From: Acidimicrobiales bacterium | GTDB lineage: Bacteria; Actinomycetota; Actinomycetes; Mycobacteriales; QHCE01 | Assembly (NCBI GenBank): GCA_003243955.1 | Contig: QHCE01000002.1 | Location: 1 to 59,687, forward strand | Direction: 5' to 3' | Length of the DNA stretch: 59,687 bases | In this document: positions 1 to 59,687 of the stretch, in pieces | Layout of the letters: the number at the start of each line of letters is the position of its first letter | Position numbering within the stretch: position 1 is the first letter of the stretch | Notes under the pieces: generated by a model | Told to the model about the DNA's origin: nothing | The model's database searches: none | The model's input: only the letters and a program-made list of their open reading frames with translations | Position numbers and translations under genes: made by a program

Positions 1-193
1 CTCCTATCTCTTGAGACATCACAGTGATCTCAGCGGCCAGTTGCTCGTCACGGACGGCCCGTTTAGACGCTGCCCGGTTTCGGGCGTCGTAGTAGGTGGA
101 AGGCGCGATCTTGCAGTCGTGCTCGGTGAGCACCCGGCAGATCGGCTCGACGCCGAACACCTGCTTGTGGTTGTCGATGAAATCGATGATCAC
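1..193 (-). CDS. IS3-type transposase OrfB (rve integrase subunit), N-terminal fragment
   Basis: Reading from a GTG at 193 on the minus strand gives VIIDFIDNHKQVFGVEPICR, then a tyrosine-rich HTH_21-like segment typical of the start of IS3 OrfB. The frame is open to the window edge, so the DDE catalytic domain is not visible. It overlaps the OrfA stop by a few bases, as expected if OrfB is made by -1 frameshifting into an OrfAB fusion. The ORF track misses it because it is open-ended. Confidence 0.7.
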   Translation of the reverse strand, partial: MIIDFIDNHKQVFGVEPICRVLTEHDCKIAPSTYYDARNRAASKRAVRDEQLAAEITVMSQEIG

Positions 194-474
194 GTGTCGC
201 GGCGATCGAGCTCCACCGCGAAGAAAGTCGATGCCGCTTTCAGAATCTCGTTAGCACGCCTAAGTTCTCGATTCTCCGCCCGAAGTTTATGCATCTGCGC
301 CGACATGTCGATGCTCACACCGAGACGCTGCCCCAAGTCGACTTGACCCTTGCGGACCCAGCTACGCAACGTCTCGCAGACCCGACGCCGAGCGTACTCG
401 ACTCGAACTTCCGCGACCATCCGCACGGCACGCTCACGCAGCTCCGACGGGTACCTCTTCGGTGATCCTGACAT
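190..474 (-). CDS. IS3-type transposase OrfA (helix-turn-helix subunit)
   Basis: This 94-residue protein carries the HTH_Tnp_1 fold: YPSELRERAVRMVAE at the start, a second helix around LRSWVRKGQVDLG, and a C-terminal leucine-zipper-like stretch (LRAENRELRRANEILK) used for OrfA/OrfAB multimerisation. It ends FFAVELDRRD, the usual OrfA end before the frameshift into OrfB. Length is normal for the subunit. It would bind the element ends rather than cut DNA. Confidence 0.85.
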   Translation of the reverse strand: MSGSPKRYPSELRERAVRMVAEVRVEYARRRVCETLRSWVRKGQVDLGQRLGVSIDMSAQMHKLRAENRELRRANEILKAASTFFAVELDRRDT

Positions 475-601
475 GACTCCATCCTTCCCAAAGAACGAAG
501 TCTCCGGAAAAGCCGGGGTGAATCACACCAGGCAATCGAGGCTTCCCGAACTTTACGAATGTCGAACTAGCCTGTGAAGACGCCAGTGTTGCCGACAGCC
601 C

Positions 602-1636
602 TCAGACGGCGGCGGGATTGATGCGGGCGAAGGCTTCCTGGCGCTGGTAGGGGAAGTAGGGGTACGGCACGGTCTTGGTGCTTACGGCATCGAGTGTGGC
701 AATCTGGTCTGGGGTGAGTTGCCAGCCGATCGCGCCAAGGTTCTGGCGCAATTGCGTCTGGTTGCGGGCACCGAGGATGACCGAGGCCACAGTTGGCCTT
801 GTGAGCAGCCAGTTGATAGCGATCTGTGGAATAGTCTTGCCAGTCTCCTGCGCGATCTCGTCGAGGGCATCGACGACGTTGAACAGTAGTTCGTCGGCCA
901 CCGGAGGCCCGTAATCGGCGGTGTCGTGCAGTCGACTTTGCGGCGGTAGCGGTTGGCCGCGACGCACCTTGCCGGTAAGCCTTCCCCAACCGAGCGGGCT
1001 CCAGACGAGGGCGCCGACACCCTGATCGAGACCCAGCGGCATCAGCTCCCACTCATAGTCACGGCCTACCAGCGAGTAGTAAACCTGATGCGCCACATAG
1101 CGCGGATGGTGATGTTGTTCGGCGATCGACAGAGACTTCATCACCTGCCATCCTGAGAAGTTGGAGACTCCGATGTAGCGGACCTTACCCGCCTGCATGA
1201 GACCGTGGAGCGTTTCCAGCACCTCCTCGATGGGCGTGCCCGCGTCGAAGGCATGCAGTTGGAAAAGGTCGATGTAGTCGGTTCCGAGGCGGCGCAACGC
1301 CTCCTCACATGCCCTGATCAGATGTGCCCTGGATGAGCCGGCGTCGTTTGGCCCGTCGCCTGTCGGCAGGCTGGCTTTCGTGGACAGGATCACCTGGTCT
1401 CGGCGTCCTTTGACCGCCGCGCCGAGCACCTGCTCCGAGGCGCCGTCGGAGTAGACGTCGGCGGTGTCGAACATGGTCACACCGGCCTCAAGACAAATGT
1501 CCACGAGCCGACGCGCCTCCTCGGCGTCAGTATCGCCCCACGCGCTGAACAGTGGTCCCCGACCACCGAATGTACCCGCACCGAAACTCAACACGGGAAC
1601 CCTGAGCCCAGACGCTCCCAACCGCCGGTATTCCAT
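602..1636 (-). CDS. aldo/keto reductase
   Basis: A 344-residue (beta/alpha)8 NADPH-dependent oxidoreductase. Visible landmarks are the N-terminal YRRLGASGLRVPVLSFG, the catalytic DTADVYS segment with Tyr near residue 62, the lysine in STKASLP near residue 85, the YIDLFQLHAFD strand and the YIGVSNFSGWQ loop; the C-terminus has the NADPH-binding region VILGARNQTQL. I chose ATG at 1636 rather than GTG at 1639 because GGAGG sits five bases upstream. It is divergent from a TetR gene 80 bp away, which probably controls it. The substrate cannot be told from sequence. Confidence 0.9.
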   Translation of the reverse strand: MEYRRLGASGLRVPVLSFGAGTFGGRGPLFSAWGDTDAEEARRLVDICLEAGVTMFDTADVYSDGASEQVLGAAVKGRRDQVILSTKASLPTGDGPNDAGSSRAHLIRACEEALRRLGTDYIDLFQLHAFDAGTPIEEVLETLHGLMQAGKVRYIGVSNFSGWQVMKSLSIAEQHHHPRYVAHQVYYSLVGRDYEWELMPLGLDQGVGALVWSPLGWGRLTGKVRRGQPLPPQSRLHDTADYGPPVADELLFNVVDALDEIAQETGKTIPQIAINWLLTRPTVASVILGARNQTQLRQNLGAIGWQLTPDQIATLDAVSTKTVPYPYFPYQRQEAFARINPAAV

Positions 1637-1719
1637 CACAGCCTCCAGCTAACGGTACTGTAATCTCATTAAGGTGACCGTAACAGACTGACAACCATTA
1701 AGGGAACTGGAGTCCTGTT
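1637..1719. promoter_or_regulatory. shared divergent promoter region of AKR and TetR genes
   Basis: The 83-bp gap between the two starts is AT-richer than its flanks. It holds CATTAAGG twice (1667-1674 and again near 1696-1703) and a loose inverted pair CGGTAC/GTGACCG around 1652-1681. These are plausible TetR operator elements overlapping both promoters, but no site is proven. Confidence 0.35.
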
Positions 1720-2343
1720 ATGGGTAGTGGGCGTGTACAGCCGCGAGCTCTTCGGCCTGGGGGTCGCACGACACGAGTGCGGGCGCAAGTGCTCCAGGCG
1801 GCCGGTGATGTACTGGCCGAGCAAGGGTTCACCCACCTCGATCTCGCCGACGTCGCACGCAGGGCGGGGGTGGGCAAGACGACCGTCTACCGTCGTTGGG
1901 GAACGGTGGCCGGCCTCGTGGCCGACTTACTGATCGACATGGCCGAACAGTCGCTGCCGCGCACCGAAACCGGCATCCTACTAGACGACCTTAAGGCGAA
2001 CGCTCAACTTGTGCGGCGGACACTGGCTGACGCCCGGCAGGGTTCGCTGTTCAAATCGATCATCGCGGCGGCGATGTGCGACGCCCGCGCCGCGTCCGCA
2101 ATGCACGGTTTCTACGACACACGCATTGCTGAGTGGGTGCCCTGCGTACAACAGGCCATCGAACGTGGCGAGGTGCCACAAGGGACGGATACCCATAAGG
2201 TAATCCGCGCGGTGTCAGCTCCTCTCTACTACCATCTGTTAGTCACTGGTGACAGCATCGACGAAACCATGGCAGACCAAGCTGCCCAAGCTGCCGTGAT
2301 CGCAGCGCGCGCAGGCGTGTACATGCGACCCGGACACAGCTAG
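1720..2343 (+). CDS. TetR/AcrR-family transcriptional regulator
   Basis: A 207-residue regulator. Residues about 15-62 form the TetR helix-turn-helix (RVRAQVLQAAGDVLAEQGF, then VARRAGVGKTTVYRRW). The rest is an all-helical ligand-binding and dimerisation domain of the TetR_C type. It is divergent from the aldo/keto reductase, so it most likely represses that gene and itself and is released by a small molecule. The start at 1720 has GGAG about ten bases upstream. Confidence 0.9.
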   Translation: MGSGRVQPRALRPGGRTTRVRAQVLQAAGDVLAEQGFTHLDLADVARRAGVGKTTVYRRWGTVAGLVADLLIDMAEQSLPRTETGILLDDLKANAQLVRRTLADARQGSLFKSIIAAAMCDARAASAMHGFYDTRIAEWVPCVQQAIERGEVPQGTDTHKVIRAVSAPLYYHLLVTGDSIDETMADQAAQAAVIAARAGVYMRPGHS

Positions 2344-2498
2344 CCACAGACCACGAACCCTTTCACGAAACCAGCCTGCAAGCTGTAACGTCCGCTCTCG
2401 CAGTAGAAATGGACACGCTGGCGAGAGCGCGCGTAATGCCGCAGCTCTTGTGGCTCAGCCGATCTTTGGTCAACTGCTGAGTGCTCGCGAACAACCCT

Positions 2499-2657
2499 CT
2501 AATTACGGCCTGACTCTTGCATCCTGGCGGCAACGAGATCATCAGGAATGTAGCCTAGGTGTCGGTCGTTCCATCCGTGCTGCCAGATTTCCGCGATTAC
2601 CTGAGGATCGTCGGGGCGTCCGGGACGCAACGTGACAGCATGATCAGGGATGGACAT
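2499..2657 (-). pseudogene. GNAT acetyltransferase remnant (N-terminal part only)
   Basis: Too short for the ORF track. From ATG at 2657 the minus strand reads MSIPDHAVTLRPGRPDD, then an IAEIWQHGWNDRHLGYIPDD segment and VAARMQESGRN before a TAG. This matches the first strand and helices of GNAT acetyltransferases, but the acetyl-CoA loop (R/Q-x-x-G-x-G/A) never appears, so the gene is truncated. It sits beyond a shattered MFS gene in a decayed segment. About 150 bp between the TetR stop and this remnant show nothing recognisable. Confidence 0.5.
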
Positions 2658-3372
2658 CCGAGGATAGGTAGCAACCATGGTTGGCTGTTGGCCGCCGCAA
2701 TGAACTGGGTGGTACGAACCTACGGCGTGCGAGACTTCCCACGAGGGTTAGCGGGACCGTGACAAAGGGGGCGATGATAAACAACTCGCCGTACGCAGCT
2801 CGTTCGGCGAGTGGCGCGCCCAATACCGAGCCAATGGCACTGCCGATGAACAATGCGGCCACGAGCGAGGCGACGGTCATACCCCGGGCGGCTGGGACCA
2901 AAGTGGTAGCCCACGTCTACAGAGACGAGTGCATGAATGCCCAGCCGCCGCCGAGCAGGATCGCGGCCATGCCGATGTGATTACCGATTGGTTCACTGCG
3001 GCGATAACAAAACCGGTGCACATCATCATTCCTCCGGCGGTCAGCAGCGACCAGGCAGGACGCAGAGCGACCACCTTGAGGACGCGGGAGAAGGCCAGCG
3101 TGCCGATGCCGTAGATGTTCGGTCACCGCTCCCGCGCCAACCGAACTGAGGCCCCTGTGCTCGAGTGCGGGCACCAAGAAGGTGAAGCCGCCGAGCGACA
3201 CGGCGCCTTCCACCAGTCCCAGAGCCATGATCAGCCAACTCCAGCTAAGCCCGAACACCGCGGCCAAGCCGCTTGCCCGGTCGGCGAATGCTTTGTTCCC
3301 TGGCCGGTTCCGGCAACTTTGCACGGCGATAACGAGCGCGGCAGCTAACACCGCCGGCAGAGCGAACATCAA
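2644..3372 (-). pseudogene. MFS transporter, C-terminal half, shattered by frameshifts
   Basis: Pieces in three minus-strand frames assemble into one transporter half: SWRLMFALPAVLAAALVIAV and a long hydrophobic stretch to about 3125; a shift near 3120 into NIYGIGTLAFSRVLKVVALR; a return to the first frame near 2985 (GMAAILLGGGWAFMHSSL); then a stop and a shift into VPAARGMTVASLVAALFIGS up to about 2740. The N-terminal half is missing. Its first residues overlap the last codons of the intact MFS gene upstream, which suggests a deletion joined two transporter genes. Confidence 0.75.
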
Positions 3373-4853
3373 CCGCCAGCTGTTACGACCGGGATCTGCG
3401 GGGCTCGCTGGACCGACTCCGAAGCGTCCGCCTTCGCGGGAGCGGGCTTCGGCGTCGCGACCGTGGTGGACGCAGCGACGTAGCGAATTCCGAACGCGCT
3501 CAGCAGCGCGCTGACGATTAGCGCCATCACGGCAACGATCAGCGCGTACTGAAGGCCAGACAAGAATCCGCCGGACGCCACACCGCCTACAAGCAGGCCC
3601 ATCACCGCCACACCGATGAGTCCGCCCATCTGGCGGGATGCGTTCAGGACACCGGATCCTATGCCGGCATTGCCCGGGTCGACCGCTGACAGCATGGCGT
3701 TCGTGATGGCTGGCACCACTAGGCCGATACCGCCGCCCGCAACGAGGAACTGGACGACGATCGCCAAGTAAGAGCCCGAGCGGACAGCGGGCAGCATTGC
3801 GAGGTAGCCCGACGCGGCCAGGATGCTTCCGCTGATAAGAACGGCCCGCGCGCCGTAACGCTTCGTCAGCGGCCCGCAGGCGAGGTTCGCAATCATGATC
3901 GTCGCAGTCATCGGCAGGAACGCGAGTCCGGTGGCGAGCGGCGAGTAGTTCCAGCCCTTCTGGAAGAATAGGCTGAAGATGAAAATCAGGCCATAGAAGG
4001 AGAAATTTACCAGCACGCCAATTAGCGAGGCGGATGTGAACACCTTACGACTGAACAGCCTCAGTGGCAGCATCGGATCCGCACTGCGTTTCTCGACGAA
4101 GACGAACCCTACAAGCGCGGTAACGAATACCGCGACGCAGATCTCTACCAACGACGAAGACCACCCGATGCCATTGGCCTCGATGACAGCGGCCGTGAGG
4201 GCCCCCAGACCGACGATCGCCAACAGTTGCCCCGGAACATCGAAGGAACGGCGGCCCTGGCCGGGAGCACGAACGGGCGTGCGGGCGGCGCTGGTCTGGG
4301 TCAGCCAGATGCCGACCGCAGCGACCAGCACGTTAACGAAGAAGATCGACCGCCAGCCGAATTGGGAGATCAGCACGCCACCGACCACAGGGCCGAGGGC
4401 AAGCGCGAGACCACCGGCAGCGGCCCACAGACTCACGGCCTTGGTGCGCTCGGCCTGGTCCGGAAAAGTCTTGTTCACGATCGAGAGCGAGGATGGCACG
4501 ATCAGCGCAGCACCCACCCCCTGGGCGATCCGGAACACGATCAGAAGCATCAGTGTGTTGGACGCACCGCAGGCGAAGGAAGTGACGGCGAAGAGCGCGA
4601 ATCCGCCCTGGAAGATCCGCTTCGGCCCGAATCGGTCGCCCAGCGCGCCGGAGGTCAGCAGACAGGCGGCGAAGGTGAGAGTGTAGCCGTTGATCACCCA
4701 TTCCAGCCCGGAGAGGCTGGCACCGAAGTCTTGGCTCAGCGCATCCGTCGCCACGTTGACTACGCTGACATCGAGGATGACGACGACGAACCCGAGGCAG
4801 GCCGCGAGCAGTGTCAACTGTCGTTTCGAATCACGAGGTTCAGCTTGAGACAT
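3369..4853 (-). CDS. MFS drug exporter, DHA2 (14-TMS, EmrB/QacA-like) type
   Basis: A 494-residue membrane protein with about 14 hydrophobic segments. It carries motif A after TM2 (GALGDRFGPKRIF) and a motif-C-like antiporter signature GPVVGGVL in TM5, as in proton-coupled drug exporters. It starts with a short cytoplasmic tail and TM1 LLAACLGFVVVILDVSVVNV. The last residues (VQRAPQIPVVTAGG) look unnatural: they read out of frame through the start of the MFS pseudogene, so the native C-terminus was probably replaced by a deletion. It is divergent from an ArsR gene that likely controls it. Confidence 0.88.
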   Translation of the reverse strand: MSQAEPRDSKRQLTLLAACLGFVVVILDVSVVNVATDALSQDFGASLSGLEWVINGYTLTFAACLLTSGALGDRFGPKRIFQGGFALFAVTSFACGASNTLMLLIVFRIAQGVGAALIVPSSLSIVNKTFPDQAERTKAVSLWAAAGGLALALGPVVGGVLISQFGWRSIFFVNVLVAAVGIWLTQTSAARTPVRAPGQGRRSFDVPGQLLAIVGLGALTAAVIEANGIGWSSSLVEICVAVFVTALVGFVFVEKRSADPMLPLRLFSRKVFTSASLIGVLVNFSFYGLIFIFSLFFQKGWNYSPLATGLAFLPMTATIMIANLACGPLTKRYGARAVLISGSILAASGYLAMLPAVRSGSYLAIVVQFLVAGGGIGLVVPAITNAMLSAVDPGNAGIGSGVLNASRQMGGLIGVAVMGLLVGGVASGGFLSGLQYALIVAVMALIVSALLSAFGIRYVAASTTVATPKPAPAKADASESVQRAPQIPVVTAGG

Positions 4854-5002
4854 ACTTACCTACTCCTGGATGTCCGATCGAGAGAAGACCCTGAGGCCGG
4901 CCCCGGTGTCCGGCCTCCCGCGCTGCTTGTTGATCTCGGGCTCGGTGGCCGAACACCTCAATCACGGCCGCGCACATAGTTGCGCGATCCGCTAGAGGAA
5001 CT

Positions 5003-5055
5003 GTTCGATGCGATTCGAACACTAGGCTAGTGTATGCATATCGTCGAACACTTAG
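5003..5055. promoter_or_regulatory. palindromic candidate operator between the MFS exporter and ArsR genes
   Basis: Two overlapping inverted repeats occur here: GTTCGA...TCGAAC (5003-5020) and ACACTAGGCTAGTGT (5019-5033, 7-bp perfect arms). TCGAACACT is then repeated directly near 5044-5052. The cluster lies just before the arsR-type start with a good GGGAGG ribosome site at about 5067. Placement in a divergent intergenic region makes it a likely ArsR binding site. Confidence 0.5.
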
Positions 5056-5079
5056 CAAACCTTTGGCAGGGAGGTCACC

Positions 5080-5445
5080 ATGGCCACGGACTCTGAAGCT
5101 GTGACGCCGCGTCACCGTGGTGCACCGGAGAACACTCACCCTCGCGAGGTTTCGCTGGCCACAGCGCTCGCCGCACTGGCCGACCCGGTCCGTTTGACAC
5201 TGGTTCAGGAGCTGGCTCACAGCGCAGAGTGGGAGCGCTTCTGCGGCAGCTTCGACGTGCCGGTGCGTAAGGCCGCGCTCAGCCACCACTTCGCGGTGCT
5301 GCGCGCCGCCGGGTTGGTGGAACAGCGGGACGTCGGGCCCAAGCGGTACAACCGGCTGCGCCGGGCGGAGTTCGAGGAGTGTTTTCCTGGCCTGCTCGAA
5401 CTGGTCTTGCGGAAGCCAGGTGACGAACGTCGGGGCGTTACGTAA
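5080..5445 (+). CDS. ArsR-family winged-helix regulator
   Basis: A 121-residue regulator with the ArsR wHTH core: LATALAALADPVRLTLVQEL, then a recognition helix in KAALSHHFAVLRAAGLVEQR and a wing with VGPKRYNRLR. The metal-binding ELCVCDL-type box is not present, so a metal sensor of that class is unlikely; small-molecule or oxidant sensing is possible. It is divergent from the DHA2 exporter with palindromes in between, so the two probably form a repressor/exporter unit. The GGGAGG site fixes the start. Confidence 0.88.
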   Translation: MATDSEAVTPRHRGAPENTHPREVSLATALAALADPVRLTLVQELAHSAEWERFCGSFDVPVRKAALSHHFAVLRAAGLVEQRDVGPKRYNRLRRAEFEECFPGLLELVLRKPGDERRGVT

Positions 5446-5487
5446 CTTAATTGACCGCCTGTCCGGGGCCTAATAAATCGGAAAAAG

Positions 5488-5676
5488 TCACGGATCAGGC
5501 AGATCGACGACGCCGGCCCGCTCACGCAGCAGCTTCGCGGTACCGGCGACAACCCCGCGATCCATGCTCGGCGATCCGTACGAGAGGGTAAGGCTGAAAG
5601 AGCCCCTTAAGGTCGACAGGTGCAGAACCACGCCGTAGTTGGCGCCGACGCGGTTAGCTACGGTTCGCAACTTCAA
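5488..5676 (-). pseudogene. short remnant, possibly the C-terminus of an acyltransferase/condensation-type protein
   Basis: A 62-residue reading frame (VVLHLSTLRGSFSLTLSYGS, then helix VAGTAKLLRERAG). The beta-strand plus C-terminal helix resembles the end of WS/DGAT acyltransferases or condensation-like domains, but the match is weak. No upstream part is present because an integrase remnant abuts it. It may equally be a chance frame. Confidence 0.25.
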
Positions 5677-5678
5677 AC

Positions 5679-6061
5679 GCCGCTCTACCCTTGCCGGCTA
5701 TTTGTATCGCTTCCCTTAGGCTTCAGCAAATACAACAAGTCGAGGCACGCAAATCTCAGGTGTCACTGTGGCAAGATTCCGGTCTTGTCTTTACAACCCA
5801 ACACGGTTCTCCTATCGAGCCCCGCAATTTCAATAGGTCTTTTCATGCTCGTTGCATGAAAGCTGACGTTCGCAGGATCAAAGTTCATGACGCTCGCAGG
5901 ACATGTGCCACTCTTCTAGCGGACCTCGATGTACATCCACGGTGATTATGCAGATTTTACGTCACGCTCAATTTGCGGTCACGATGGAGATTTACACACA
6001 GGTCTCGTCGGCATCTACCCGTGAGGCCCTTCGCAAGCTGGGAGACAGTCTCGATGCATGA
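5679..6061 (+). pseudogene. tyrosine recombinase (phage-type integrase), C-terminal remnant with a frameshift
   Basis: The frame from about 5679 reads ALPLPAICIASLRLQ, then WQDSGLVFTTQHGSPIEPRN and VHDARRTCATLLADLDVHPR, where it hits a TGA. Shifting one base continues as VIMQILRHAQFAVTMEIYTQ and STREALRKLGDSLDA. These are the box I/II catalytic segments: HDARRT (H-x-x-R, where H-x-x-R-H-T is more usual), LRHAQ and the terminal Y in EIYTQ. A single-base loss has broken the gene and the N-terminal half is gone. It points at the 3' end of a tRNA-Ala gene 60 bp downstream, the usual place for such integrases. Confidence 0.8.
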
Positions 6062-6121
6062 CTGCTGCTGTACTTGAGCAAAAGGCCGCCTCTTCAAGGG
6101 AAGAATTAGCCCTGTGAACTG

Positions 6122-6198
<77 letters not shown>

Positions 6199-6258
6199 CA
6201 ATCAGGCCAAAGCCTAGCAGGTGCTCGCGCTCAGCCGCAGGGCTGACCTCGTGCCCGA

Positions 6259-6813
6259 TCAGGCAGCGCGGCGATGCGGAGCGTTAGACGTTGAAGGGAA
6301 GGCTTGCGGGGATGAGGGCATATCTATTGGTGCGACCAGCCGAGGGCGGGGGCGCACAATGGAACGTACCAACCAAGCCTCAGCTCGTTGAAATGGCTCC
6401 TTGTCGCCGGCTGCAAGTAACCATCTGACTCGATCAGATGGCGCACCGCGCCGCTGCGCCGGAGCAGCCAACCACGCCACCACTTCACGTTGCACAACCG
6501 CGTCTATCGTGGTGGTGCGGGCGAGCTTCTCTACGAACTCCAGAGCCCGTTTTCGCTGCGATTGGTTCTCAGGGGGACTGTCCTGCCTAGCCACAACATC
6601 GACTTCGCTGGCTTTTCCCGCGTCGTCAGGGACTGGCTCTGCCGTCACGGTAGAACCATTACCTCGATCCAGCACCCGCATACTGGAGGCGTCTAACTCT
6701 TGCTGCGCCACGGTGACAGAGTCGCCTCTGGAGATCAGAGCCGGCACCAATGCCAGCAGGGCTACCCCGATCAGGATTGCGAACAGGACGGCTGACGGCA
6801 CACCAGATGGCAT
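6259..6813 (-). CDS. SepX/GlpR-like single-pass membrane protein of the divisome
   Basis: A 184-residue protein with one N-terminal membrane helix (VPSAVLFAILIGVALLALVP) followed by ISRGD and a Ser/Met-Arg-Val-Leu segment. This resembles the start of mycobacterial Rv0996 and Streptomyces SepX. The cytoplasmic part is short and variable, with no second clear helix; known family members are roughly twice as long. The gene order rimJ, glp(moeA-like), galU behind it is the same as in M. tuberculosis. In corynebacteria this family (GlpR) is the membrane partner of the MoeA-like protein Glp in cell division. That role is inferred here from synteny. Confidence 0.65.
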   Translation of the reverse strand: MPSGVPSAVLFAILIGVALLALVPALISRGDSVTVAQQELDASSMRVLDRGNGSTVTAEPVPDDAGKASEVDVVARQDSPPENQSQRKRALEFVEKLARTTTIDAVVQREVVAWLAAPAQRRGAPSDRVRWLLAAGDKEPFQRAEAWLVRSIVRPRPRLVAPIDMPSSPQAFPSTSNAPHRRAA

Positions 6814-6881
6814 GGCGGCTTCCTCCCGACGCGGTTCTTCAGCGAGTGCTGCACGAGCCCTGACATTACGGCGTGAGGCGC

Positions 6882-7538
6882 TTACTCAGCGGCTGCCACG
6901 CCGAACCACCTTCGGCTAGGGTTCCGCTCGTCTGCGTTGCTTCGCCACTGCGCCAATACACCGTGCGGCGCGGCATCCTCAGCAGTGAGCGCGTAACCCA
7001 GATGGTCGCGCCACTCGCCGTCAATGTGCAAAAACCGCGAATGAAAACCCTCATAACGGAATCGCAGCTTCTCCACCACGCGGCGGCTAGCAACGTTCTC
7101 GGGGCGGATATTGACCTCGATGCGATGCAAGCCCGCCGTGAAGAAGCAGAAGTCGCACGCCAGCGCTAATGCGGTAGGCATGATGCCTCGTCCAGCAAGC
7201 CGCTCATCAAGCCAATAGCCAACAGTTGCGGAGAAGAATGCCCCACGCACAATGTTACCGACGGTAAGCTGGCCAGCGAATTTGTCGCGGTAACAGAGCA
7301 CAAACGGCATGACCTGACCAAGCCGCGCTGGACGGCGCTGCGCGCGCACCATCTGGCGAAACGCTCTCGGGCCGTGGCGCTGTTCCCATGATCCTAGAGC
7401 GGTGGCCTCCCACGGCTCGAGCCAGCTCTGGTTGGCTAGGCGCACCTCACGCCAAGCAGCCAGGTCACTACGCTCATGCGGTCGAAGCGTCACCTCCGCG
7501 TCGTTGAGGGTGACTGGCCAGTCGTGCTGTCGCTCCAT
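6882..7538 (-). CDS. rimJ: RimJ/RimL-type GNAT N-acetyltransferase
   Basis: A 218-residue GNAT protein: N-terminal strand EVTLRPHERSDLAAWREVR, a central sheet QLTVGNIVRG..ATVGYWLDERLAGRGIM with the acetyl-CoA pyrophosphate loop (RLAGRGIM), and the C-terminal IEVNIRPENVASRRVVEKL followed by FRYEGF. That is the RimJ/RimL layout used to acetylate N-terminal alanine of ribosomal proteins. It sits 3 bp downstream of the glp(moeA-like) stop, so the genes are co-transcribed. The exact substrate is not shown by sequence. Confidence 0.85.
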   Translation of the reverse strand: MERQHDWPVTLNDAEVTLRPHERSDLAAWREVRLANQSWLEPWEATALGSWEQRHGPRAFRQMVRAQRRPARLGQVMPFVLCYRDKFAGQLTVGNIVRGAFFSATVGYWLDERLAGRGIMPTALALACDFCFFTAGLHRIEVNIRPENVASRRVVEKLRFRYEGFHSRFLHIDGEWRDHLGYALTAEDAAPHGVLAQWRSNADERNPSRRWFGVAAAE

Positions 7539-7541
7539 GTT

Positions 7542-8753
7542 TCACCTGTCCAGCTGCAGTACATCTACCACGGAGCCACGAGGGGCAAGAGTGATGTGGT
7601 CACCCAGCACCATAAGCCCGTTGGAGTTCATCAGCCCACGCAACAGCTGCTTACCGCCCGGTTGTGGCGTCACCGTGTAGCCACCGCCGCGCCGTGACCG
7701 CAGCACGGCTGGGCGAAACTCTCGAACGCCAGCCGAGGAAGTCAGCGATTCGGTGAGACTCGCCCGCACCGAGCGCCGAAAAACCGGATCCATGCCCGCC
7801 AGGCGCCGTAACACCGGCCGCACCAGTAGCTCAAATCCCACATACACCGCACCGGCATCTCCAGGTAGGCAAATCACTGGAGTCTGCTCACTTCCGATGC
7901 GGCCAAAACCCACCACGCCACCCGGCGAAACCGGAAGACGCCGAAATTCCACCTCCGGATACACCGGCGCGATCGCGTCGGCCAATCGTAGGCCGGTGAG
8001 CACCAACACATCGGCGCGCATGGCATTATCATCCAGCGCACTCTTCAACCGCTGCGGATCGTCGCCAATGGTATCGAGCCGAAATGCCTGCGCAAAGCTC
8101 TGCCGGGCCGCGGCCGTAAGGACGTAGGACGCGGCATCCACTACTCGGCCTGGAGTGCTGATCACTCCAGCATCGGCAAGCTCGTCACCAATGCCCAGCG
8201 TGATTACTCTCGGCCGAGGCCGCGCGGGCAGCGCGGCGAACCCCGCTAACGCCAACTGCCCAAGCAACGCCGGGGTAACTACCTCACCCTGTGCGGCGAG
8301 TGCCTCACCGGCCGCACACTCGGTACCGGCACGCACCACATTGAGTTCCGGCGCGCTCGGGCGTCGCACCTTTAACGTAACCACGCCTTGGTCGGTCCAG
8401 TCGGGGGGGATCACTGAATCGGCTCCGGCCGGCAGCGGCGCTCCAGCGGCGATCACAAAACACCCGCGCATGGGCAGGCGAATCGGATGCCAGGAAGCTA
8501 CTCCGATCTCACCAATCACTGACAACAACGCCGGTCGTTGCGGCGTAGCCGTCGCGACCTCCTCGGAGCAGACCGCATAACCAGCGATCTCGGCTACATC
8601 ATATGCCGGCATCGGACCCGAAGCGGTCAAGTCATCAGCCAGCACGCTGTCGATCGCGTCGAGCAACGGAAGCTGGAACGACCGCAGCGGTACTACACTC
8701 GTGAGTACCCCAGCCAGATACTCCGCCAGGTTTGGCTGCACACTTGCGGTCAT
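7542..8753 (-). CDS. MoeA/gephyrin-fold protein with degenerate active site (Glp-like)
   Basis: About 403 residues in the MoeA order: N-terminal domains, a MoCF domain and a C-terminal beta domain. The family motifs needed for molybdate insertion are changed. The usual MDGYAV motif reads IAGYAV (the key Asp is Ala), the (S/T)GG-x-S-x-G motif reads TGLRLADA, and GLPGNPVS reads CLPGDAGA. This suggests no molybdenum-cofactor catalysis and a structural role like corynebacterial Glp, which binds FtsZ and the receptor GlpR encoded next to it. I start at ATG 8753 because 8825 would overlap galU; the ribosome site is weak either way. Confidence 0.75.
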   Translation of the reverse strand: MTASVQPNLAEYLAGVLTSVVPLRSFQLPLLDAIDSVLADDLTASGPMPAYDVAEIAGYAVCSEEVATATPQRPALLSVIGEIGVASWHPIRLPMRGCFVIAAGAPLPAGADSVIPPDWTDQGVVTLKVRRPSAPELNVVRAGTECAAGEALAAQGEVVTPALLGQLALAGFAALPARPRPRVITLGIGDELADAGVISTPGRVVDAASYVLTAAARQSFAQAFRLDTIGDDPQRLKSALDDNAMRADVLVLTGLRLADAIAPVYPEVEFRRLPVSPGGVVGFGRIGSEQTPVICLPGDAGAVYVGFELLVRPVLRRLAGMDPVFRRSVRASLTESLTSSAGVREFRPAVLRSRRGGGYTVTPQPGGKQLLRGLMNSNGLMVLGDHITLAPRGSVVDVLQLDR

Positions 8754-8808
8754 ACTCGCAACTTTCGGAAGTGAAGTTAGCCGGCTGGAATCCGCCGGTG
8801 TCGATCTC

Positions 8809-9717
8809 TTATTGTGCGCGCACAAACTCGCTCAGCCATGCACGAAACTCCGGACCAAGGTCATCACGTTCGACCGCAAGCTGCACCACGGCTTTGAGAT
8901 AGTCGCTTCGATCGCCCGTGTCATAACGACGACCGGTAAAGATCACACCATGCACCGGCATGCCATCATATAGGAGTCTGGCGATCGCGTCGGTGAGCTG
9001 AATCTCCCCGCCCGCGCCCGGTGGAGTGGCTCGAATCGCGTCGAAAACCTCAGGCGGCAGCACATAACGTCCGATAATGGCAAGGTTGCTGGGTGCCTGT
9101 TCGGCAGTAGGTTTTTCCACGAGCGCACTCACGTTGATGGCTGAATAACCATCGAAGGTTTCCCCGGTAGGAGTGGCGGCAACACAACCGTAGCGGTGAA
9201 TGTGCTCACTCGGGACCTCGATGAGGCCCAGCACCACGCCGCCGTAACGACGCTGCACGTCGAGCATCGCTGGAAGTAGCGGGTCACGCGGATCGATCAT
9301 GTCGTCGCCCAGCTGCACGGCGAACGACTCGCGGCCCACGTGGCGCTGTGCGCAGAGCACCGCATGACCCAGGCCACGCGGTTCGTCTTGGCGCACCGCA
9401 TGCATGGTAGCGAGCTCGGCAGAGTGGCGCACCGCATCCAGCCGCGCCTTGTCGCCCTTTGCTTCTAGCGCGGCTTCCAGCTCGGGGCGCCGATCGAAGT
9501 GGTCGAGTACCGAGTCTTGACCACGCCCGATTACCAGCAAAACGTCATCAAGCCCGGCGCGTGAAGCTTCCTCAACGATGTACTCCAACGCCGGCCTGTC
9601 CACCACAGGAAGCAGCACCTTGGGAATGGTTTTGGTGGCGGGCAAAAAGCGAGTCCCCAGGCCGGCTACCGGGATGACGACTTTGCTTACGGGCGTGTGA
9701 ACGGATGCATCTGCCAT
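8809..9717 (-). CDS. galU: UTP-glucose-1-phosphate uridylyltransferase
   Basis: A 302-residue nucleotidyltransferase with the signature VIPVAGLGTRFLPATKTIPK near residue 16, the KVLLPVVDRPALEYIVEEA segment, the metal-binding QLGDDM and the sugar-binding LVEKP..AIIGRYVLPPEVF. It makes UDP-glucose from UTP and glucose-1-phosphate for cell-wall and polysaccharide synthesis. It is first in the galU-glp-rimJ-glpR-like transcription unit and divergent from the 5-formyl-THF cyclo-ligase gene. Length is normal. Confidence 0.95.
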   Translation of the reverse strand: MADASVHTPVSKVVIPVAGLGTRFLPATKTIPKVLLPVVDRPALEYIVEEASRAGLDDVLLVIGRGQDSVLDHFDRRPELEAALEAKGDKARLDAVRHSAELATMHAVRQDEPRGLGHAVLCAQRHVGRESFAVQLGDDMIDPRDPLLPAMLDVQRRYGGVVLGLIEVPSEHIHRYGCVAATPTGETFDGYSAINVSALVEKPTAEQAPSNLAIIGRYVLPPEVFDAIRATPPGAGGEIQLTDAIARLLYDGMPVHGVIFTGRRYDTGDRSDYLKAVVQLAVERDDLGPEFRAWLSEFVRAQ

Positions 9718-9877
9718 GTCGGGCAGATTAGCTGGTCGAAGGTCTACCCTTTTCTCGGACTACCACCTTCATCGAGCCGGATTGATATGCGGCGTCCCTA
9801 CTTACCTGCTGTGGGGGCACAATCTGCTTCGATCAATCGGAAGAGCTTACGCCCACGGAAGAGACTACATAGACAGG

Positions 9878-10492
9878 ATGGGTGTGACGATAACGATCGA
9901 TGAGCGTAAGCGGGCGCTCCGCGAGCAGTTACTGGCTACCCGGCGGGCAATGACCGAAGCCGAACGAATAAGCGCCCACCGGGCACTAAAAGCGCAGATC
10001 CGGTGGCTAGTGGAGCGCGAACAGCCCAAAGTCGTGGCCGCCTACCTGCCGATTGGCACCGAACCCGTTGCCCATCACGATGAACAGTCGCTACCGGAGC
10101 TACTGCTAAGTGCCGCAGCGAAGACTGGAGGGCTGGCGGTACTCCTACCAATCTGGAAGCCCGATAACGAGCTGGGATGGGCTTACTATCGAGGCCCCGA
10201 GTCGCTGCGGCTGACTTCCCGTGGGCTGCTGGAGCCTAGGCAACCCGCGCTTCCCCCCGACGAGATCGTTGCGGCTGACCTCATGCTGGTTCCTGCGCTC
10301 GCCGTAGATACGGTAGGAAACCGGTTGGGCCGAGGAGCCGGCTGCTACGACCGTGCACTGGGATACGCCCGTGCCCCGATTGCGGCACTGCTCTACGAGC
10401 ACGAACTCCTCGCCGAGGTGCCCGTCGCAGACCACGACATCGCGGTAGCTAGCGTGATCACTCCATCTGGTTGGCGCCCTCTGCGGAGCTGA
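9878..10492 (+). CDS. 5-formyltetrahydrofolate cyclo-ligase family protein
   Basis: About 204 residues: RKRALREQLLATRRAMT at the start, VVAAYLPIGTEP strand, then LMLVPALAVDTVGNRLGRGAGCYDRAL, which carries the (L)G-x-G-x-G-x-YD ATP/folate-binding signature, and a closing EVPVADHDIAV. The enzyme converts 5-formyl-THF to 5,10-methenyl-THF with ATP. The ORF track extends to 9716, but that would run into galU and gives an unlikely N-terminus, so ATG 9878 (or GTG 9884) is preferred. Followed by fmdB as in mycobacteria. Confidence 0.88.
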   Translation: MGVTITIDERKRALREQLLATRRAMTEAERISAHRALKAQIRWLVEREQPKVVAAYLPIGTEPVAHHDEQSLPELLLSAAAKTGGLAVLLPIWKPDNELGWAYYRGPESLRLTSRGLLEPRQPALPPDEIVAADLMLVPALAVDTVGNRLGRGAGCYDRALGYARAPIAALLYEHELLAEVPVADHDIAVASVITPSGWRPLRS

Positions 10493-10627
10493 GCCTATTG
10501 TTACTGAGTAACAGCTGGCAGTCAGCTGGCACTGTCTAGCCGCAAGTGCTCCCTAAACCGGTCGTTAGTGCACCGCACTCCGCTGCGAACGGTCCGTCGA
10601 TTTTGCAGTCTTACCAACGGAGGGTCT

Positions 10628-10972
10628 GTGCCCACTTACCAGTACGTCTGCACCAGCTGCGCCCAGCCACTGGAGGCTGTGCAGTCGTTCACTGATGCCC
10701 CACTCACGCAATGCCCGGCGTGTTCGGGAGTATTGCGCAAGGTCTTCAGTTCGGTGGGCGTGGTATTCAAGGGCTCTGGCTTTTACCGCAATGACTCACG
10801 TGAACCTAGCAAGAAAGCCGAAACAAAAGCGCCGGACAGCGGCGGCTCTGCCCCTAAAGAAGGATCAAAGGACGCCAAATCGCCAGAGGTCAAATCGGCA
10901 ACAGCTAAGGCAGAGACCAGCTCCGGCAACGCCAAGGCTCCAGTTAAGGCCGCGGCGAGCAGTTCGGCCTAA
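10628..10972 (+). CDS. FmdB-family zinc-ribbon protein
   Basis: A 114-residue protein starting at GTG 10628, fixed by ACGGAGGG just upstream. Residues 1-42 are the FmdB zinc ribbon: PTYQYVCTSCAQPLEAVQSF, then CPAC. The domain ends VGVVFKGSGFYRND. The remainder is a low-complexity Lys/Ala/Ser tail. Function of the family is unknown; it is regularly linked to the cyclo-ligase gene, as here. Confidence 0.9.
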   Translation: MPTYQYVCTSCAQPLEAVQSFTDAPLTQCPACSGVLRKVFSSVGVVFKGSGFYRNDSREPSKKAETKAPDSGGSAPKEGSKDAKSPEVKSATAKAETSSGNAKAPVKAAASSSA

Positions 10973-10979
10973 CTTCATT

Positions 10980-11138
10980 TCACCAGTGCGGCGGCCGGTC
11001 TTCTAGCAGCCGCGCATCGTTGTCGCCGTCATTACCCCGCGCTACTCTCGTCGGGTCATCACGAATTTGGTCTGCGAGCACCTCAACGTCATCATTCATG
11101 GGCACTTCACGGTCGGCGTCAGCTGACTCAACACTCAC
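10980..11138 (-). CDS. small acidic protein (52 aa), unrecognised
   Basis: Below the ORF-track length limit. From GTG 11138 the minus strand reads MSVESADADREVPMNDDVEV, a helix VLADQIRDDPTRVARG and the ending ARLLEDRPPHW. Composition is strongly acidic with a charged, protein-like pattern. It ends 8 bp from the fmdB stop in convergent orientation, with no other gene in this 370-bp gap. The ribosome site is weak. The remaining 11139-11346 holds only the upstream region of the methyltransferase. Confidence 0.5.
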   Translation of the reverse strand: MSVESADADREVPMNDDVEVLADQIRDDPTRVARGNDGDNDARLLEDRPPHW

Positions 11139-11346
11139 AAATGAAAACGGTACCTGAACTCAAACGAGCCAACCGGCTCGGCTAACTCGAAAGGAAATTT
11201 TTAGGGGCTTGCTAAGAACAAGGAAGGCCACGCAGTGCGTAGCGAAGCTTTAGGCTTGCACTGGTTGGGGACGGGTAGAGCCGTTACGCTAAGCAGCCGT
11301 CCTCAATCAACAATTTGCTCAGTATGCGCGGGAGAGGTGAAGTGGC

Positions 11347-12144
11347 ATGGTCAACAGCCAGAGCTGGATTCCTCACGAGGTCGACGTAGAGCGGCCCAAT
11401 CCCGCACGAATGTATGACTACTACCTGGGTGGCGCACACAATTTCGCTGCTGACCGCGAGCTCGCCGAGCAAGCATTGGCTGTGCGCCCCGCTTTGGCGC
11501 GCTCCGCCCGGCTTAACCGCAGGTTCCTCAACCGGGTGGTGCGCTACAGCAGCGAGCTCGGTATCAACCAGTTCTTGGACCTAGGTTCAGGCATTCCGAC
11601 CGCGGGCAACGTGCATCACATCGCGCAGCAGCGCGACCCCACAGCGCGAATAGCCTACGTGGACAACGAATCGGTGGCCGTGGCGCACAGTACAGAGCTG
11701 TTGGCCGGCAACGACTACGCGACTATCACCAAGGCCGATCTCAAAGATGTCGAGACGGTGTTATCGGCGCCAGGCATCGCTGGTTTACTGGACTTTGATC
11801 AACCGATAGCGCTCCTCACGGTAGCTGTCATGCACTTCATTCCGGATAGCGAAGCTCCGTGGGAAATATTTCAGCGGTACCATTCTGCGCTGATGCCAGG
11901 CAGCCTATTAGCGCTTTCGCACTGCACGGTCGAGGGGCTTGCGCCGGAGTGGACCAAGGTAGCCGAGCTATATAAATCCAGCACGACCCCGGTGTATCCA
12001 CGCGACAAGGCCGAACTGGAGCGATTCTTCACCGGCTTACAGCTGGTGAAGCCCGGAATCGTGGATGCCATTGACTGGCACCCAGATGAAGGGGAGCAGG
12101 AGACTGAGCGCAGTGGGTTCTATGCCGCGGTGGCCCGGGTGTAG
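11347..12144 (+). CDS. SAM-dependent methyltransferase-like protein (DUF574 / Methyltransf_19)
   Basis: A 265-residue Rossmann protein. It opens with VDVERPNPARMYDYYLGGAH, the hallmark of this actinobacterial family, followed by the SAM loop FLDLGSGIPTAGNVH near residue 78, VDNESVAV, and a late LALSHCTVEG strand. Many actinomycetes carry dozens of copies; substrates are mostly unknown. It is preceded by GGGAGAGG. It stands alone before the tRNA-Arg gene. Confidence 0.9.
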   Translation: MVNSQSWIPHEVDVERPNPARMYDYYLGGAHNFAADRELAEQALAVRPALARSARLNRRFLNRVVRYSSELGINQFLDLGSGIPTAGNVHHIAQQRDPTARIAYVDNESVAVAHSTELLAGNDYATITKADLKDVETVLSAPGIAGLLDFDQPIALLTVAVMHFIPDSEAPWEIFQRYHSALMPGSLLALSHCTVEGLAPEWTKVAELYKSSTTPVYPRDKAELERFFTGLQLVKPGIVDAIDWHPDEGEQETERSGFYAAVARV

Positions 12145-12203
12145 CTGCCACCAACCCGGCCGAAGTGGCACGTCCCGCCACGTAGTTAGGATCATCGGAG
12201 TAA

Positions 12204-12278
12204 GCCCTCGTAGCTCAGGGGAAGAGCATCGGTTTCCTAAACCGTGTGTCGCAGGTTCGAATCCTGCCGGGGGCACCA
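12204..12278 (+). tRNA. tRNA-Arg (anticodon CCT)
   Basis: Cloverleaf with acceptor GCCCTCG/CGGGGGC, D arm GCTC..GAGC, anticodon loop TTCCTAA giving CCT, T arm CGCAGGTTCGAATCCTGC, discriminator A and encoded CCA. It marks the left border of the large accessory region. The 230 bp after it (12279-12507) hold no gene I can support. Confidence 0.93.
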
Positions 12279-12507
12279 AAGTGGTCTTATTCGAACTACG
12301 GCCAGCCAGGAACGCCATGGGGTGGCTGTCTGGCGCACTCACCGTTCTGCACAAGATATGCGCGCCGGAGGACTCCAACTTTGTCCGGGTCATCCGCCAA
12401 TGGACACGACGGTGGACTCCTGGAGGTTAGAAACTGAGCGCTCCCTGGAGTGCTGCCTAGCGGACGGGAACCTCGGCGTGCCTAGGACGCGGGGGTAGAT
12501 CTGGAGC

Positions 12508-13350
12508 TCACTGGCTGATGGTGCTGTCCTGAGTGTGAGAAGAACGCAATATGTCGGCCACCGCTTCGAGCACCTGCGGCCATGCCGCCGACAACGGATC
12601 GATCAGACTTAAGTGGTCAGCCCCCGGCAAAATGCGCAGCTCAATGTCATCGCCGGCGGCTCGCGCGGCCACGGCGTAAGCGCGGCTCACCTCAACCGGA
12701 ACCGTGTCATCCAGATCGCCATGAACCAGGATGGTGTTAATTCCGGTCGGAATCAGACCCATTGGATCGGCAACGGCATACCGTTCCGGCTGGGTGTCCT
12801 TTGCGTCGCCGAGCAGTGAGCTGACCGCGTCCGAGCCCAGCCGCAGCCGTGCGGCAAGCTCCAAATCGCAGACGCCGGCCAACGAAACCACCCCTGCTAG
12901 CGGCATCGGCTTATCGCTCCGCCATCGACTACCGGGCGGCTGCCGGTGTCTCGCGGCGCCCCACAGCGCTAGATGGCCGCCCGCGGAGTGGCCGAGCAGC
13001 ACGAGACGATCACTATCGACCAGATCGCCGAAAAGGTGCGGGACGGCGTCTAGCCCTGCCGCAATATCGTCGAACGTACTCGGCCAGCCGTCGGCCGGCT
13101 GAACAACACGACGGTACTCGAGGGCACACACCGCGTACCCCTGTGTGGCCAGGGCCGCGCACATGGGTTTAGCGTGCGCGCGGTCATGCCTAGCTCGCCA
13201 GAAGCCACCGTGCAGCACGACCACAAGCGCGCGAGGGCCTACCGAGGCAGGAAGCCACAGATCGGCGACCTGGTCGGGATGCCGACCATAGCGAACGGTT
13301 CGGTCCGGGCTGTTGGCCGGCCGTCTCACCAGGTCATCCGGGTCTGCCAC
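12508..13350 (-). CDS. alpha/beta hydrolase, candidate kynurenine formamidase
   Basis: A 280-residue alpha/beta hydrolase with oxyanion motif HGGFWR near residue 47, nucleophile elbow GHSAGGH near residue 120, acid in LVHGDLDDTVP and the catalytic His in GADHLSL. The HGGxW form is shared by animal and yeast arylformamidases and by hydrolases linked to tryptophan 2,3-dioxygenase in streptomycetes. Because tryptophan dioxygenase and kynurenine 3-monooxygenase genes lie within 5 kb, hydrolysis of N-formylkynurenine is a reasonable guess; a general esterase is the alternative. Start is GTG 13350. Confidence 0.75.
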   Translation of the reverse strand: MADPDDLVRRPANSPDRTVRYGRHPDQVADLWLPASVGPRALVVVLHGGFWRARHDRAHAKPMCAALATQGYAVCALEYRRVVQPADGWPSTFDDIAAGLDAVPHLFGDLVDSDRLVLLGHSAGGHLALWGAARHRQPPGSRWRSDKPMPLAGVVSLAGVCDLELAARLRLGSDAVSSLLGDAKDTQPERYAVADPMGLIPTGINTILVHGDLDDTVPVEVSRAYAVAARAAGDDIELRILPGADHLSLIDPLSAAWPQVLEAVADILRSSHTQDSTISQ

Positions 13351-13468
13351 ATTTGGACCCTAGCAGCTGGCGCACCGCTCTTGTCGCAGTTGATTCGGGC
13401 ATTCGCCCGAGCTACGGCGGCTCGGGGAGTAACCTTTGGCTGATCGGCAGCTCGATCAGGAGAAGGCC

Positions 13469-14692
13469 ATGAAGTACGACATATTCTTCAGTTTTTCTCG
13501 GATGGAAATTGATGGTTATCTTCCGTCTGAGGCCGAGGTCTTCGGTAACCTCGTTGATCAAATCAAAGCTGCCGACGACTGTGGTTTCGAAACCGCATGG
13601 GTTGGCGAAGCGCACTTCGCGTTGCGCGAAGAACAGCGCAAAGACGTTCCTCTCCTACCCCACTTTCGTGGCGAGGTCTGTCTCAACACCGATATCCTGC
13701 AGCTTGCGCATTACGTGTATCCGCGCACTCGACGCATTCAGATGGGTTCGGCGATCCGCAATATTCTCTGCAACGGAGGGCCCATCGCGCATGCCGAAGC
13801 CATCCGGACCTTCCTTACGTTGCACGGCCTTACCGAGCAAGAGGGTCGTCTGATCCATATCGGGTTTGGAACTGGTCGCTTCGAATTCTCTAACGCCCCG
13901 TTTGGAGTCCGGCCACGCAACGCAATCGAGGAGGCCGCGTGGCCGGTCGTGCGAGGTCTCGCCATGAGACAAGGCGCTGAGATCTTTCTCCGACTGCTGC
14001 GCGGAGACGCCTTGTCATCCCAGGACATCGCTGCCCAACGGCTCAGCCGGCCCCAGTTCCGGACAGAGGAGGCCTGGCAGCACGTCCTGGCAGCGGGTGG
14101 GGAGGAAGGGCAGCCGATTCCGCCGTTCTGGACCTTCGATCGACTCAGGATCATTCCTGAGGAGGCTCCCCTGGAGTTGCTGCGTTTGACCTTGGGATCC
14201 CACGACCCGCAGTTGCAGAAGCTGGCGAACTGGTTCTATCCCGTGCGGGTCTTCAACCTGTCGGTCACGCCGCGCAAAGTGTTGGAGGAAACACATCAGC
14301 GGATGCGGGAGTGCTACCACCCGGCTGGCGGGCCCTGGCGTCGGGATTACCTTCCTCGCACGGTGATGGTGTTCGTCGAAGCCGATCCCGGGCTGACCCC
14401 TACCGAGCAGTCACACCGAGCGGAAGCCCGAGCGGAGGCAGCCATCCGGGCCTACCAGCACGCTATGGAAGGCACCATCGACGAAGAGAAGGTCGTTAAC
14501 GGCATGTCCAACGCGGTCTTTGGTAATCCCGAGCAGGTCGCCACCGAGATTGCCTCTCGATTCCACCCCGACGACCGAATTATGGCGTGGTTCGATTTCA
14601 ACGATAACGACAACGAACGGGTCATCCGAGGAATGCGTGCCTTCAAGGCTCATGTGGTTCCACTCCTGGAGCGCACCCATGCGGGCGGCTGA
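13469..14692 (+). CDS. luciferase-like (LLM class) flavin-dependent monooxygenase
   Basis: A 407-residue protein. The start MKYDIFFSFS at 13469 follows AGGAGAAGG. The N-terminal barrel shows FGNLVDQIKAADDCGFETAW and the active-site VGEAHFA, then RIQMGSAIRNI and the usual IGFGTGR loop. This is the bacterial luciferase/alkanal monooxygenase fold, using FMNH2 and O2. No dedicated flavin reductase is nearby. Its stop overlaps the next start by 14 bp, so it is translationally coupled to kynurenine 3-monooxygenase and probably acts on the same substrate series, which is an inference. Confidence 0.85.
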   Translation: MKYDIFFSFSRMEIDGYLPSEAEVFGNLVDQIKAADDCGFETAWVGEAHFALREEQRKDVPLLPHFRGEVCLNTDILQLAHYVYPRTRRIQMGSAIRNILCNGGPIAHAEAIRTFLTLHGLTEQEGRLIHIGFGTGRFEFSNAPFGVRPRNAIEEAAWPVVRGLAMRQGAEIFLRLLRGDALSSQDIAAQRLSRPQFRTEEAWQHVLAAGGEEGQPIPPFWTFDRLRIIPEEAPLELLRLTLGSHDPQLQKLANWFYPVRVFNLSVTPRKVLEETHQRMRECYHPAGGPWRRDYLPRTVMVFVEADPGLTPTEQSHRAEARAEAAIRAYQHAMEGTIDEEKVVNGMSNAVFGNPEQVATEIASRFHPDDRIMAWFDFNDNDNERVIRGMRAFKAHVVPLLERTHAGG

Positions 14693-16106
14693 ACCTCTTT
14701 CTTCTGACCAGCCGGCTCCTATCGTTGTGGTGGGTGCGGGCATGGTGGGGCCCGTCGTGGCCATCTACCTTGCCCGGCGCTTCGGCGGCGTCACCTTGCT
14801 GGAGCGCCAGAGCGCTCCAGCCCCAGCCGATCCTGTTCCAACCGGCCGGTCTCTCCATGTTGTTGTATCCGCGCGGGGATGGCACGCCCTTCGCGATCTG
14901 GGTGTGGAAGAACAGGTTCTTTCGATCAGCCTTCCGCTGCGGGGACGCCTCGAACACAGCCTGACCGGGAAGCTCACCGAGCAACCGTATAGCCGGCGGG
15001 GTCAGGAGATCTGGTGCGTCGAGCGGTCCCGCCTCAATCGCCTGTTGAGGGCCGCCGCGGTGGCCACTCCCGGTCTGCGGGTGCGTCATGATGCCCGCGT
15101 TCTCGCGGTGGAGCCTGATGTGCCCGCGGTTCTTGTCGAAGGCTTAGAAGGTATAGCCGGCATAGAGGGCACCACTGGCGTAGAAGGGCGGGCTCGCTTG
15201 ACATGCGAGCACGTGGTCGGTTGCGATGGCGCGTTCTCGCGAGTCCGAGAAGCGTTAACTGACCGCCACGATCGAGTTCAGATGAACACGCTCGGCCTGG
15301 GGTACAAGGAGATCCGCATTCCGGCCGGACCTGACGGAGGCTGGCCTCTCCCTCACCAGTTCTTCCACATTTGGCCACGAAACCGTTTGCTCTTTTCGGC
15401 GTTTCCCAATCCGGGGGGAGATTTCACGGGTTCACTGTTTTTGCCACTCCACGGCGACGACATCAGCTTCGAGACGATCCAGACCGACGGCGATGCCGTT
15501 GCTCTGTTTCAGCAGCTATTTCCCGACGTTGTCAGTCTTATACCTGACCTCGCTGAACAATACGAGAGCCACCCGGTGAACTCCATCGTCACGATGAGCT
15601 GTGATCGTTGGATATGGCGCGACACGGTCGCGTTGGTCGGCGACTCGGCGCACGCCATGGCCCCTTTCATGGGACAAGGCATGAATTGCGGTTTCGAGGA
15701 CGCGAGAATTCTCGACGAGTGTCTGGCTCGCGCCGGCGAGCCCGCTGATTGGGCGGGCGCCTTTGCCGAATATGAGAGTCTGCGCAAACCTCACGTCGAG
15801 GCCATCGCTGAAGTTTCCATCCAGCATTATCAGCACTTGGCATCGCCCACGACTACGGCTACCGCTCAGGACGTGTTGCGGCAACGCGTAACCGGGCGGC
15901 TTTATGACGTTTTTTCTACTAAATTCACCCCGCTGTATGAACGGTGCGCCTTCACCGAGGAGCCCTATGCGGAGGCGTTGCAGCAGCATCTGGCAACCGA
16001 GCGGCTTGTCGATGACGTGTTGATCGGGCGCGACGGCAATGCCTTGCTGGACATGTCGCGGAATGAGTTCGCCGATGTGGTCAACCGCTCCCGACCACGA
16101 ACATAG
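14679..16106 (+). CDS. kmo: kynurenine 3-monooxygenase
   Basis: A 475-residue FAD monooxygenase. It has the GxGxxG loop (VVGAGMVGPVVAIYLA), an Arg/Ser segment GRSLHVVVSARGWHALRDLG, the DG motif VGCDGAFSRVR, FFHIWPRN, FTGSLFLPL, and the second FAD motif VGDSAHAMAPFMGQGMNCGF followed by ED. These match eukaryotic and bacterial KMO block by block, including FHIWPRN and the FTPLY motif near the C-terminus. It hydroxylates L-kynurenine to 3-hydroxykynurenine with NADPH. ATG 14679 overlaps the upstream gene; the longer track ORF has a non-family N-terminus. Confidence 0.88.
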   Translation: MRAAEPLSSDQPAPIVVVGAGMVGPVVAIYLARRFGGVTLLERQSAPAPADPVPTGRSLHVVVSARGWHALRDLGVEEQVLSISLPLRGRLEHSLTGKLTEQPYSRRGQEIWCVERSRLNRLLRAAAVATPGLRVRHDARVLAVEPDVPAVLVEGLEGIAGIEGTTGVEGRARLTCEHVVGCDGAFSRVREALTDRHDRVQMNTLGLGYKEIRIPAGPDGGWPLPHQFFHIWPRNRLLFSAFPNPGGDFTGSLFLPLHGDDISFETIQTDGDAVALFQQLFPDVVSLIPDLAEQYESHPVNSIVTMSCDRWIWRDTVALVGDSAHAMAPFMGQGMNCGFEDARILDECLARAGEPADWAGAFAEYESLRKPHVEAIAEVSIQHYQHLASPTTTATAQDVLRQRVTGRLYDVFSTKFTPLYERCAFTEEPYAEALQQHLATERLVDDVLIGRDGNALLDMSRNEFADVVNRSRPRT

Positions 16107-16110
16107 CTCT

Positions 16111-17028
16111 ATGGCAGAGAATGGGCCAATGGTAAAACGTACGTTATCTCTCGAAGAACTCACAGAGCCCATTACGCTCCACCTTCAATCGTTGGGAGCA
16201 TTTAAGGGAGCCGTGCAGATCATCGCTGATCCGGCCATTATATATCCACGGTTTATTCTTCCGGACAACCCGAAGTTTGAAGAACCTATTCTGGATACAC
16301 AGAATGGGCACGTTTACCTCACCTTTGCGGCGTCTTCCTTAGCGACTCCGCAGATCAGCCCAAACGATAGCGCCTTCCCTAGCGGCAAAGACTCCGTCTC
16401 CTTCATTCCCCAAGATATGTCGAGCACAGCCGACCATTCCTACAACGAACAGCCGGAGGGTAGGGACTGGATGACCGCTTACCTACCCGCAAACTCCAGC
16501 GTCATAGCAAATCTCCGAGAACCAGTAATGGCGTTCGTTGGCTTATTCGACAAGATAGACGTCTCATTGCTGGACGGCCAGCTCGGAATAAGCGGATCGT
16601 TTAAAGAAGCTGATGCCCGCGTTACCTGCGGCCTAATCTACGTCCGAGAAGTCCCGAGTGGCAGTATTCTGACGACAAGCACCGGCGACGCCCAAATCCA
16701 TGTGAGAAGTTTCTGCGGTCGCGGCAAACTCAACAGTGTCTCTGGGAACGTGCGCATAGACAGCGCTGATCCTGAGCCGCATGCTGATACAACCACGCCG
16801 ACTCTCCAGATAGCGACCATGACCGGGAACGTGACCTACACTCCGGCAAGCCGTGAGGCCGCCCGTAGGATCAGTGTCAGGCCCATGTACGTGACAGTTA
16901 ACGAGGAACAGCCGCCTCCTCGCCGGCGGTCGGCTCCGTCTATGCCGCATCCTGGCTCGACAGCGCCGCCCACCGGAACGGCCCAGCCTGATTCACGCAA
17001 GCCGCCTGGTCCCAGCCCGTACCAGTGA
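16111..17028 (+). CDS. DUF4097-like beta-repeat protein of unknown function
   Basis: About 305 residues. The middle region carries short repeats typical of DUF4097/adhesin-like beta-solenoids: SGSILTTSTGDAQIHV, LNSVSGNVRIDS and IATMTGNVTYTP. The C-terminus is a disordered Pro-rich tail (PPPRRRSAPSMPHPG). No signal peptide or membrane helix is evident. It begins 5 bp after the kmo stop, so it belongs to that operon; ATG 16129 is an alternative start with a better AGAG context. The base composition is AT-richer than its neighbours. Its role in the cluster is unknown. Confidence 0.7.
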   Translation: MAENGPMVKRTLSLEELTEPITLHLQSLGAFKGAVQIIADPAIIYPRFILPDNPKFEEPILDTQNGHVYLTFAASSLATPQISPNDSAFPSGKDSVSFIPQDMSSTADHSYNEQPEGRDWMTAYLPANSSVIANLREPVMAFVGLFDKIDVSLLDGQLGISGSFKEADARVTCGLIYVREVPSGSILTTSTGDAQIHVRSFCGRGKLNSVSGNVRIDSADPEPHADTTTPTLQIATMTGNVTYTPASREAARRISVRPMYVTVNEEQPPPRRRSAPSMPHPGSTAPPTGTAQPDSRKPPGPSPYQ

Positions 17029-17055
17029 CGCTGGACAAGCTGCCGTCTTCATGCG

Positions 17056-17850
17056 TCACGGTTTCTCGGGTCGGTTGTCGTCGTGCCCCCGCCCGCCATC
17101 TTGCTTCGCGCGTGATCGCGCCGCCAACAGCTCCGGGAAAAACCTCTTCGGCAACGTCTTATTGAGGTAGCCGGTCCCGGTTGTCCCGCCGGTCCCTCTG
17201 CTGGTACCGATCATTCGCTCTACCAGGCGCACATGGCGGCCACGCCAGAGCGCGAATGCCTCATCATGAGCGATCATCGCCTCGGACAACTCGAACAGTT
17301 CCTTATATCGTTGCCGTTGGTTAAACACATCTGTCAGCGCCTGGCAGCCACGGCGGGTGACCAGCTCCTGAAACGCGCTCCACATTGTAGGCTCGTGTCG
17401 CCGCCGCTCTAGTCGCAACGCATCTTCGGGGGACGTCTTGGTGAGCTTGACCCAGCCGCCGCCACCCAGGCCGGATAGCAGTTCAATCTCCCGAAACTGA
17501 ACCGAGTGGAACCCGCTCGCTGAGTTCAGCCGATCGCGGAACTCGAAGAAACCTTGGGAAGTCATGGTGTCCAGAATGTCGAATTGCGAGGTGAGCAGGT
17601 TTTCTACTGTCGCAACGCGCAGTAGGAGCCGAGCGGCGTCCGAGGGGTTTTCCTCCCACATGCGCGAACGTGCTGCTTCGAGCTCGTAGAGAATGAGCCG
17701 GAACCACAATTCGAAGGTTTGGTGTGTCGTGATGAACAACGGTTCGTCGTGAGCCGAACTGACAGGTTTCAGCAGGTCCAGCAGCTCACCGAGCCGTAGG
17801 TAACCCCGATACGTCACTTCAGCGCCCAACGATTCAGAATCGAGGCTCAT
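17056..17850 (-). CDS. kynA: tryptophan 2,3-dioxygenase
   Basis: A 264-residue heme dioxygenase. Visible are the N-terminal YRGYLRLGELLDLLKPVS, the substrate-site ITTHQTFELWFR (active-site His and Arg), SQGFFEFRD, and near the C-terminus the heme-ligand region LWRGRHVRLVERMIG followed by GTGGTTGTGYLNKT. Length is normal for bacterial TDO. It converts L-tryptophan to N-formylkynurenine. It is convergent with the LLM-kmo-DUF4097 operon; together they give the first steps of the kynurenine route. Kynureninase is not in the window. Confidence 0.93.
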   Translation of the reverse strand: MSLDSESLGAEVTYRGYLRLGELLDLLKPVSSAHDEPLFITTHQTFELWFRLILYELEAARSRMWEENPSDAARLLLRVATVENLLTSQFDILDTMTSQGFFEFRDRLNSASGFHSVQFREIELLSGLGGGGWVKLTKTSPEDALRLERRRHEPTMWSAFQELVTRRGCQALTDVFNQRQRYKELFELSEAMIAHDEAFALWRGRHVRLVERMIGTSRGTGGTTGTGYLNKTLPKRFFPELLAARSRAKQDGGRGHDDNRPEKP

Positions 17851-17891
17851 CAGTGCTCTCCGAACCGCTAGGGGCGTCCCACTTGGTCTAG

Positions 17892-18904
17892 ATTACTCCA
17901 AATAATTCCCCCATAAAGCACGTTCCAAGTGATCTGTTTCAACGTGCGCCGTTTGATTCCTTCTGGCTCACTGCGAGTTACTCAGTTCCCTCGCAGCAGT
18001 ACCTGCAAACCGAGGTCGAGAACGTACTGAGTGCGCTAGGCACGTTGGCGGAGCATTTCGAATCGGGCGCGGTGTTGACACTGGATGCGGAGTGGATCCA
18101 AGAGCAGAACCGACGGGTACTTGCCGGTCTCAACTTTGACGAACACGTCACGCCTGGGGAATACACCACGACGCCGCTTGTGGTGGGAACTTACCGCGGC
18201 GCGCCGCCCGAAGACATCCCACTACTGGTAAACAAATTGCTCCGTTGGCTGGATGAACTCACCACACCTGAAGAAGGGCAGCCCGAGAACCTGCGGTTCT
18301 TTCAGGCGTTCCTCGCCGCCACTCTGGGCCACCTCTATCTCGCATGGATCCACCCATTCGGCGACGGGAACGGCAGGACGGCACGGTTACTGGAGTGCGC
18401 GATCTTGACTCGATCCGGGCTTGTACCGTGGTGTCGACAAACCTGTTGTCTGATCACTACAACCGCACGCGCGGGGAGTATTACCGTCGGCTCAATGCGG
18501 CATCACAATCCGGCGCTGTATTGGGCTTCCTGCACTATGCCGCGGTTGGATTCATCGACCAACTACACGAGCAGATCGAAGGCGTCCAGGCTCAACAAGT
18601 GCGGGTTTCGTGGATCAACTATGTGCACGAGAGGTTCGCCGGCCAACCCAACGCAGAGCCGGCTACGCGCCAACGCCAGAGGCTCTTCGCACTCGACCCA
18701 GCCGGCAGCCCGCTTGACTCGCTGCGCAGGCTCACCCCTGAACTGGCCGAACGCTACGCAGGCAAGGGAAGTAAAACGATTAGCCGCGACGTAAACAAAC
18801 TGGTCGAACTTGGACTTGCCGAGAAGACCAGCGATCGCGCACTCCGGCCGCGAATGGAGCTGATCGAGGCATTCATCCCCGGCCGGTCAGGCGCGGCGGA
18901 GTGA
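17892..18904 (+). pseudogene. Fic-domain protein, frameshifted and 5'-truncated
   Basis: The frame is open from 17892 but has no ATG/GTG start before 18045. It reads YLQTEVENVLSALG, RVLAGLNFDEHVTPGEY, TYRGAPPEDIP and the intact Fic motif HPFGDGNGRTARLLE. At about 18430, after LTRSGLVP, one base is missing; the next frame continues VVSTNLLSDHYNRTRGEYYR to a C-terminal winged-helix (GKGSKTISRDVNKLVELGLA). The N-terminal inhibitory S/T-x-x-x-E-G helix usual in this class is absent. Both lesions make a functional AMPylase unlikely. Confidence 0.8.
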
Positions 18905-19000
18905 ACGGACATAGCAACCTTGGGCTGCCCGGTTCGTAACGATTGATCCGCATCGAAACGATCCCATCGTACATCGAGAATCAGCGAGACGTGAGGGAAT

Positions 19001-20473
19001 ATGAGCGCGACGGCCAACTGGTATCCAAATCCTGAAAATCCAACTCAGTGGCGCTACTGGAATGGATTCGCATGGACCCAGCACCGGGCTCCACGGGTGC
19101 CTCCCTTGGTTCCCGCAGCCATTCCAGCTCCTGCCGTAGCTCCAGTCACCGTGGTGACTCCGGCCGACTCGCAGCATGTGGCCGATAGATCCCACGATCA
19201 GCCGGAAGCATCCACGTCCGTCCCGGTGACGGCGGCGCCTAAAGTTCCGCTCTTCGGTGCCCGTGCCCTCGCCAAGGAATCGGTCGCCGAGATCGCAAAA
19301 CTTCGCGACGACATGAATCGGCTGGGCATGCTCGACATCATCGAACTTGAGCAGGAAAAGAAGAGGCTCACAGCCGCGGTCGAAGAGCAGCGTGTGACCT
19401 TGGATCAAGAAGCTGTCGAGCTCGGTAAACGTCTGGGTGAGCTCCGCAAACAGGTCCTTGTCACCGAAGAGACCGCCGTCCTCCAGGAAGCCGGTATCTA
19501 CGAGTACCGGCACCCCTTGAGCGATTCGATCGCCTATCGAGTAGAGCTTGCGAAGCTACAGGACAAGATCAAAACAATGGCACGCAAGAATGGCGGTGCC
19601 ATTCAGACGGCACAGGACTGGACCGTCAACGGATCTCAGGTCCAGGGCCGCAAAATGCTCAACGACTTTTCCAAGCTCATGCTGCGGGCATACAACGCCG
19701 AAGCGGACAACCTGGTGCGTGGACTGAAACCTTACAAACTCCAATCCGCCGAAGAACGGCTCGACAAGGTCGCCACCACCATTGCCAAGTTGGGCACCAC
19801 CATGAGCATTGGTATCTCGCTTCCCTATCACCAATTACGCCTATGGGAACTCGCTCTGACCGCGGACTTCCAGGAAAAACTGGCAGAGGAAAAGGATCGG
19901 GAACGCGAGGAGCGGGCGCGGCTGCGCGAGGAACGCAAAGTTCAGCAAGAGATCGAGCGAGAATGCGAGCGGCTAGAAAAGGAGCGGCAGCACTACGTCA
20001 ACGCGCTGCGCGGCTTGACCGACGAACAGGCGAGGAAGCGTCTGGAGGATGGACTCAGAAAGGTCGAGAAATCTATCGATGACGTGGACTATCGGGCGGC
20101 GAACATCCGCGCCGGCTACGTCTACGTGATCTCCAATGTCGGCGCATTCGGCGATCGCATGATCAAGGTCGGCATGACCCGCCGTCTCGAACCCATGGAA
20201 CGTGTCCGGGAACTTGGCGACGCATCCGTGCCGTTTAAGTTTGACGTGCACGCTTTGTTTTTCTCCGCCGACGCGGTCGGCATCGAAACCGAGATGCACA
20301 AGCGTCTCGCCGATCGCAGAGTGAACCGCGTCAATCTCCGACGGGAGTTCTTCCATGCCACCCCAGGTGAGGCCCGCAGCCACCTCAGTCAGCTGGCCGG
20401 GGAGCTCCTGACCTTCGAGGAGCAGCCCGAGGCCATCGAGTACCACCAGAGCATGAACGCTTCTCTAGCCTGA
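19001..20473 (+). CDS. DUF2510-DUF4041-T5orf172 (GIY-YIG-like) protein
   Basis: A 490-residue protein in three parts. Residues 1-27 form a DUF2510-like motif (WYPNPENPTQWRYWNGFAWT). Residues about 95-330 are a long coiled coil with DUF4041 features (EIAKLRDDMNRLGMLDIIEL, TYNAEADNLV-like segment, LRLWELALTADFQEKLAEEK). Residues about 360-450 are a T5orf172/GIY-YIG-like nuclease domain (AGYVYVISN, MIKVGMTRR, AVGIETEMHKRLADRRVNR). Such proteins are found in phages and defence islands; a nuclease role is inferred. It ends 9 bp before the first copy of a duplicated hsdR end. Confidence 0.75.
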   Translation: MSATANWYPNPENPTQWRYWNGFAWTQHRAPRVPPLVPAAIPAPAVAPVTVVTPADSQHVADRSHDQPEASTSVPVTAAPKVPLFGARALAKESVAEIAKLRDDMNRLGMLDIIELEQEKKRLTAAVEEQRVTLDQEAVELGKRLGELRKQVLVTEETAVLQEAGIYEYRHPLSDSIAYRVELAKLQDKIKTMARKNGGAIQTAQDWTVNGSQVQGRKMLNDFSKLMLRAYNAEADNLVRGLKPYKLQSAEERLDKVATTIAKLGTTMSIGISLPYHQLRLWELALTADFQEKLAEEKDREREERARLREERKVQQEIERECERLEKERQHYVNALRGLTDEQARKRLEDGLRKVEKSIDDVDYRAANIRAGYVYVISNVGAFGDRMIKVGMTRRLEPMERVRELGDASVPFKFDVHALFFSADAVGIETEMHKRLADRRVNRVNLRREFFHATPGEARSHLSQLAGELLTFEEQPEAIEYHQSMNASLA

Positions 20474-20481
20474 GCGGAGTC

Positions 20482-20548
20482 CATCGGCGTGCGGTTCAAG
20501 CGACGCTGCGCCGTAGTGCCTCGTAGGCGTAGCGGCTGAGGTTAGCTC
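20482..20548. repeat. duplicated hsdR 3' end, copy A (7-nt deletion)
   Basis: This 67-bp stretch repeats 22192-22265, which encodes the last 20 codons and stop of hsdR plus 14 bp beyond. Copy A lacks CGGGCGG within a GC-rich run, so it no longer reads as HsdR. The two copies bracket the AbiE gene pair as direct repeats. Confidence 0.9.
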
Positions 20549-20570
20549 CACCCGAGAAAACTTGGGCTCC

Positions 20571-21188
20571 ATGGAAGTTACATGTAGTGTAGTTTTCGTG
20601 CAGCCTCGAGGGTTAGATCTTCTTTACGATGTCGCCGAGCCACAGGGGGGGTACTTCACTACACGCTTGGCGGCCACAACCGGAGTCTCCACCCGACTTC
20701 TCACCCATTACGCCGCTGCTGGAGACATCAAGCGAGTTGCGCACGGAGTGTATCGGCTAGAGCGGTTTCCAGCGCATCGTTTCGGTGACATGATCGCCGC
20801 GACCCTGTGGGCCGGTCCGGGTAGCGCGATCAGTCACGACAGCGCATTGACGGTATATGAACTCGCCGGGGCGATGCCGGCGGTCATTCACATCACCGTG
20901 CCTCATCGGTTCCGAGGCAGACGCCCTGGAACCGTCATCCACCAGCAAGCCCTCACACCACGCGAGGTCACCGTATGGGACGACGTACCGGTTACTGTCA
21001 TCGAGCGGACCATCGTCGACGTTGCCACCGGCATTGACCCCTCACTTGCCGCCGAAGCCGTGCAGCAGGCTCAGCAGCAAGGCCTGACCACCCGTGAGCG
21101 GCTCATCGCCTACGCTGACGCGCACCCGGACCACGCCGCGTTGCGCCGCATGCTCGAGCTTGACAAGGCTCGACTCAGGGCGGTGTAA
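20571..21188 (+). CDS. AbiEi-family antitoxin / transcriptional regulator
   Basis: About 205 residues. An N-terminal winged helix (GGYFTTRLAATTGVSTRLLTHYAAA, KRVAHGVYRL) is followed by the AbiEi_4-type domain with AISHDSALTVYELAGAMP, HITVPHRF and VTVIERTIVDVA. AbiEi proteins repress their own operon and neutralise the AbiEii nucleotidyltransferase. The stop is 2 bp before the next gene. ATG 20571 or GTG 20599 (MQPRGLDLLYDVAEPQGG) are both possible starts; neither has a clear ribosome site. Confidence 0.88.
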   Translation: MEVTCSVVFVQPRGLDLLYDVAEPQGGYFTTRLAATTGVSTRLLTHYAAAGDIKRVAHGVYRLERFPAHRFGDMIAATLWAGPGSAISHDSALTVYELAGAMPAVIHITVPHRFRGRRPGTVIHQQALTPREVTVWDDVPVTVIERTIVDVATGIDPSLAAEAVQQAQQQGLTTRERLIAYADAHPDHAALRRMLELDKARLRAV

Positions 21189-21190
21189 AT

Positions 21191-22108
21191 ATGACAAGTC
21201 GATATCTGAAGCCGCAGGCACTGCGCAAAGCGCTAGAAGATCGTCTCAAGACCTACAGCCGCGAATCTGGCCTGCCCTTGGATCGGCTCCGCAAAGAGGC
21301 CGCCTTCCAACGTCTGCTCGCCCGAATCGCCGCAGTCGCCCCAACTGGCAGCTGGGCTCTCAAAGGCGGCCAAGCTATGATCGCCCGCAGCGGCAACCAT
21401 GCCCGAGCTACAGCTGATGCCGACGCAACCTGGCGAGCCGCAACCGTCCAGCTCCAGGCAACCCTGGCTGCCGCCGCAGCGCTCAACCTCGATGACCATT
21501 TTCAGTTCCTCATCGCCCCACCAACCAGTATGCGCGGCGAAGGGCCTGACGGCGCCGTCCGATTCGGCGTCCAAGCCCGCCTCGCCGGTCGGCTGTTCGA
21601 ACCGCTGCGCCTTGACATCAACCTGGCCCCGGACGACCCCAGACCCATCGAGCAGTTGTCGTTGCGCAACTTCTTCGACTTTCTTGAACTGCCCACTGTC
21701 GTCGTCCCGGCAATCAGCCCTGGGCAGCAACTCGCTGAAAAACTCCACGCCTACACCCGCGACTACGGCCTACACGAAAACACGAGAGCTAAAGATCTCT
21801 ACGACATGCTTCTCATAGCCGCCGATTTGACGATTCCCACTCTCGGTGACCTCGTCGACGCCTGTGCAACGACTTTTGCACTCCGCGAGACCCCATGGCC
21901 TCCGCAACGTCTCAACCCACCACCGCTTACCTGGATCGGACCGTGGGCCGGCTTCGTCCGTGACTACGGCACCAGATTCTTGACCCTCGACAGTGCATAT
22001 CAAGCACTCACCGCGTTCTGGCGGCCAGCACTCAGCTTCACAGAACCCGCCGACAGCAGCTGGGATAGCACTACTTGGACCTGGTCCTCTTCCGGCCATG
22101 TCGGCTGA
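21191..22108 (+). CDS. AbiEii-family nucleotidyltransferase toxin
   Basis: A 305-residue nucleotidyltransferase. SWALKGGQAMIARSG carries the GG/GS-type motif, followed by ATADADATW with the D-x-D metal-binding pair. The conserved lysine helix LAEKLHAYTR and RAKDLYDMLLIA complete the family signature. Related toxins add nucleotides to tRNA 3' ends and stop growth during phage infection. With AbiEi it forms a type IV toxin-antitoxin pair. The cassette (20549-22191) lies between the two hsdR end copies and is on the strand opposite hsdR. Confidence 0.88.
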   Translation: MTSRYLKPQALRKALEDRLKTYSRESGLPLDRLRKEAAFQRLLARIAAVAPTGSWALKGGQAMIARSGNHARATADADATWRAATVQLQATLAAAAALNLDDHFQFLIAPPTSMRGEGPDGAVRFGVQARLAGRLFEPLRLDINLAPDDPRPIEQLSLRNFFDFLELPTVVVPAISPGQQLAEKLHAYTRDYGLHENTRAKDLYDMLLIAADLTIPTLGDLVDACATTFALRETPWPPQRLNPPPLTWIGPWAGFVRDYGTRFLTLDSAYQALTAFWRPALSFTEPADSSWDSTTWTWSSSGHVG

Positions 22109-22191
22109 ACTTCCACCGGGCGAGGTTAAGAGAACTGCAGATGCCGTACTGCAAGCGCAAGGGAACCACCACCTGGCACTGGCGCCGGAGT

Positions 22192-22265
22192 CATCGGCGT
22201 GCGGTTCAAGCGACGCTGCGCCGTAGTGCCTCGTAGGCGTAGCGGCGGGCGGCTGAGGTTAGCTC
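22192..22265. repeat. hsdR 3' end, copy B (74 bp), partner of 20482-20548
   Basis: This is the native hsdR end: on the minus strand it encodes ELTSAARRYAYEALRRSVA and stop, plus 14 bp downstream. Sequence is identical to copy A except for the 7-bp block CGGGCGG. The bases outside the repeat differ, apart from a nearby shared CGGAGT. Confidence 0.9.
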
Positions 22266-25200
22266 AGATTTGAAGACGTCGTCGTCGCTGAACCGCTGCA
22301 GGACTACGGTGTTGTCCTCAATTCGTGCGATCAGTTTGTCCTCGAACACGCCGTCGAAGACGTGCCCGAAGTCCTCCTCGTTGTTGGCAAACGCCGCCGC
22401 TTTCACCTTTGGAGCAGTCATTGCGTCGCGTGCGGAATTTACGACCAGGTCGCCGTCGCCGAGGTTGACGCCGAACTTCTCGTTGAGCCCTTCGATCAGC
22501 TCCGACAGGGGCACCTGGCCTGGCTCGGTGCGGCTACCAGCGCCGTCACCGGTGAATCCGGGCAGCAGCTGCTCGCCCTGCGGCGTGAGACGCACGTCGT
22601 GCTCGCCGGTGCGGGTGATGCGCAGGTGGGTGAGGTCGACCTGCCCGAGGTCGACGCCGGGGTCTTCACGCCGCGGCAGTCGATTGAGTAGGTGGCGCCC
22701 GTAGAGGTAGAGCCGTTCCAGCTCGGGATCGACGTAGGGAACGACCTGAGACAAGAAGCCATACATGCGGGTGTAGTCCCGCAGCGCGGAGCGGAACTCC
22801 TCTGCCGCGTCCGAATCGTCGTCCATCAGCGCCGCGAAGCGGTCCCGAGCCGGATCGGTGAAGCGGTAAAGATCAGCGTGGGCGCGCTGCCACTGCGCAT
22901 CAGTGATCGCGCTCTGCTCAGCATGCAGGTAGGCGGCTACGAAAGCGTCCATCTCGGAATCGATGAGCAGCGCCGAGTCCATCACCGCCCGCTGTGCGGC
23001 GTAGAGCAGGTTGGGGTCGGTCGGAGCAGCGATCGCACTCTCGTAGAACGGTGCGAACGCGTCCTTGATCTCCTCGGCCTCATTGGCGAAGTCGATCACG
23101 AACAGGTCTTCCTGGCTTTTGCGCGGATGGGTCCGGTTGAGTCGTGAGAGAGTCTGCACGGCGGCAACACCCTCCAGCTTCTTGTCCACGTACATCGTGG
23201 TGAGCAGCGGCTGATCGAACCCGGTCTGATATTTGTCAGCTACCACGAGAATTCGATACTCAGGCTGTGGGTTCGCCGCGGCGGATGGATCGTCGGCTTT
23301 GGTGTAACCGAACTTCTGGGGTAGCGCGGATTCGCTGAAGCCGTTGATGCCCGGCTCGGTGACCTTGTCTTCGGGGTTCCTATCGACTTCCAGCTCGCCG
23401 GAGAACGCCACCAGCACGCCGCAGTCGTGGTAGCCGCGGACCTGCGCGTATGCCTTGATCTTGCGGTACAGCTTCACGGCGTGCTCGCGAGAGCGGGTAA
23501 CGACCAGCGCCTTCGCGCGACCGTCGAGTTTGGCCGCAACTTTGTCATGGAAGTGTTCAACGATGATCTCGGCCCGTTGTTCAAGGCTAGCTGGGCTGAG
23601 CACCGCGAACCGCGCGAGCTGCGCGCTGGCCTTGCGTTCGTCGACTTCCCGGTCATCGGGGTTCCCATTGGCAAGCTTCCAGTACGTCTTGTAGGTGACA
23701 TAGTTGCGCAGCACGTCGAGGATGAAGCCCTCATCGATGGCTTGGCGCATCGAGTAGATGTGGAATGCCTGAAGGTTTCCGGTAACCGGATGGGGTGTAC
23801 CGAACAGCTCCAGCGTTTTCGCTTTCGGTGTTGCGGTGAACGCGAAGTACGACAGCGTGTCGTGCTTGCCTCTGGCGAGCGCGGAGGCGGTGAGCAGGTC
23901 GTCGTTGTCAGTAATGTCGTCGGTGCCGAGCTTGAGCAGTACTTTTTTCAGCGCCGCCGACGATTCGCCGGATTGCGAGGAGTGCGCCTCGTCCACGATG
24001 AGCGCGAACTTTTTACCGCGCAGGTCGGTTACTTTGTCCAGGACGTGCGGAAAGGTCTGTAGCGTGACGATGAGAATCTTGGTGGTTTCTCCGGACAGCG
24101 CCTCGGCGACTTGATCGGACTTCGATCCCTCCGACTTCTCGCTGATCTTGCGCACAACACCGGAGCGATGCTCGAACTGGTAGATGGTGTCTTGTAGCTG
24201 CCGGTCCAGCACGGACCGGTCGGTGATCACGATGACCTTGTTGAATACCGGCTCGTTCTCCGCGCTATGCAGGTTGGACAACCGGTGCGCGAGCCACGCA
24301 ATGGTGTTGGACTTGCCGGAGCCCGCCGAGTGCTGGATGAGGTAGTTGTGTCCGGAGCCATGGTGTGCCGCGTGCTCGGTGAGCGCGCAGACAGCGTGCC
24401 ACTGGTGGAAACGCGGGAAGATCGTCGGCCGTTCGTGCACGTTTTTCCTGCCGCCCGCTCTGCCACTGGAGCTGGCATCGGGGACCTTCTCCACGTGCAG
24501 GAACCGCCGGGTCAGGTCGAGCCACGCTTCGGGCTGCCACACTTGCTCCCACAGGTAGGAGGTGCGATAGCCGTCGTCGTGGGCGGCCGGGTTTCCGGCG
24601 CCACCGTCGATGCCGGGGCCGCTGGATCCGGTGTTGAACGGAAGAAAGCGCGTCTTCTCGCCGGCGAGCCGGGTGGTGATGAACACGAGCTCCGGATCGA
24701 CCGCGAAGTGCACCAGTGTTCGGCGCGCGAACAGTAGCTCGCGTGGGTCACGATCACGGCGGTACTGGGCTTTGGCATGCTCGACGGTCTGGTCGGTGAG
24801 CGGGTTTTTCAGTTCGGCGGTGGCCACGGGGATGCCGTTGATGAAGAGCGCGAGGTCGAGGGATTTATCCGGGGCTTTGGTCGAATACCGCAGCTGACGG
24901 GTGACCGATAGTCGATTGTGGCGGTACTGCACCAGCGCGTCGTCGGCAAGTGTGTGCGCGGGGCTAAAGTAGACCAGCCGGATCAACACGCCCCGATCTT
25001 TTACTCCGTGCCGCAGCACATCGAGTACGCCACGGGCGTCGATCTCCCGCGCGAGGTGCTGTTGGAACCTTCGCTGAGTGGCGGCCTGATCACCGCCGTC
25101 GAAGTGCACCAGCTGCTTCCATTGCTCAATTTGGGTGGCACCGATGAACGTGAACAGCTGATCGGTGTCGAGCCCAAGTTTCCGGTCGTATCCGTCGGGC

Positions 25201-25277
25201 AACCCCTGGTGCCAGCCCGAGCCGAGCAACACCCGCTCGATCGCGTCTTCGAACGCGATCTCTTTGTGCACGCTCAC
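22206..25277 (-). CDS. hsdR: type I restriction enzyme R subunit (HsdR)
   Basis: A 1023-residue motor/nuclease subunit. The N-terminal PD-(D/E)xK endonuclease shows LDLALFINGIPVATAELKNP near residues 140-160. The SF2 translocase has Walker A HSAGSGKSN near 315, DEAH in LIVDEAHSSQSGE near 425, and motif III FAFTATPKAKTLELFG. A helical C-terminal part contacts the methylase. With HsdM and HsdS it cuts unmodified DNA after ATP-driven translocation. Length is normal and the frame intact. It is last in the minus-strand hsd operon, after an inserted PIN toxin pair. Confidence 0.95.
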   Translation of the reverse strand: MSVHKEIAFEDAIERVLLGSGWHQGLPDGYDRKLGLDTDQLFTFIGATQIEQWKQLVHFDGGDQAATQRRFQQHLAREIDARGVLDVLRHGVKDRGVLIRLVYFSPAHTLADDALVQYRHNRLSVTRQLRYSTKAPDKSLDLALFINGIPVATAELKNPLTDQTVEHAKAQYRRDRDPRELLFARRTLVHFAVDPELVFITTRLAGEKTRFLPFNTGSSGPGIDGGAGNPAAHDDGYRTSYLWEQVWQPEAWLDLTRRFLHVEKVPDASSSGRAGGRKNVHERPTIFPRFHQWHAVCALTEHAAHHGSGHNYLIQHSAGSGKSNTIAWLAHRLSNLHSAENEPVFNKVIVITDRSVLDRQLQDTIYQFEHRSGVVRKISEKSEGSKSDQVAEALSGETTKILIVTLQTFPHVLDKVTDLRGKKFALIVDEAHSSQSGESSAALKKVLLKLGTDDITDNDDLLTASALARGKHDTLSYFAFTATPKAKTLELFGTPHPVTGNLQAFHIYSMRQAIDEGFILDVLRNYVTYKTYWKLANGNPDDREVDERKASAQLARFAVLSPASLEQRAEIIVEHFHDKVAAKLDGRAKALVVTRSREHAVKLYRKIKAYAQVRGYHDCGVLVAFSGELEVDRNPEDKVTEPGINGFSESALPQKFGYTKADDPSAAANPQPEYRILVVADKYQTGFDQPLLTTMYVDKKLEGVAAVQTLSRLNRTHPRKSQEDLFVIDFANEAEEIKDAFAPFYESAIAAPTDPNLLYAAQRAVMDSALLIDSEMDAFVAAYLHAEQSAITDAQWQRAHADLYRFTDPARDRFAALMDDDSDAAEEFRSALRDYTRMYGFLSQVVPYVDPELERLYLYGRHLLNRLPRREDPGVDLGQVDLTHLRITRTGEHDVRLTPQGEQLLPGFTGDGAGSRTEPGQVPLSELIEGLNEKFGVNLGDGDLVVNSARDAMTAPKVKAAAFANNEEDFGHVFDGVFEDKLIARIEDNTVVLQRFSDDDVFKSELTSAARRYAYEALRRSVA

Positions 25278-25343
25278 GGCGTAAGCCCCCCTGTGTCGTC
25301 GGCGTGGCAGCTCTTGGCGAAACCAGGACAGCCATTCCCCGGC

Positions 25344-25847
25344 CTACCCAGTGCGATCAGCACCCCGGTCTCCGACAGTACGCGGCTCCCGACGGTATCG
25401 GGAAACCTGACGGTCGAGTGCTCGGTACACGGCATCACGATCTAGGTCGCGTTGGTCAAGGAGGAAGGAGTCTTGATCGGTCACCTCAATGTCATAGGGC
25501 GCCGTTGAGCTAGACGGAAAGTCGCGGATGTTCTGGGTAACGATCACGTCGGCTCGGCCTCGAACGGCGGCCGCGAGGACGTGTCGGTCCTTTAGATCGT
25601 TAGTCATAGCACTTGTGAGCGATCTGTACCCTGTGACAATGGCGCCAGGGAAATGCTTGGCCATCTGCCCAATGCGGTAATCGACCCCGGTCTCCGTTAC
25701 ACGATGCTCTAGCAGGTTTCGGCGCAGCTCATCGAGGATGTCCTGTGACCACAGCGGCTGGAATAGGCCCTCTTCCGCAACGGTCAGCAGCGTGTCACAA
25801 AGCAGAGGTTTGAACAGCACACATGTATCGAGGAGCGCTCGAAACAT
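25344..25847 (-). CDS. PIN-domain ribonuclease toxin
   Basis: A 167-residue PIN protein: first acidic residue in MFRALLDTCVLFKPLLCD, the LWSQDILDELRRNL helix, then NDLKDRHVLAAAVRGRADVI with the D-x-x-x metal-binding positions, and TQNIRDFP. The C-terminal tail is charged. It starts in an ATGA overlap with the upstream antitoxin gene, so it is translationally coupled. PIN toxins cleave tRNA or rRNA. This pair sits between hsdS and hsdR inside the restriction operon. Confidence 0.85.
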   Translation of the reverse strand: MFRALLDTCVLFKPLLCDTLLTVAEEGLFQPLWSQDILDELRRNLLEHRVTETGVDYRIGQMAKHFPGAIVTGYRSLTSAMTNDLKDRHVLAAAVRGRADVIVTQNIRDFPSSSTAPYDIEVTDQDSFLLDQRDLDRDAVYRALDRQVSRYRREPRTVGDRGADRTG

Positions 25848-26335
25848 CAGCCTGCGGCTTCCGAATGGTCCGGCAGCCGCTTGGTTACCGCGTCTTCGGA
25901 GAGGTCGTAAAGCCCGGCTTCTTCGGATGCTCGCACCATCTCGTCGAGGCCAGCCGCGCGGGCGCGATGAGCTCGTGCTTGGTAGGCGAGCAGATCGCGT
26001 AGTCGGACCCGACGATGCCGGCCGGGTTTGTCGAAGGGAATCTCGCCGGCCTCCAGCAACCGGACCAGGGTGGGGCGAGAGATCCCTAATAGGTCGGCGG
26101 CCTGGCTCGTGGTCAACACGGTGTGCCGGGGGGCGACAGTTATCGCCAACCCCTGCGAGAGCACGGCGGCGACATCCTTCAGAACCTCGTACAGTTCCTC
26201 TGGAAGCTCGATATGTGTGCCGTCGGCAGCCACGAGTGCCGGGCGACCCGGCACCGTCAGTGCCGCCAACAGATTGGCCATCCGCCGCCCCGACTCGGCG
26301 GGCATAACGGTTCGCTCAGTCAGGGTTGCGTCCAT
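25847..26335 (-). CDS. excisionase-type helix-turn-helix antitoxin of the PIN toxin
   Basis: A 162-residue protein. A MerR/excisionase-like DNA-binding domain in the middle reads LTTSQAADLLGISRPTLVRL, then PGRHRRVRLRDLLAYQARAH. The C-terminal LYDLSEDAVTKRLPDHSEA probably wraps the toxin. It overlaps the PIN gene by ATGA, the antitoxin-first order of type II systems. Together the pair likely autoregulates; it may also stabilise the restriction operon around it. Confidence 0.8.
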   Translation of the reverse strand: MDATLTERTVMPAESGRRMANLLAALTVPGRPALVAADGTHIELPEELYEVLKDVAAVLSQGLAITVAPRHTVLTTSQAADLLGISRPTLVRLLEAGEIPFDKPGRHRRVRLRDLLAYQARAHRARAAGLDEMVRASEEAGLYDLSEDAVTKRLPDHSEAAG

Positions 26336-26438
26336 GTATCAACAGTACGATTAAAACGAACAAAACGAAAGAGATTTATCGGAATCCGTCCGCGAGCGCA
26401 TTGGAGCACCGGGACCATCTGGAACGTAGGAACCGCTA

Positions 26439-27704
26439 CTAGACCTCGATTCCCTGCGCCGTCGTGACATCAATCTGCCCAGTGACAGCTGCCGTGATCA
26501 GCGCTTGGCGGCGCTCGGCGAGGAGCTCTGCACTTTTCGAGAGACGTTCGCGCGTCTCTCGAGTCCAGTCACACCACTTTTGGATATGACCGACAAATTT
26601 TTCCTGTTCCGCCAGAGAGACGTGTGGAATTCGAATCTCGCGTATGTCTTCAGCCCTGAGTTTTATCGTTTGACCTGACTGTCCCCGTAAGAGGAGGTCA
26701 ATTTGACCTCGAACCGACTGGCTAGCCAAGAAAAACCTCACTGCTTCAGCCCGCCACCCTTCTGAGAGTGTCAGCCGATAAAGAAGGTCGCTAAGTAGTA
26801 AGCGTCGCCCATTCGTCTTAGCAGTAGCTGCCACACCGACATTGGACGAAGAACCACTTCCGCGCGTCATCAATAAGTCTCCGTCATTAATTCGATAGCG
26901 TAGATCTGGATTTTGCCCGACCGGCAACCGTTTATGCTCACGAGGCTTAAAGATCCCTGCGCTTACCGAACTTGTCTTTAGAACTCCCCACTCATCAGAG
27001 TCTGCTTCCTCGTCGTAGCATTGTGGACTCCACCCCTGTTCAAGGCGTACGACTACGTGACGAAGGGGGATTTCATCTGTCCGTCTCGCAAGCAGGGATA
27101 CTTCACTCGCTAGTGTGATCGAGAACCGCTCAACTATCAGCGCTTCCTGACGCATTCTGCGGACGTGTACTTGACTCATTCGTCCCGTCTCGGCGTCGAG
27201 GAAGTCGGCGATGCGCCGCTGCTCGTCGAGTGGCGGCAGAAGTGCTGGGATTTTTCGAAACTCTTCGAACGGTAAGTCCCATTGGTTTGGGCGAATCCCC
27301 TTGGATACTGCCCGATACATGTGAATGTAAGGACGTGACCGCAGCAAATAGTGCGCAAAGCGTGGGTACAGTTCGTTGGTTAAACTGCAGACGAAGTAAG
27401 CAGGGCTGACAATTCCTTCAGCCTCAGAGACAGCAAGTGATCCTTGCCACGTCTTCATCTTGTTAAGAACAAGATCTCCTGGACGGACATACCTATAGGT
27501 GCTCAGATCTTCACTCGGCTTGTTGAAGTTGTCGTTGCGGCTTCCTTTAGGTACGACCCCGTAATCTCGGTAGACCGAGAGCAGTTCAGACTCTGGGCGG
27601 TTAGTTATGTCTCGTCGCCTGAGTAAAGTCCATAAGGGGCGTCTGCCCCAGTGAGATGGGGCAGCTTCGAGTGGTCTTGCATCAATCGAATATGCCGCAC
27701 TCAC
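26439..27704 (-). CDS. hsdS: type I restriction enzyme specificity subunit (HsdS)
   Basis: A 421-residue subunit with two target-recognition domains separated by conserved helical spacers. TRD1 spans about 20-165 (RRPLWTLLRRRD..SVYRDYGVVPKG). The central spacer reads IADFLDAETGRM. TRD2 spans about 215-365. The C-terminal spacer reads RLSKSAELLAERRQALITAAVTGQIDV in part. It starts in a 4-bp overlap with hsdM. The middle is visibly AT-richer than hsdM and hsdR, as expected for exchangeable TRDs. Confidence 0.93.
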   Translation of the reverse strand: MSAAYSIDARPLEAAPSHWGRRPLWTLLRRRDITNRPESELLSVYRDYGVVPKGSRNDNFNKPSEDLSTYRYVRPGDLVLNKMKTWQGSLAVSEAEGIVSPAYFVCSLTNELYPRFAHYLLRSRPYIHMYRAVSKGIRPNQWDLPFEEFRKIPALLPPLDEQRRIADFLDAETGRMSQVHVRRMRQEALIVERFSITLASEVSLLARRTDEIPLRHVVVRLEQGWSPQCYDEEADSDEWGVLKTSSVSAGIFKPREHKRLPVGQNPDLRYRINDGDLLMTRGSGSSSNVGVAATAKTNGRRLLLSDLLYRLTLSEGWRAEAVRFFLASQSVRGQIDLLLRGQSGQTIKLRAEDIREIRIPHVSLAEQEKFVGHIQKWCDWTRETRERLSKSAELLAERRQALITAAVTGQIDVTTAQGIEV

Positions 27705-29677
27705 TCCGTCACCTCTGACAGCAGCCGTTGGATCTCGGACTCGAGCTGCTTCAGCTCGGCGTCGATTTCGGCGAGCGGTCGGGGCGGGGTGTAGACGTAG
27801 AAGTGCCGGGTGAAGGGGATCTCGTACCCGATCTTGGTCTTGTCGTGTTCCACCCAGGCATCGGGTACGTGCGGCAGCACCTCGCGCTGCAGGTACTCGT
27901 CGATGTCTTCACCCAATGGCACGTTTTCGTTGTCCCGCAGGTCCGGATCGGGCAGCGGGTTGCCAGAGCGGTCCGTCTGCGGCTCACCCTCCGGATCACT
28001 CACCGACACCGCCGCCCACAGTGCCTTGTCCACCGCTGCGGGCAACTTGCCCAGACCGGCGAGTGCGTCAGCGAGCGTTCCACGGAACGCGGCTCTACTG
28101 AACGACGGTGGCTGCCCGGCCAGCGGACGCAGCGCGTCCAGCAGCTTCTCTCGTGCCTCGTACTTAGCCAACGGCTTCGTCGCCGAAAGCTCCGCGAGCA
28201 CCTCGTCGGTGACCTCGAACCGCAGCCGCAGCGGCCGCTCCACCGTGATCCGCTGGTAGCCGAATTCGATGGTGGGAAAGACCTTCACCGTGGCGTGCCG
28301 CGGATGTTCCGGATCAGCGGCGGCGGTCAGCGCCTCCCCGTACAGCGCGGTCAGCTCGGCGATCTTGTCGTCAGGAATGAACTTCCGCTTGTCTCCCAGC
28401 GACTTGCGCATCTTCGCCCAGCGCCCCCGGACGTCCAGCAGGATCACCTTGCCCTGGTGTGCGGCGTCCTTGCGATTCGTGAGGATCCAGAAGTACGTCG
28501 AAATCCCGGTGTTGTAGAAGAGCTGGTCGGGCAGCGCGACGACAGCCTCCAGCCAATCGTTCTCCAGGATCCAGCGGCGAATCTCCGACTCCCCAGACCC
28601 GGCGGCGCCGGTGAACAGCGGGGAACCGTTGAAGACGATCGCGATGCGGCTGCCGCCCTCGTCGGTGCGTTTCATGTGGGAGATCATGTGCTGCAGGAAC
28701 AGCAGCGAACCGTCGTTGATCCGCGGCAGCCCCGCGCCGAATCGACCGGCATGCTTGAGCGCGGCTTCCCGCTCCACGTCGTCCTTAACTTTCTTCCACT
28801 CCACACCGAACGGCGGATTGGCCAGCAGGTAGTGAAACCGCACCCCGGCATGCTTATCGTGACCGAACGAGTTGCCGAACTTGATGTTGTCGGCGTCCTC
28901 GCCTTTGATCATCAGGTCAGACTTGCAGATGGCATACGACTCCGGGTTGAGCTCCTGGCCGTACACCTTCACCGTCGCATGCGGGTTGTGTTCGAGAATG
29001 AACTCCTCAGCCGCGGTAAGCATGCCGCCGGTTCCGCAGGCCGGATCGAGCACGGTCTTCACCACACCGGGGGTGACCAAGTCCTCGGTGTCTGGCGCGA
29101 GCAGCAAGTTCACCATCAGCTTGATGACCTCACGGGGCGTGAAATGCTCACCGGCGGTTTCGTTCGATTCTTCCGAGAACCTGCGAATCAACTCCTCGAA
29201 CAGATACCCCATCTGGTGGTTGTCCACCACCTCGGGCCGCAGGTCGATCTCAGCGAACTTGCTGCCCACCTGGTAGACGAGCCCGGCGTTGTCGAGTCTA
29301 CCTAGCTGACTGCCGAACTCGTAGGACTCGAAGATCTCCTGCGCATTGCGTGAAAACCCACCAACGTAGGCGGCCAGGTTACGGGCAACGTTGTCTTGGT
29401 CGCGGACCGATGCCTGAAAGTCGAGCCGGCTGGTGTTGTAGAAGCTCAGCTTCGCCGCGCGCTTGAGCGTCACGTCCATGTGGTGAATGCCCTGGCGCTC
29501 TCGTTTCGCCTTCTCCTGCAGCACGACCTCGCGCGTCGGAGCGAGCACGCAGTCCAAGCGGCGCAGTACGGTGAACGGCAGGATGACTTTGCCGTATTCC
29601 GACCGCTTATAGTCGCCGCGCAGTAGGTCTGCAACAGACCAGATGAAGCTGGCAAGTTCCTGATGCTTACTACTCAT
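27701..29677 (-). CDS. hsdM: type I restriction-modification DNA methyltransferase (HsdM)
   Basis: A 658-residue N6-adenine methyltransferase. The N-terminal HsdM_N helical domain starts LASFIWSVADLLRGDYKRSE. The SAM motif VLDPACGTGGML lies near residue 210 and the catalytic NPPFG (motif IV) near 283. Residues beyond about 480 form an extension with HsdS-contacting helices ending AELKQLESEIQRLLSEVTE. It is longer than the roughly 500 residues of EcoKI HsdM but typical for this clade. It heads the hsdM-hsdS-[TA]-hsdR operon; 29678-29958 upstream holds the promoter region and no gene. Confidence 0.95.
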   Translation of the reverse strand: MSSKHQELASFIWSVADLLRGDYKRSEYGKVILPFTVLRRLDCVLAPTREVVLQEKAKRERQGIHHMDVTLKRAAKLSFYNTSRLDFQASVRDQDNVARNLAAYVGGFSRNAQEIFESYEFGSQLGRLDNAGLVYQVGSKFAEIDLRPEVVDNHQMGYLFEELIRRFSEESNETAGEHFTPREVIKLMVNLLLAPDTEDLVTPGVVKTVLDPACGTGGMLTAAEEFILEHNPHATVKVYGQELNPESYAICKSDLMIKGEDADNIKFGNSFGHDKHAGVRFHYLLANPPFGVEWKKVKDDVEREAALKHAGRFGAGLPRINDGSLLFLQHMISHMKRTDEGGSRIAIVFNGSPLFTGAAGSGESEIRRWILENDWLEAVVALPDQLFYNTGISTYFWILTNRKDAAHQGKVILLDVRGRWAKMRKSLGDKRKFIPDDKIAELTALYGEALTAAADPEHPRHATVKVFPTIEFGYQRITVERPLRLRFEVTDEVLAELSATKPLAKYEAREKLLDALRPLAGQPPSFSRAAFRGTLADALAGLGKLPAAVDKALWAAVSVSDPEGEPQTDRSGNPLPDPDLRDNENVPLGEDIDEYLQREVLPHVPDAWVEHDKTKIGYEIPFTRHFYVYTPPRPLAEIDAELKQLESEIQRLLSEVTE

Positions 29678-29958
29678 GCTCGGGCTCTCACGTTCGTTAT
29701 TGTCGTCCAGTCAACCCGCGTTACCTGTCGCTGCTCAACGTGTCTATGTTGTGTCTTTACCCATCCAAGTCCTTGGCAGATACTAGAGCGCCTACCGCGA
29801 GCCTGCGGGAGTGCGGTCGAGTCAGCTCCTGGCCGAACTCCCCGCGGCTCGACCGCATGGTCTGAGCGGATCACGTCGTATCGCAGTTCGTAGCTCAGCT
29901 ACGGTGCAGCGTACTTCTACTGGTACCTATTCCCGCTCCGGAGGGCTAGACTGCTGCT

Positions 29959-30306
29959 ATGACTTCCGCAGTGCCTCCGTCCGCAGTGCCTCCGCAGACC
30001 CTAGGCGTTATCGAAGCGCGTGAGCGCCTTCCTCAGATCTTGGAGGAGTTTCGCCGCGGTTCCCAGGCTCCGGTTTTTATCGGTTCTCACCGCCGCACCG
30101 AAGCTGTGATAATCCCGGTCGACAGCTATCAGCGGCAAGATTTTGCGGGAAGAGCTAAGGCATTAACCTCGGCACTCGGTTCCCTTCGAGCTGAAGGGCT
30201 CACTCCCTCCTCAGCTCTGGCCGCGATCATGACACAGTGGACTCGTGGCGAAATCTCCGATGAGGAGATGGAACAACACGTTGATGCGCTCTATGGAGCG
30301 CGATGA
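29959..30306 (+). CDS. Fic antitoxin with Phd/YefM-like N-terminus and VbhA-like inhibitory helix
   Basis: A 115-residue antitoxin. Residues about 14-55 (VIEARERLPQILEEFRRGSQ, EAVIIPVDSYQ) look like a Phd/YefM DNA-binding fold. The C-terminal part reads LGSLRAEGLTPSS, which contains the S-x-x-x-E-G Fic-inhibition motif of VbhA-type antitoxins, followed by RGEISDEEMEQHV, also VbhA-like. The next gene encodes Fic with a 4-bp overlap. The N-terminus has a 15-bp tandem duplication (SAVPPSAVPP). Autorepression plus active-site occlusion is the inferred mode. Confidence 0.78.
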   Translation: MTSAVPPSAVPPQTLGVIEARERLPQILEEFRRGSQAPVFIGSHRRTEAVIIPVDSYQRQDFAGRAKALTSALGSLRAEGLTPSSALAAIMTQWTRGEISDEEMEQHVDALYGAR

Positions 30307-30881
30307 CCATCGATCCATATACCGATCCCGCAACTGGAGTATTGCATAACAAGCTAGGCCTTACAGATGCAGATAACTTAAGCCAAGCGGAGACCGGCCT
30401 GAGCCTCAAGGCCATAGCACTGCTTAGTCGAAATCCCTTACCCGGCAGCTACGATCTCGAACACCTACAGGCTTTTCATCGCCACATTTTCGGCAAAATC
30501 TATCCGTGGACTGGCGAGATCCGGACCGTGGCCATCGCCAAGCTCGACCTATACTGCCTGCCGCAGTACATAGTGGGATACGCCACCGACCTGTTCGGCA
30601 AACTTGCTAACGCCGACAACTACCTGCGCGAGTTGGGACGCGAAACATTCCTTGATCGGCTCACGTACTACGTCGCTGAGGTATACGCCGTTCATCCGTT
30701 TCGTGAGGGAAATAGTCGCACTTTGCGTGCTTTCTTCGCCCAGCTCGCCCAACATGCCGGCTGGGAACTGAACTGGGGCAGCCTCAATCAGCAGCGGAGC
30801 TTCGCGGCGTTAGCCGCTACGCTGCGCGGTGAAACCAAGCTACTGGCGGAGCTACTCGATGACTGCCTGGAGTCGGCTTGA
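30303..30881 (+). CDS. Fic-domain AMP-transferase toxin
   Basis: A 192-residue Fic protein in the class I arrangement (separate antitoxin). Visible are LEHLQAFHRHIFGKIYPWTG with GEIRTVAI, the flap region, and the active-site motif HPFREGNSRTLRAFF. The motif has Ser where G is more usual (GNGR), a variant seen in this type of Fic; catalytic His, Glu, Asn and Arg are kept. It likely AMPylates a host target unless bound by the upstream antitoxin. ATGA overlap supports coupled translation. Confidence 0.88.
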   Translation: MTIDPYTDPATGVLHNKLGLTDADNLSQAETGLSLKAIALLSRNPLPGSYDLEHLQAFHRHIFGKIYPWTGEIRTVAIAKLDLYCLPQYIVGYATDLFGKLANADNYLRELGRETFLDRLTYYVAEVYAVHPFREGNSRTLRAFFAQLAQHAGWELNWGSLNQQRSFAALAATLRGETKLLAELLDDCLESA

Positions 30882-31007
30882 GCCACGCCGCCCAACATCT
30901 TGGCACTGTCACGCTCTCTGGCTACTTCACCACGCCGCCTCATGTCATCAACTAATGTGGGCGAAACGCATTTTGCATCCGTCCTTTCCCGAGTTCAATA
31001 TTCGATA

Positions 31008-31565
31008 ATGAACAACACTCAACTGATAAGCGTCTCTAAGCGGCTTTCGCTGTATTTGCGGCACGCGCCGGAGCGCATCGGCCTGACCTTGAGTCCCGAT
31101 GGCTGGGTCACGGTGGAGGAGCTGCTTGCGGCGCTGGCCCGACACAACCTGGCCTTGACGCGGGCAGAGCTCGACGAGGTTGTGGACGGCAACGATAAAC
31201 AACGGTTCGCTTTCGACGCGACTGGCAACCGGATCCGCGCTAATCAAGGGCACAGTGTGCCCGTGGATCTCGACCTGCCGATAGCAGTGCCGCCTGCCGT
31301 GCTCTACCACGGCACAGTCGAGAAGTTCCTCGGCGCCATCTGGCGTGAGGGACTACGGCCTATGCGGCGGCGGCATGTTCATCTTTCCGCCACAGCACAG
31401 ACCGCTACTTCGGTGGGCGCCCGTCGTGGCCCACCTGTGGTGCTGCGGGTAGATTCGGCGGCGATGGCCGCGGCAAGACACCAATTCCGGGTTAGCGCCA
31501 ATGGTGTATGGCTGGTCACGCACGTACCGCCGCATTATCTGTCGGCATGGAACCCAAGCATCTAA
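31008..31565 (+). CDS. kptA: RNA 2'-phosphotransferase (Tpt1/KptA family)
   Basis: A 185-residue protein. The family N-terminus SKRLSLYLRHAPERIGLTLS with DGWVTVEELL is followed by FAFDATGNRIRANQGHSVPV, the NAD-binding YHGT and RRHVHLS. The catalytic Arg-His-Arg-Arg set (LRH, RANQGHS, HGT, HLS regions) is present. Tpt1/KptA transfers a 2'-phosphate from RNA to NAD+, making ADP-ribose 1''-2''-cyclic phosphate; the bacterial substrate is uncertain. The track ORF starts earlier, but MNNTQLISVS at 31008 fits the family start. Confidence 0.9.
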   Translation: MNNTQLISVSKRLSLYLRHAPERIGLTLSPDGWVTVEELLAALARHNLALTRAELDEVVDGNDKQRFAFDATGNRIRANQGHSVPVDLDLPIAVPPAVLYHGTVEKFLGAIWREGLRPMRRRHVHLSATAQTATSVGARRGPPVVLRVDSAAMAAARHQFRVSANGVWLVTHVPPHYLSAWNPSI

Positions 31566-31615
31566 CCTCCGCCGCCGCAAAATAACCAGGTCTAAATAGT
31601 GGAAGCCTGAAGAGT

Positions 31616-31966
31616 ATGCCATCTCGAAGAATGATGAAATCCAAGATCCACCGAGCATCAGTGACGGGATCTGAACTGCACTACGTAGGTTCGATCACCA
31701 TAGATGCTGAGCTCATGAAGCGTGCTGACATCCTTGACAACGAGCAGGTGCATGTGCTTGACATAGATAACGGCCAGCGATTTGAAACGTATGCCATTTC
31801 AGGACCGAGCGGGCAAATATGCGTCAATGGCGCTGCCGCGAGACTTGTTCAACCTGGCGACCGAGTCATCGTACTGACGTACGCCGACTATAACGAGCTT
31901 GAACTCGCGACCTACGAGCCACTCATCGTGCACGTCGACGACGACAACAAGCCCCTAGCGCCATAG
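31616..31966 (+). CDS. panD: aspartate 1-decarboxylase
   Basis: A 116-residue pyruvoyl-enzyme precursor. [20 protein letters not shown] contains the Gly-Ser-type cleavage region (HYVGSITID), where self-processing exposes the pyruvoyl serine. Other family segments are [21 protein letters not shown] and the ending NKPLAP. It makes beta-alanine for pantothenate. It is not next to panB or panC here. It follows kptA by 50 bp on the same strand. Confidence 0.93.
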
Positions 31967-31988
31967 ACAACACAAGCAGATTTCCCAC

Positions 31989-33047
31989 TTACAGCAGTGC
32001 CAGCCCAGCGATGCCGAGAATGTAGAGCGCAAGAACCGCGATCGAGTCCACGCCCATGCGTAGAATCTGCCGCCGCGGCCGAAAGACCAGCCCCGCCATG
32101 TAGATGATGGTAAGTAGAGCACCCAGCGCCGTCAGGTAAATATCGCTGCTGTGGGCCAGTGGCAGCACGGACGAGCCGGATAGCACGGTGGCAAGCAAGA
32201 ACAGAACCGGCAGGAAGGCGTTTCCGCCGAAGATGTCGCTGACAGCAAGCTGATAGTCACCAAACCGGGCCGAGGTGAGCCCGGTTGAAATCTCTGGGAG
32301 CGAGGTAGCCACAGCGAGCACGGTGGCGCCAAACAGCACGCCCGATAGACCAATCCGTCCAAACAACTCCTCACCGCTGCGCTCAATCGCCACACCGGCG
32401 GCCAGAGTGGCCAGCGCCGCCACGGCAAAAATGGTTACCGCGCGGCTAGTGCTCACGCCTTTACGGGTTGCCTCCTTCTCCTTTTCCTTTTTCGAGTGCC
32501 CACGCGGGTGTTCCTGGCCGCCCGGAGCATCCCCGTTGCTGTGCCACGGTAGGCCACGCGCAGCCCGGCGGACAAGCATTAAGCCGATTCCCCACAAGAC
32601 AGCGATGAGTAACACGCCTGGTGTGAGCCGCGCAAAAATCAACGATTCCGGTAGCTGGGTTGACATCACCACGACAAGAAGCACCGCAACGACGAGTGCT
32701 CCTTCTAGTAACAGGACCAATGAGGCGGCAAGATAGGTCAGCGGCCGTCGGGGTCTCACGCCGAAGGCGTCTAGAACTACCAGGACAACGGTCTGAATCG
32801 CGATGCCGCCCAGGATGTTCCCTACCGCAACATCGAGCTCATGTGCCAGCGCCGCGCTGGAAACGATCGCGATCTCGGGAAGGTTAGTTGCCACCGCCAG
32901 TAAAATGGCCCCACCTAACGCAGATCCCAAGCGAAGCCGCTCAGCGATCACATCCGTGGTGTTTGACAGTTTGACTCCAGCAAACCAAATCACGACCGCC
33001 GAAGCCAAGAAAATTCCTAGCAAAAGCCAAGACGCCAACGATGCCAC
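31989..33047 (-). CDS. calcium/sodium:cation antiporter of the CaCA superfamily
   Basis: A 352-residue membrane protein with two homologous halves. The alpha-repeats are GGAILLAVATNLPEIAIVSS with VGNILGG, and ATVLAVATSLPEISTGLTSA with VSDIFGGNAF. The P-E pairs and the N/D of the second motif are the ion-binding residues. A hydrophilic Lys/Glu loop (HSKKEKEKEATRKG) separates the halves. It likely extrudes Ca2+ or another cation in exchange for Na+ or H+. It is followed 20 bp downstream by no gene on its strand; panD converges. Confidence 0.88.
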   Translation of the reverse strand: MASLASWLLLGIFLASAVVIWFAGVKLSNTTDVIAERLRLGSALGGAILLAVATNLPEIAIVSSAALAHELDVAVGNILGGIAIQTVVLVVLDAFGVRPRRPLTYLAASLVLLLEGALVVAVLLVVVMSTQLPESLIFARLTPGVLLIAVLWGIGLMLVRRAARGLPWHSNGDAPGGQEHPRGHSKKEKEKEATRKGVSTSRAVTIFAVAALATLAAGVAIERSGEELFGRIGLSGVLFGATVLAVATSLPEISTGLTSARFGDYQLAVSDIFGGNAFLPVLFLLATVLSGSSVLPLAHSSDIYLTALGALLTIIYMAGLVFRPRRQILRMGVDSIAVLALYILGIAGLALL

Positions 33048-33069
33048 CAGGGACTCCTAAATACACTTG

Positions 33070-33528
33070 TTATCGATCAGACTTAGGCCAGACATAGGGC
33101 AAGTCGGAGGGGCCGTCAAAGAATTTGCCATACCACTCAGTATCCTTGCGCAGCAGCGCCGACCGATGGCTACGGTGTAGACCCTCGTTGCCGAGCCAGG
33201 GTGGAAGCTCCCCGGCAATAAGTAGCTTTGACTGTTGGCGGATGCCGTTGATGCCACGGCGCTCGGCGATCTCCCGAATAAGACTCGCGGCACACGTATC
33301 GGCTCGCCCGCCCGCCAACCACGTGGCGCATATGTGGAGTCCATAACAGACCAGCGCTTCTTCGTAACCAGCCCACATCAGCACCGCCGGATGATGGCGC
33401 CATCCGTAGCCGGAAACTGTAAGCCCACGAAGTACTTGTAGCACCTCAACTCGCTGCTTGCCCAGCCTGTGTGGATCAAGGACCGCGGCGGTGGCAGCGA
33501 AGTCCGCGTACGGCAGAAAAGTTTGCAT
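33070..33528 (-). CDS. MSMEG_6728-family protein (pyrimidine-dimer-glycosylase-like)
   Basis: A 152-residue protein with the start MQTFLPYADFAATAAVLDPH and RLGKQRVEVLQVLRGL, then WRHHPAVLMWAGYEEAL and PPWLGNEGLHRSHRSALLRK. These segments define a conserved actinobacterial family distantly related to T4 endonuclease V-type proteins. The activity is not established. I chose ATG 33528 over the track start because the family begins MQTF. Confidence 0.82.
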   Translation of the reverse strand: MQTFLPYADFAATAAVLDPHRLGKQRVEVLQVLRGLTVSGYGWRHHPAVLMWAGYEEALVCYGLHICATWLAGGRADTCAASLIREIAERRGINGIRQQSKLLIAGELPPWLGNEGLHRSHRSALLRKDTEWYGKFFDGPSDLPYVWPKSDR

Positions 33529-33654
33529 CAGTTCCACCTCGATCCATATCCTATGCACCACGCGGCGTCTCAGTAACTACCCCATCGGCATACGTTTACC
33601 CGGAGGCTGAGCGGAAACTGGACACCTATTGATGAGCAATCGCGAGGGGGCACC

Positions 33655-34101
33655 GTGATCGAGGTCAGTCGAACCGTAGCAACTACCGCCGAGCGAGTCT
33701 TTGCGGTACTCGCCGACGGCTGGTCCTATGCCGGATGGGTAGTCGGGGCCTCCCACATTCGTCAAGTAGAGGATGGCTGGCCGGCGGTGAATACCTGCAT
33801 TCACCACAATGTAGGACCGTGGCCACTACAAGTGAAAGATGTGACAAGAGTCCGCGCTATTGATCCGGGACGAATGTTGGAGCTTGAGGCGCGGGTGTGG
33901 CCGTTTGGAGCTGCCCGGGTTCGGCTCACTCTCAATCCGGTTGGGCAAGATGCTACCGAAGTTTGCATGGCTGAAGCGCTTAGCTCAGGTACTGGCCAGT
34001 TGATTCCGGAAGTCGTGCAGGGGTTGATACTGCGGCCGCGCAATATAGAGTCGCTGCGCCGGCTCGGTGACATCGCTGTACATCGAGAAGCCGAGCGTTA
34101 G
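33655..34101 (+). CDS. SRPBCC-fold (polyketide cyclase/START-like) protein
   Basis: A 148-residue protein from GTG 33655, which follows GCGAGGGGG. It begins VIEVSRTVATTAERVFAVLA with GWSYAGWVVGA, then long beta-strands and a C-terminal helix (ILRPRNIESLRRLGDIAVHR). This is the helix-grip fold that binds hydrophobic ligands; no catalytic residue identifies a substrate. It stands alone. Confidence 0.8.
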   Translation: MIEVSRTVATTAERVFAVLADGWSYAGWVVGASHIRQVEDGWPAVNTCIHHNVGPWPLQVKDVTRVRAIDPGRMLELEARVWPFGAARVRLTLNPVGQDATEVCMAEALSSGTGQLIPEVVQGLILRPRNIESLRRLGDIAVHREAER

Positions 34102-34167
34102 CTCGTAAACTCGCTTCTAGATGTGTCAATGTTCCAGCTGGCCAGAGCGAAAAGCAGACGTAGGAAA

Positions 34168-35049
34168 CTAAGCGTTGTCATAACCCGGCGCGTGGCGCGG
34201 GCTACTGGCGCTACGTGCTCCCTCTGAGTCCTCGGAATCCTCGGTGCCTTCCACGAACAAGTCCAGCGAGCTACCCGCGATACGACGTACCGCATCGCGC
34301 ATTTGGCGAATCTCAGCCTTGATGCGGTCGTGCTTGTCCTGGGATCCCGCCATTTCCCTGGCCATCGCTTCGCGCTGCTGCTCAGCATCAGATCGCGACT
34401 TCGCCAACAACGCATCGGCTTCCTCGCTAGCACGTCGGCGCAGCTCCTTGGATTCCCGATCAGCTTTCTCTCGCACCTCAGCGGCGTATTGCTCGGCCTC
34501 GATGCGGGCTCGCTCGGCACGAACCTCCACCTCTTTGCGCCGCCGATCCGCTTGCGACTCCGCATCACGTTGCAGCTTCTCCGCTTGCTCGCGTGCATCC
34601 TTTACCAACTGGTGCGCCGCTTTGGTCTGACCGGCCAGGTCTTTCTCCAGAGCGGCCCTACGCTCGGCCTCGGCTTTCTCGATCTGCCCACGATGCTCTG
34701 CAAGTTCTCGATCCGCACGTTGCCGCGCTTCAGCAACCTCGTCGTCAAGCAGCGAAAGAATGCGCTCAACGCGAGCACCTAGATGGCGATATGACGGCTC
34801 CTCCCCAACAACAGGGACGGAGGAGCCGCGCGTAGCTTCTTTGTCAAATTTGCGTAGTTTGCTGTTCAGCGACTCGTTTCGGCTGAACAGCTCATCACGA
34901 TGCTTGGCCAGCGCGATGAGCTCGGCTTCGATAACAGCGACGAAACGGTCTACCTGCTTGCGGTCATAACCCCGCATCACTTGATCGAACGTGGGCTGTG
35001 ACGTCTGATTCTTAAACGACACGAAATGGTCGCCACCGTCAATGGACAT
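34168..35049 (-). CDS. DivIVA-domain coiled-coil protein
   Basis: A 293-residue protein. Residues about 20-55 are the DivIVA N-terminal motif (FDQVMRGYDRKQVDRFVAVI). The rest is nearly continuous coiled coil rich in E/A/R/K (residues 55-255) ending in an acidic tail (EGTEDSEDSEGARS). Such proteins sit at curved membranes at poles or septa. It is not in the ftsZ-wag31 cluster, so it is a paralogue of Wag31. Single-gene unit. Confidence 0.87.
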   Translation of the reverse strand: MSIDGGDHFVSFKNQTSQPTFDQVMRGYDRKQVDRFVAVIEAELIALAKHRDELFSRNESLNSKLRKFDKEATRGSSVPVVGEEPSYRHLGARVERILSLLDDEVAEARQRADRELAEHRGQIEKAEAERRAALEKDLAGQTKAAHQLVKDAREQAEKLQRDAESQADRRRKEVEVRAERARIEAEQYAAEVREKADRESKELRRRASEEADALLAKSRSDAEQQREAMAREMAGSQDKHDRIKAEIRQMRDAVRRIAGSSLDLFVEGTEDSEDSEGARSASSPRHAPGYDNA

Positions 35050-35178
35050 GGATCATATCCTGCATCGTTCAGCGGAGAAGTGCACTAGGTATGGCAGATT
35101 AGAGTGAAAGGTCCTTTATGCACCTCATGCAAACGTTGCTCAGGGTGTCCACCGTTGAGCCTATTTATTGGTGCGAAA

Positions 35179-35655
35179 TCAGCTCTCCACGGTCATGGCT
35201 TGAAACATCCAGTGCTGCTGCTCGAGCCCCTGGGTGGCAGCGATGAGTAGATCCTGCGTGACCGGATCCGCTTCATCTGTCTGCTCAACGTAGTCTCGGA
35301 ACCGGTACACCACCATCAGCAGCAGTGCGGCGATGCTTTCGGCAACCAATTCAGCCTGCAAATATCCAGAGTCCAGCTGCGGAGTCTGCACTGAATCGGC
35401 CAGTGTCTTGACCCGGCCATCCGGACTAATCCCCAGCGCCGCGGCCCGCTCGGCTACTACGTCGGCGTGTTCTCGCGCCAGAGTCACAACTTCGTCAAGC
35501 TGTAGATGCAACGAACGAAACGTCGGACCAGTAACATTCCAATGAGCCTGCTTAGCCTGCAACGAAACGTCCACTAAATCTACCAACGCCGCCTGCAGCA
35601 CGTTGGCCACGATCTCCCGATCGCCTCCGGTGATAGCGCTGTCTATGGTGACCAT
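35179..35655 (-). CDS. dps: Dps-family DNA-binding ferritin-like protein
   Basis: A 158-residue protein. ATG 35655 is set by GGAGGGGATGG upstream. The intersubunit ferroxidase centre is visible: KQAHWNVTGPTFRSLHLQLD and EVVTLAREHADVVAERAAAL supply His, Asp and Glu. The four-helix bundle ends LEQQHWMFQAM. It stores iron using H2O2 and protects DNA. The N-terminal tail is short, so DNA binding may be weak. Confidence 0.9.
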   Translation of the reverse strand: MVTIDSAITGGDREIVANVLQAALVDLVDVSLQAKQAHWNVTGPTFRSLHLQLDEVVTLAREHADVVAERAAALGISPDGRVKTLADSVQTPQLDSGYLQAELVAESIAALLLMVVYRFRDYVEQTDEADPVTQDLLIAATQGLEQQHWMFQAMTVES

Positions 35656-35777
35656 TCCATCCCCTCCATCTCGGATCCGTAGAAATACCCGGTCCAACGT
35701 ACAATACCCACTTCCTAGTTGGAGAAACTTTGCAGCGGAAGTAATGTCAAATCCCCGCCCTTGAGCAAGGAACTTTT

Positions 35778-35969
35778 ATGGCTGTGCACAATCAATCGTG
35801 GTTTCGGCAGGAGCGATACGCACTGCTCATCGTCCTTGCCGTACTCGCCTCGGTGATGTTGTTGTTGGCTCTTGCCCAGCGCAACGACGCCGGCAATAAG
35901 ATAATCTCAACGCCAGGACAAACCAGCTCACCCACCGACGGCACCACGACTAGCCTTCAGTCCAGCTAG
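35778..35969 (+). CDS. small single-pass membrane protein, unrecognised
   Basis: A 63-residue protein with a short basic start, one membrane helix (YALLIVLAVLASVMLLLALA) and a Ser/Thr-rich tail. AAGGAAC lies 8 bp upstream of the ATG, which supports translation. It is divergent from dps and convergent with a lipoprotein gene. Function unknown. Confidence 0.65.
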   Translation: MAVHNQSWFRQERYALLIVLAVLASVMLLLALAQRNDAGNKIISTPGQTSSPTDGTTTSLQSS

Positions 35970-35982
35970 CCGGCACGCTAAC

Positions 35983-37167
35983 TCAGCCTGCTCGCAGCTG
36001 CTGCCATGCCCTATGCCAGTCCGGATACGCTACGCAGGCTTCGTTACGCCCGTCTACACATCGGCGCTGCGGCGCAGTGGCGATCCAGACGCTGCGATAG
36101 TAGCTCTCGTCGATTGCGTGATACGCCTGACAGAAGTTCTTATCCACGGTGTTCGCGCAGGCGCCGGGCACTGCTGGTGCTTGCCCGTAGTACTCCGAAA
36201 TCTGCGCATTGATCTTCGCGTCCAGCACATGATCCATCCAGCGGTACATGCAAGAGGGATGCTTGGCGCCGCGGAGCAGCATCCAGGTATCGGAGCTGCC
36301 GACCGTGCCTGAGTCTGGTAGCACCGTCTGCACCTTTGTGCCCCGTGCCTGCATCAGCGAGGTCACTGCCTGATTTGCCAGCCCAATCACCGAACTGCCA
36401 TCCTCGAATGCTCGCACCTGTTCTGTGTAGTCGCTCCAATACAGGTTGGTGATCTGTTGCGCTACCCGCATTTGCTCGATCACAGCAGAAAACTGCTCCC
36501 GGTTCAGCGCATAGGGATTGCCGATTTTCAGCTCAGGCTTCGTGGTGCGCAACGCAAGTGCGGCAGCGGCCAGCGAAGCTGCGTCGTCACGGATCATCAC
36601 TTTCTGGCGGTACGACGAGTCGGCGGCAAAAAGCGGCGCAAGGGAAACCGGCGCGGCCTTTACCTGATCCGAACGCCACGTGAGGAGAGAGGCGCTGCGC
36701 CCCAGCGGAGCACCGTAAGCGTGACCCTCAAACGAGTTCCACGGCTGCATGCGTAGACCTGGAACCACATCACGGTAATTTTTGACCAGCTCAGTATTGA
36801 TCGGTTCGGCCGAGCCGTTGTTTATCAGCTCACCGGAAAGCTCACCGGGCGCGGATACGCCATCGTAGGCATTGCTGTCGATCAGATCGCGCATCTGCTC
36901 AGAAGAGGTGACCGTCTTGACACTGACCTTGCAGCCAGTACGCTGCTCGAATGGCCGCACCCAGTCCACACTGGAGTCAGTAGAACCATTCTCCACTAAG
37001 CCGGGCCATGCAATGAGATTGAGACTACCCTCCGCGTCACCAAGCGAGCTCGCAATTCCCGACGTGGTTTCGCTACTACCGCAGCCGGCAAGCAAACTTA
37101 CGGTAAGCACCCCTGCGGCTACGCCCGCGGCGAGGCGAAATCGATTCCGCAAGCTAGCGATGGTCAC
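35983..37167 (-). CDS. substrate-binding lipoprotein, spermidine/putrescine (PotD)-like
   Basis: A 394-residue lipoprotein: basic start, hydrophobic LAAGVAAGVLTVSLLAGC lipobox with the lipidated Cys near residue 29, then LNLIAWPGLVENGSTDSSVD and WVRPFEQRTGCKVSVKT, a Venus-flytrap fold of the PotD type. Near the C-terminus are DHVLDAKINAQISEYYGQAP and YPDWHRAWQQL. Normally it works with an ABC permease and ATPase; neither is adjacent, so it is an orphan here or its partners lie elsewhere. Confidence 0.85.
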   Translation of the reverse strand: MTIASLRNRFRLAAGVAAGVLTVSLLAGCGSSETTSGIASSLGDAEGSLNLIAWPGLVENGSTDSSVDWVRPFEQRTGCKVSVKTVTSSEQMRDLIDSNAYDGVSAPGELSGELINNGSAEPINTELVKNYRDVVPGLRMQPWNSFEGHAYGAPLGRSASLLTWRSDQVKAAPVSLAPLFAADSSYRQKVMIRDDAASLAAAALALRTTKPELKIGNPYALNREQFSAVIEQMRVAQQITNLYWSDYTEQVRAFEDGSSVIGLANQAVTSLMQARGTKVQTVLPDSGTVGSSDTWMLLRGAKHPSCMYRWMDHVLDAKINAQISEYYGQAPAVPGACANTVDKNFCQAYHAIDESYYRSVWIATAPQRRCVDGRNEACVAYPDWHRAWQQLRAG

Positions 37168-37246
37168 AATGGGAGATTATGAAGTATCACTACTCGTAAC
37201 CGTGTAACCAGCCAGGCTTTTCGCTCTCATTTCAAAAAGGTAAACA

Positions 37247-38098
37247 GTGTCCCTATCTAATACAACGGCGAGCCCGCTGGTAGTGGCCGCGCGATTTCGC
37301 GGACCGCACCACTCCGGCAATGGCGGATACACCGCCGGCGCGCTCGCGCAACGACTCCTACAGCTATCCGGCACGGCAGGTGTCTGTGGCCAGGCGGTCA
37401 CGGTCACCCTTGCGCTTCCGCCACCACTGGATACTCCGCTGCCGCTTACCGTGCCGTCACCGACGCAGCTACAGGCCCACACCGCTGACGGACGGCTCGT
37501 AGCCGAAGCTCAACTGGCTGATGCCAGCGCGGCTCTTAAAGCCGCCCCTGGTCCAGTGAGCCTGCGGGTCGCTACGACGAGCAGTGCACAGTACCGAGGG
37601 CGAAGTGATCACCCATTTCCCTATTGCTTCGCTTGTGGCACCGCGCGCGAGCCGGCAGATGCGCTGTGCTTGTTTGCTGGACCGGTTCCCGGCCGCGATG
37701 CCACAGTGGCTGCCCCGTGGATGCCGTATCCCAACTTCAGTCAAGCAGCCATGCCACCTGGGCTGGGGGATGGCACCGCGGAGCCAGCCGAAAACTCCGC
37801 GTCCCACAACAATGACAACGTTGCGATACCGGCAGTGTGGGCCGCGTTGGATTGCCCTGGCGCCTGGGCAACTGACTTTGATTACGGGCGACCCATTGTG
37901 TTGGGGCGGATCACCGCGGCGATCTACCACGATCTCACGGTGGGGCAGGAGTACGTAGCGGTCGGCCACTGTCGAGGCAAGCAAGGACGAAAAGCCTTTA
38001 CTGCCACCGCCGTGTATGACGCCAACAATCAACTGATGGCCGGAGCCGTTGCGCTGTGGATAGCGGTCAATCCAGCAACCTTCGCCGGCCTTAGCTAA
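37247..38098 (+). CDS. double-hotdog-like protein of unknown function
   Basis: A 283-residue protein from GTG 37247 with AAAAAGG upstream. FRGPHHSGNGGYTAGALAQ near the start resembles the first hotdog helix (FNGPPxxGNGGY). A zinc-like or structural Cys pair follows in FPYCFACGTA, and a second hotdog half ends LMAGAVALWIAV. Two hotdog domains suggest an acyl-thioester enzyme or binding protein; the substrate is unknown. It is divergent from the lipoprotein gene. Confidence 0.7.
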   Translation: MSLSNTTASPLVVAARFRGPHHSGNGGYTAGALAQRLLQLSGTAGVCGQAVTVTLALPPPLDTPLPLTVPSPTQLQAHTADGRLVAEAQLADASAALKAAPGPVSLRVATTSSAQYRGRSDHPFPYCFACGTAREPADALCLFAGPVPGRDATVAAPWMPYPNFSQAAMPPGLGDGTAEPAENSASHNNDNVAIPAVWAALDCPGAWATDFDYGRPIVLGRITAAIYHDLTVGQEYVAVGHCRGKQGRKAFTATAVYDANNQLMAGAVALWIAVNPATFAGLS

Positions 38099-38145
38099 CG
38101 ACTTGACCAGCAGACCCTCCCGACGAACGGGGAAAGAGGCAAGCT

Positions 38146-39105
38146 CTAGCGGTGCGGACGGATGCCCCAGCTCCCTGTCCACCGCTGGCCGGGCTGTAAC
38201 ACGATCAAGCTCTCTCGACTGTTAAACGCATCTGGCGGGCAGGTCATGGGCTCGATCGCCACCACCTCACCGGAACGGCCAGTCACGCCCGCGCCGGTGT
38301 ACACCTGCAACCAGCCAAACGCCGAGTCTTGCCATACCTCGACGCCGCGCGAGCCGTCCGGCAGTGCAAGCCGGGAGCGAGCAATACCATCGGCGCCGTG
38401 CCGCACACCAGTGAACGTGGTATCCAGCGCAAGCTCGGCGACCGGAGTCAGCGAGCGGAAGTCGTACTCTGTCTCAGCCACTTGAACTCTGCTGATCGGC
38501 CGTTTTTGCTCATCAACGAGAAGTCGCCAGGTTACCGGCAGCTGCAGCATTAGACCGTCAAGCCGAACGCCAGGAACACCCACATAAGGATGCGCGCCAA
38601 GGCCGAACGGACAGGGCTTGTCACCTACGTTGGTCACGACATGCGTAGCTCGCAATCCATCAGATGACACATGCCACATAGTGGATAGCTTCAGCGGCCA
38701 TGGATATCCGGGCTGCGGAGCTAGCAGACAGCTCAGGGTCACGGCGTCATCTCGGCGCTGGGAGCACTGCCACGGCAGCCATCGAGACAGGCCGTGGATG
38801 GCGTTGTGCAGCTCGGGTTCAGAGTGCGGCAGCGAAAAGGAGTCACCACGAAAGTTGTAATCGCCGCCCGCGAGTCGATCGGGCCATGGCGCAAGGACCT
38901 GCCCAGCTGCCGCCGGTGGTAGCTGGTGCTCAGAGTAACCGGCGAGCAGTGCCTCACCACCGAACTCGTAACTACGGACTCCACCACCCAGCTGCACCAA
39001 CGTGGCCCGATGGTCGCCTGAGCTGATGCTCCACTGCTCCCCTGATGGGTAGGGCCAATCACCACCTACGCTGACCCGTTTTTGTCCAGACCACCGCACC
39101 GCCAT
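38146..39105 (-). CDS. aldose 1-epimerase (GalM) family protein
   Basis: A 319-residue beta-sandwich protein. Catalytic His are in NAIHGLSRW near residue 100 and GLGAHPYVG near 170. The catalytic Glu is in VVAIEPMTCPPDAFN near 285. It would interconvert alpha and beta anomers of a hexose. Length is a little under GalM, matching the actinobacterial YihR/GalM-like branch. It is followed 58 bp upstream by the helicase-associated gene on the same strand. Confidence 0.9.
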   Translation of the reverse strand: MAVRWSGQKRVSVGGDWPYPSGEQWSISSGDHRATLVQLGGGVRSYEFGGEALLAGYSEHQLPPAAAGQVLAPWPDRLAGGDYNFRGDSFSLPHSEPELHNAIHGLSRWLPWQCSQRRDDAVTLSCLLAPQPGYPWPLKLSTMWHVSSDGLRATHVVTNVGDKPCPFGLGAHPYVGVPGVRLDGLMLQLPVTWRLLVDEQKRPISRVQVAETEYDFRSLTPVAELALDTTFTGVRHGADGIARSRLALPDGSRGVEVWQDSAFGWLQVYTGAGVTGRSGEVVAIEPMTCPPDAFNSRESLIVLQPGQRWTGSWGIRPHR

Positions 39106-39163
39106 GCATTACTCCTTAGAGGCCGACCACACGACCCTACCGACGCTGTAGTTTTGTCTATTG

Positions 39164-41239
39164 CTACTCGGCAACACTGGCTGAGGCAATGCGGTGTAGC
39201 GCAAGCGTGTGGCTAGTCTCGTTGCGCTCATCTTCGGCTCGCAGATAACCCGCTCCTACCGCAAGCGGTCGCACAAGCCTGCACTGCAGCGCGCCTTGGG
39301 CATCAATGAACCGGACCCATAGCCGCTGCTTGTCGGCGATACAGGCGTAAATTAAACCCAAGGTAGCTTCGCTGCCAGCGCCAAGGTCAGTATCTATTGC
39401 GCCGCTGCTATCCCTATCTGTGTTGCCGATGCGGGAAACCCGCTGCAGAATTCGGCGCCGCTCCTCGCCAGAATGTACCCGCGTAATTGCCTCCTGTGCG
39501 TCGCGCTGCAGTTGTTCGGAAGTGCAAGGAGGCGCCGGCCGTTTCTGCTCAATAGGCAAGGCACCGATCGCTCGCCGGCGGGTCGGAGCGCTGAGAACTA
39601 GCGCGCCGGAGGCATCTTCTTCGGCGGCGGCATATCCGGCCGATCTCAATGTTGACACTAGTGTTGCTGCTGCGATATGTGCGATGAGCACGGCCGGGGC
39701 TAACCGGCGGAGCCGCAGCTGCGCACAGCGCGGGTCGGCAAGGAGAGCGGCAATCAAAGATTCGTCAGCGCTGTGCAGATAGGCCGAGGCGCCTCCTATT
39801 CGCAAGCCACCGTGCCGACGGGCAGCGTCGTCAATGAGATAACTCAATGCCTGCGGAGTGCCGGTTGCGGAGTGAGTAGCAAAAAATCGGTGCAGATCGT
39901 CCCGGCTCCAGCCCGAGTCCAGTGCCCTACGCAAACTGTCGGCGGTGACACGATACACCGTGGCGGCACCGGCTGATTCCATGGTCGCCAACAGCGCAAT
40001 GTCATGGGCCAGCTCGTTGGTGAGTGGACCAGGTGCAATCACTGTGAGGTCCGCCTGGACCAGGACATGATCGACAGGTTCCGGTAGCAGTTTGCTGAGC
40101 ACGTCAGCCGAATCTTCACCGCTCAGCAGTGCGCGCCCAAAGCTGGTCAGTCCGTAGTGGTTAGGTGTTCTGCTATTCATGCCGAGTATCCCGAGCGTGG
40201 CAGCTTCGATGAGCACAGCCTGCACGATGGGTGTCTGCAGCCCATCAGGGGCGAGCTCAGCTGCCGCGATTCGCACCGGAGCTCGCCAGGTAAGTAGTTC
40301 CAACACCGCCGCTGGCGTGGTGACTGCAACAGTTGGGAGATCCGCGAAACAGGCGAGCAACTGCTCACGCAGCCACGGTGCCTCGGCACGAGTGAGTTCC
40401 GCGCTCAACGGGGCAATGCGTCGAGCGCGTTCGTCGCTGCGCTCAACAAAGCTCGGCTGGCGGCGCATGCTCAGCCATGCTCGGGCCAGCGTTGTCCAGC
40501 GTTGTCCAGGAGAGTCCGTTCGCCAGTGGTCGAAAACCGCGGTTGGTAGCCAGCTCTCGACCTCGCCGGCGGCGTCGATGCCCAGCAGTCCAGCGGCGTA
40601 ACAGAGCTCCAGCAGCACAGCAGCGATCTCGGCATCGATGCTTGCGCTCTTAGCTATACGAGACAGCTCGCGAGCGGAAACGCCGCCGGCGCGCAGTTGC
40701 TGGACTGGTTGCTGCGCGCAGGCGGTCAACAGTTGTTCGGCCAGCCGGATAAGTTCTGCTGCTGAGCCTGCTCCCGCATGATCTAGCGCGGCTGCATCAA
40801 TAACGGTGATTGGCAAGGCTGGGAGGCGCGGCGGAAGTGAGGGGCGCCGCGCAGCGAGCGGCTGCAGGAACTCGTTCTCCAACCTTCCGGCGACGAAGAG
40901 AGTGTCCCCTTTCGACCACGCCAAGGCCAGCCGCTGCAACGTGGTGTAAGCGCTACGGAGGGTCGCCGCGTCTGGTTCAGCTTGCAAGATTCTGGTCAGC
41001 TGCTGCCGCGGCTCGTCGTCGGTGGTGTGCAGCACGCTCAGTAGCACGAGCGTAACGTAATCCAGCTGGAGCGTGGCAAGGTCCAACGAGTTGCGGCTAG
41101 CAGCCCGGGCCGCTAAGGCGTCGAAATCCGGTGGCGGCGGATTCATCAGATCGGGGCGGGCAGTGAGCAGCGCTGACAGCGCTGGCTCGTCAAGCTCACG
41201 CAAGAATTGGGCGAACTCGGACGTGTCGGCGATAGTCAT
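39164..41239 (-). CDS. helicase-associated C-terminal-domain protein (Rv0862c-like)
   Basis: A 691-residue protein with no Walker motifs of its own. Sequence features include FAQFLRELDEPALSALLTAR at the start, several winged-helix-like segments, and a late domain HVLVQADLTVIAPGPLTNEL that occurs with XPB-type helicases. It ends with a WYL-like segment (DKQRLWVRFIDAQGALQCRL). In M. tuberculosis this gene lies next to the XPB helicase Rv0861c. Here the helicase gene is 12 kb away on the other strand. Inferred role: accessory factor in repair or transcription. Confidence 0.8.
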   Translation of the reverse strand: MTIADTSEFAQFLRELDEPALSALLTARPDLMNPPPPDFDALAARAASRNSLDLATLQLDYVTLVLLSVLHTTDDEPRQQLTRILQAEPDAATLRSAYTTLQRLALAWSKGDTLFVAGRLENEFLQPLAARRPSLPPRLPALPITVIDAAALDHAGAGSAAELIRLAEQLLTACAQQPVQQLRAGGVSARELSRIAKSASIDAEIAAVLLELCYAAGLLGIDAAGEVESWLPTAVFDHWRTDSPGQRWTTLARAWLSMRRQPSFVERSDERARRIAPLSAELTRAEAPWLREQLLACFADLPTVAVTTPAAVLELLTWRAPVRIAAAELAPDGLQTPIVQAVLIEAATLGILGMNSRTPNHYGLTSFGRALLSGEDSADVLSKLLPEPVDHVLVQADLTVIAPGPLTNELAHDIALLATMESAGAATVYRVTADSLRRALDSGWSRDDLHRFFATHSATGTPQALSYLIDDAARRHGGLRIGGASAYLHSADESLIAALLADPRCAQLRLRRLAPAVLIAHIAAATLVSTLRSAGYAAAEEDASGALVLSAPTRRRAIGALPIEQKRPAPPCTSEQLQRDAQEAITRVHSGEERRRILQRVSRIGNTDRDSSGAIDTDLGAGSEATLGLIYACIADKQRLWVRFIDAQGALQCRLVRPLAVGAGYLRAEDERNETSHTLALHRIASASVAE

Positions 41240-41356
41240 CCCTACAACGCTATCCGACTTGCCAACGGAGAAATTCTTGGAGAGGCTTAGAGGGTGTTTA
41301 TAGTGTTCGGTGATACTGGGAGCTCTAGCATTTCGGGTCTAATCAAAGGAGCGGTG

Positions 41357-41578
41357 ATGGGTGCACAGCGGGACTCGCGACCGGAAACTACAACGGTGGG
41401 CATCCAGGGCGGCAAACTACAGGTTTCAGAGTTGCTCGGCGAGTTTCAGGGGGCAAGTAGTCCATTCGGCGACATACGCTTTCCGCTGCCACCCCATGAG
41501 CTTCGTGAACCTGGCGTCAAACTTCCTATGCCAACTGCTTCCGCCCATGAAACTGCGCAGCTGACTGAGCAGCGGTGA
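41357..41578 (+). CDS. small conserved-looking protein (73 aa), unrecognised
   Basis: MGAQRDSRPETTTVGIQGGK starts at 41357 after a strong AAAGGAGCGGTG ribosome site. The mid part VSELLGEFQGASSPFGDIRF is followed by PLPPHELREPG. No membrane helix, no known motif. The good ribosome site and independent promoter-like position (117 bp from the divergent helicase-associated gene) support a real gene. Function unknown. Confidence 0.6.
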   Translation: MGAQRDSRPETTTVGIQGGKLQVSELLGEFQGASSPFGDIRFPLPPHELREPGVKLPMPTASAHETAQLTEQR

Positions 41579-41695
41579 CGGACGAAGCCAAGCCATCCCA
41601 GCTACTATATTTAAGGCGCCCGCTTATCTACTGTAGTGCGTGCTGAAGCAACACCGAGTAGACCAGAAACATCATCAAGAAAGACGAGTTGCAAC

Positions 41696-42082
41696 GTGCC
41701 CACAGGCAAGGTCAAGTGGTATGACACCGACAAAGGTTTCGGCTTCCTGTCTCGAGACGACGGCGGCGATGTTTTCGTGCACCGCGGAGCACTGCCGTCC
41801 GGCGTTGACGAGCTCAATGTGGGCGCCCGAGTGGAATTCGGCATAGTAACCGGACGCAAAGGCGATCAAGCGTTGTCCGTGCGGGTACTGGATCCCATCC
41901 CATCCTTGAGTACAGCGCACCGCCGTCCCACCGATGAGCTACACGGCCTCATCGAGGACACGATCAAAGTGCTCGAGGCAAAGATCCAGCCAGATTTACG
42001 CCGGGGTCGATATCCGGATCGAAAAGTCGCTAGCAAACTCGCCGAGATGGTTCATGCAATCGCCCGCGAGCTAGAAGGCTAG
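41696..42082 (+). CDS. cold-shock-domain protein with C-terminal extension
   Basis: A 128-residue protein from GTG 41696. Residues 1-67 are the [23 protein letters not shown] with RNP1 (KGFGFL) and [11 protein letters not shown] with RNP2 (VFVH). The extension ([20 protein letters not shown]) is helical and basic, as in mycobacterial CspB. It binds single-stranded RNA or DNA. Convergent with an MFS gene; repeat copy 1 lies between them. Confidence 0.92.
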
Positions 42083-42243
42083 AGCGCCTGCCAAAAAGCC
42101 CCTGCCGGCACCATGCGTGTGCGGGGGCACCCACACACGGGCGTTCGCCTTGCCTATGCCCGGCGTAGCTTGCGAGCCGGCAATGGGTATGGCGTAGGCG
42201 GCGGCTCCTGCGGCCTTGGCAGAAACCAATGGAGCAGGCGCTT
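42083..42243 (-). repeat. dispersed 140-bp repeat, copy 1, with terminal inverted repeats
   Basis: Read on the minus strand it starts AGCGCCTGC and ends GCAGGCGCT. Its core (about 42090-42229) aligns with the plus strand at 47724-47864 at roughly 75-80 % by eye. It contains hairpins CCGGC/GCCGG and CGTGTGTGGG/CCCGCACACG. It also continues in frame after the MFS stop codon for 60 codons without a stop (SAKAAGAAAYAIPIAG). It may be a structured RNA, a small non-autonomous mobile element or a lost coding extension. Confidence 0.8.
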
Positions 42244-42253
42244 TAAGGTCAAT

Positions 42254-43606
42254 TTACAATTCAGGCGTTCGCTGAGCCACAGTCCACAGCCGTAGAGCGG
42301 CAACTGCCGCAGCTCCCACGCATATCGCGGCAAGGCTCAGCCCCCAGTGTCCGGCAAGTGGAATGAGGCCAACGGCGCCGCCAAATACCCAAGCTAGCTG
42401 GAGCAGCGTTTCAGAGCGCCCAAACGCGCTGGCCCGATAACCTTCGTCGGCGCCCTGCGCAATCACCGCGTCCACACCCAATTTGCACAGCCCACTCGAC
42501 AGTGCGGTGATAAACGCCAGGCCGATCGCAGCCGGCAAACTGTAGGTCGCGGCAGCACCGGCACAAGCTAGCGTCGCCGCCAGCGCCGCTGCGACATGCA
42601 GTCGCAGCGGGTGACGAAGTTTGAGCCTGGTCCCCACTACAGTCGCGACTAGCGAGCCCAGCCCTAACGCACCCACAACAGCGCCTAAAGCTACTGCCGC
42701 CGGTGGGCCAAGATTGTCCTCGCGAGTACGGAACGCGAAGTACAGCGTCAAAAACCCATAGAGTGCGCGCAGCGCACTAGTGGCAACCAAAGCAGTCCAG
42801 ATCTCCGTACTGAACAGCCTTACGCTGGTCTTATGGCCGGGGAACTGGAGCATGCGCGGCAACGCCTCGGGGCGTTGCGAGTCCGCTCGCGGGGGTAGCC
42901 GAAGTGCTGAAATCATGCCTACAACGAACACTACCGCCGCGCCGCGGAGCGCCCATTCCACACCAAAATGCGCAAGCAGAACAGCCGCACCGCCAGCGAT
43001 AGCACCCGCGATCATGCCGGCCAGGGACCCTCGCGCATTGGCCTCCACCAACGTCAGGCGCTCGGGTAAAAGCCGGGGTACAGCGGCACTGCGAGCTACA
43101 CCATATGCTCGGGAGAGCACGAGCACCCCGAACGCGGCCGGATACAAAATCCAACTATGCAGCTGGCTGGCGATCAGCCATGCCAGGAATGCCCGGGCGA
43201 GCATGGTAGTGGCCAGCGCGTACCTGCGGCCGTGCCGAAAACGGTCCAGAATCGGCCCCACCGCGGGCGCTAGCAGCGCAAACGGCGCCATGGTGATCAG
43301 GAGATACAGGCCCACCTGCAGCCGGGCCTCACCCACAGGAACGTTGAAGAAAATGGTTCCGGCAAGTGCAACCGCAATCGCGGCATCACCTGCTACCGAC
43401 GCCGCATGTAGATCGATCAGGCGGTGCATGCCGGTTTGGCCCGCACCGTCGGCGTTTCGGGCTTTGATTACCCGTTCCCAGCCCCTTCGGCAGGCCTTAA
43501 CGGCTTTTCGTCCGAAGCGGCGTGCGCCGCGCAGCCGCTTGACAGGCACCGTGGGCGGCGCGGTCGGGCTGCTGCCCTGTGTAGAGTCGTCGATCATCGT
43601 GTCCAT
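42254..43606 (-). CDS. MFS-type membrane protein (Rv0876c-like)
   Basis: A 450-residue protein with a basic cytoplasmic N-terminus (KRLRGARRFGRKAVKACRRG) and about 12 membrane segments. The interior has SRAYGVARSAAVPRLLPE and GFLTLYFAFRT. It matches in position the mycobacterial Rv0876c, divergent from the DUF3027 gene. Function is unknown. It ends RTPEL-stop at 42254, directly followed in frame by repeat copy 1. Confidence 0.85.
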   Translation of the reverse strand: MDTMIDDSTQGSSPTAPPTVPVKRLRGARRFGRKAVKACRRGWERVIKARNADGAGQTGMHRLIDLHAASVAGDAAIAVALAGTIFFNVPVGEARLQVGLYLLITMAPFALLAPAVGPILDRFRHGRRYALATTMLARAFLAWLIASQLHSWILYPAAFGVLVLSRAYGVARSAAVPRLLPERLTLVEANARGSLAGMIAGAIAGGAAVLLAHFGVEWALRGAAVVFVVGMISALRLPPRADSQRPEALPRMLQFPGHKTSVRLFSTEIWTALVATSALRALYGFLTLYFAFRTREDNLGPPAAVALGAVVGALGLGSLVATVVGTRLKLRHPLRLHVAAALAATLACAGAAATYSLPAAIGLAFITALSSGLCKLGVDAVIAQGADEGYRASAFGRSETLLQLAWVFGGAVGLIPLAGHWGLSLAAICVGAAAVAALRLWTVAQRTPEL

Positions 43607-43719
43607 GGCTGCCGCAACTTTAAGAGGTCGTGCTCCCGTTGAAATCCCTCCATCGCCCTGCTGCCCCTATGCCGCGGGTGTGGTTCTGTGAAAATGCGCA
43701 CAAAGGGGCGGGGCAGCGC

Positions 43720-44484
43720 ATGAAGAGGATGGTAGGAAAAAATACCCTGGTGAGTATTGACCTCCCGGCGCAGCCTGCCCGGTCCGCAGCGATTCGTCTC
43801 GACGCGACGTGTGCGCAAGCCGCCGATCTTGCCCGAGCGGCTCTCGTAGCCGTGGTGGGAGAAGCTTGTGTGGGTGAACATTTACAGGCGGTGGGGATCG
43901 CAGAGCGCCTTGTCGAGCATCGATTTGCGGCATTCCAGCCGGGGTACGTTGCCTGGTATTGGTCGGTGACGACCGCGCGGGCGCCGCGCGGTAAGCAGGT
44001 GACCGTCTGCGATGTGGCGTTACTGCCGGCAGAGCAGGCGCTACTAGCTCCTGCGTGGGTGCCGTGGAGCAGGCGGCTGCGACCAGGCGATGTGGGCGTG
44101 GGGGATCTACTGCCAGCTGCGGCCGATGATGAGCGGCTCGCGCCATCATTCCTGCTTCCCGAAGACGTCCCGCTTTCCGACGATAATCTTCCAAACCCCG
44201 ATGAACAAGTGGGCAAGATCCCAGGCGTAGGCCGACCTCGTGTGATGAGCGTGCTGGGCAGAGAACAAGCCGCGCAGCGCTGGTATGACTCCGATGCGGG
44301 CCCGGAAGCCCAACTAGCCAAAGCTACTCGCGAACGCTGCGGCACCTGCGGATTCTACGTACAGCTATCCGGTTCACTAGGTGCCGCGTTTGGGGCGTGC
44401 GCCAATTTGTACGCTCCCGATGACGGTAGAATCGTCAGCGCCGACCACGGTTGTGGTGCCCATTCGGAGGCAGTCGCGGTGTGA
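43720..44484 (+). CDS. DUF3027 protein
   Basis: About 254 residues. It reads ARAALVAVVGEACVGEHLQA, FQPGYVAWYWSVTTARA, then VCDVALLPAEQALLAPAWVPW, the DUF3027 core. Near the C-terminus ERCGTCGFYVQLSGSLGAAF and DHGCGAHSE give a Cys pair that may bind zinc. The mycobacterial counterpart is Rv0877, also next to the MFS gene. Start at ATG 43720 is a best guess; the upstream track extension is not family-like. Function unknown. Confidence 0.82.
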   Translation: MKRMVGKNTLVSIDLPAQPARSAAIRLDATCAQAADLARAALVAVVGEACVGEHLQAVGIAERLVEHRFAAFQPGYVAWYWSVTTARAPRGKQVTVCDVALLPAEQALLAPAWVPWSRRLRPGDVGVGDLLPAAADDERLAPSFLLPEDVPLSDDNLPNPDEQVGKIPGVGRPRVMSVLGREQAAQRWYDSDAGPEAQLAKATRERCGTCGFYVQLSGSLGAAFGACANLYAPDDGRIVSADHGCGAHSEAVAV

Positions 44485-44512
44485 TGCGCGAGCGGCACGT
44501 GGCTGTGGAGCG

Positions 44513-44758
44513 CTACTTGGGCCGTTGAGTCGCTCGCGTGATGCGTTTAGCGCCTAATGTACCCAGAATGCCGATCAATATGCCGCTATAGGCCGTGCCC
44601 AGCCACCATGTGCGTCCATGTTCGCCGAGCCAGTCCTGCCCAAACAGCGTGAGCGCGGCAGCGGCAAGCACCCAGATCAATGTGCCGACGAGGCTCACCC
44701 CTACTAGGTTGAGCTCCAGCGGGGGAGGTGGAAGTTGGGTGCGTGGCGTGTGCGGCAT
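44513..44758 (-). CDS. DUF2530 small membrane protein
   Basis: An 81-residue protein with PPPLELNLVGVSLVGTLIWV and two membrane helices (VSLVGTLIWVLAAAALTLFG; WWLGTAYSGILIGILGTLG) and a basic end. It matches the position of Rv0879c. Convergent with DUF3027; function unknown. Confidence 0.87.
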   Translation of the reverse strand: MPHTPRTQLPPPPLELNLVGVSLVGTLIWVLAAAALTLFGQDWLGEHGRTWWLGTAYSGILIGILGTLGAKRITRATQRPK

Positions 44759-44836
44759 GGGCTCACGTTAGCCGATATCGTGGCACACTATTCGACGATA
44801 GGTCCGTAAAGCTTCCCGAGGTATCGGAGATGGCAG

Positions 44837-45445
44837 TTGGCCAGCGTGGTGCTTCCTGTGGGGCACGTCTTGGGCCCGTTCTTCACCGATGAGCACGCCG
44901 AGATTCCAGAATCCGTCGATATTCGGCTCGGCGAGGAACTGATCTCCATTCCCTCGGGCGCCTACGCGGTTTGGGCGGCCGCACACGGCGAGCCTGGGGT
45001 AGACAGCGGGATGCCGCGGGCCGCAACGATCGCCGCCGCGGCGCAGCTGGTCGATGAGCCGGATCGGTGGTTTGACCAACTCACCGCGCGGAGCCTGTTG
45101 GTCGAACTGCCCGACACTCCCCAGGCGCGACAGCGTTTTGCCCGTTCGCATCGGGTGCTGCCGCTGGCCCTGGGCCTGGGGAATTCGGCGGAACATCCGG
45201 ATCGGTTTATAGTGGGAATGGTGGGTGCTCCAGCGGTTACGCTGCCCGCTTCGGCGTTTTTGGCCTGGATGTTTGGCCATCGCTACCCCAGTTTGTGGCA
45301 GACGTGCGAGAATGTAGTGAATACGACACAGCTCATGATTGGTGCGGAAGTGGATCCAGCCGCCGTACTGGCAGACGTGATCACGCTCCTATCACCGCTG
45401 CTGGTCCACGGATGCGCGTGCCTAGATCGGAGGACCGATGGTTGA
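44837..45445 (+). CDS. VPVGH-family paralogue A, unrecognised
   Basis: A 202-residue protein starting at TTG 44837, which follows GGAG at the right distance and aligns with the start of paralogue C. Segments shared with 46163 and 46936 genes: VVLPVGHVLGPF, AYAVWAAAHG, LPLALGLGNSA and PSLWQTCE, ending HGCACLDRR. No membrane helix, signal or catalytic motif is clear. Its stop lies inside the next gene (8-bp overlap). It heads a four-gene block. Its pairing with a membrane protein suggests a complex, but no function can be assigned. Confidence 0.75.
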   Translation: MASVVLPVGHVLGPFFTDEHAEIPESVDIRLGEELISIPSGAYAVWAAAHGEPGVDSGMPRAATIAAAAQLVDEPDRWFDQLTARSLLVELPDTPQARQRFARSHRVLPLALGLGNSAEHPDRFIVGMVGAPAVTLPASAFLAWMFGHRYPSLWQTCENVVNTTQLMIGAEVDPAAVLADVITLLSPLLVHGCACLDRRTDG

Positions 45446-46163
45446 GGAAGCCCTCCCGGTGGCTGAGGGAGCGCCCCCGGTGCGGCCGGCACGCTCCTTG
45501 TGGCTGCACCGATTGCTGTATTCGTTTGTTCCTGCTGCCGGCTCCGCCGGTGCGGTGGGCGGGGCGATAGGGGGCGCTTATGGAGGCATCGCGGGCGCCG
45601 CATTGGGCATGACCATAGGCGTTATGGGCAGTATTGGACTATACGCCGCAATAAGAGCATACAAAGACCATAAAGAGCACACGGAGCATCTAGTAGAGCT
45701 TCACAAGCAGTTCCCTAACGACCCCGAAGGTTTACACGCTGCGGTGAAAGCGGAGCGGGGGAAACACCGCCTCCAGAGGGTGCTGGGCACCGGAATTGTG
45801 GCCGGGGCAATGGGGATAACCGGTATCGGTGTCCCAGCCATGACGGCGCTGCCCGCGCTCGCAGTGGGCGCTGCGGCGCTAGGCGCAGCCTACCTGGCTA
45901 CTCGGGCATTCCTCGCGGGCAAAAACCGCTTGACCGATCCCAAACACCTCCGGAATGCCGAGGCCGGAGGGGTTCCGGAGGCAGATCCCGAAGAGGCTCC
46001 GGACAATTCCGATCAACCACGGGTAAATCAGCCGTTTGCGGCAAGGTTTAGCGATAGGGAGGTAATCCCTCCTCCCAGCGCTCATACGCAGCCCAGCCCT
46101 CAATATCCATCTTTACCTGCCGGTATGCAGCGGCCCGTTTCAGCTGCGCATGGCCGCGGTTGA
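45438..46163 (+). CDS. glycine-rich membrane protein of the VPVGH operon
   Basis: A 241-residue protein with two pairs of membrane segments: VGGAIGGAYGGIAGAALGMT with VMGSIGLYAAI, and GTGIVAGAMGITGIGVPAMT with LAVGAAALGAAYLATRAFLA. GxxxG spacing is dense, favouring tight helix packing. Between them is a charged helix (HKEHTEHLVELHKQFPNDPE). The C-terminal 60 residues are Pro/Asp/Glu-rich and probably disordered. It overlaps both neighbours, so it is translationally coupled to them. Confidence 0.75.
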   Translation: MVEEALPVAEGAPPVRPARSLWLHRLLYSFVPAAGSAGAVGGAIGGAYGGIAGAALGMTIGVMGSIGLYAAIRAYKDHKEHTEHLVELHKQFPNDPEGLHAAVKAERGKHRLQRVLGTGIVAGAMGITGIGVPAMTALPALAVGAAALGAAYLATRAFLAGKNRLTDPKHLRNAEAGGVPEADPEEAPDNSDQPRVNQPFAARFSDREVIPPPSAHTQPSPQYPSLPAGMQRPVSAAHGRG

Positions 46164-46786
46164 TGGCCTTTCCTGTGGTTGCTCCGTTGGTTCCGATTGG
46201 CCAGTTTATTGGCACCATGTTTGCTGGTCCTGTGCCTGCCTCTAACACTGCTGGCCAGGCGCAAAGCTGGGGCTACGGGGTTAGGCTCGGAACGGAGCTG
46301 GAAGACCTGAACGAGTCGGAATTCGGCATCTGGGCGCTCTCGCACGGCACCGGAAACGATAAGGTGAACACCGCATCGCGGGGCGCCGTAGAAAAGCTTG
46401 CCAGACAGTTGGACATTGCCGATGCGCAGCATAGTACCGATGCCTTGCTGCAGCGTGGCCTGCTGGCGCGGGTGCTCCCGGTGGCGGCGCAGGCTCGCGG
46501 ATTCGCCCAACATCACCAGCTCATGCCACTGGGCATGGGGCTAGGTAACAGCGCCAGCGCGTTGGGGGCATTCACCATTGGTCAGCCAGGGTTTCCTCGA
46601 GCAACAGTGAGCGCGGTCATTTTCGATGTCTGGGCATTCAGCGCACAGGGCGCTTCGCTCTGGCAAGCGTGCGAGAAAACCGCGGATTGGGGGGAGGAAC
46701 TCACCCCGGAGAGTCTCGCGCTACTGGTGCTGCAAGCGTTGCCGGTGCTGCTGGCCACCGACGCGGCCTACATAGACGTGTGCTGA
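46163..46786 (+). CDS. VPVGH-family paralogue B, unrecognised
   Basis: A 207-residue protein. ATG 46163 overlaps the previous stop (TGATG). Shared blocks are PLVPIGQFIGTM, EFGIWALSHG, MPLGMGLGNSA, and ASLWQACEKT, and the end LPVLLATDAAYIDV. It is the most diverged of the three: GQF replaces GHF and an insertion follows the first block. Function unknown. Confidence 0.75.
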   Translation: MAFPVVAPLVPIGQFIGTMFAGPVPASNTAGQAQSWGYGVRLGTELEDLNESEFGIWALSHGTGNDKVNTASRGAVEKLARQLDIADAQHSTDALLQRGLLARVLPVAAQARGFAQHHQLMPLGMGLGNSASALGAFTIGQPGFPRATVSAVIFDVWAFSAQGASLWQACEKTADWGEELTPESLALLVLQALPVLLATDAAYIDVC

Positions 46787-46935
46787 GCAAGTTCTGCCAG
46801 ACAAGTACTGTCCAGTATAGGAAACTGCGACCCCGTAGAATCTCAGCACAAATCGCCGGGTGTTCTTGCCCATCGTATAGTGCATTCGAGTAGGCTCAGC
46901 AGAATATGTAGTTGCGCTTATAGGAGGTCGGCAAC

Positions 46936-47583
46936 GTGGTTGCTCTAGTTGTGCCGGTTGGGCATTTTGCCGGCCCCATGCACACGTCCACCGAGGCTGA
47001 GGTTCCAGAATCGTTTGAGGTTCGGTTCCGTGACGGTGTGTTTTCGCTGTCTGCCGAGGAATACGCGGTGTGGGCGGTCTCGCATGGTGATCCGGAAAAA
47101 GTCTCCAAGCAGCCGCAGTCGCGCCCGGTGGTTGAAGGCGCCGCCAAGGCGGCGGGTGTGGACGAGCCCGGCCCGATCTTTGATTCGCTGATCGACGATG
47201 GCTTACTGGTCTCGGTGATGCCTACCGGTAAATCGAGCCAAACGTTCGCTGAGCAGCATCAGATGGTGCCGTTGGCGCTGGGTCTGGGTAACAGTGCGCA
47301 GAACCCGGCCGAGTTCCAAATTGGGTTGCCCAACGCCCCCAGGGTTTCAGTGGGTTATGACGTTTACCATATGTGGCTGTTCTGCCACCGGCAGCCCACT
47401 TTGTGGGAAGCGATCACCACCATCGCCAAGGAAGCCGAGGAAGCCAACACCGAAGAGCCCAACGCTGAAGGTGAGGAGAAAGTTGAGCTGGTCTCCGATC
47501 CGGATGTCCTCCTCAAGGCGCTACTAGCGGCACTACCGGTGTTGATCTCCACTAGCTGCGTATTCATAGACCGCAGGCCGTAG
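46936..47583 (+). CDS. VPVGH-family paralogue C, unrecognised
   Basis: A 215-residue protein from GTG 46936 with a strong TAGGAGG site. Blocks: VVPVGHFAGPMH, EYAVWAVSHGDPE, VPLALGLGNSA, QPTLWEAITT, and an extra acidic insert (EANTEEPNAEGEEKVEL), ending LPVLISTSCVFIDRR. A 149-bp gap and own ribosome site suggest a second transcript start after paralogue B. Function unknown. Confidence 0.75.
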   Translation: MVALVVPVGHFAGPMHTSTEAEVPESFEVRFRDGVFSLSAEEYAVWAVSHGDPEKVSKQPQSRPVVEGAAKAAGVDEPGPIFDSLIDDGLLVSVMPTGKSSQTFAEQHQMVPLALGLGNSAQNPAEFQIGLPNAPRVSVGYDVYHMWLFCHRQPTLWEAITTIAKEAEEANTEEPNAEGEEKVELVSDPDVLLKALLAALPVLISTSCVFIDRRP

Positions 47584-47721
47584 CAGAGGAATGTGTTTTA
47601 GTTAGCGCTTAAGTAAGCTCCATACCTCTCAAAGGTCTGGTATTTTCGCCTGGCTTAGCTCTTACACCTTAGAGGCTCCGCCGCTGAGCCGATTGTCGCG
47701 ATCTAACTCGATCAGCAAACG

Positions 47722-47865
47722 TGCATCTGCCAAGGCCGCAGGAGCCGCCGCGTGCGCTCTACCTATGCCCGACTTGCAAGCTGCGTCGGGCGCAGGCAAG
47801 GCGACTGCCCGGGTGGCGGGTGCCCCGCCGCTAGCACAGCGCCGGCAGGGACTTTTTGGCGGGCC
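47722..47865 (+). repeat. dispersed 140-bp repeat, copy 2
   Basis: The plus strand here aligns with the minus strand of copy 1. Shared blocks include CTGCCAAGGCCGCAGGAGCC and AGGCAAGGCG, and the end GCCGGCAGGG then CTTTTTGGC. The first hairpin is GCCCGAC/GTCGGGC (copy 1: CCGGC/GCCGG, a paired change), and the second keeps GGGTGCCCC in its loop region. It lies in the 348-bp gap 47584-47931, which holds no other gene I can support. Confidence 0.8.
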
Positions 47866-47931
47866 CTCTTATGCGTGTGCCAAATTTTCTAACCCGTAGT
47901 TTGGCGTGCCGATTCGTGGCAAGCTAACCAG

Positions 47932-48723
47932 ATGTCCAATACCCCCCTTCAAGTACAGCAAGTCGACACTAATCGTTTTACCGCAGAGCTTGACGAAGAC
48001 TGGTCCTTTGGCGAGCGGATCAACGGCGGATACCTACAAAGTGTCGCCGCCAACGCCGCTTGTCAAACAGCGTTACACGATGATCCGATCGCTGTAACTA
48101 CAGATTTCCTCATCGCCGCGCAAGGTGGTGCGGCTGAGCTCATCACTGAGCCGCTTCGCTTTGGCAACAGCATCGACGTCATCCGAGTCATTCTGCGACA
48201 AAACGGTCGGGCCGTACTGGTCTCTTCGGTGGTGGTGGGAGCCCTGGACGGAAAACCAGCAGATATGGATATGTCCGTCAGCGCCGACGTGCCATCGCCT
48301 GGCCTCTGCACCCGAATAGAGAGCGACACCCTACCTGGCCGAATTCTGCCGCTGATGGATCGAGTGGAGATTCGGCTAGCTCCAGAATCTATGCCACTGC
48401 TGCGAGGGCAGGCAGATGGAAGTTTCGCGCTTCGCGGCTGGGCGAGAATGACGGGTGAATCCGAGCTCGATGCTTTTGCGTGCTTGGCTATCGCCGATGC
48501 ATTTCCTCCCGTCACGTTCACGCTTGGGCGGCACAGTTGCGCGCCTAGCGTGCAGCTAAGCACCTATCTGCGCGCCAAACCGGTGCCGGGCTGGCTGCGA
48601 GGTGAGCTACGTGGCCGTGTACTCGGCGGCGGATGGTTCGACCAAGACTGCACGGTTCGAGACACTGCCGGAAACGTGATTGCGCAATCCCACCAGTTAG
48701 TACGCGTACCTCGACGTAATTAA
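47932..48723 (+). CDS. acyl-CoA thioesterase-like double-hotdog protein
   Basis: A 263-residue protein. ELDEDWSFGERINGGYLQSV is the typical N-terminal hotdog motif (W..G..NGGY), and GNSIDVIRVILRQNGRAVLV continues the first domain. The second domain has FPPVTFTLGRHSCAPSVQLS and PGWLRGELRGRVLGGGWFDQ. This is the TesB-like / 4HBT_3 arrangement. Likely hydrolyses acyl-CoA of unknown chain type. Its stop overlaps the convergent sepH stop (TAATTA). Confidence 0.87.
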   Translation: MSNTPLQVQQVDTNRFTAELDEDWSFGERINGGYLQSVAANAACQTALHDDPIAVTTDFLIAAQGGAAELITEPLRFGNSIDVIRVILRQNGRAVLVSSVVVGALDGKPADMDMSVSADVPSPGLCTRIESDTLPGRILPLMDRVEIRLAPESMPLLRGQADGSFALRGWARMTGESELDAFACLAIADAFPPVTFTLGRHSCAPSVQLSTYLRAKPVPGWLRGELRGRVLGGGWFDQDCTVRDTAGNVIAQSHQLVRVPRRN

Positions 48724-49646
48724 TCGTTAGCACGGCCGAACAGGATGTCATCCCAGGTGGGGAGGTTACTACTTGCTGCCTTGCGTGAAGTCGGTGGGCC
48801 TAGCCCAAGTGCTGATGCCGTGGCCTGACTCGACCGAGGTCGATCTCGCGCAACGGCCGGCTGTTGCTGCGGCTGGCGCGGCACCGCGGCAGGTGCTGAG
48901 GGCTTGGCGACATCTCGGCTGCGCCGCAGCACCGAAAGCGCTGGAACCACTGGTTCTTCGTGTGGATCGACCTCTTGATCGTCGTGGAATGCGCGGCTTG
49001 CGGCCACGTGGGGCCGCCCACGCACTTGACCATCTTGGACTTCACGCTGCGTCGGTCTGATTTGAGGCGCATCGTCCTCAGAGCTCAGCGGCGGGTCACA
49101 TAGGAAATGCGCCATGTCATCAATGGGCCGGACATGCTTGCGAGGCTTATCCAAATCCCAGAGCGCTCGTGCGGCGGCACGCCCTGATTGCCACTCCGCT
49201 ACGACGCGCCAGCTACCGTTATCCCGACGATAGGCGTCCCACGCTACCGTGTCCGGTTGGACGCCATGTTCAGTCAGCCGCTTGCGGGCAAGTTCTCCAA
49301 AGTTTTCACCAGGCGTGTTCGCGGAGCAGTTACGCTGCGCAAATTCGACAATTGCTGCCCGTTCTTGTAGCACGGGGCCCGCGAAACGGAGCACTTTCTC
49401 CACCGGGACGTTGGCCAGCCGGGCTACTTCAGCTACCGGATCGCCCGCTCTGATGCGGGCTTGGATGTCCCGAGGAGTCAACGAAGCTTCCACCTCGAAT
49501 CCGAGCTTGCTCGCGACGCCCCGCTCGTGCCGTACCGCTGAGAGCAGGGAATCGTCAAGCTTGAGAAACAGCATTCGACCCACTTCATCAGTGAGGATGA
49601 GCGATTGGCCATCTTCTGCGAGCGCGATGAACCGCACTGGGCGCAT
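48720..49646 (-). CDS. sepH: cell division protein SepH (DUF3071)
   Basis: A 308-residue protein. ATG 49646 follows GGGAGGTGCGCG. It begins MRPVRFIALAEDGQSLILTD; a helix-turn-helix-like domain follows (LTPRDIQARIRAGDPVAEVA, RLANVPVEKVLRFAGPVLQE). The C-terminal half is disordered and Arg/Pro/Gln-rich, ending with a conserved WDDILFGRA motif. SepH promotes FtsZ assembly in actinobacteria. It is next to serC as in mycobacteria. Confidence 0.9.
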   Translation of the reverse strand: MRPVRFIALAEDGQSLILTDEVGRMLFLKLDDSLLSAVRHERGVASKLGFEVEASLTPRDIQARIRAGDPVAEVARLANVPVEKVLRFAGPVLQERAAIVEFAQRNCSANTPGENFGELARKRLTEHGVQPDTVAWDAYRRDNGSWRVVAEWQSGRAAARALWDLDKPRKHVRPIDDMAHFLCDPPLSSEDDAPQIRPTQREVQDGQVRGRPHVAASRAFHDDQEVDPHEEPVVPALSVLRRSRDVAKPSAPAAVPRQPQQQPAVARDRPRSSQATASALGLGPPTSRKAASSNLPTWDDILFGRAND

Positions 49647-49682
49647 CGCGCACCTCCCACTTGAGCTGATCGGCCGACCGAC

Positions 49683-49761
49683 GGTGTCGCTAATAAACGG
49701 TGCCACTAATAAACGGGGTCGCTAATAAACAGTGCTACTGATAACAGAGCCACTGATTAAC
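49683..49761. repeat. five-copy 16-bp tandem repeat upstream of sepH
   Basis: Units are GGTGTCGCTAATAAAC, GGTGCCACTAATAAAC, GGGGTCGCTAATAAAC, AGTGCTACTGATAAC and AGAGCCACTGATTAAC. The register is 16 bp with one 15-bp unit. It lies 37-115 bp upstream of the sepH start, so it may be an array of binding sites controlling sepH or the divergent small gene. The rest of 49762-49975 holds an AT-rich stretch before that gene and nothing else I recognise. Confidence 0.85.
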
Positions 49762-49975
49762 AGGGGCCCTGGTAGACAATGCTGCGTGTCCTCTGCTCAC
49801 CTTACAGCCGCAATGCGGATTCGGGCTAGCACCACACGGGGTAAGCCGAGATTGCGGTCCAGGCCACCGTTCTCGAGCCGTCGACTTTGGAAGACTTTTC
49901 AAAAACTCAGAGAACTGTATATCTATAAATTACGAGTTGGCTGTGGTGTGCTAGTTCACATCAAAGGGGGCATCA

Positions 49976-51416
<1,441 letters not shown>

Positions 51417-51474
51417 CTAGGCGTTGAACAAACGCCCCTAATGCGGCTGCGGACGCCACGTGTTCCGCCACGGT

Positions 51475-52602
51475 TTAGTGATGCTCAATGCCGCCCCAAC
51501 CAGTTACCTCGGCAGGCTTACGCGGTCCGGGACCGATGTAGCGCGCTCCTGGGCGAATCAAACGGCCAGTGCGCTTCTGCTCCAGAATATGAGCACTCCA
51601 TCCAGCGGTGCGTGCACAGGTGAACATAGCGGTGAACATATGGGCGGGAATCTGGGCGAAATCGAGCACTACCGCCGACCAAAACTCCACGTTGGTCGCG
51701 ATCACTCGATCAGGCTTGCGTTCGCGAAGCTCGGCGATCGCGGCTTCTTCCAGCGCTATCGCTACCTCATAGCGGTGCGAGCCCAGCTGTTTGGCGGCCT
51801 TGCGCAGCACTCGAGCGCGAGGATCTTCGGCACGGTAGATCCGGTGGCCAAAGCCCATCAGGCGTTTGCCGCTGTCGAGTAGCGCACGCACCCAGGCGCG
51901 GGCGTCGCCGAGCTCGGCGACCTCATCGAGCATCGCCAGTACCCGCGATGGTGCGCCACCATGCAACGGACCAGACATCGACCCGATGGCTGAGGAGATG
52001 CATGCCGCCGGGTCAGCGCCGGTGCTGGCCGCGACTCGTGCGGTAAATGTGGATGCGTTCAGACCATGCTCAGCAGCCGAAATCAGGTAGGCGTCCACAG
52101 CCGCTACATGCTTAGGGTCGGGTTCGCCGCGCCAGCGGACCATAAACCGTTCGACAATGGTGCGGGCTTCATCTATTCGTACCTGTGGAACCGCGGGCAG
52201 ACCAGTGCCGCGCGCCGACTGCGCCACAAAGGACATCGTGTTCACCGAGATGCGGGCCAGGTCCGTACGGGCCTGCTCGTCGCTGATGTCAATGAGCTGG
52301 CCCAGCCCCCAATACGGGGTGAGCATAGCAACGGCGCTTTGCACATCAACCCGAATGTCGCCGGAGTGCACGGGAAGCGGAAACGGCTCGGCCGGAGGTA
52401 GACCTGGGCCGAACGCCCCATCGACGAGCAAGCCCCAAACGTTTCCGAACGACACATGGCCAACAAGATCTTCAATGTCGACTCCACGATAGCGCAGCGC
52501 GCCACCCGCCCTATCCGGTTCGGCAATTTCGGTCTCGAAACCGATAACCCCTTCTAGCCCAGGACGGAGCTCATCGGCAGGGGCAGCGGGTGCTGGGGAC
52601 AT
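51475..52602 (-). CDS. citA: citrate synthase-like protein (citrate synthase 2, CitA type)
   Basis: A 375-residue enzyme. It shows LEGVIGFETEIAEPD at the start, active-site His in EHGLNASTFTARV, SSAIGSMSGPLHGGAPSRVL with the second His, MGFGHRIYRAEDPRA with the third His, and catalytic Asp/Arg region near RLIRPGARYIGP. It condenses acetyl-CoA or propionyl-CoA with oxaloacetate. GAGGAG precedes ATG 52602. Divergent from pdxH, with both promoters in 52603-52765. Confidence 0.92.
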   Translation of the reverse strand: MSPAPAAPADELRPGLEGVIGFETEIAEPDRAGGALRYRGVDIEDLVGHVSFGNVWGLLVDGAFGPGLPPAEPFPLPVHSGDIRVDVQSAVAMLTPYWGLGQLIDISDEQARTDLARISVNTMSFVAQSARGTGLPAVPQVRIDEARTIVERFMVRWRGEPDPKHVAAVDAYLISAAEHGLNASTFTARVAASTGADPAACISSAIGSMSGPLHGGAPSRVLAMLDEVAELGDARAWVRALLDSGKRLMGFGHRIYRAEDPRARVLRKAAKQLGSHRYEVAIALEEAAIAELRERKPDRVIATNVEFWSAVVLDFAQIPAHMFTAMFTCARTAGWSAHILEQKRTGRLIRPGARYIGPGPRKPAEVTGWGGIEHH

Positions 52603-52765
52603 TGACTATCTCCTCGGTGGGGGCGTCGGTGGCGATCGCACATCGTTTTATTGGACAACTGGCGAGTAACTTACTGATCCTCGTGCAGCTGGCGATAGCT
52701 AAGGTGCTGGTCTAGCCCGCAAAATTTGCATAATGTGACGAAATAGGCACACCGAAGGTGAACAT

Positions 52766-53431
52766 ATGGATCCAAAGCTGGGAAATTTGCGTCGGAGTTA
52801 TTCGGGCTCACCGCTGCGACGCGCAGAGCTAGCACCCGATTGGCTGGCTCAATTTCGGCGCTGGCTAGATGCCGCGCTGCTTCACGAAACAGTGGCTGAG
52901 CCCAACGCGATGGTCCTGGCAACAGTTTCAGCCGCCGCCGCACCCAGCACTCGCACCGTGCTACTGAAAGCTGTTGACGAGCGAGGGCTGGTGTTTTTCA
53001 CCCACTACACCTCCAGGAAGGGGCGCGACATTGCGCAACGACCCGCGGTGAGCTTGCTGTTTTTATGGCAATCACTTGCCCGCCAAGTGATTGTTTCCGG
53101 TGACGCCGTGCCGGTTTCGGCCGCGGAATCCGATGAGTACTTCGCAAGCCGTCCATACGGATCGCAGGTCGGGGCCTGGGCCAGCGTCCAGTCGCAGCTG
53201 CTGAGCTCGCGTGCAGAGCTAGAGCAAGCCACGACGAGTATGCGCAAGCGTTTCCCGGCCGGCAGCTTGGTGCCTCGACCACCTCATTGGGGAGGGATCC
53301 GCGTTACACCTAAAACGGTGGAGTTCTGGCAAGGCCATACCGACCGATTGCATGATCGGCTGCGCTACCGATTGCAGGGACAAGCAGAAGGGACAGAAGG
53401 GAAATGGGTCATCGAACGCCTTGCGCCTTGA
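52766..53431 (+). CDS. pdxH: pyridoxine/pyridoxamine 5'-phosphate oxidase
   Basis: A 221-residue FMN enzyme. LGNLRRSYSGSPLRRAELAP starts the family; the FMN/PLP sites are in STRTVLLKAVDERGLVFFTH, TSRKGRDIAQRPAVSLLFLW, SVQSQ, and the end RVTPKTVEFWQGHTDRLHDR. It makes pyridoxal 5'-phosphate, the cofactor used by SerC nearby. AAGGTG precedes the start. Length is normal. Confidence 0.95.
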   Translation: MDPKLGNLRRSYSGSPLRRAELAPDWLAQFRRWLDAALLHETVAEPNAMVLATVSAAAAPSTRTVLLKAVDERGLVFFTHYTSRKGRDIAQRPAVSLLFLWQSLARQVIVSGDAVPVSAAESDEYFASRPYGSQVGAWASVQSQLLSSRAELEQATTSMRKRFPAGSLVPRPPHWGGIRVTPKTVEFWQGHTDRLHDRLRYRLQGQAEGTEGKWVIERLAP

Positions 53432-53495
53432 GTCGCGCCAGCGTCTGTTCTCAGCACAATTTTTCGGATAACGATGCGGAGTAGGCTTAGACCTC

Positions 53496-55151
53496 ATGTC
53501 GTGTTTAATTGTCCAGTCGGACAAAACCTTGCTGCTGGAGATCGAGCATCCACAAGCTCATGAGTGCCGTTTGGCCATTGCGCCATTCGCCGAATTAGAA
53601 CGCGCGCCAGAGCATGTGCATACGTATCGAGTGACGCCACTGGGGCTGTGGAACGCCCGTGCGGTTGGGCATGACGCGGAGCAAGTTGTGGATGCGCTGG
53701 TGCGCTACTCACGCTATCCGGTGCCGCACGCACTACTGGTAGACGTCGCAGAGACTATGGATCGCTACGGCCGGCTACAAATCCTCAACCATCCCAACCA
53801 TGGTTTAGTGCTACACGCTTCCGATCGTGCGGTGGGAGTGGAGGTTGCCAAGTCCAAAAAGCTCGAGGGAATGCTGGGCGATCGGATCGACGACGACACC
53901 ATAGCGGTGCATCCCAGCGAGCGCGGTCGGCTCAAGCAATCGCTGCTGAAGCTGGGCTGGCCTGCCGAAGATCTCGCCGGATACGTGGACGGGGAAGCCC
54001 ACGCCATTACGCTCGCGCAAGACACCTGGCAACTGCGGGACTACCAGCGAGATGCGGCTGAAAGTTTTTGGGCAGGTGGTTCTGGCGTGATAGTGCTGCC
54101 ATGCGGGGCAGGCAAAACCATGGTTGGCGCCGCGGCCATGGCCCACGCGCAAGCCACAACGCTGATCTTGGTCACCAACACTGTTGCTGGTCACCAGTGG
54201 CGGAGCGAGCTGCTCGCGCGCACCTCGCTCACCGATGAAGAGATCGGTGAGTACTCCGGCGAGCGCAAAGAGGTCCGGCCAATCACCATCGCTACGTACC
54301 AGGTAATGACCGCGCGGCGAAGTGGGGCCTATCGGCACCTCGAGCTGTTTAACGCCCGCGACTGGGGTTTGATTATTTATGATGAGGTGCATCTGCTGCC
54401 GGCGCCGATCTTTCGGCTCACCGCGGATTTGCAATCGCGACGCCGACTCGGCCTGACCGCAACCTTGGTGCGAGAAGACGGCCGGGAATCCGATGTATTT
54501 TCCCTGATCGGCCCCAAGCGTTACGACGTGCCGTGGAAGGATATCGAAGCGCAAGGTTGGATCGCGCCAGCCCAGTGCGTGGAAGTTCGCGTCACACTCA
54601 CCGACGGCGAGCGTATGGCTTACGCGGTAGCCGAAACCGAGGCTCGCTACAAGATGTGCTCAACCGCGGCCACCAAGCTGCCCGTGGTGCGCAAAATCGT
54701 GGAGCGGCATACTGGGGAGCCAACTTTGGTCATTGGCGCCTACCTCGACCAGCTCGACGCGCTGGGTGAATACCTTGAAGCTCCGATCCTGCAAGGTTCT
54801 ACGTCCACTAAAGAGCGCGAGCAGCTCTTCGACGCCTTCCGCACCGGGAAGCTTCCAGTGCTTGTGGTGTCGAAGGTCGCCAACTTCTCGATTGATCTGC
54901 CCGAAGCGGCCGTGGCGATTCAGGTTTCTGGAACGTTCGGTTCCCGCCAAGAGGAGGCGCAGCGGCTGGGGCGAGTACTACGGCCCAAACACGACGGCCG
55001 GCAAGCGCACTTCTACAGCGTGGTCTCCCGCGACACCGTCGATGCTGATTTCGCCGCCCACCGGCAACGTTTCCTGGCTGAGCAGGGCTACGCCTACACC
55101 ATCATCGACGCCGACGACTTACTCGGCCCAGCGGTTCCTGAGGTTGAGTAG
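53496..55151 (+). CDS. XPB/Ssl2-type DNA repair helicase
   Basis: A 551-residue SF2 helicase. The N-terminal damage-recognition-like part opens MSCLIVQSDKTLLLEIEHPQ. Motif Q region WQLRDYQRDAAESF, Walker A LPCGAGKTMVGA near residue 200, DEVH box YDEVHLLPAPIFR near 297, motif III LTATLVREDG, and motif VI QRLGRVLRP with RED-like features follow. It unwinds DNA 3' to 5' in repair or transcription. Mycobacterial Rv0861c is the counterpart; its usual partner gene lies at 39164 here. Confidence 0.94.
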   Translation: MSCLIVQSDKTLLLEIEHPQAHECRLAIAPFAELERAPEHVHTYRVTPLGLWNARAVGHDAEQVVDALVRYSRYPVPHALLVDVAETMDRYGRLQILNHPNHGLVLHASDRAVGVEVAKSKKLEGMLGDRIDDDTIAVHPSERGRLKQSLLKLGWPAEDLAGYVDGEAHAITLAQDTWQLRDYQRDAAESFWAGGSGVIVLPCGAGKTMVGAAAMAHAQATTLILVTNTVAGHQWRSELLARTSLTDEEIGEYSGERKEVRPITIATYQVMTARRSGAYRHLELFNARDWGLIIYDEVHLLPAPIFRLTADLQSRRRLGLTATLVREDGRESDVFSLIGPKRYDVPWKDIEAQGWIAPAQCVEVRVTLTDGERMAYAVAETEARYKMCSTAATKLPVVRKIVERHTGEPTLVIGAYLDQLDALGEYLEAPILQGSTSTKEREQLFDAFRTGKLPVLVVSKVANFSIDLPEAAVAIQVSGTFGSRQEEAQRLGRVLRPKHDGRQAHFYSVVSRDTVDADFAAHRQRFLAEQGYAYTIIDADDLLGPAVPEVE

Positions 55152-55203
55152 CCCAGTGTCAACAACCCCGAAACAGACGCGAGGAACAGTCAGGAAGTGC
55201 TCA

Positions 55204-55581
55204 TCAGAGTTCATCCAATGCTCTCAGCATGCGTTTGAGTGCCATCTGACGGTAGGAGGCGTCTAGCAGCTCGGCGACCTCCGCCCAGTCCACAGCGGCA
55301 ACGGTGAAGTCCAGCGCAAGCCAACCGGCAGCACCAAAATACGGCGGCGAATAGAAGCGCTGGTCACTCAGCAGCGCCTCAGAGTCAGTTGCATCAGGCT
55401 TGAATACCATCGCATAGGGATGCTCGTCGTTCCCGACAAAAAGCGCAAAGAGCTTCTTCCCGGCCTGAAACGTTGGCCGACCCCATGCTTCGATTTCTAC
55501 CGACTCAGGAAAGGCCAGGCACAATTTACGTAGCTGCGCAAGGTAGGGATCGTCGTCGCTGTACATCCGTGGGTGTGGCAT
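55204..55581 (-). CDS. MmcQ/YjbR-family protein
   Basis: A 125-residue protein: LRKLCLAFPESVEIEAWGRP, TFQAGKKLFALFVGN and FYSPPYFGAAGWLALDFTVA with the WAEVAELLDASYRQ helix. This is the MmcQ/YjbR (CyaY-like) fold with DNA-binding character in some members. Convergent with the XPB gene. Role unknown. Confidence 0.88.
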   Translation of the reverse strand: MPHPRMYSDDDPYLAQLRKLCLAFPESVEIEAWGRPTFQAGKKLFALFVGNDEHPYAMVFKPDATDSEALLSDQRFYSPPYFGAAGWLALDFTVAAVDWAEVAELLDASYRQMALKRMLRALDEL

Positions 55582-55641
55582 AACGATAGGCTAGCAACCC
55601 ACGCATATTACATGCCCTGGTCAACGATTTGTGTTGCCAGC

Positions 55642-57384
55642 TCAGACTGCCGTGAGCGGGCTGCGCACGTCGGCAGCGCCCAGTCGGGCGGCGTCGGCGG
55701 TGCGGTCGTCGGGCATTCGCTGCGATTCTCGCTCCGCGGCTACCCGAGCCTGATAATGGGCGATCTCCGCCCGTCGAGCCGCCTTATTCCAGCCCAGAAC
55801 CGGGGCAAGCAGCGAGGCCGCGTGCTCGGCGGAGTCTAGCCCGCGATGCGCGGTCTCCATCGAGATGCGAGTGCGGCGCGTGAGTACATCATCCAGATGC
55901 AGCGCCCCTTCGGACGTGACCGCGTACACAATTTCGGCGGCCACATATTCAGGGGCGCCAGCGACTGGTTGACCAAGCTCGGGATCAGCGTCGATCATTC
56001 GCAGTAACTCCACCGACAAAGAGCCGTATCGCTCTAGTAGATGCTCCACAACGCCGACCGATACGCCGTGCCGCACCGCGGTATCGGCACGCTGATTCCA
56101 GGCCAGACGAAAACCATCCGCTCCGAGAAGCGGAACGTCTCGCGTGCGACTAGGCCGGACATCTCTAAGTCGACGCACGGCCAGATCCACCACGTCGGCA
56201 GCCATAACCCGATAGGTGGTGAACTTGCCGCCAGCAACCAACATCAAGCCCAGCATGGGTTCCACCGCGGCGTGCTCACGGGAGAGTTTGCTGGTCACAT
56301 CGGACTCACCGGACAACAACGGACGAAGCCCGGCGTACACGCCCTCAATATCTTCAGGCTTGAGCGGCCGCTCCAACACTGTGTTGAGCTGGCCGAGAAT
56401 GTAGTTGATATCCACGCTGGATGCGGCTGGGTGCGCTCGATCAAGGTCCCAGTCAGTATCAGTGGTACCAATGATCCAGTGGCCCCCCCAATCGATTACG
56501 AACAGCACCGACGTGGCCGTGCGCAGAATCAACCCGCTGTCGCCGTTGATGGTGCTCCGTGGTACCACCAGGTGAACGCCTTTGCTGGCGCGCACACGCA
56601 GTCCTCGGGTACTGCCCAGCATCTCCGAAATATCATCGCTCCACACCCCGGTTGCCGCTATCACCGTGCGGGCCGAAACCGAAAACTCTTCCCCAGTCTC
56701 AGCGTCGCGTACCCGTACGCCTACGACCTCACGAGCGTCGCGCACCACATCAATGACACGGGCGCTCGGCACGATCGCCGCGCCGTAGGATGCAGCGGTG
56801 CGAGCCAAAGTCACCACAAAACGAGCATCGTCTACTTGAGCGTCGAAGTACCGAATCGCCCCAATCAAAGCATCGCGCCGCAGCCCAGGAAATAGCCGTC
56901 GCGCTTGGCGACGAGACAGGTGCCGATGCCGGGGTAGACCACGGTTGGTGCCAAAAATGCTGCCTAAGGCGTCATACAGCGCCACGCCGGCGCCGTAATA
57001 AGGCCGCTGCCACCATCGATGGGTTAGCGGTAACAGAAATTGCGTTGGACGAACCAAGTGCGGCGCTAGCGACGTCAACAACAAACCGCGTTCATGAAGT
57101 GCCTCGCGCACTAGGCCGAAATCCCACTGCTCCAGATAGCGAAGGCCCCCGTGGATCAGCTTGCTGGAGCGGCTCGAGGTGCCAGCGGCAAGATCACTTC
57201 CTTCGATCAGCGCCACCGAGAGTCCGCGGCTGGCAGCATCTAACGCAGTACCGGCTCCTGTGACACCACCACCCACAACCACCACATCGAAGGTTTCGCA
57301 ACGTAACCGGTGCACATCACGTGCTCGCCGTGCCGGACCTAATTGGCTGGCGGTGAACCGGGAAACTTTCGGGTCTCGGTACAT
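55642..57384 (-). CDS. glpD: glycerol-3-phosphate dehydrogenase (FAD-dependent)
   Basis: A 580-residue flavoprotein. FAD loop VVVGGGVTGAGTALDAASRG near residue 33, SRSSKLIHGGLRYLEQ, WSDDISEMLG, and GGKFTTYRVMAADVVD (the GGKxTTYR motif) identify GlpA/GlpD. The C-terminal DAO_C domain ends RAEIAHYQARVAAE. It oxidises glycerol-3-phosphate to DHAP and feeds electrons to quinone. No glpF or glpK is adjacent. Confidence 0.95.
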   Translation of the reverse strand: MYRDPKVSRFTASQLGPARRARDVHRLRCETFDVVVVGGGVTGAGTALDAASRGLSVALIEGSDLAAGTSSRSSKLIHGGLRYLEQWDFGLVREALHERGLLLTSLAPHLVRPTQFLLPLTHRWWQRPYYGAGVALYDALGSIFGTNRGLPRHRHLSRRQARRLFPGLRRDALIGAIRYFDAQVDDARFVVTLARTAASYGAAIVPSARVIDVVRDAREVVGVRVRDAETGEEFSVSARTVIAATGVWSDDISEMLGSTRGLRVRASKGVHLVVPRSTINGDSGLILRTATSVLFVIDWGGHWIIGTTDTDWDLDRAHPAASSVDINYILGQLNTVLERPLKPEDIEGVYAGLRPLLSGESDVTSKLSREHAAVEPMLGLMLVAGGKFTTYRVMAADVVDLAVRRLRDVRPSRTRDVPLLGADGFRLAWNQRADTAVRHGVSVGVVEHLLERYGSLSVELLRMIDADPELGQPVAGAPEYVAAEIVYAVTSEGALHLDDVLTRRTRISMETAHRGLDSAEHAASLLAPVLGWNKAARRAEIAHYQARVAAERESQRMPDDRTADAARLGAADVRSPLTAV

Positions 57385-57423
57385 GTGTGCAACGTTACGG
57401 TAGCTAGATTCGGTACGTTGCGC

Positions 57424-58386
57424 CTACTGGCGGTGGCGGGACTGATATTGCGGATCTACCACCGACACCGGTTGATTCCACAGGCTGTAGCCAAATAGCA
57501 CAGCCCCCGAGGCCACTCCAGCAATCAACAATGTTTCCAATGCCAACCGCGCCGCACCAGCGTTGTCTCCGGTCAAAGCGTCCGGGCGAAACACATAAGC
57601 TGCCAGAGCAAAGCATGGTCCGGCAACACCTACAGCTATCGACTCCCCAAGCCTGCAGCTCGCGGACTTAGCATGCCAAGCAAGCCAACCACCAATGACG
57701 GCCGGACCCAAAATAGCCACAACCGTCATCAAACTCGCCGTGACACCATGCAGGGTCTGATCGATCGGCGTGGCTCCGCTGCCCGGTCCGCCCACTAAGA
57801 CTGAACCGATAGGGACCGTCTGGCCTACGTGGTCTCTCCAACTCACTACTACTGACAGTAAACCTAGCAACCAAATCCATCCAATGTGCCACCAAACCGA
57901 GCGGACTAGGACAGGAATGCTCAGTACAATTGCGGCGGCCAGCCCACCTAACAGCGCACCAACAGGCATGCTTGCACCAATGTCTATGCCCGCTGGAATT
58001 GCGCGGGAAGATTGCGCTCCGGCGGCTAGAGCGACAACTAGCGGCACGGTGAAAAGCACTGTGACCGCCGGTGGAACAATCGCTGTGAGATACTCCAACC
58101 GATTCGTTGGAGGGCCGCCGCGAGCCAGTAGTCGGCGCGACAGCAACGCGCCAATCAGCACCGAGCTCGCCGTGTACCACACCTGGGCAGTGATGCTTGG
58201 AGTCCATGCCTGCGCCCGCTCGGCGCAAAAGCAGCCGTTCCAGTCGATAGTGCCGAGCAACCGACCGAAAAGCACCTGGAGTAGCGCGGCGACCACAGCG
58301 ATTCCAGCGGCCACGAGACCCACTGGGCGGCGGCGTGGCACGTCGGGAAGCCCGAGAGCGGACTTGCCAGAGAGATTGGTAGCCAT
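57424..58386 (-). CDS. multi-pass membrane protein, unrecognised
   Basis: A 320-residue protein with about nine hydrophobic segments, for example VGLVAAGIAVVAALLQVLFG, VLIGALLSRRLLARG, LVVALAAG and VGALLGGLAAAIVLSIPVLV. ATG 58386 follows TTGAGG. There is no clear transporter motif, and the WHIGWIWLLGLLSVVVSW segment is typical of actinobacterial hypothetical proteins. Function unknown. Confidence 0.75.
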   Translation of the reverse strand: MATNLSGKSALGLPDVPRRRPVGLVAAGIAVVAALLQVLFGRLLGTIDWNGCFCAERAQAWTPSITAQVWYTASSVLIGALLSRRLLARGGPPTNRLEYLTAIVPPAVTVLFTVPLVVALAAGAQSSRAIPAGIDIGASMPVGALLGGLAAAIVLSIPVLVRSVWWHIGWIWLLGLLSVVVSWRDHVGQTVPIGSVLVGGPGSGATPIDQTLHGVTASLMTVVAILGPAVIGGWLAWHAKSASCRLGESIAVGVAGPCFALAAYVFRPDALTGDNAGAARLALETLLIAGVASGAVLFGYSLWNQPVSVVDPQYQSRHRQ

Positions 58387-58546
58387 GGTGAGCCTCAAAC
58401 TAACGCATGCAGGGGTTGGCCTGCACTAAACAGCTCAAAATGCAGCTCAATGTCAGCGCGATGGTGCGGCATCTAACCTCTGCTTCGAGACCTGTAATCC
58501 ACATGTTCACTGGGTACTATTGAAACCTTTGGGTTGCACCAGGCAT

Positions 58547-58581
58547 GCCAATGGGGACGGAAAGCATCCGTCCCCATTGGC
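58547..58581. terminator. strong stem-loop downstream of groEL
   Basis: GCCAATGGGGACGG pairs perfectly with CCGTCCCCATTGGC across a 7-nt loop. The stem ends 30 bp after the groEL stop on the minus strand. No U-run follows on either strand, so it may stop transcription without the classic tail or protect the 3' end of the mRNA. Confidence 0.6.
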
Positions 58582-58610
58582 GAAATAACTATGCCTTAAC
58601 TACTGTTGCC

Positions 58611-59687
58611 TTAGAAGTCCATGCCGCCCATGTCGGGAGCACCACCGGCGCCAGCGCCGGCTTTTTCCTTCTCTGGCTTGTCGGCCACCACAGCGCTGGT
58701 CGTCAAGAACAGCGCTGCGATTGACGCAGCGTTTTGCAGCGCGGACCGGGTAACCTTGGCCGGGTCGATGATGCCGACTTTGATCATGTCGACATATTCA
58801 CCGGTTGCGGCATCAAGCCCTTGCCCGATCGGCAGCGAACGTACTCGCTCAACCACAACGCCGCCTTCAAGGCCGGAGTTCACCGCGATCTGCTTAAGCG
58901 GCGCCTCCAACGCAACCTTGACGATTCGGGCGCCAGTAGCCTCATCACCAGTAAGGTCGAGCTTGTCGAAAGCAGTAACCGAAGCCTGTAGCAGCGCAAC
59001 GCCACCACCGGCAACAATGCCCTCTTCGACAGCGGCCTTAGCGTTACGCACAGCATCTTCGATGCGGTGCTTGCGCTCCTTTAGCTCAACCTCGGTAGCA
59101 GCACCGACCTTGATCACCGCAACACCGCCGGCAAGCTTGGCCAGACGCTCCTGCAGCTTCTCTTTGTCGTAGTCGGAGTCGGAGTTCTCGATCTCGGCGC
59201 GGATCTGGTTTACTCGGCCAGCAATCTGGTCAGAGCTACCTTCACCATCCACGATCGTGGTCTCGTCCTTGGTCACAACGATCTTGCGAGCACGACCGAG
59301 CAAGTCGAGCGTAGCGCTCTCTAACTTCAAGCCGACCTCCTCGCTGATGACCTGGCCGCCAGTGAGGATCGCGATGTCGCCCAGCATTGCCTTGCGGCGA
59401 TCGCCAAAGCCTGGAGCCTTTACCGCAACGGACTTGAAGGTGCCACGAATCTTGTTCACGACCAACGTGGCGAGTGCCTCACCCTCGACATCCTCGGCAA
59501 TGATCGCCAGCGACTTACCCGACTGCATGACCTTCTCCAGCAAGGGCAGCAGGTCTTTGACCGCGCTGATCTTCCCGTTGAGGATCATGATGTAAGGATC
59601 GTCGAGCACGGATTCCATGCGCTCGGTATCGGTAGTGAAGTACGGCGAGATGTAACCCTTGTCAAAGCGCATACCCTCGGTGAGCTC
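58611..59687 (-). CDS. groEL: 60-kDa chaperonin GroEL, C-terminal two-thirds (cut by window edge)
   Basis: The frame is open to 59687 ([20 protein letters not shown] at the edge), so the N-terminus with its ATP-binding loop lies outside. Visible are the apical domain ([40 protein letters not shown]), [20 protein letters not shown] and the end [10 protein letters not shown]. This matches Hsp65-type GroEL. It folds proteins in the cytosol. The C-terminal tail has the Gly-Met repeat of standard GroEL rather than a His-rich one, which suggests the housekeeping copy. Confidence 0.95.

Follow-up and report, generated by a model that had tools for sequence, protein, structure and literature searches.

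Direct repeats of neighbouring gene ends around AbiE toxin–antitoxin operons, at an hsdR gene and across a phylum

How does a two-gene toxin–antitoxin operon come to lie between two copies of the end of a neighbouring gene? The question is raised by the window, the whole stretch of 59,687 nucleotides analyzed here, in which an abiEi-abiEii pair is bracketed by directly repeated 3′ ends of hsdR, the gene for a type I restriction subunit (22206 to 25277, minus strand). A sequence-only reading had proposed that a cassette was inserted at the end of hsdR and rebuilt that end, as integrases do at tRNA genes, with homologous recombination between related defence islands as the alternative.

The repeat and the operon behind hsdR

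The left copy of the repeat (20475 to 20548, plus strand) spans 74 nt and duplicates the hsdR 3′ end plus downstream bases. The right copy (22186 to 22265, plus strand) spans 80 nt, comprising the native hsdR 3′ end (60 nt) and 20 nt downstream. They share a perfect core of 55 nt (20482 to 20536 and 22192 to 22246), and their alignment of 81 columns contains no substitutions, only a 1-nt indel (an extra C in the left copy) and a 7-nt gap, where the left copy lacks GGCGGGC beside a GGC repeat, described here as a slip. Compared inside a 19-kb stretch, the pair has an E-value of 4e-25, and in the whole assembly (2.42 Mb, 91 contigs) these two copies are the only good matches to the repeat. The 67/74-bp repeat noticed earlier is thus real, including the 7-nt deletion in its left copy, but the left edge had been drawn some 6 to 7 nt short. 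As CGGAGT also matches beyond the 1-nt indel, the repeat extends 20 nt past the hsdR stop codon, rather than the 14 bp originally given.

Judged by its sequence, the right copy is the genuine hsdR end, as had been claimed: it carries the stop codon (22206 to 22208, minus strand), and related HsdR proteins have tails homologous to the one it encodes, ARRYAYEALRRSVA. Identity between the copies covers codon third positions as well as the 20 noncoding nucleotides behind the stop codon, which differ from those of the relatives examined.

The segment between the copies (20549 to 22185, plus strand) is about 1.64 kb long and contains abiEi and abiEii, and nothing else of note. The antitoxin gene abiEi (20562 to 21188, plus strand) starts either with TTG at 20562 or with ATG at 20571, and its product matches Pfam AbiEi_4 (E 2e-8) and PADLOC AbiEi (E 1e-61). 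The toxin gene abiEii (21191 to 22108, plus strand) encodes a nucleotidyltransferase that matches Pfam AbiEii (E 3e-21) and PADLOC AbiEii (E 3e-71). The gap between the left copy and abiEi is 13 or 22 nt, depending on the start codon, and that between abiEii and the right copy is 77 nt. With adjacent genes for an AbiEi antitoxin and an AbiEii nucleotidyltransferase, the pair is predicted to be an AbiE type IV toxin–antitoxin system, and it has the same gene order and domains as known members, a helix-turn-helix antitoxin followed by a nucleotidyltransferase toxin. The proteins are ordinary apart from their distance, as the best homologue among 397 genomes of the order has 40% identity. The plasmids and phages searched yielded only distant AbiEii relatives, the viral contigs searched yielded none, and enterobacterial AbiEii was absent among the plasmid matches listed.

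The earlier observation that the cassette holds no recombinase was borne out, as only the two abiE genes lie between the copies and the window contains no tyrosine-recombinase motif. An integron gene cassette was also rejected, given this lack of a motif and the repeat ends GTTAGCT and GTTCAAG, which by eye do not fit the attC pattern GTTRRRY/RYYYAAC. After abiEii and before the right copy, a short reading frame opens with MPYCKRKGTTTWHWRR (22142 to 22190, plus strand); it may be a remnant of a small gene that was truncated on insertion.

The surrounding region is a defence island that includes type I restriction-modification (RM), PD-Lambda-1, and Fic genes. Beyond the left copy lies a DUF4041/T5orf172 gene of the PD-Lambda-1 defence family (19001 to 20473, plus strand), and near it a SoFic-like Fic gene (18045 to 18904, plus strand), which appears broken: its Fic domain stops in one frame, while an apparent carboxyl-terminal part is found in another. 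A second, VbhT-like Fic gene (30303 to 31565, plus strand) adjoins a gene for a KptA/Tpt1 RNA 2′-phosphotransferase at the edge of the island. Inside the type I RM operon, hsdS and hsdR are separated (25344 to 26335, minus strand) by a PIN-domain gene and a gene for a helix-turn-helix protein of an excisionase-like family, which probably form a toxin–antitoxin pair. Relatives of this pair precede hsdR at another locus, L051 (78% identity for the helix-turn-helix protein; 91% for the PIN protein, over only 34 residues).

None of the 12 closest hsdR relatives (68% to 78% identity; from Amycolatopsis, Lentzea, Saccharothrix, Actinopolymorpha, and others) has AbiE behind hsdR; in most of them, that position is taken by the start of what looks like a serine/threonine kinase gene. 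No comparable tail duplication was found at 106 related hsdR loci, which gave many short, chance-level matches; one of these loci, L105, has a 40-nt repeat 3′ of the hsdR stop codon. The genus of the window is represented by one genome and its sister genome lacks hsdR, and no empty site of the window was found. The genome contains no second hsdR of the same family. Among the hsdR loci compared, neither of the two findings named beforehand as counting against an insertion was seen: no locus had two tails without AbiE, and nothing marked the left copy as having ended a second hsdR gene. The lack of comparable tail duplications at related hsdR loci, together with the same anatomy and empty sites found elsewhere (see below), gives good support to the core of the sequence-only reading, namely insertion of AbiE at the hsdR end with the gene left intact.

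Repeats around AbiE loci in the phylum

The closest homologue of the AbiE pair, in genome G045, lies between direct repeats of the 3′ end of a dienelactone hydrolase (DLH) gene, and a second AbiE pair in the genome of the window (contig C46) lies between direct repeats of the 3′ end of an Asp23-like gene (a weak match, E 8e-4). In a survey, up to 18 kb was fetched around each AbiEii locus of the phylum, and a locus was called enclosed when a direct repeat with a spacing of up to 3.2 kb and an E-value of at most 1e-3 surrounded it. Many of the surveyed genomes are drafts, and gene names were taken from profile matches. Artefacts that stemmed from short or overlapping loci (L144, L150, L158, and L163) were set aside.

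Direct repeats are enriched around AbiE: they enclose 22 of 115 AbiEii loci, against 10 of 327 control ORFs in the same stretches. The first set, which takes in the window and the loci that raised the idea, had 14 of 75 AbiEii loci enclosed and 8 of 255 controls; the second set, which excludes them, had 8 of 40 and 2 of 72, respectively (combined p = 1.6e-7). When the AbiEii interval was placed at random in the same stretches, 2.8 enclosed loci were expected against the 22 observed, a number reached in none of 200,000 simulations.

By our reading, about half of the repeats, some 11 of 22, correspond to the 3′ end of a protein or tRNA gene. The protein genes are hsdR in the window and genes for an Asp23-like protein (L240), DLH (L242), an FAD oxidoreductase (L308), and a TPR protein (L309). 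At L240, host DNA provides the last codons of abiEii, as the right copy overlaps the end of that gene. At six other loci (L181, L239, L190, L207, L336, and L339), the repeats are 3′ parts of tRNA genes or sequence directly behind them. The repeats of L339 and L336 begin in the anticodon region of tRNA-Met and tRNA-Asp, respectively, while L181 and L239 have just 3′ halves resembling tRNA-Met, and ARAGORN found no complete tRNA there. Among tRNA genes within 1.5 kb of AbiE cassettes of the first set, 13 of 17 have their 3′ end facing the cassette. Across L180 to L259, AbiE cassettes often lie directly behind tRNA 3′ ends, mostly without a detectable second tRNA copy.

One further repeat is a 5′-end duplication, again beside an RM system: at L195, AbiE precedes a type I hsdM gene, whose first 127 nt recur on the other side of the cassette. 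The other ten repeats are dispersed, otherwise explained, or without clear identity. The 220-bp repeat around AbiE at L250 (genome G254) belongs to a dispersed repeat family with a period of about 20 nt, and the locus is a weak case because parts of the repeat recur many times in that genome. L330 was rejected as a gene-end case, as its repeat by eye reads like integrase carboxyl termini.

Filled and empty DLH gene ends were compared within the genus of G045. Three species (G045, G780, and G036) carry AbiE between two DLH tails, and four (G242, G026, G183, and G781) have a single DLH tail and no AbiE. The AbiE pair of G036 has about 30% identity to that of G045 and the opposite orientation. 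In a tree of the flanks, the closest relatives of G045 and G780 are the empty G242 and G026, so that the insertions were either independent or followed by repeated loss of the cassette. In the three filled genomes, identity between the two tails is 98.4%, 98.4%, and 96.9%, and both tails carry noncoding sequence specific to the species; tails of different species are mostly 78% to 94% identical. This pattern fits duplication in each lineage, which gene conversion between the copies could mimic. The repeats start within 11 nt of each other and differ in length (64, about 145 to 168, and 192 bp), where the range given for the left copy in G045 reflects a poly-G/N assembly defect inside it. The cassettes of G045 and G780 are orthologous but unrelated at their outer ends.

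Routes of insertion

We favour, at about an even chance, an insertion of the bare operon with a long target duplication, without a recombinase borne by the element. A bare abiEi-abiEii operon of about 1.64 kb would have been inserted at the hsdR 3′ end, and about 80 bp of target (the last 60 nt of hsdR and 20 nt downstream) would have been duplicated on insertion, so that hsdR remained intact. For example, a DNA fragment could have been captured where a break had left long staggered ends, or templates could have been switched in the course of repair. The addictive toxin–antitoxin pair might then select for cells that captured or kept it, and gene ends may be favoured because duplication of the tail keeps the gene working. 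The strong enrichment of such repeats around AbiE, the filled and empty DLH gene ends, the host-specific sequence of the repeats, their variable length at one site, the unconserved cassette ends, the host-derived last codons of abiEii at L240, and the absence of a tyrosine-recombinase motif from the loci scanned point in this direction. On the other side, the use of one DLH end by at least two unrelated cassettes, with repeat starts at most 11 nt apart, gives the impression of site specificity. In addition, 3′ halves of tRNAs, from the anticodon region onward, make up several of the repeats, and gene conversion could imitate recent duplication.

It is possible, if somewhat doubtful, that AbiE is instead a non-autonomous circle with a gene tail as its att site, inserted at gene 3′ ends by a tyrosine recombinase acting in trans, which would rebuild the end. 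The preference for gene 3′ ends would follow, as would the repeated use of one DLH end, which across three species has received two AbiE families, in either orientation. The repeats formed by tRNA 3′ halves also speak for this explanation, since a start in the anticodon region is the usual mark of tyrosine integrases, as does the orientation of nearby tRNA genes; an integrase may well have produced the tRNA cases, even if it had no part in those at protein genes. However, a tyrosine-recombinase motif was also absent within 9 kb of the 13 repeat-flanked AbiE loci tested, in a scan with motif expressions rather than profile models that divergent or serine recombinases could escape. Furthermore, the varying repeat length at the DLH site, the orthologous cassettes without common ends, and the inclusion of fast-evolving, host-specific noncoding sequence in the repeats do not suit a recombinase, and hsdR, as an accessory gene, is unlikely as a fixed target. 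The comparison with integrases at tRNA genes drawn by the sequence-only reading is therefore not established. That the operon is what remains of a larger integrative element at a gene end, which lost all but its att repeats and AbiE, is improbable. Cis-mobilizable elements (CIMEs), att-flanked remnants without integration genes, are a recognized class (PMC5704250), and toxin–antitoxin genes resist deletion, but the repeats sit very tightly around the operon, even overlapping abiEii at L240, and two unrelated AbiE cassettes at one DLH end would need to have decayed equally. Least probable is that the left copy once ended a second hsdR gene, whose body was replaced by AbiE through recombination between related defence islands. 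The island setting would suit such an exchange, but identity stops sharply inside hsdR, with no more hsdR sequence past the left copy, and the perfect identity over 55 nt extends to third positions and noncoding bases. The genome has no second hsdR of that family, and the targets elsewhere are unrelated genes and tRNAs. Recombination between islands also lacks support in that no donor island with such an arrangement of tails turned up.

Insertion of a bare operon with a long target duplication has a counterpart in RM systems, for which this type of insertion was reportedly described by Nobusato et al. in 2000 and Furuta et al. in 2010. Published accounts describe long, variable target duplications of the order of 100 bp for these systems (PMC3874152, PMC3031569, PMC1643837). 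In both cases, an addictive complex is inserted without a transposase and is flanked by long, variable target duplications. The window has a target repeat of that order (74/80 nt) and no element-borne transposase or integrase, and a single-copy empty site is found at the analogous DLH site. Here, however, the genomes are of Actinomycetota type, gene 3′ ends predominate, some of the repeats are halves of tRNAs, and a single gene end has been used repeatedly, in several species. Because the passenger is an AbiE type IV toxin–antitoxin pair and not an RM system, the case is a variant of the RM case rather than identical to it. As with CIMEs, a gene 3′ end is directly repeated on either side and no recombinase lies inside; here, only a bare operon lies between the att-like repeats, conserved element ends are lacking (G045 versus G780), and no parent element was seen. 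In Mycoplasma mycoides, direct repeats flank an AAA-ATPase/protease toxin–antitoxin pair, which the authors read as a recombination scar (PMC8562856); that pair belongs to another toxin–antitoxin family and concerns a single locus, with no link to gene 3′ ends stated in the available part of that report. We found no report of flanking gene-end repeats around AbiE in the open-licence literature.

A wider proposal, which we regard as tentative and rather unlikely, is that AbiE operons are minimal mobile units, and that an undescribed route inserts bare toxin–antitoxin operons with a preference for the 3′ ends of protein-coding and tRNA genes, each insertion duplicating the gene end and the same gene ends being used again in related species.

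These repeats bear on how chromosomal toxin–antitoxin pairs travel without a transposase or integrase, as the end of an adjacent gene, present in two direct copies, serves as a legible scar of the event. About one-fifth of the surveyed AbiE loci carry this scar, and empty sites in sister species have the sequence only once, so that the question can be addressed by comparative genomics and capture experiments. Toxin–antitoxin pairs are thereby linked to the long-target-duplication route described for RM systems, and the recurrence of the same duplication mark suggests that addictive pairs move as bare cassettes that spare the neighbouring gene.
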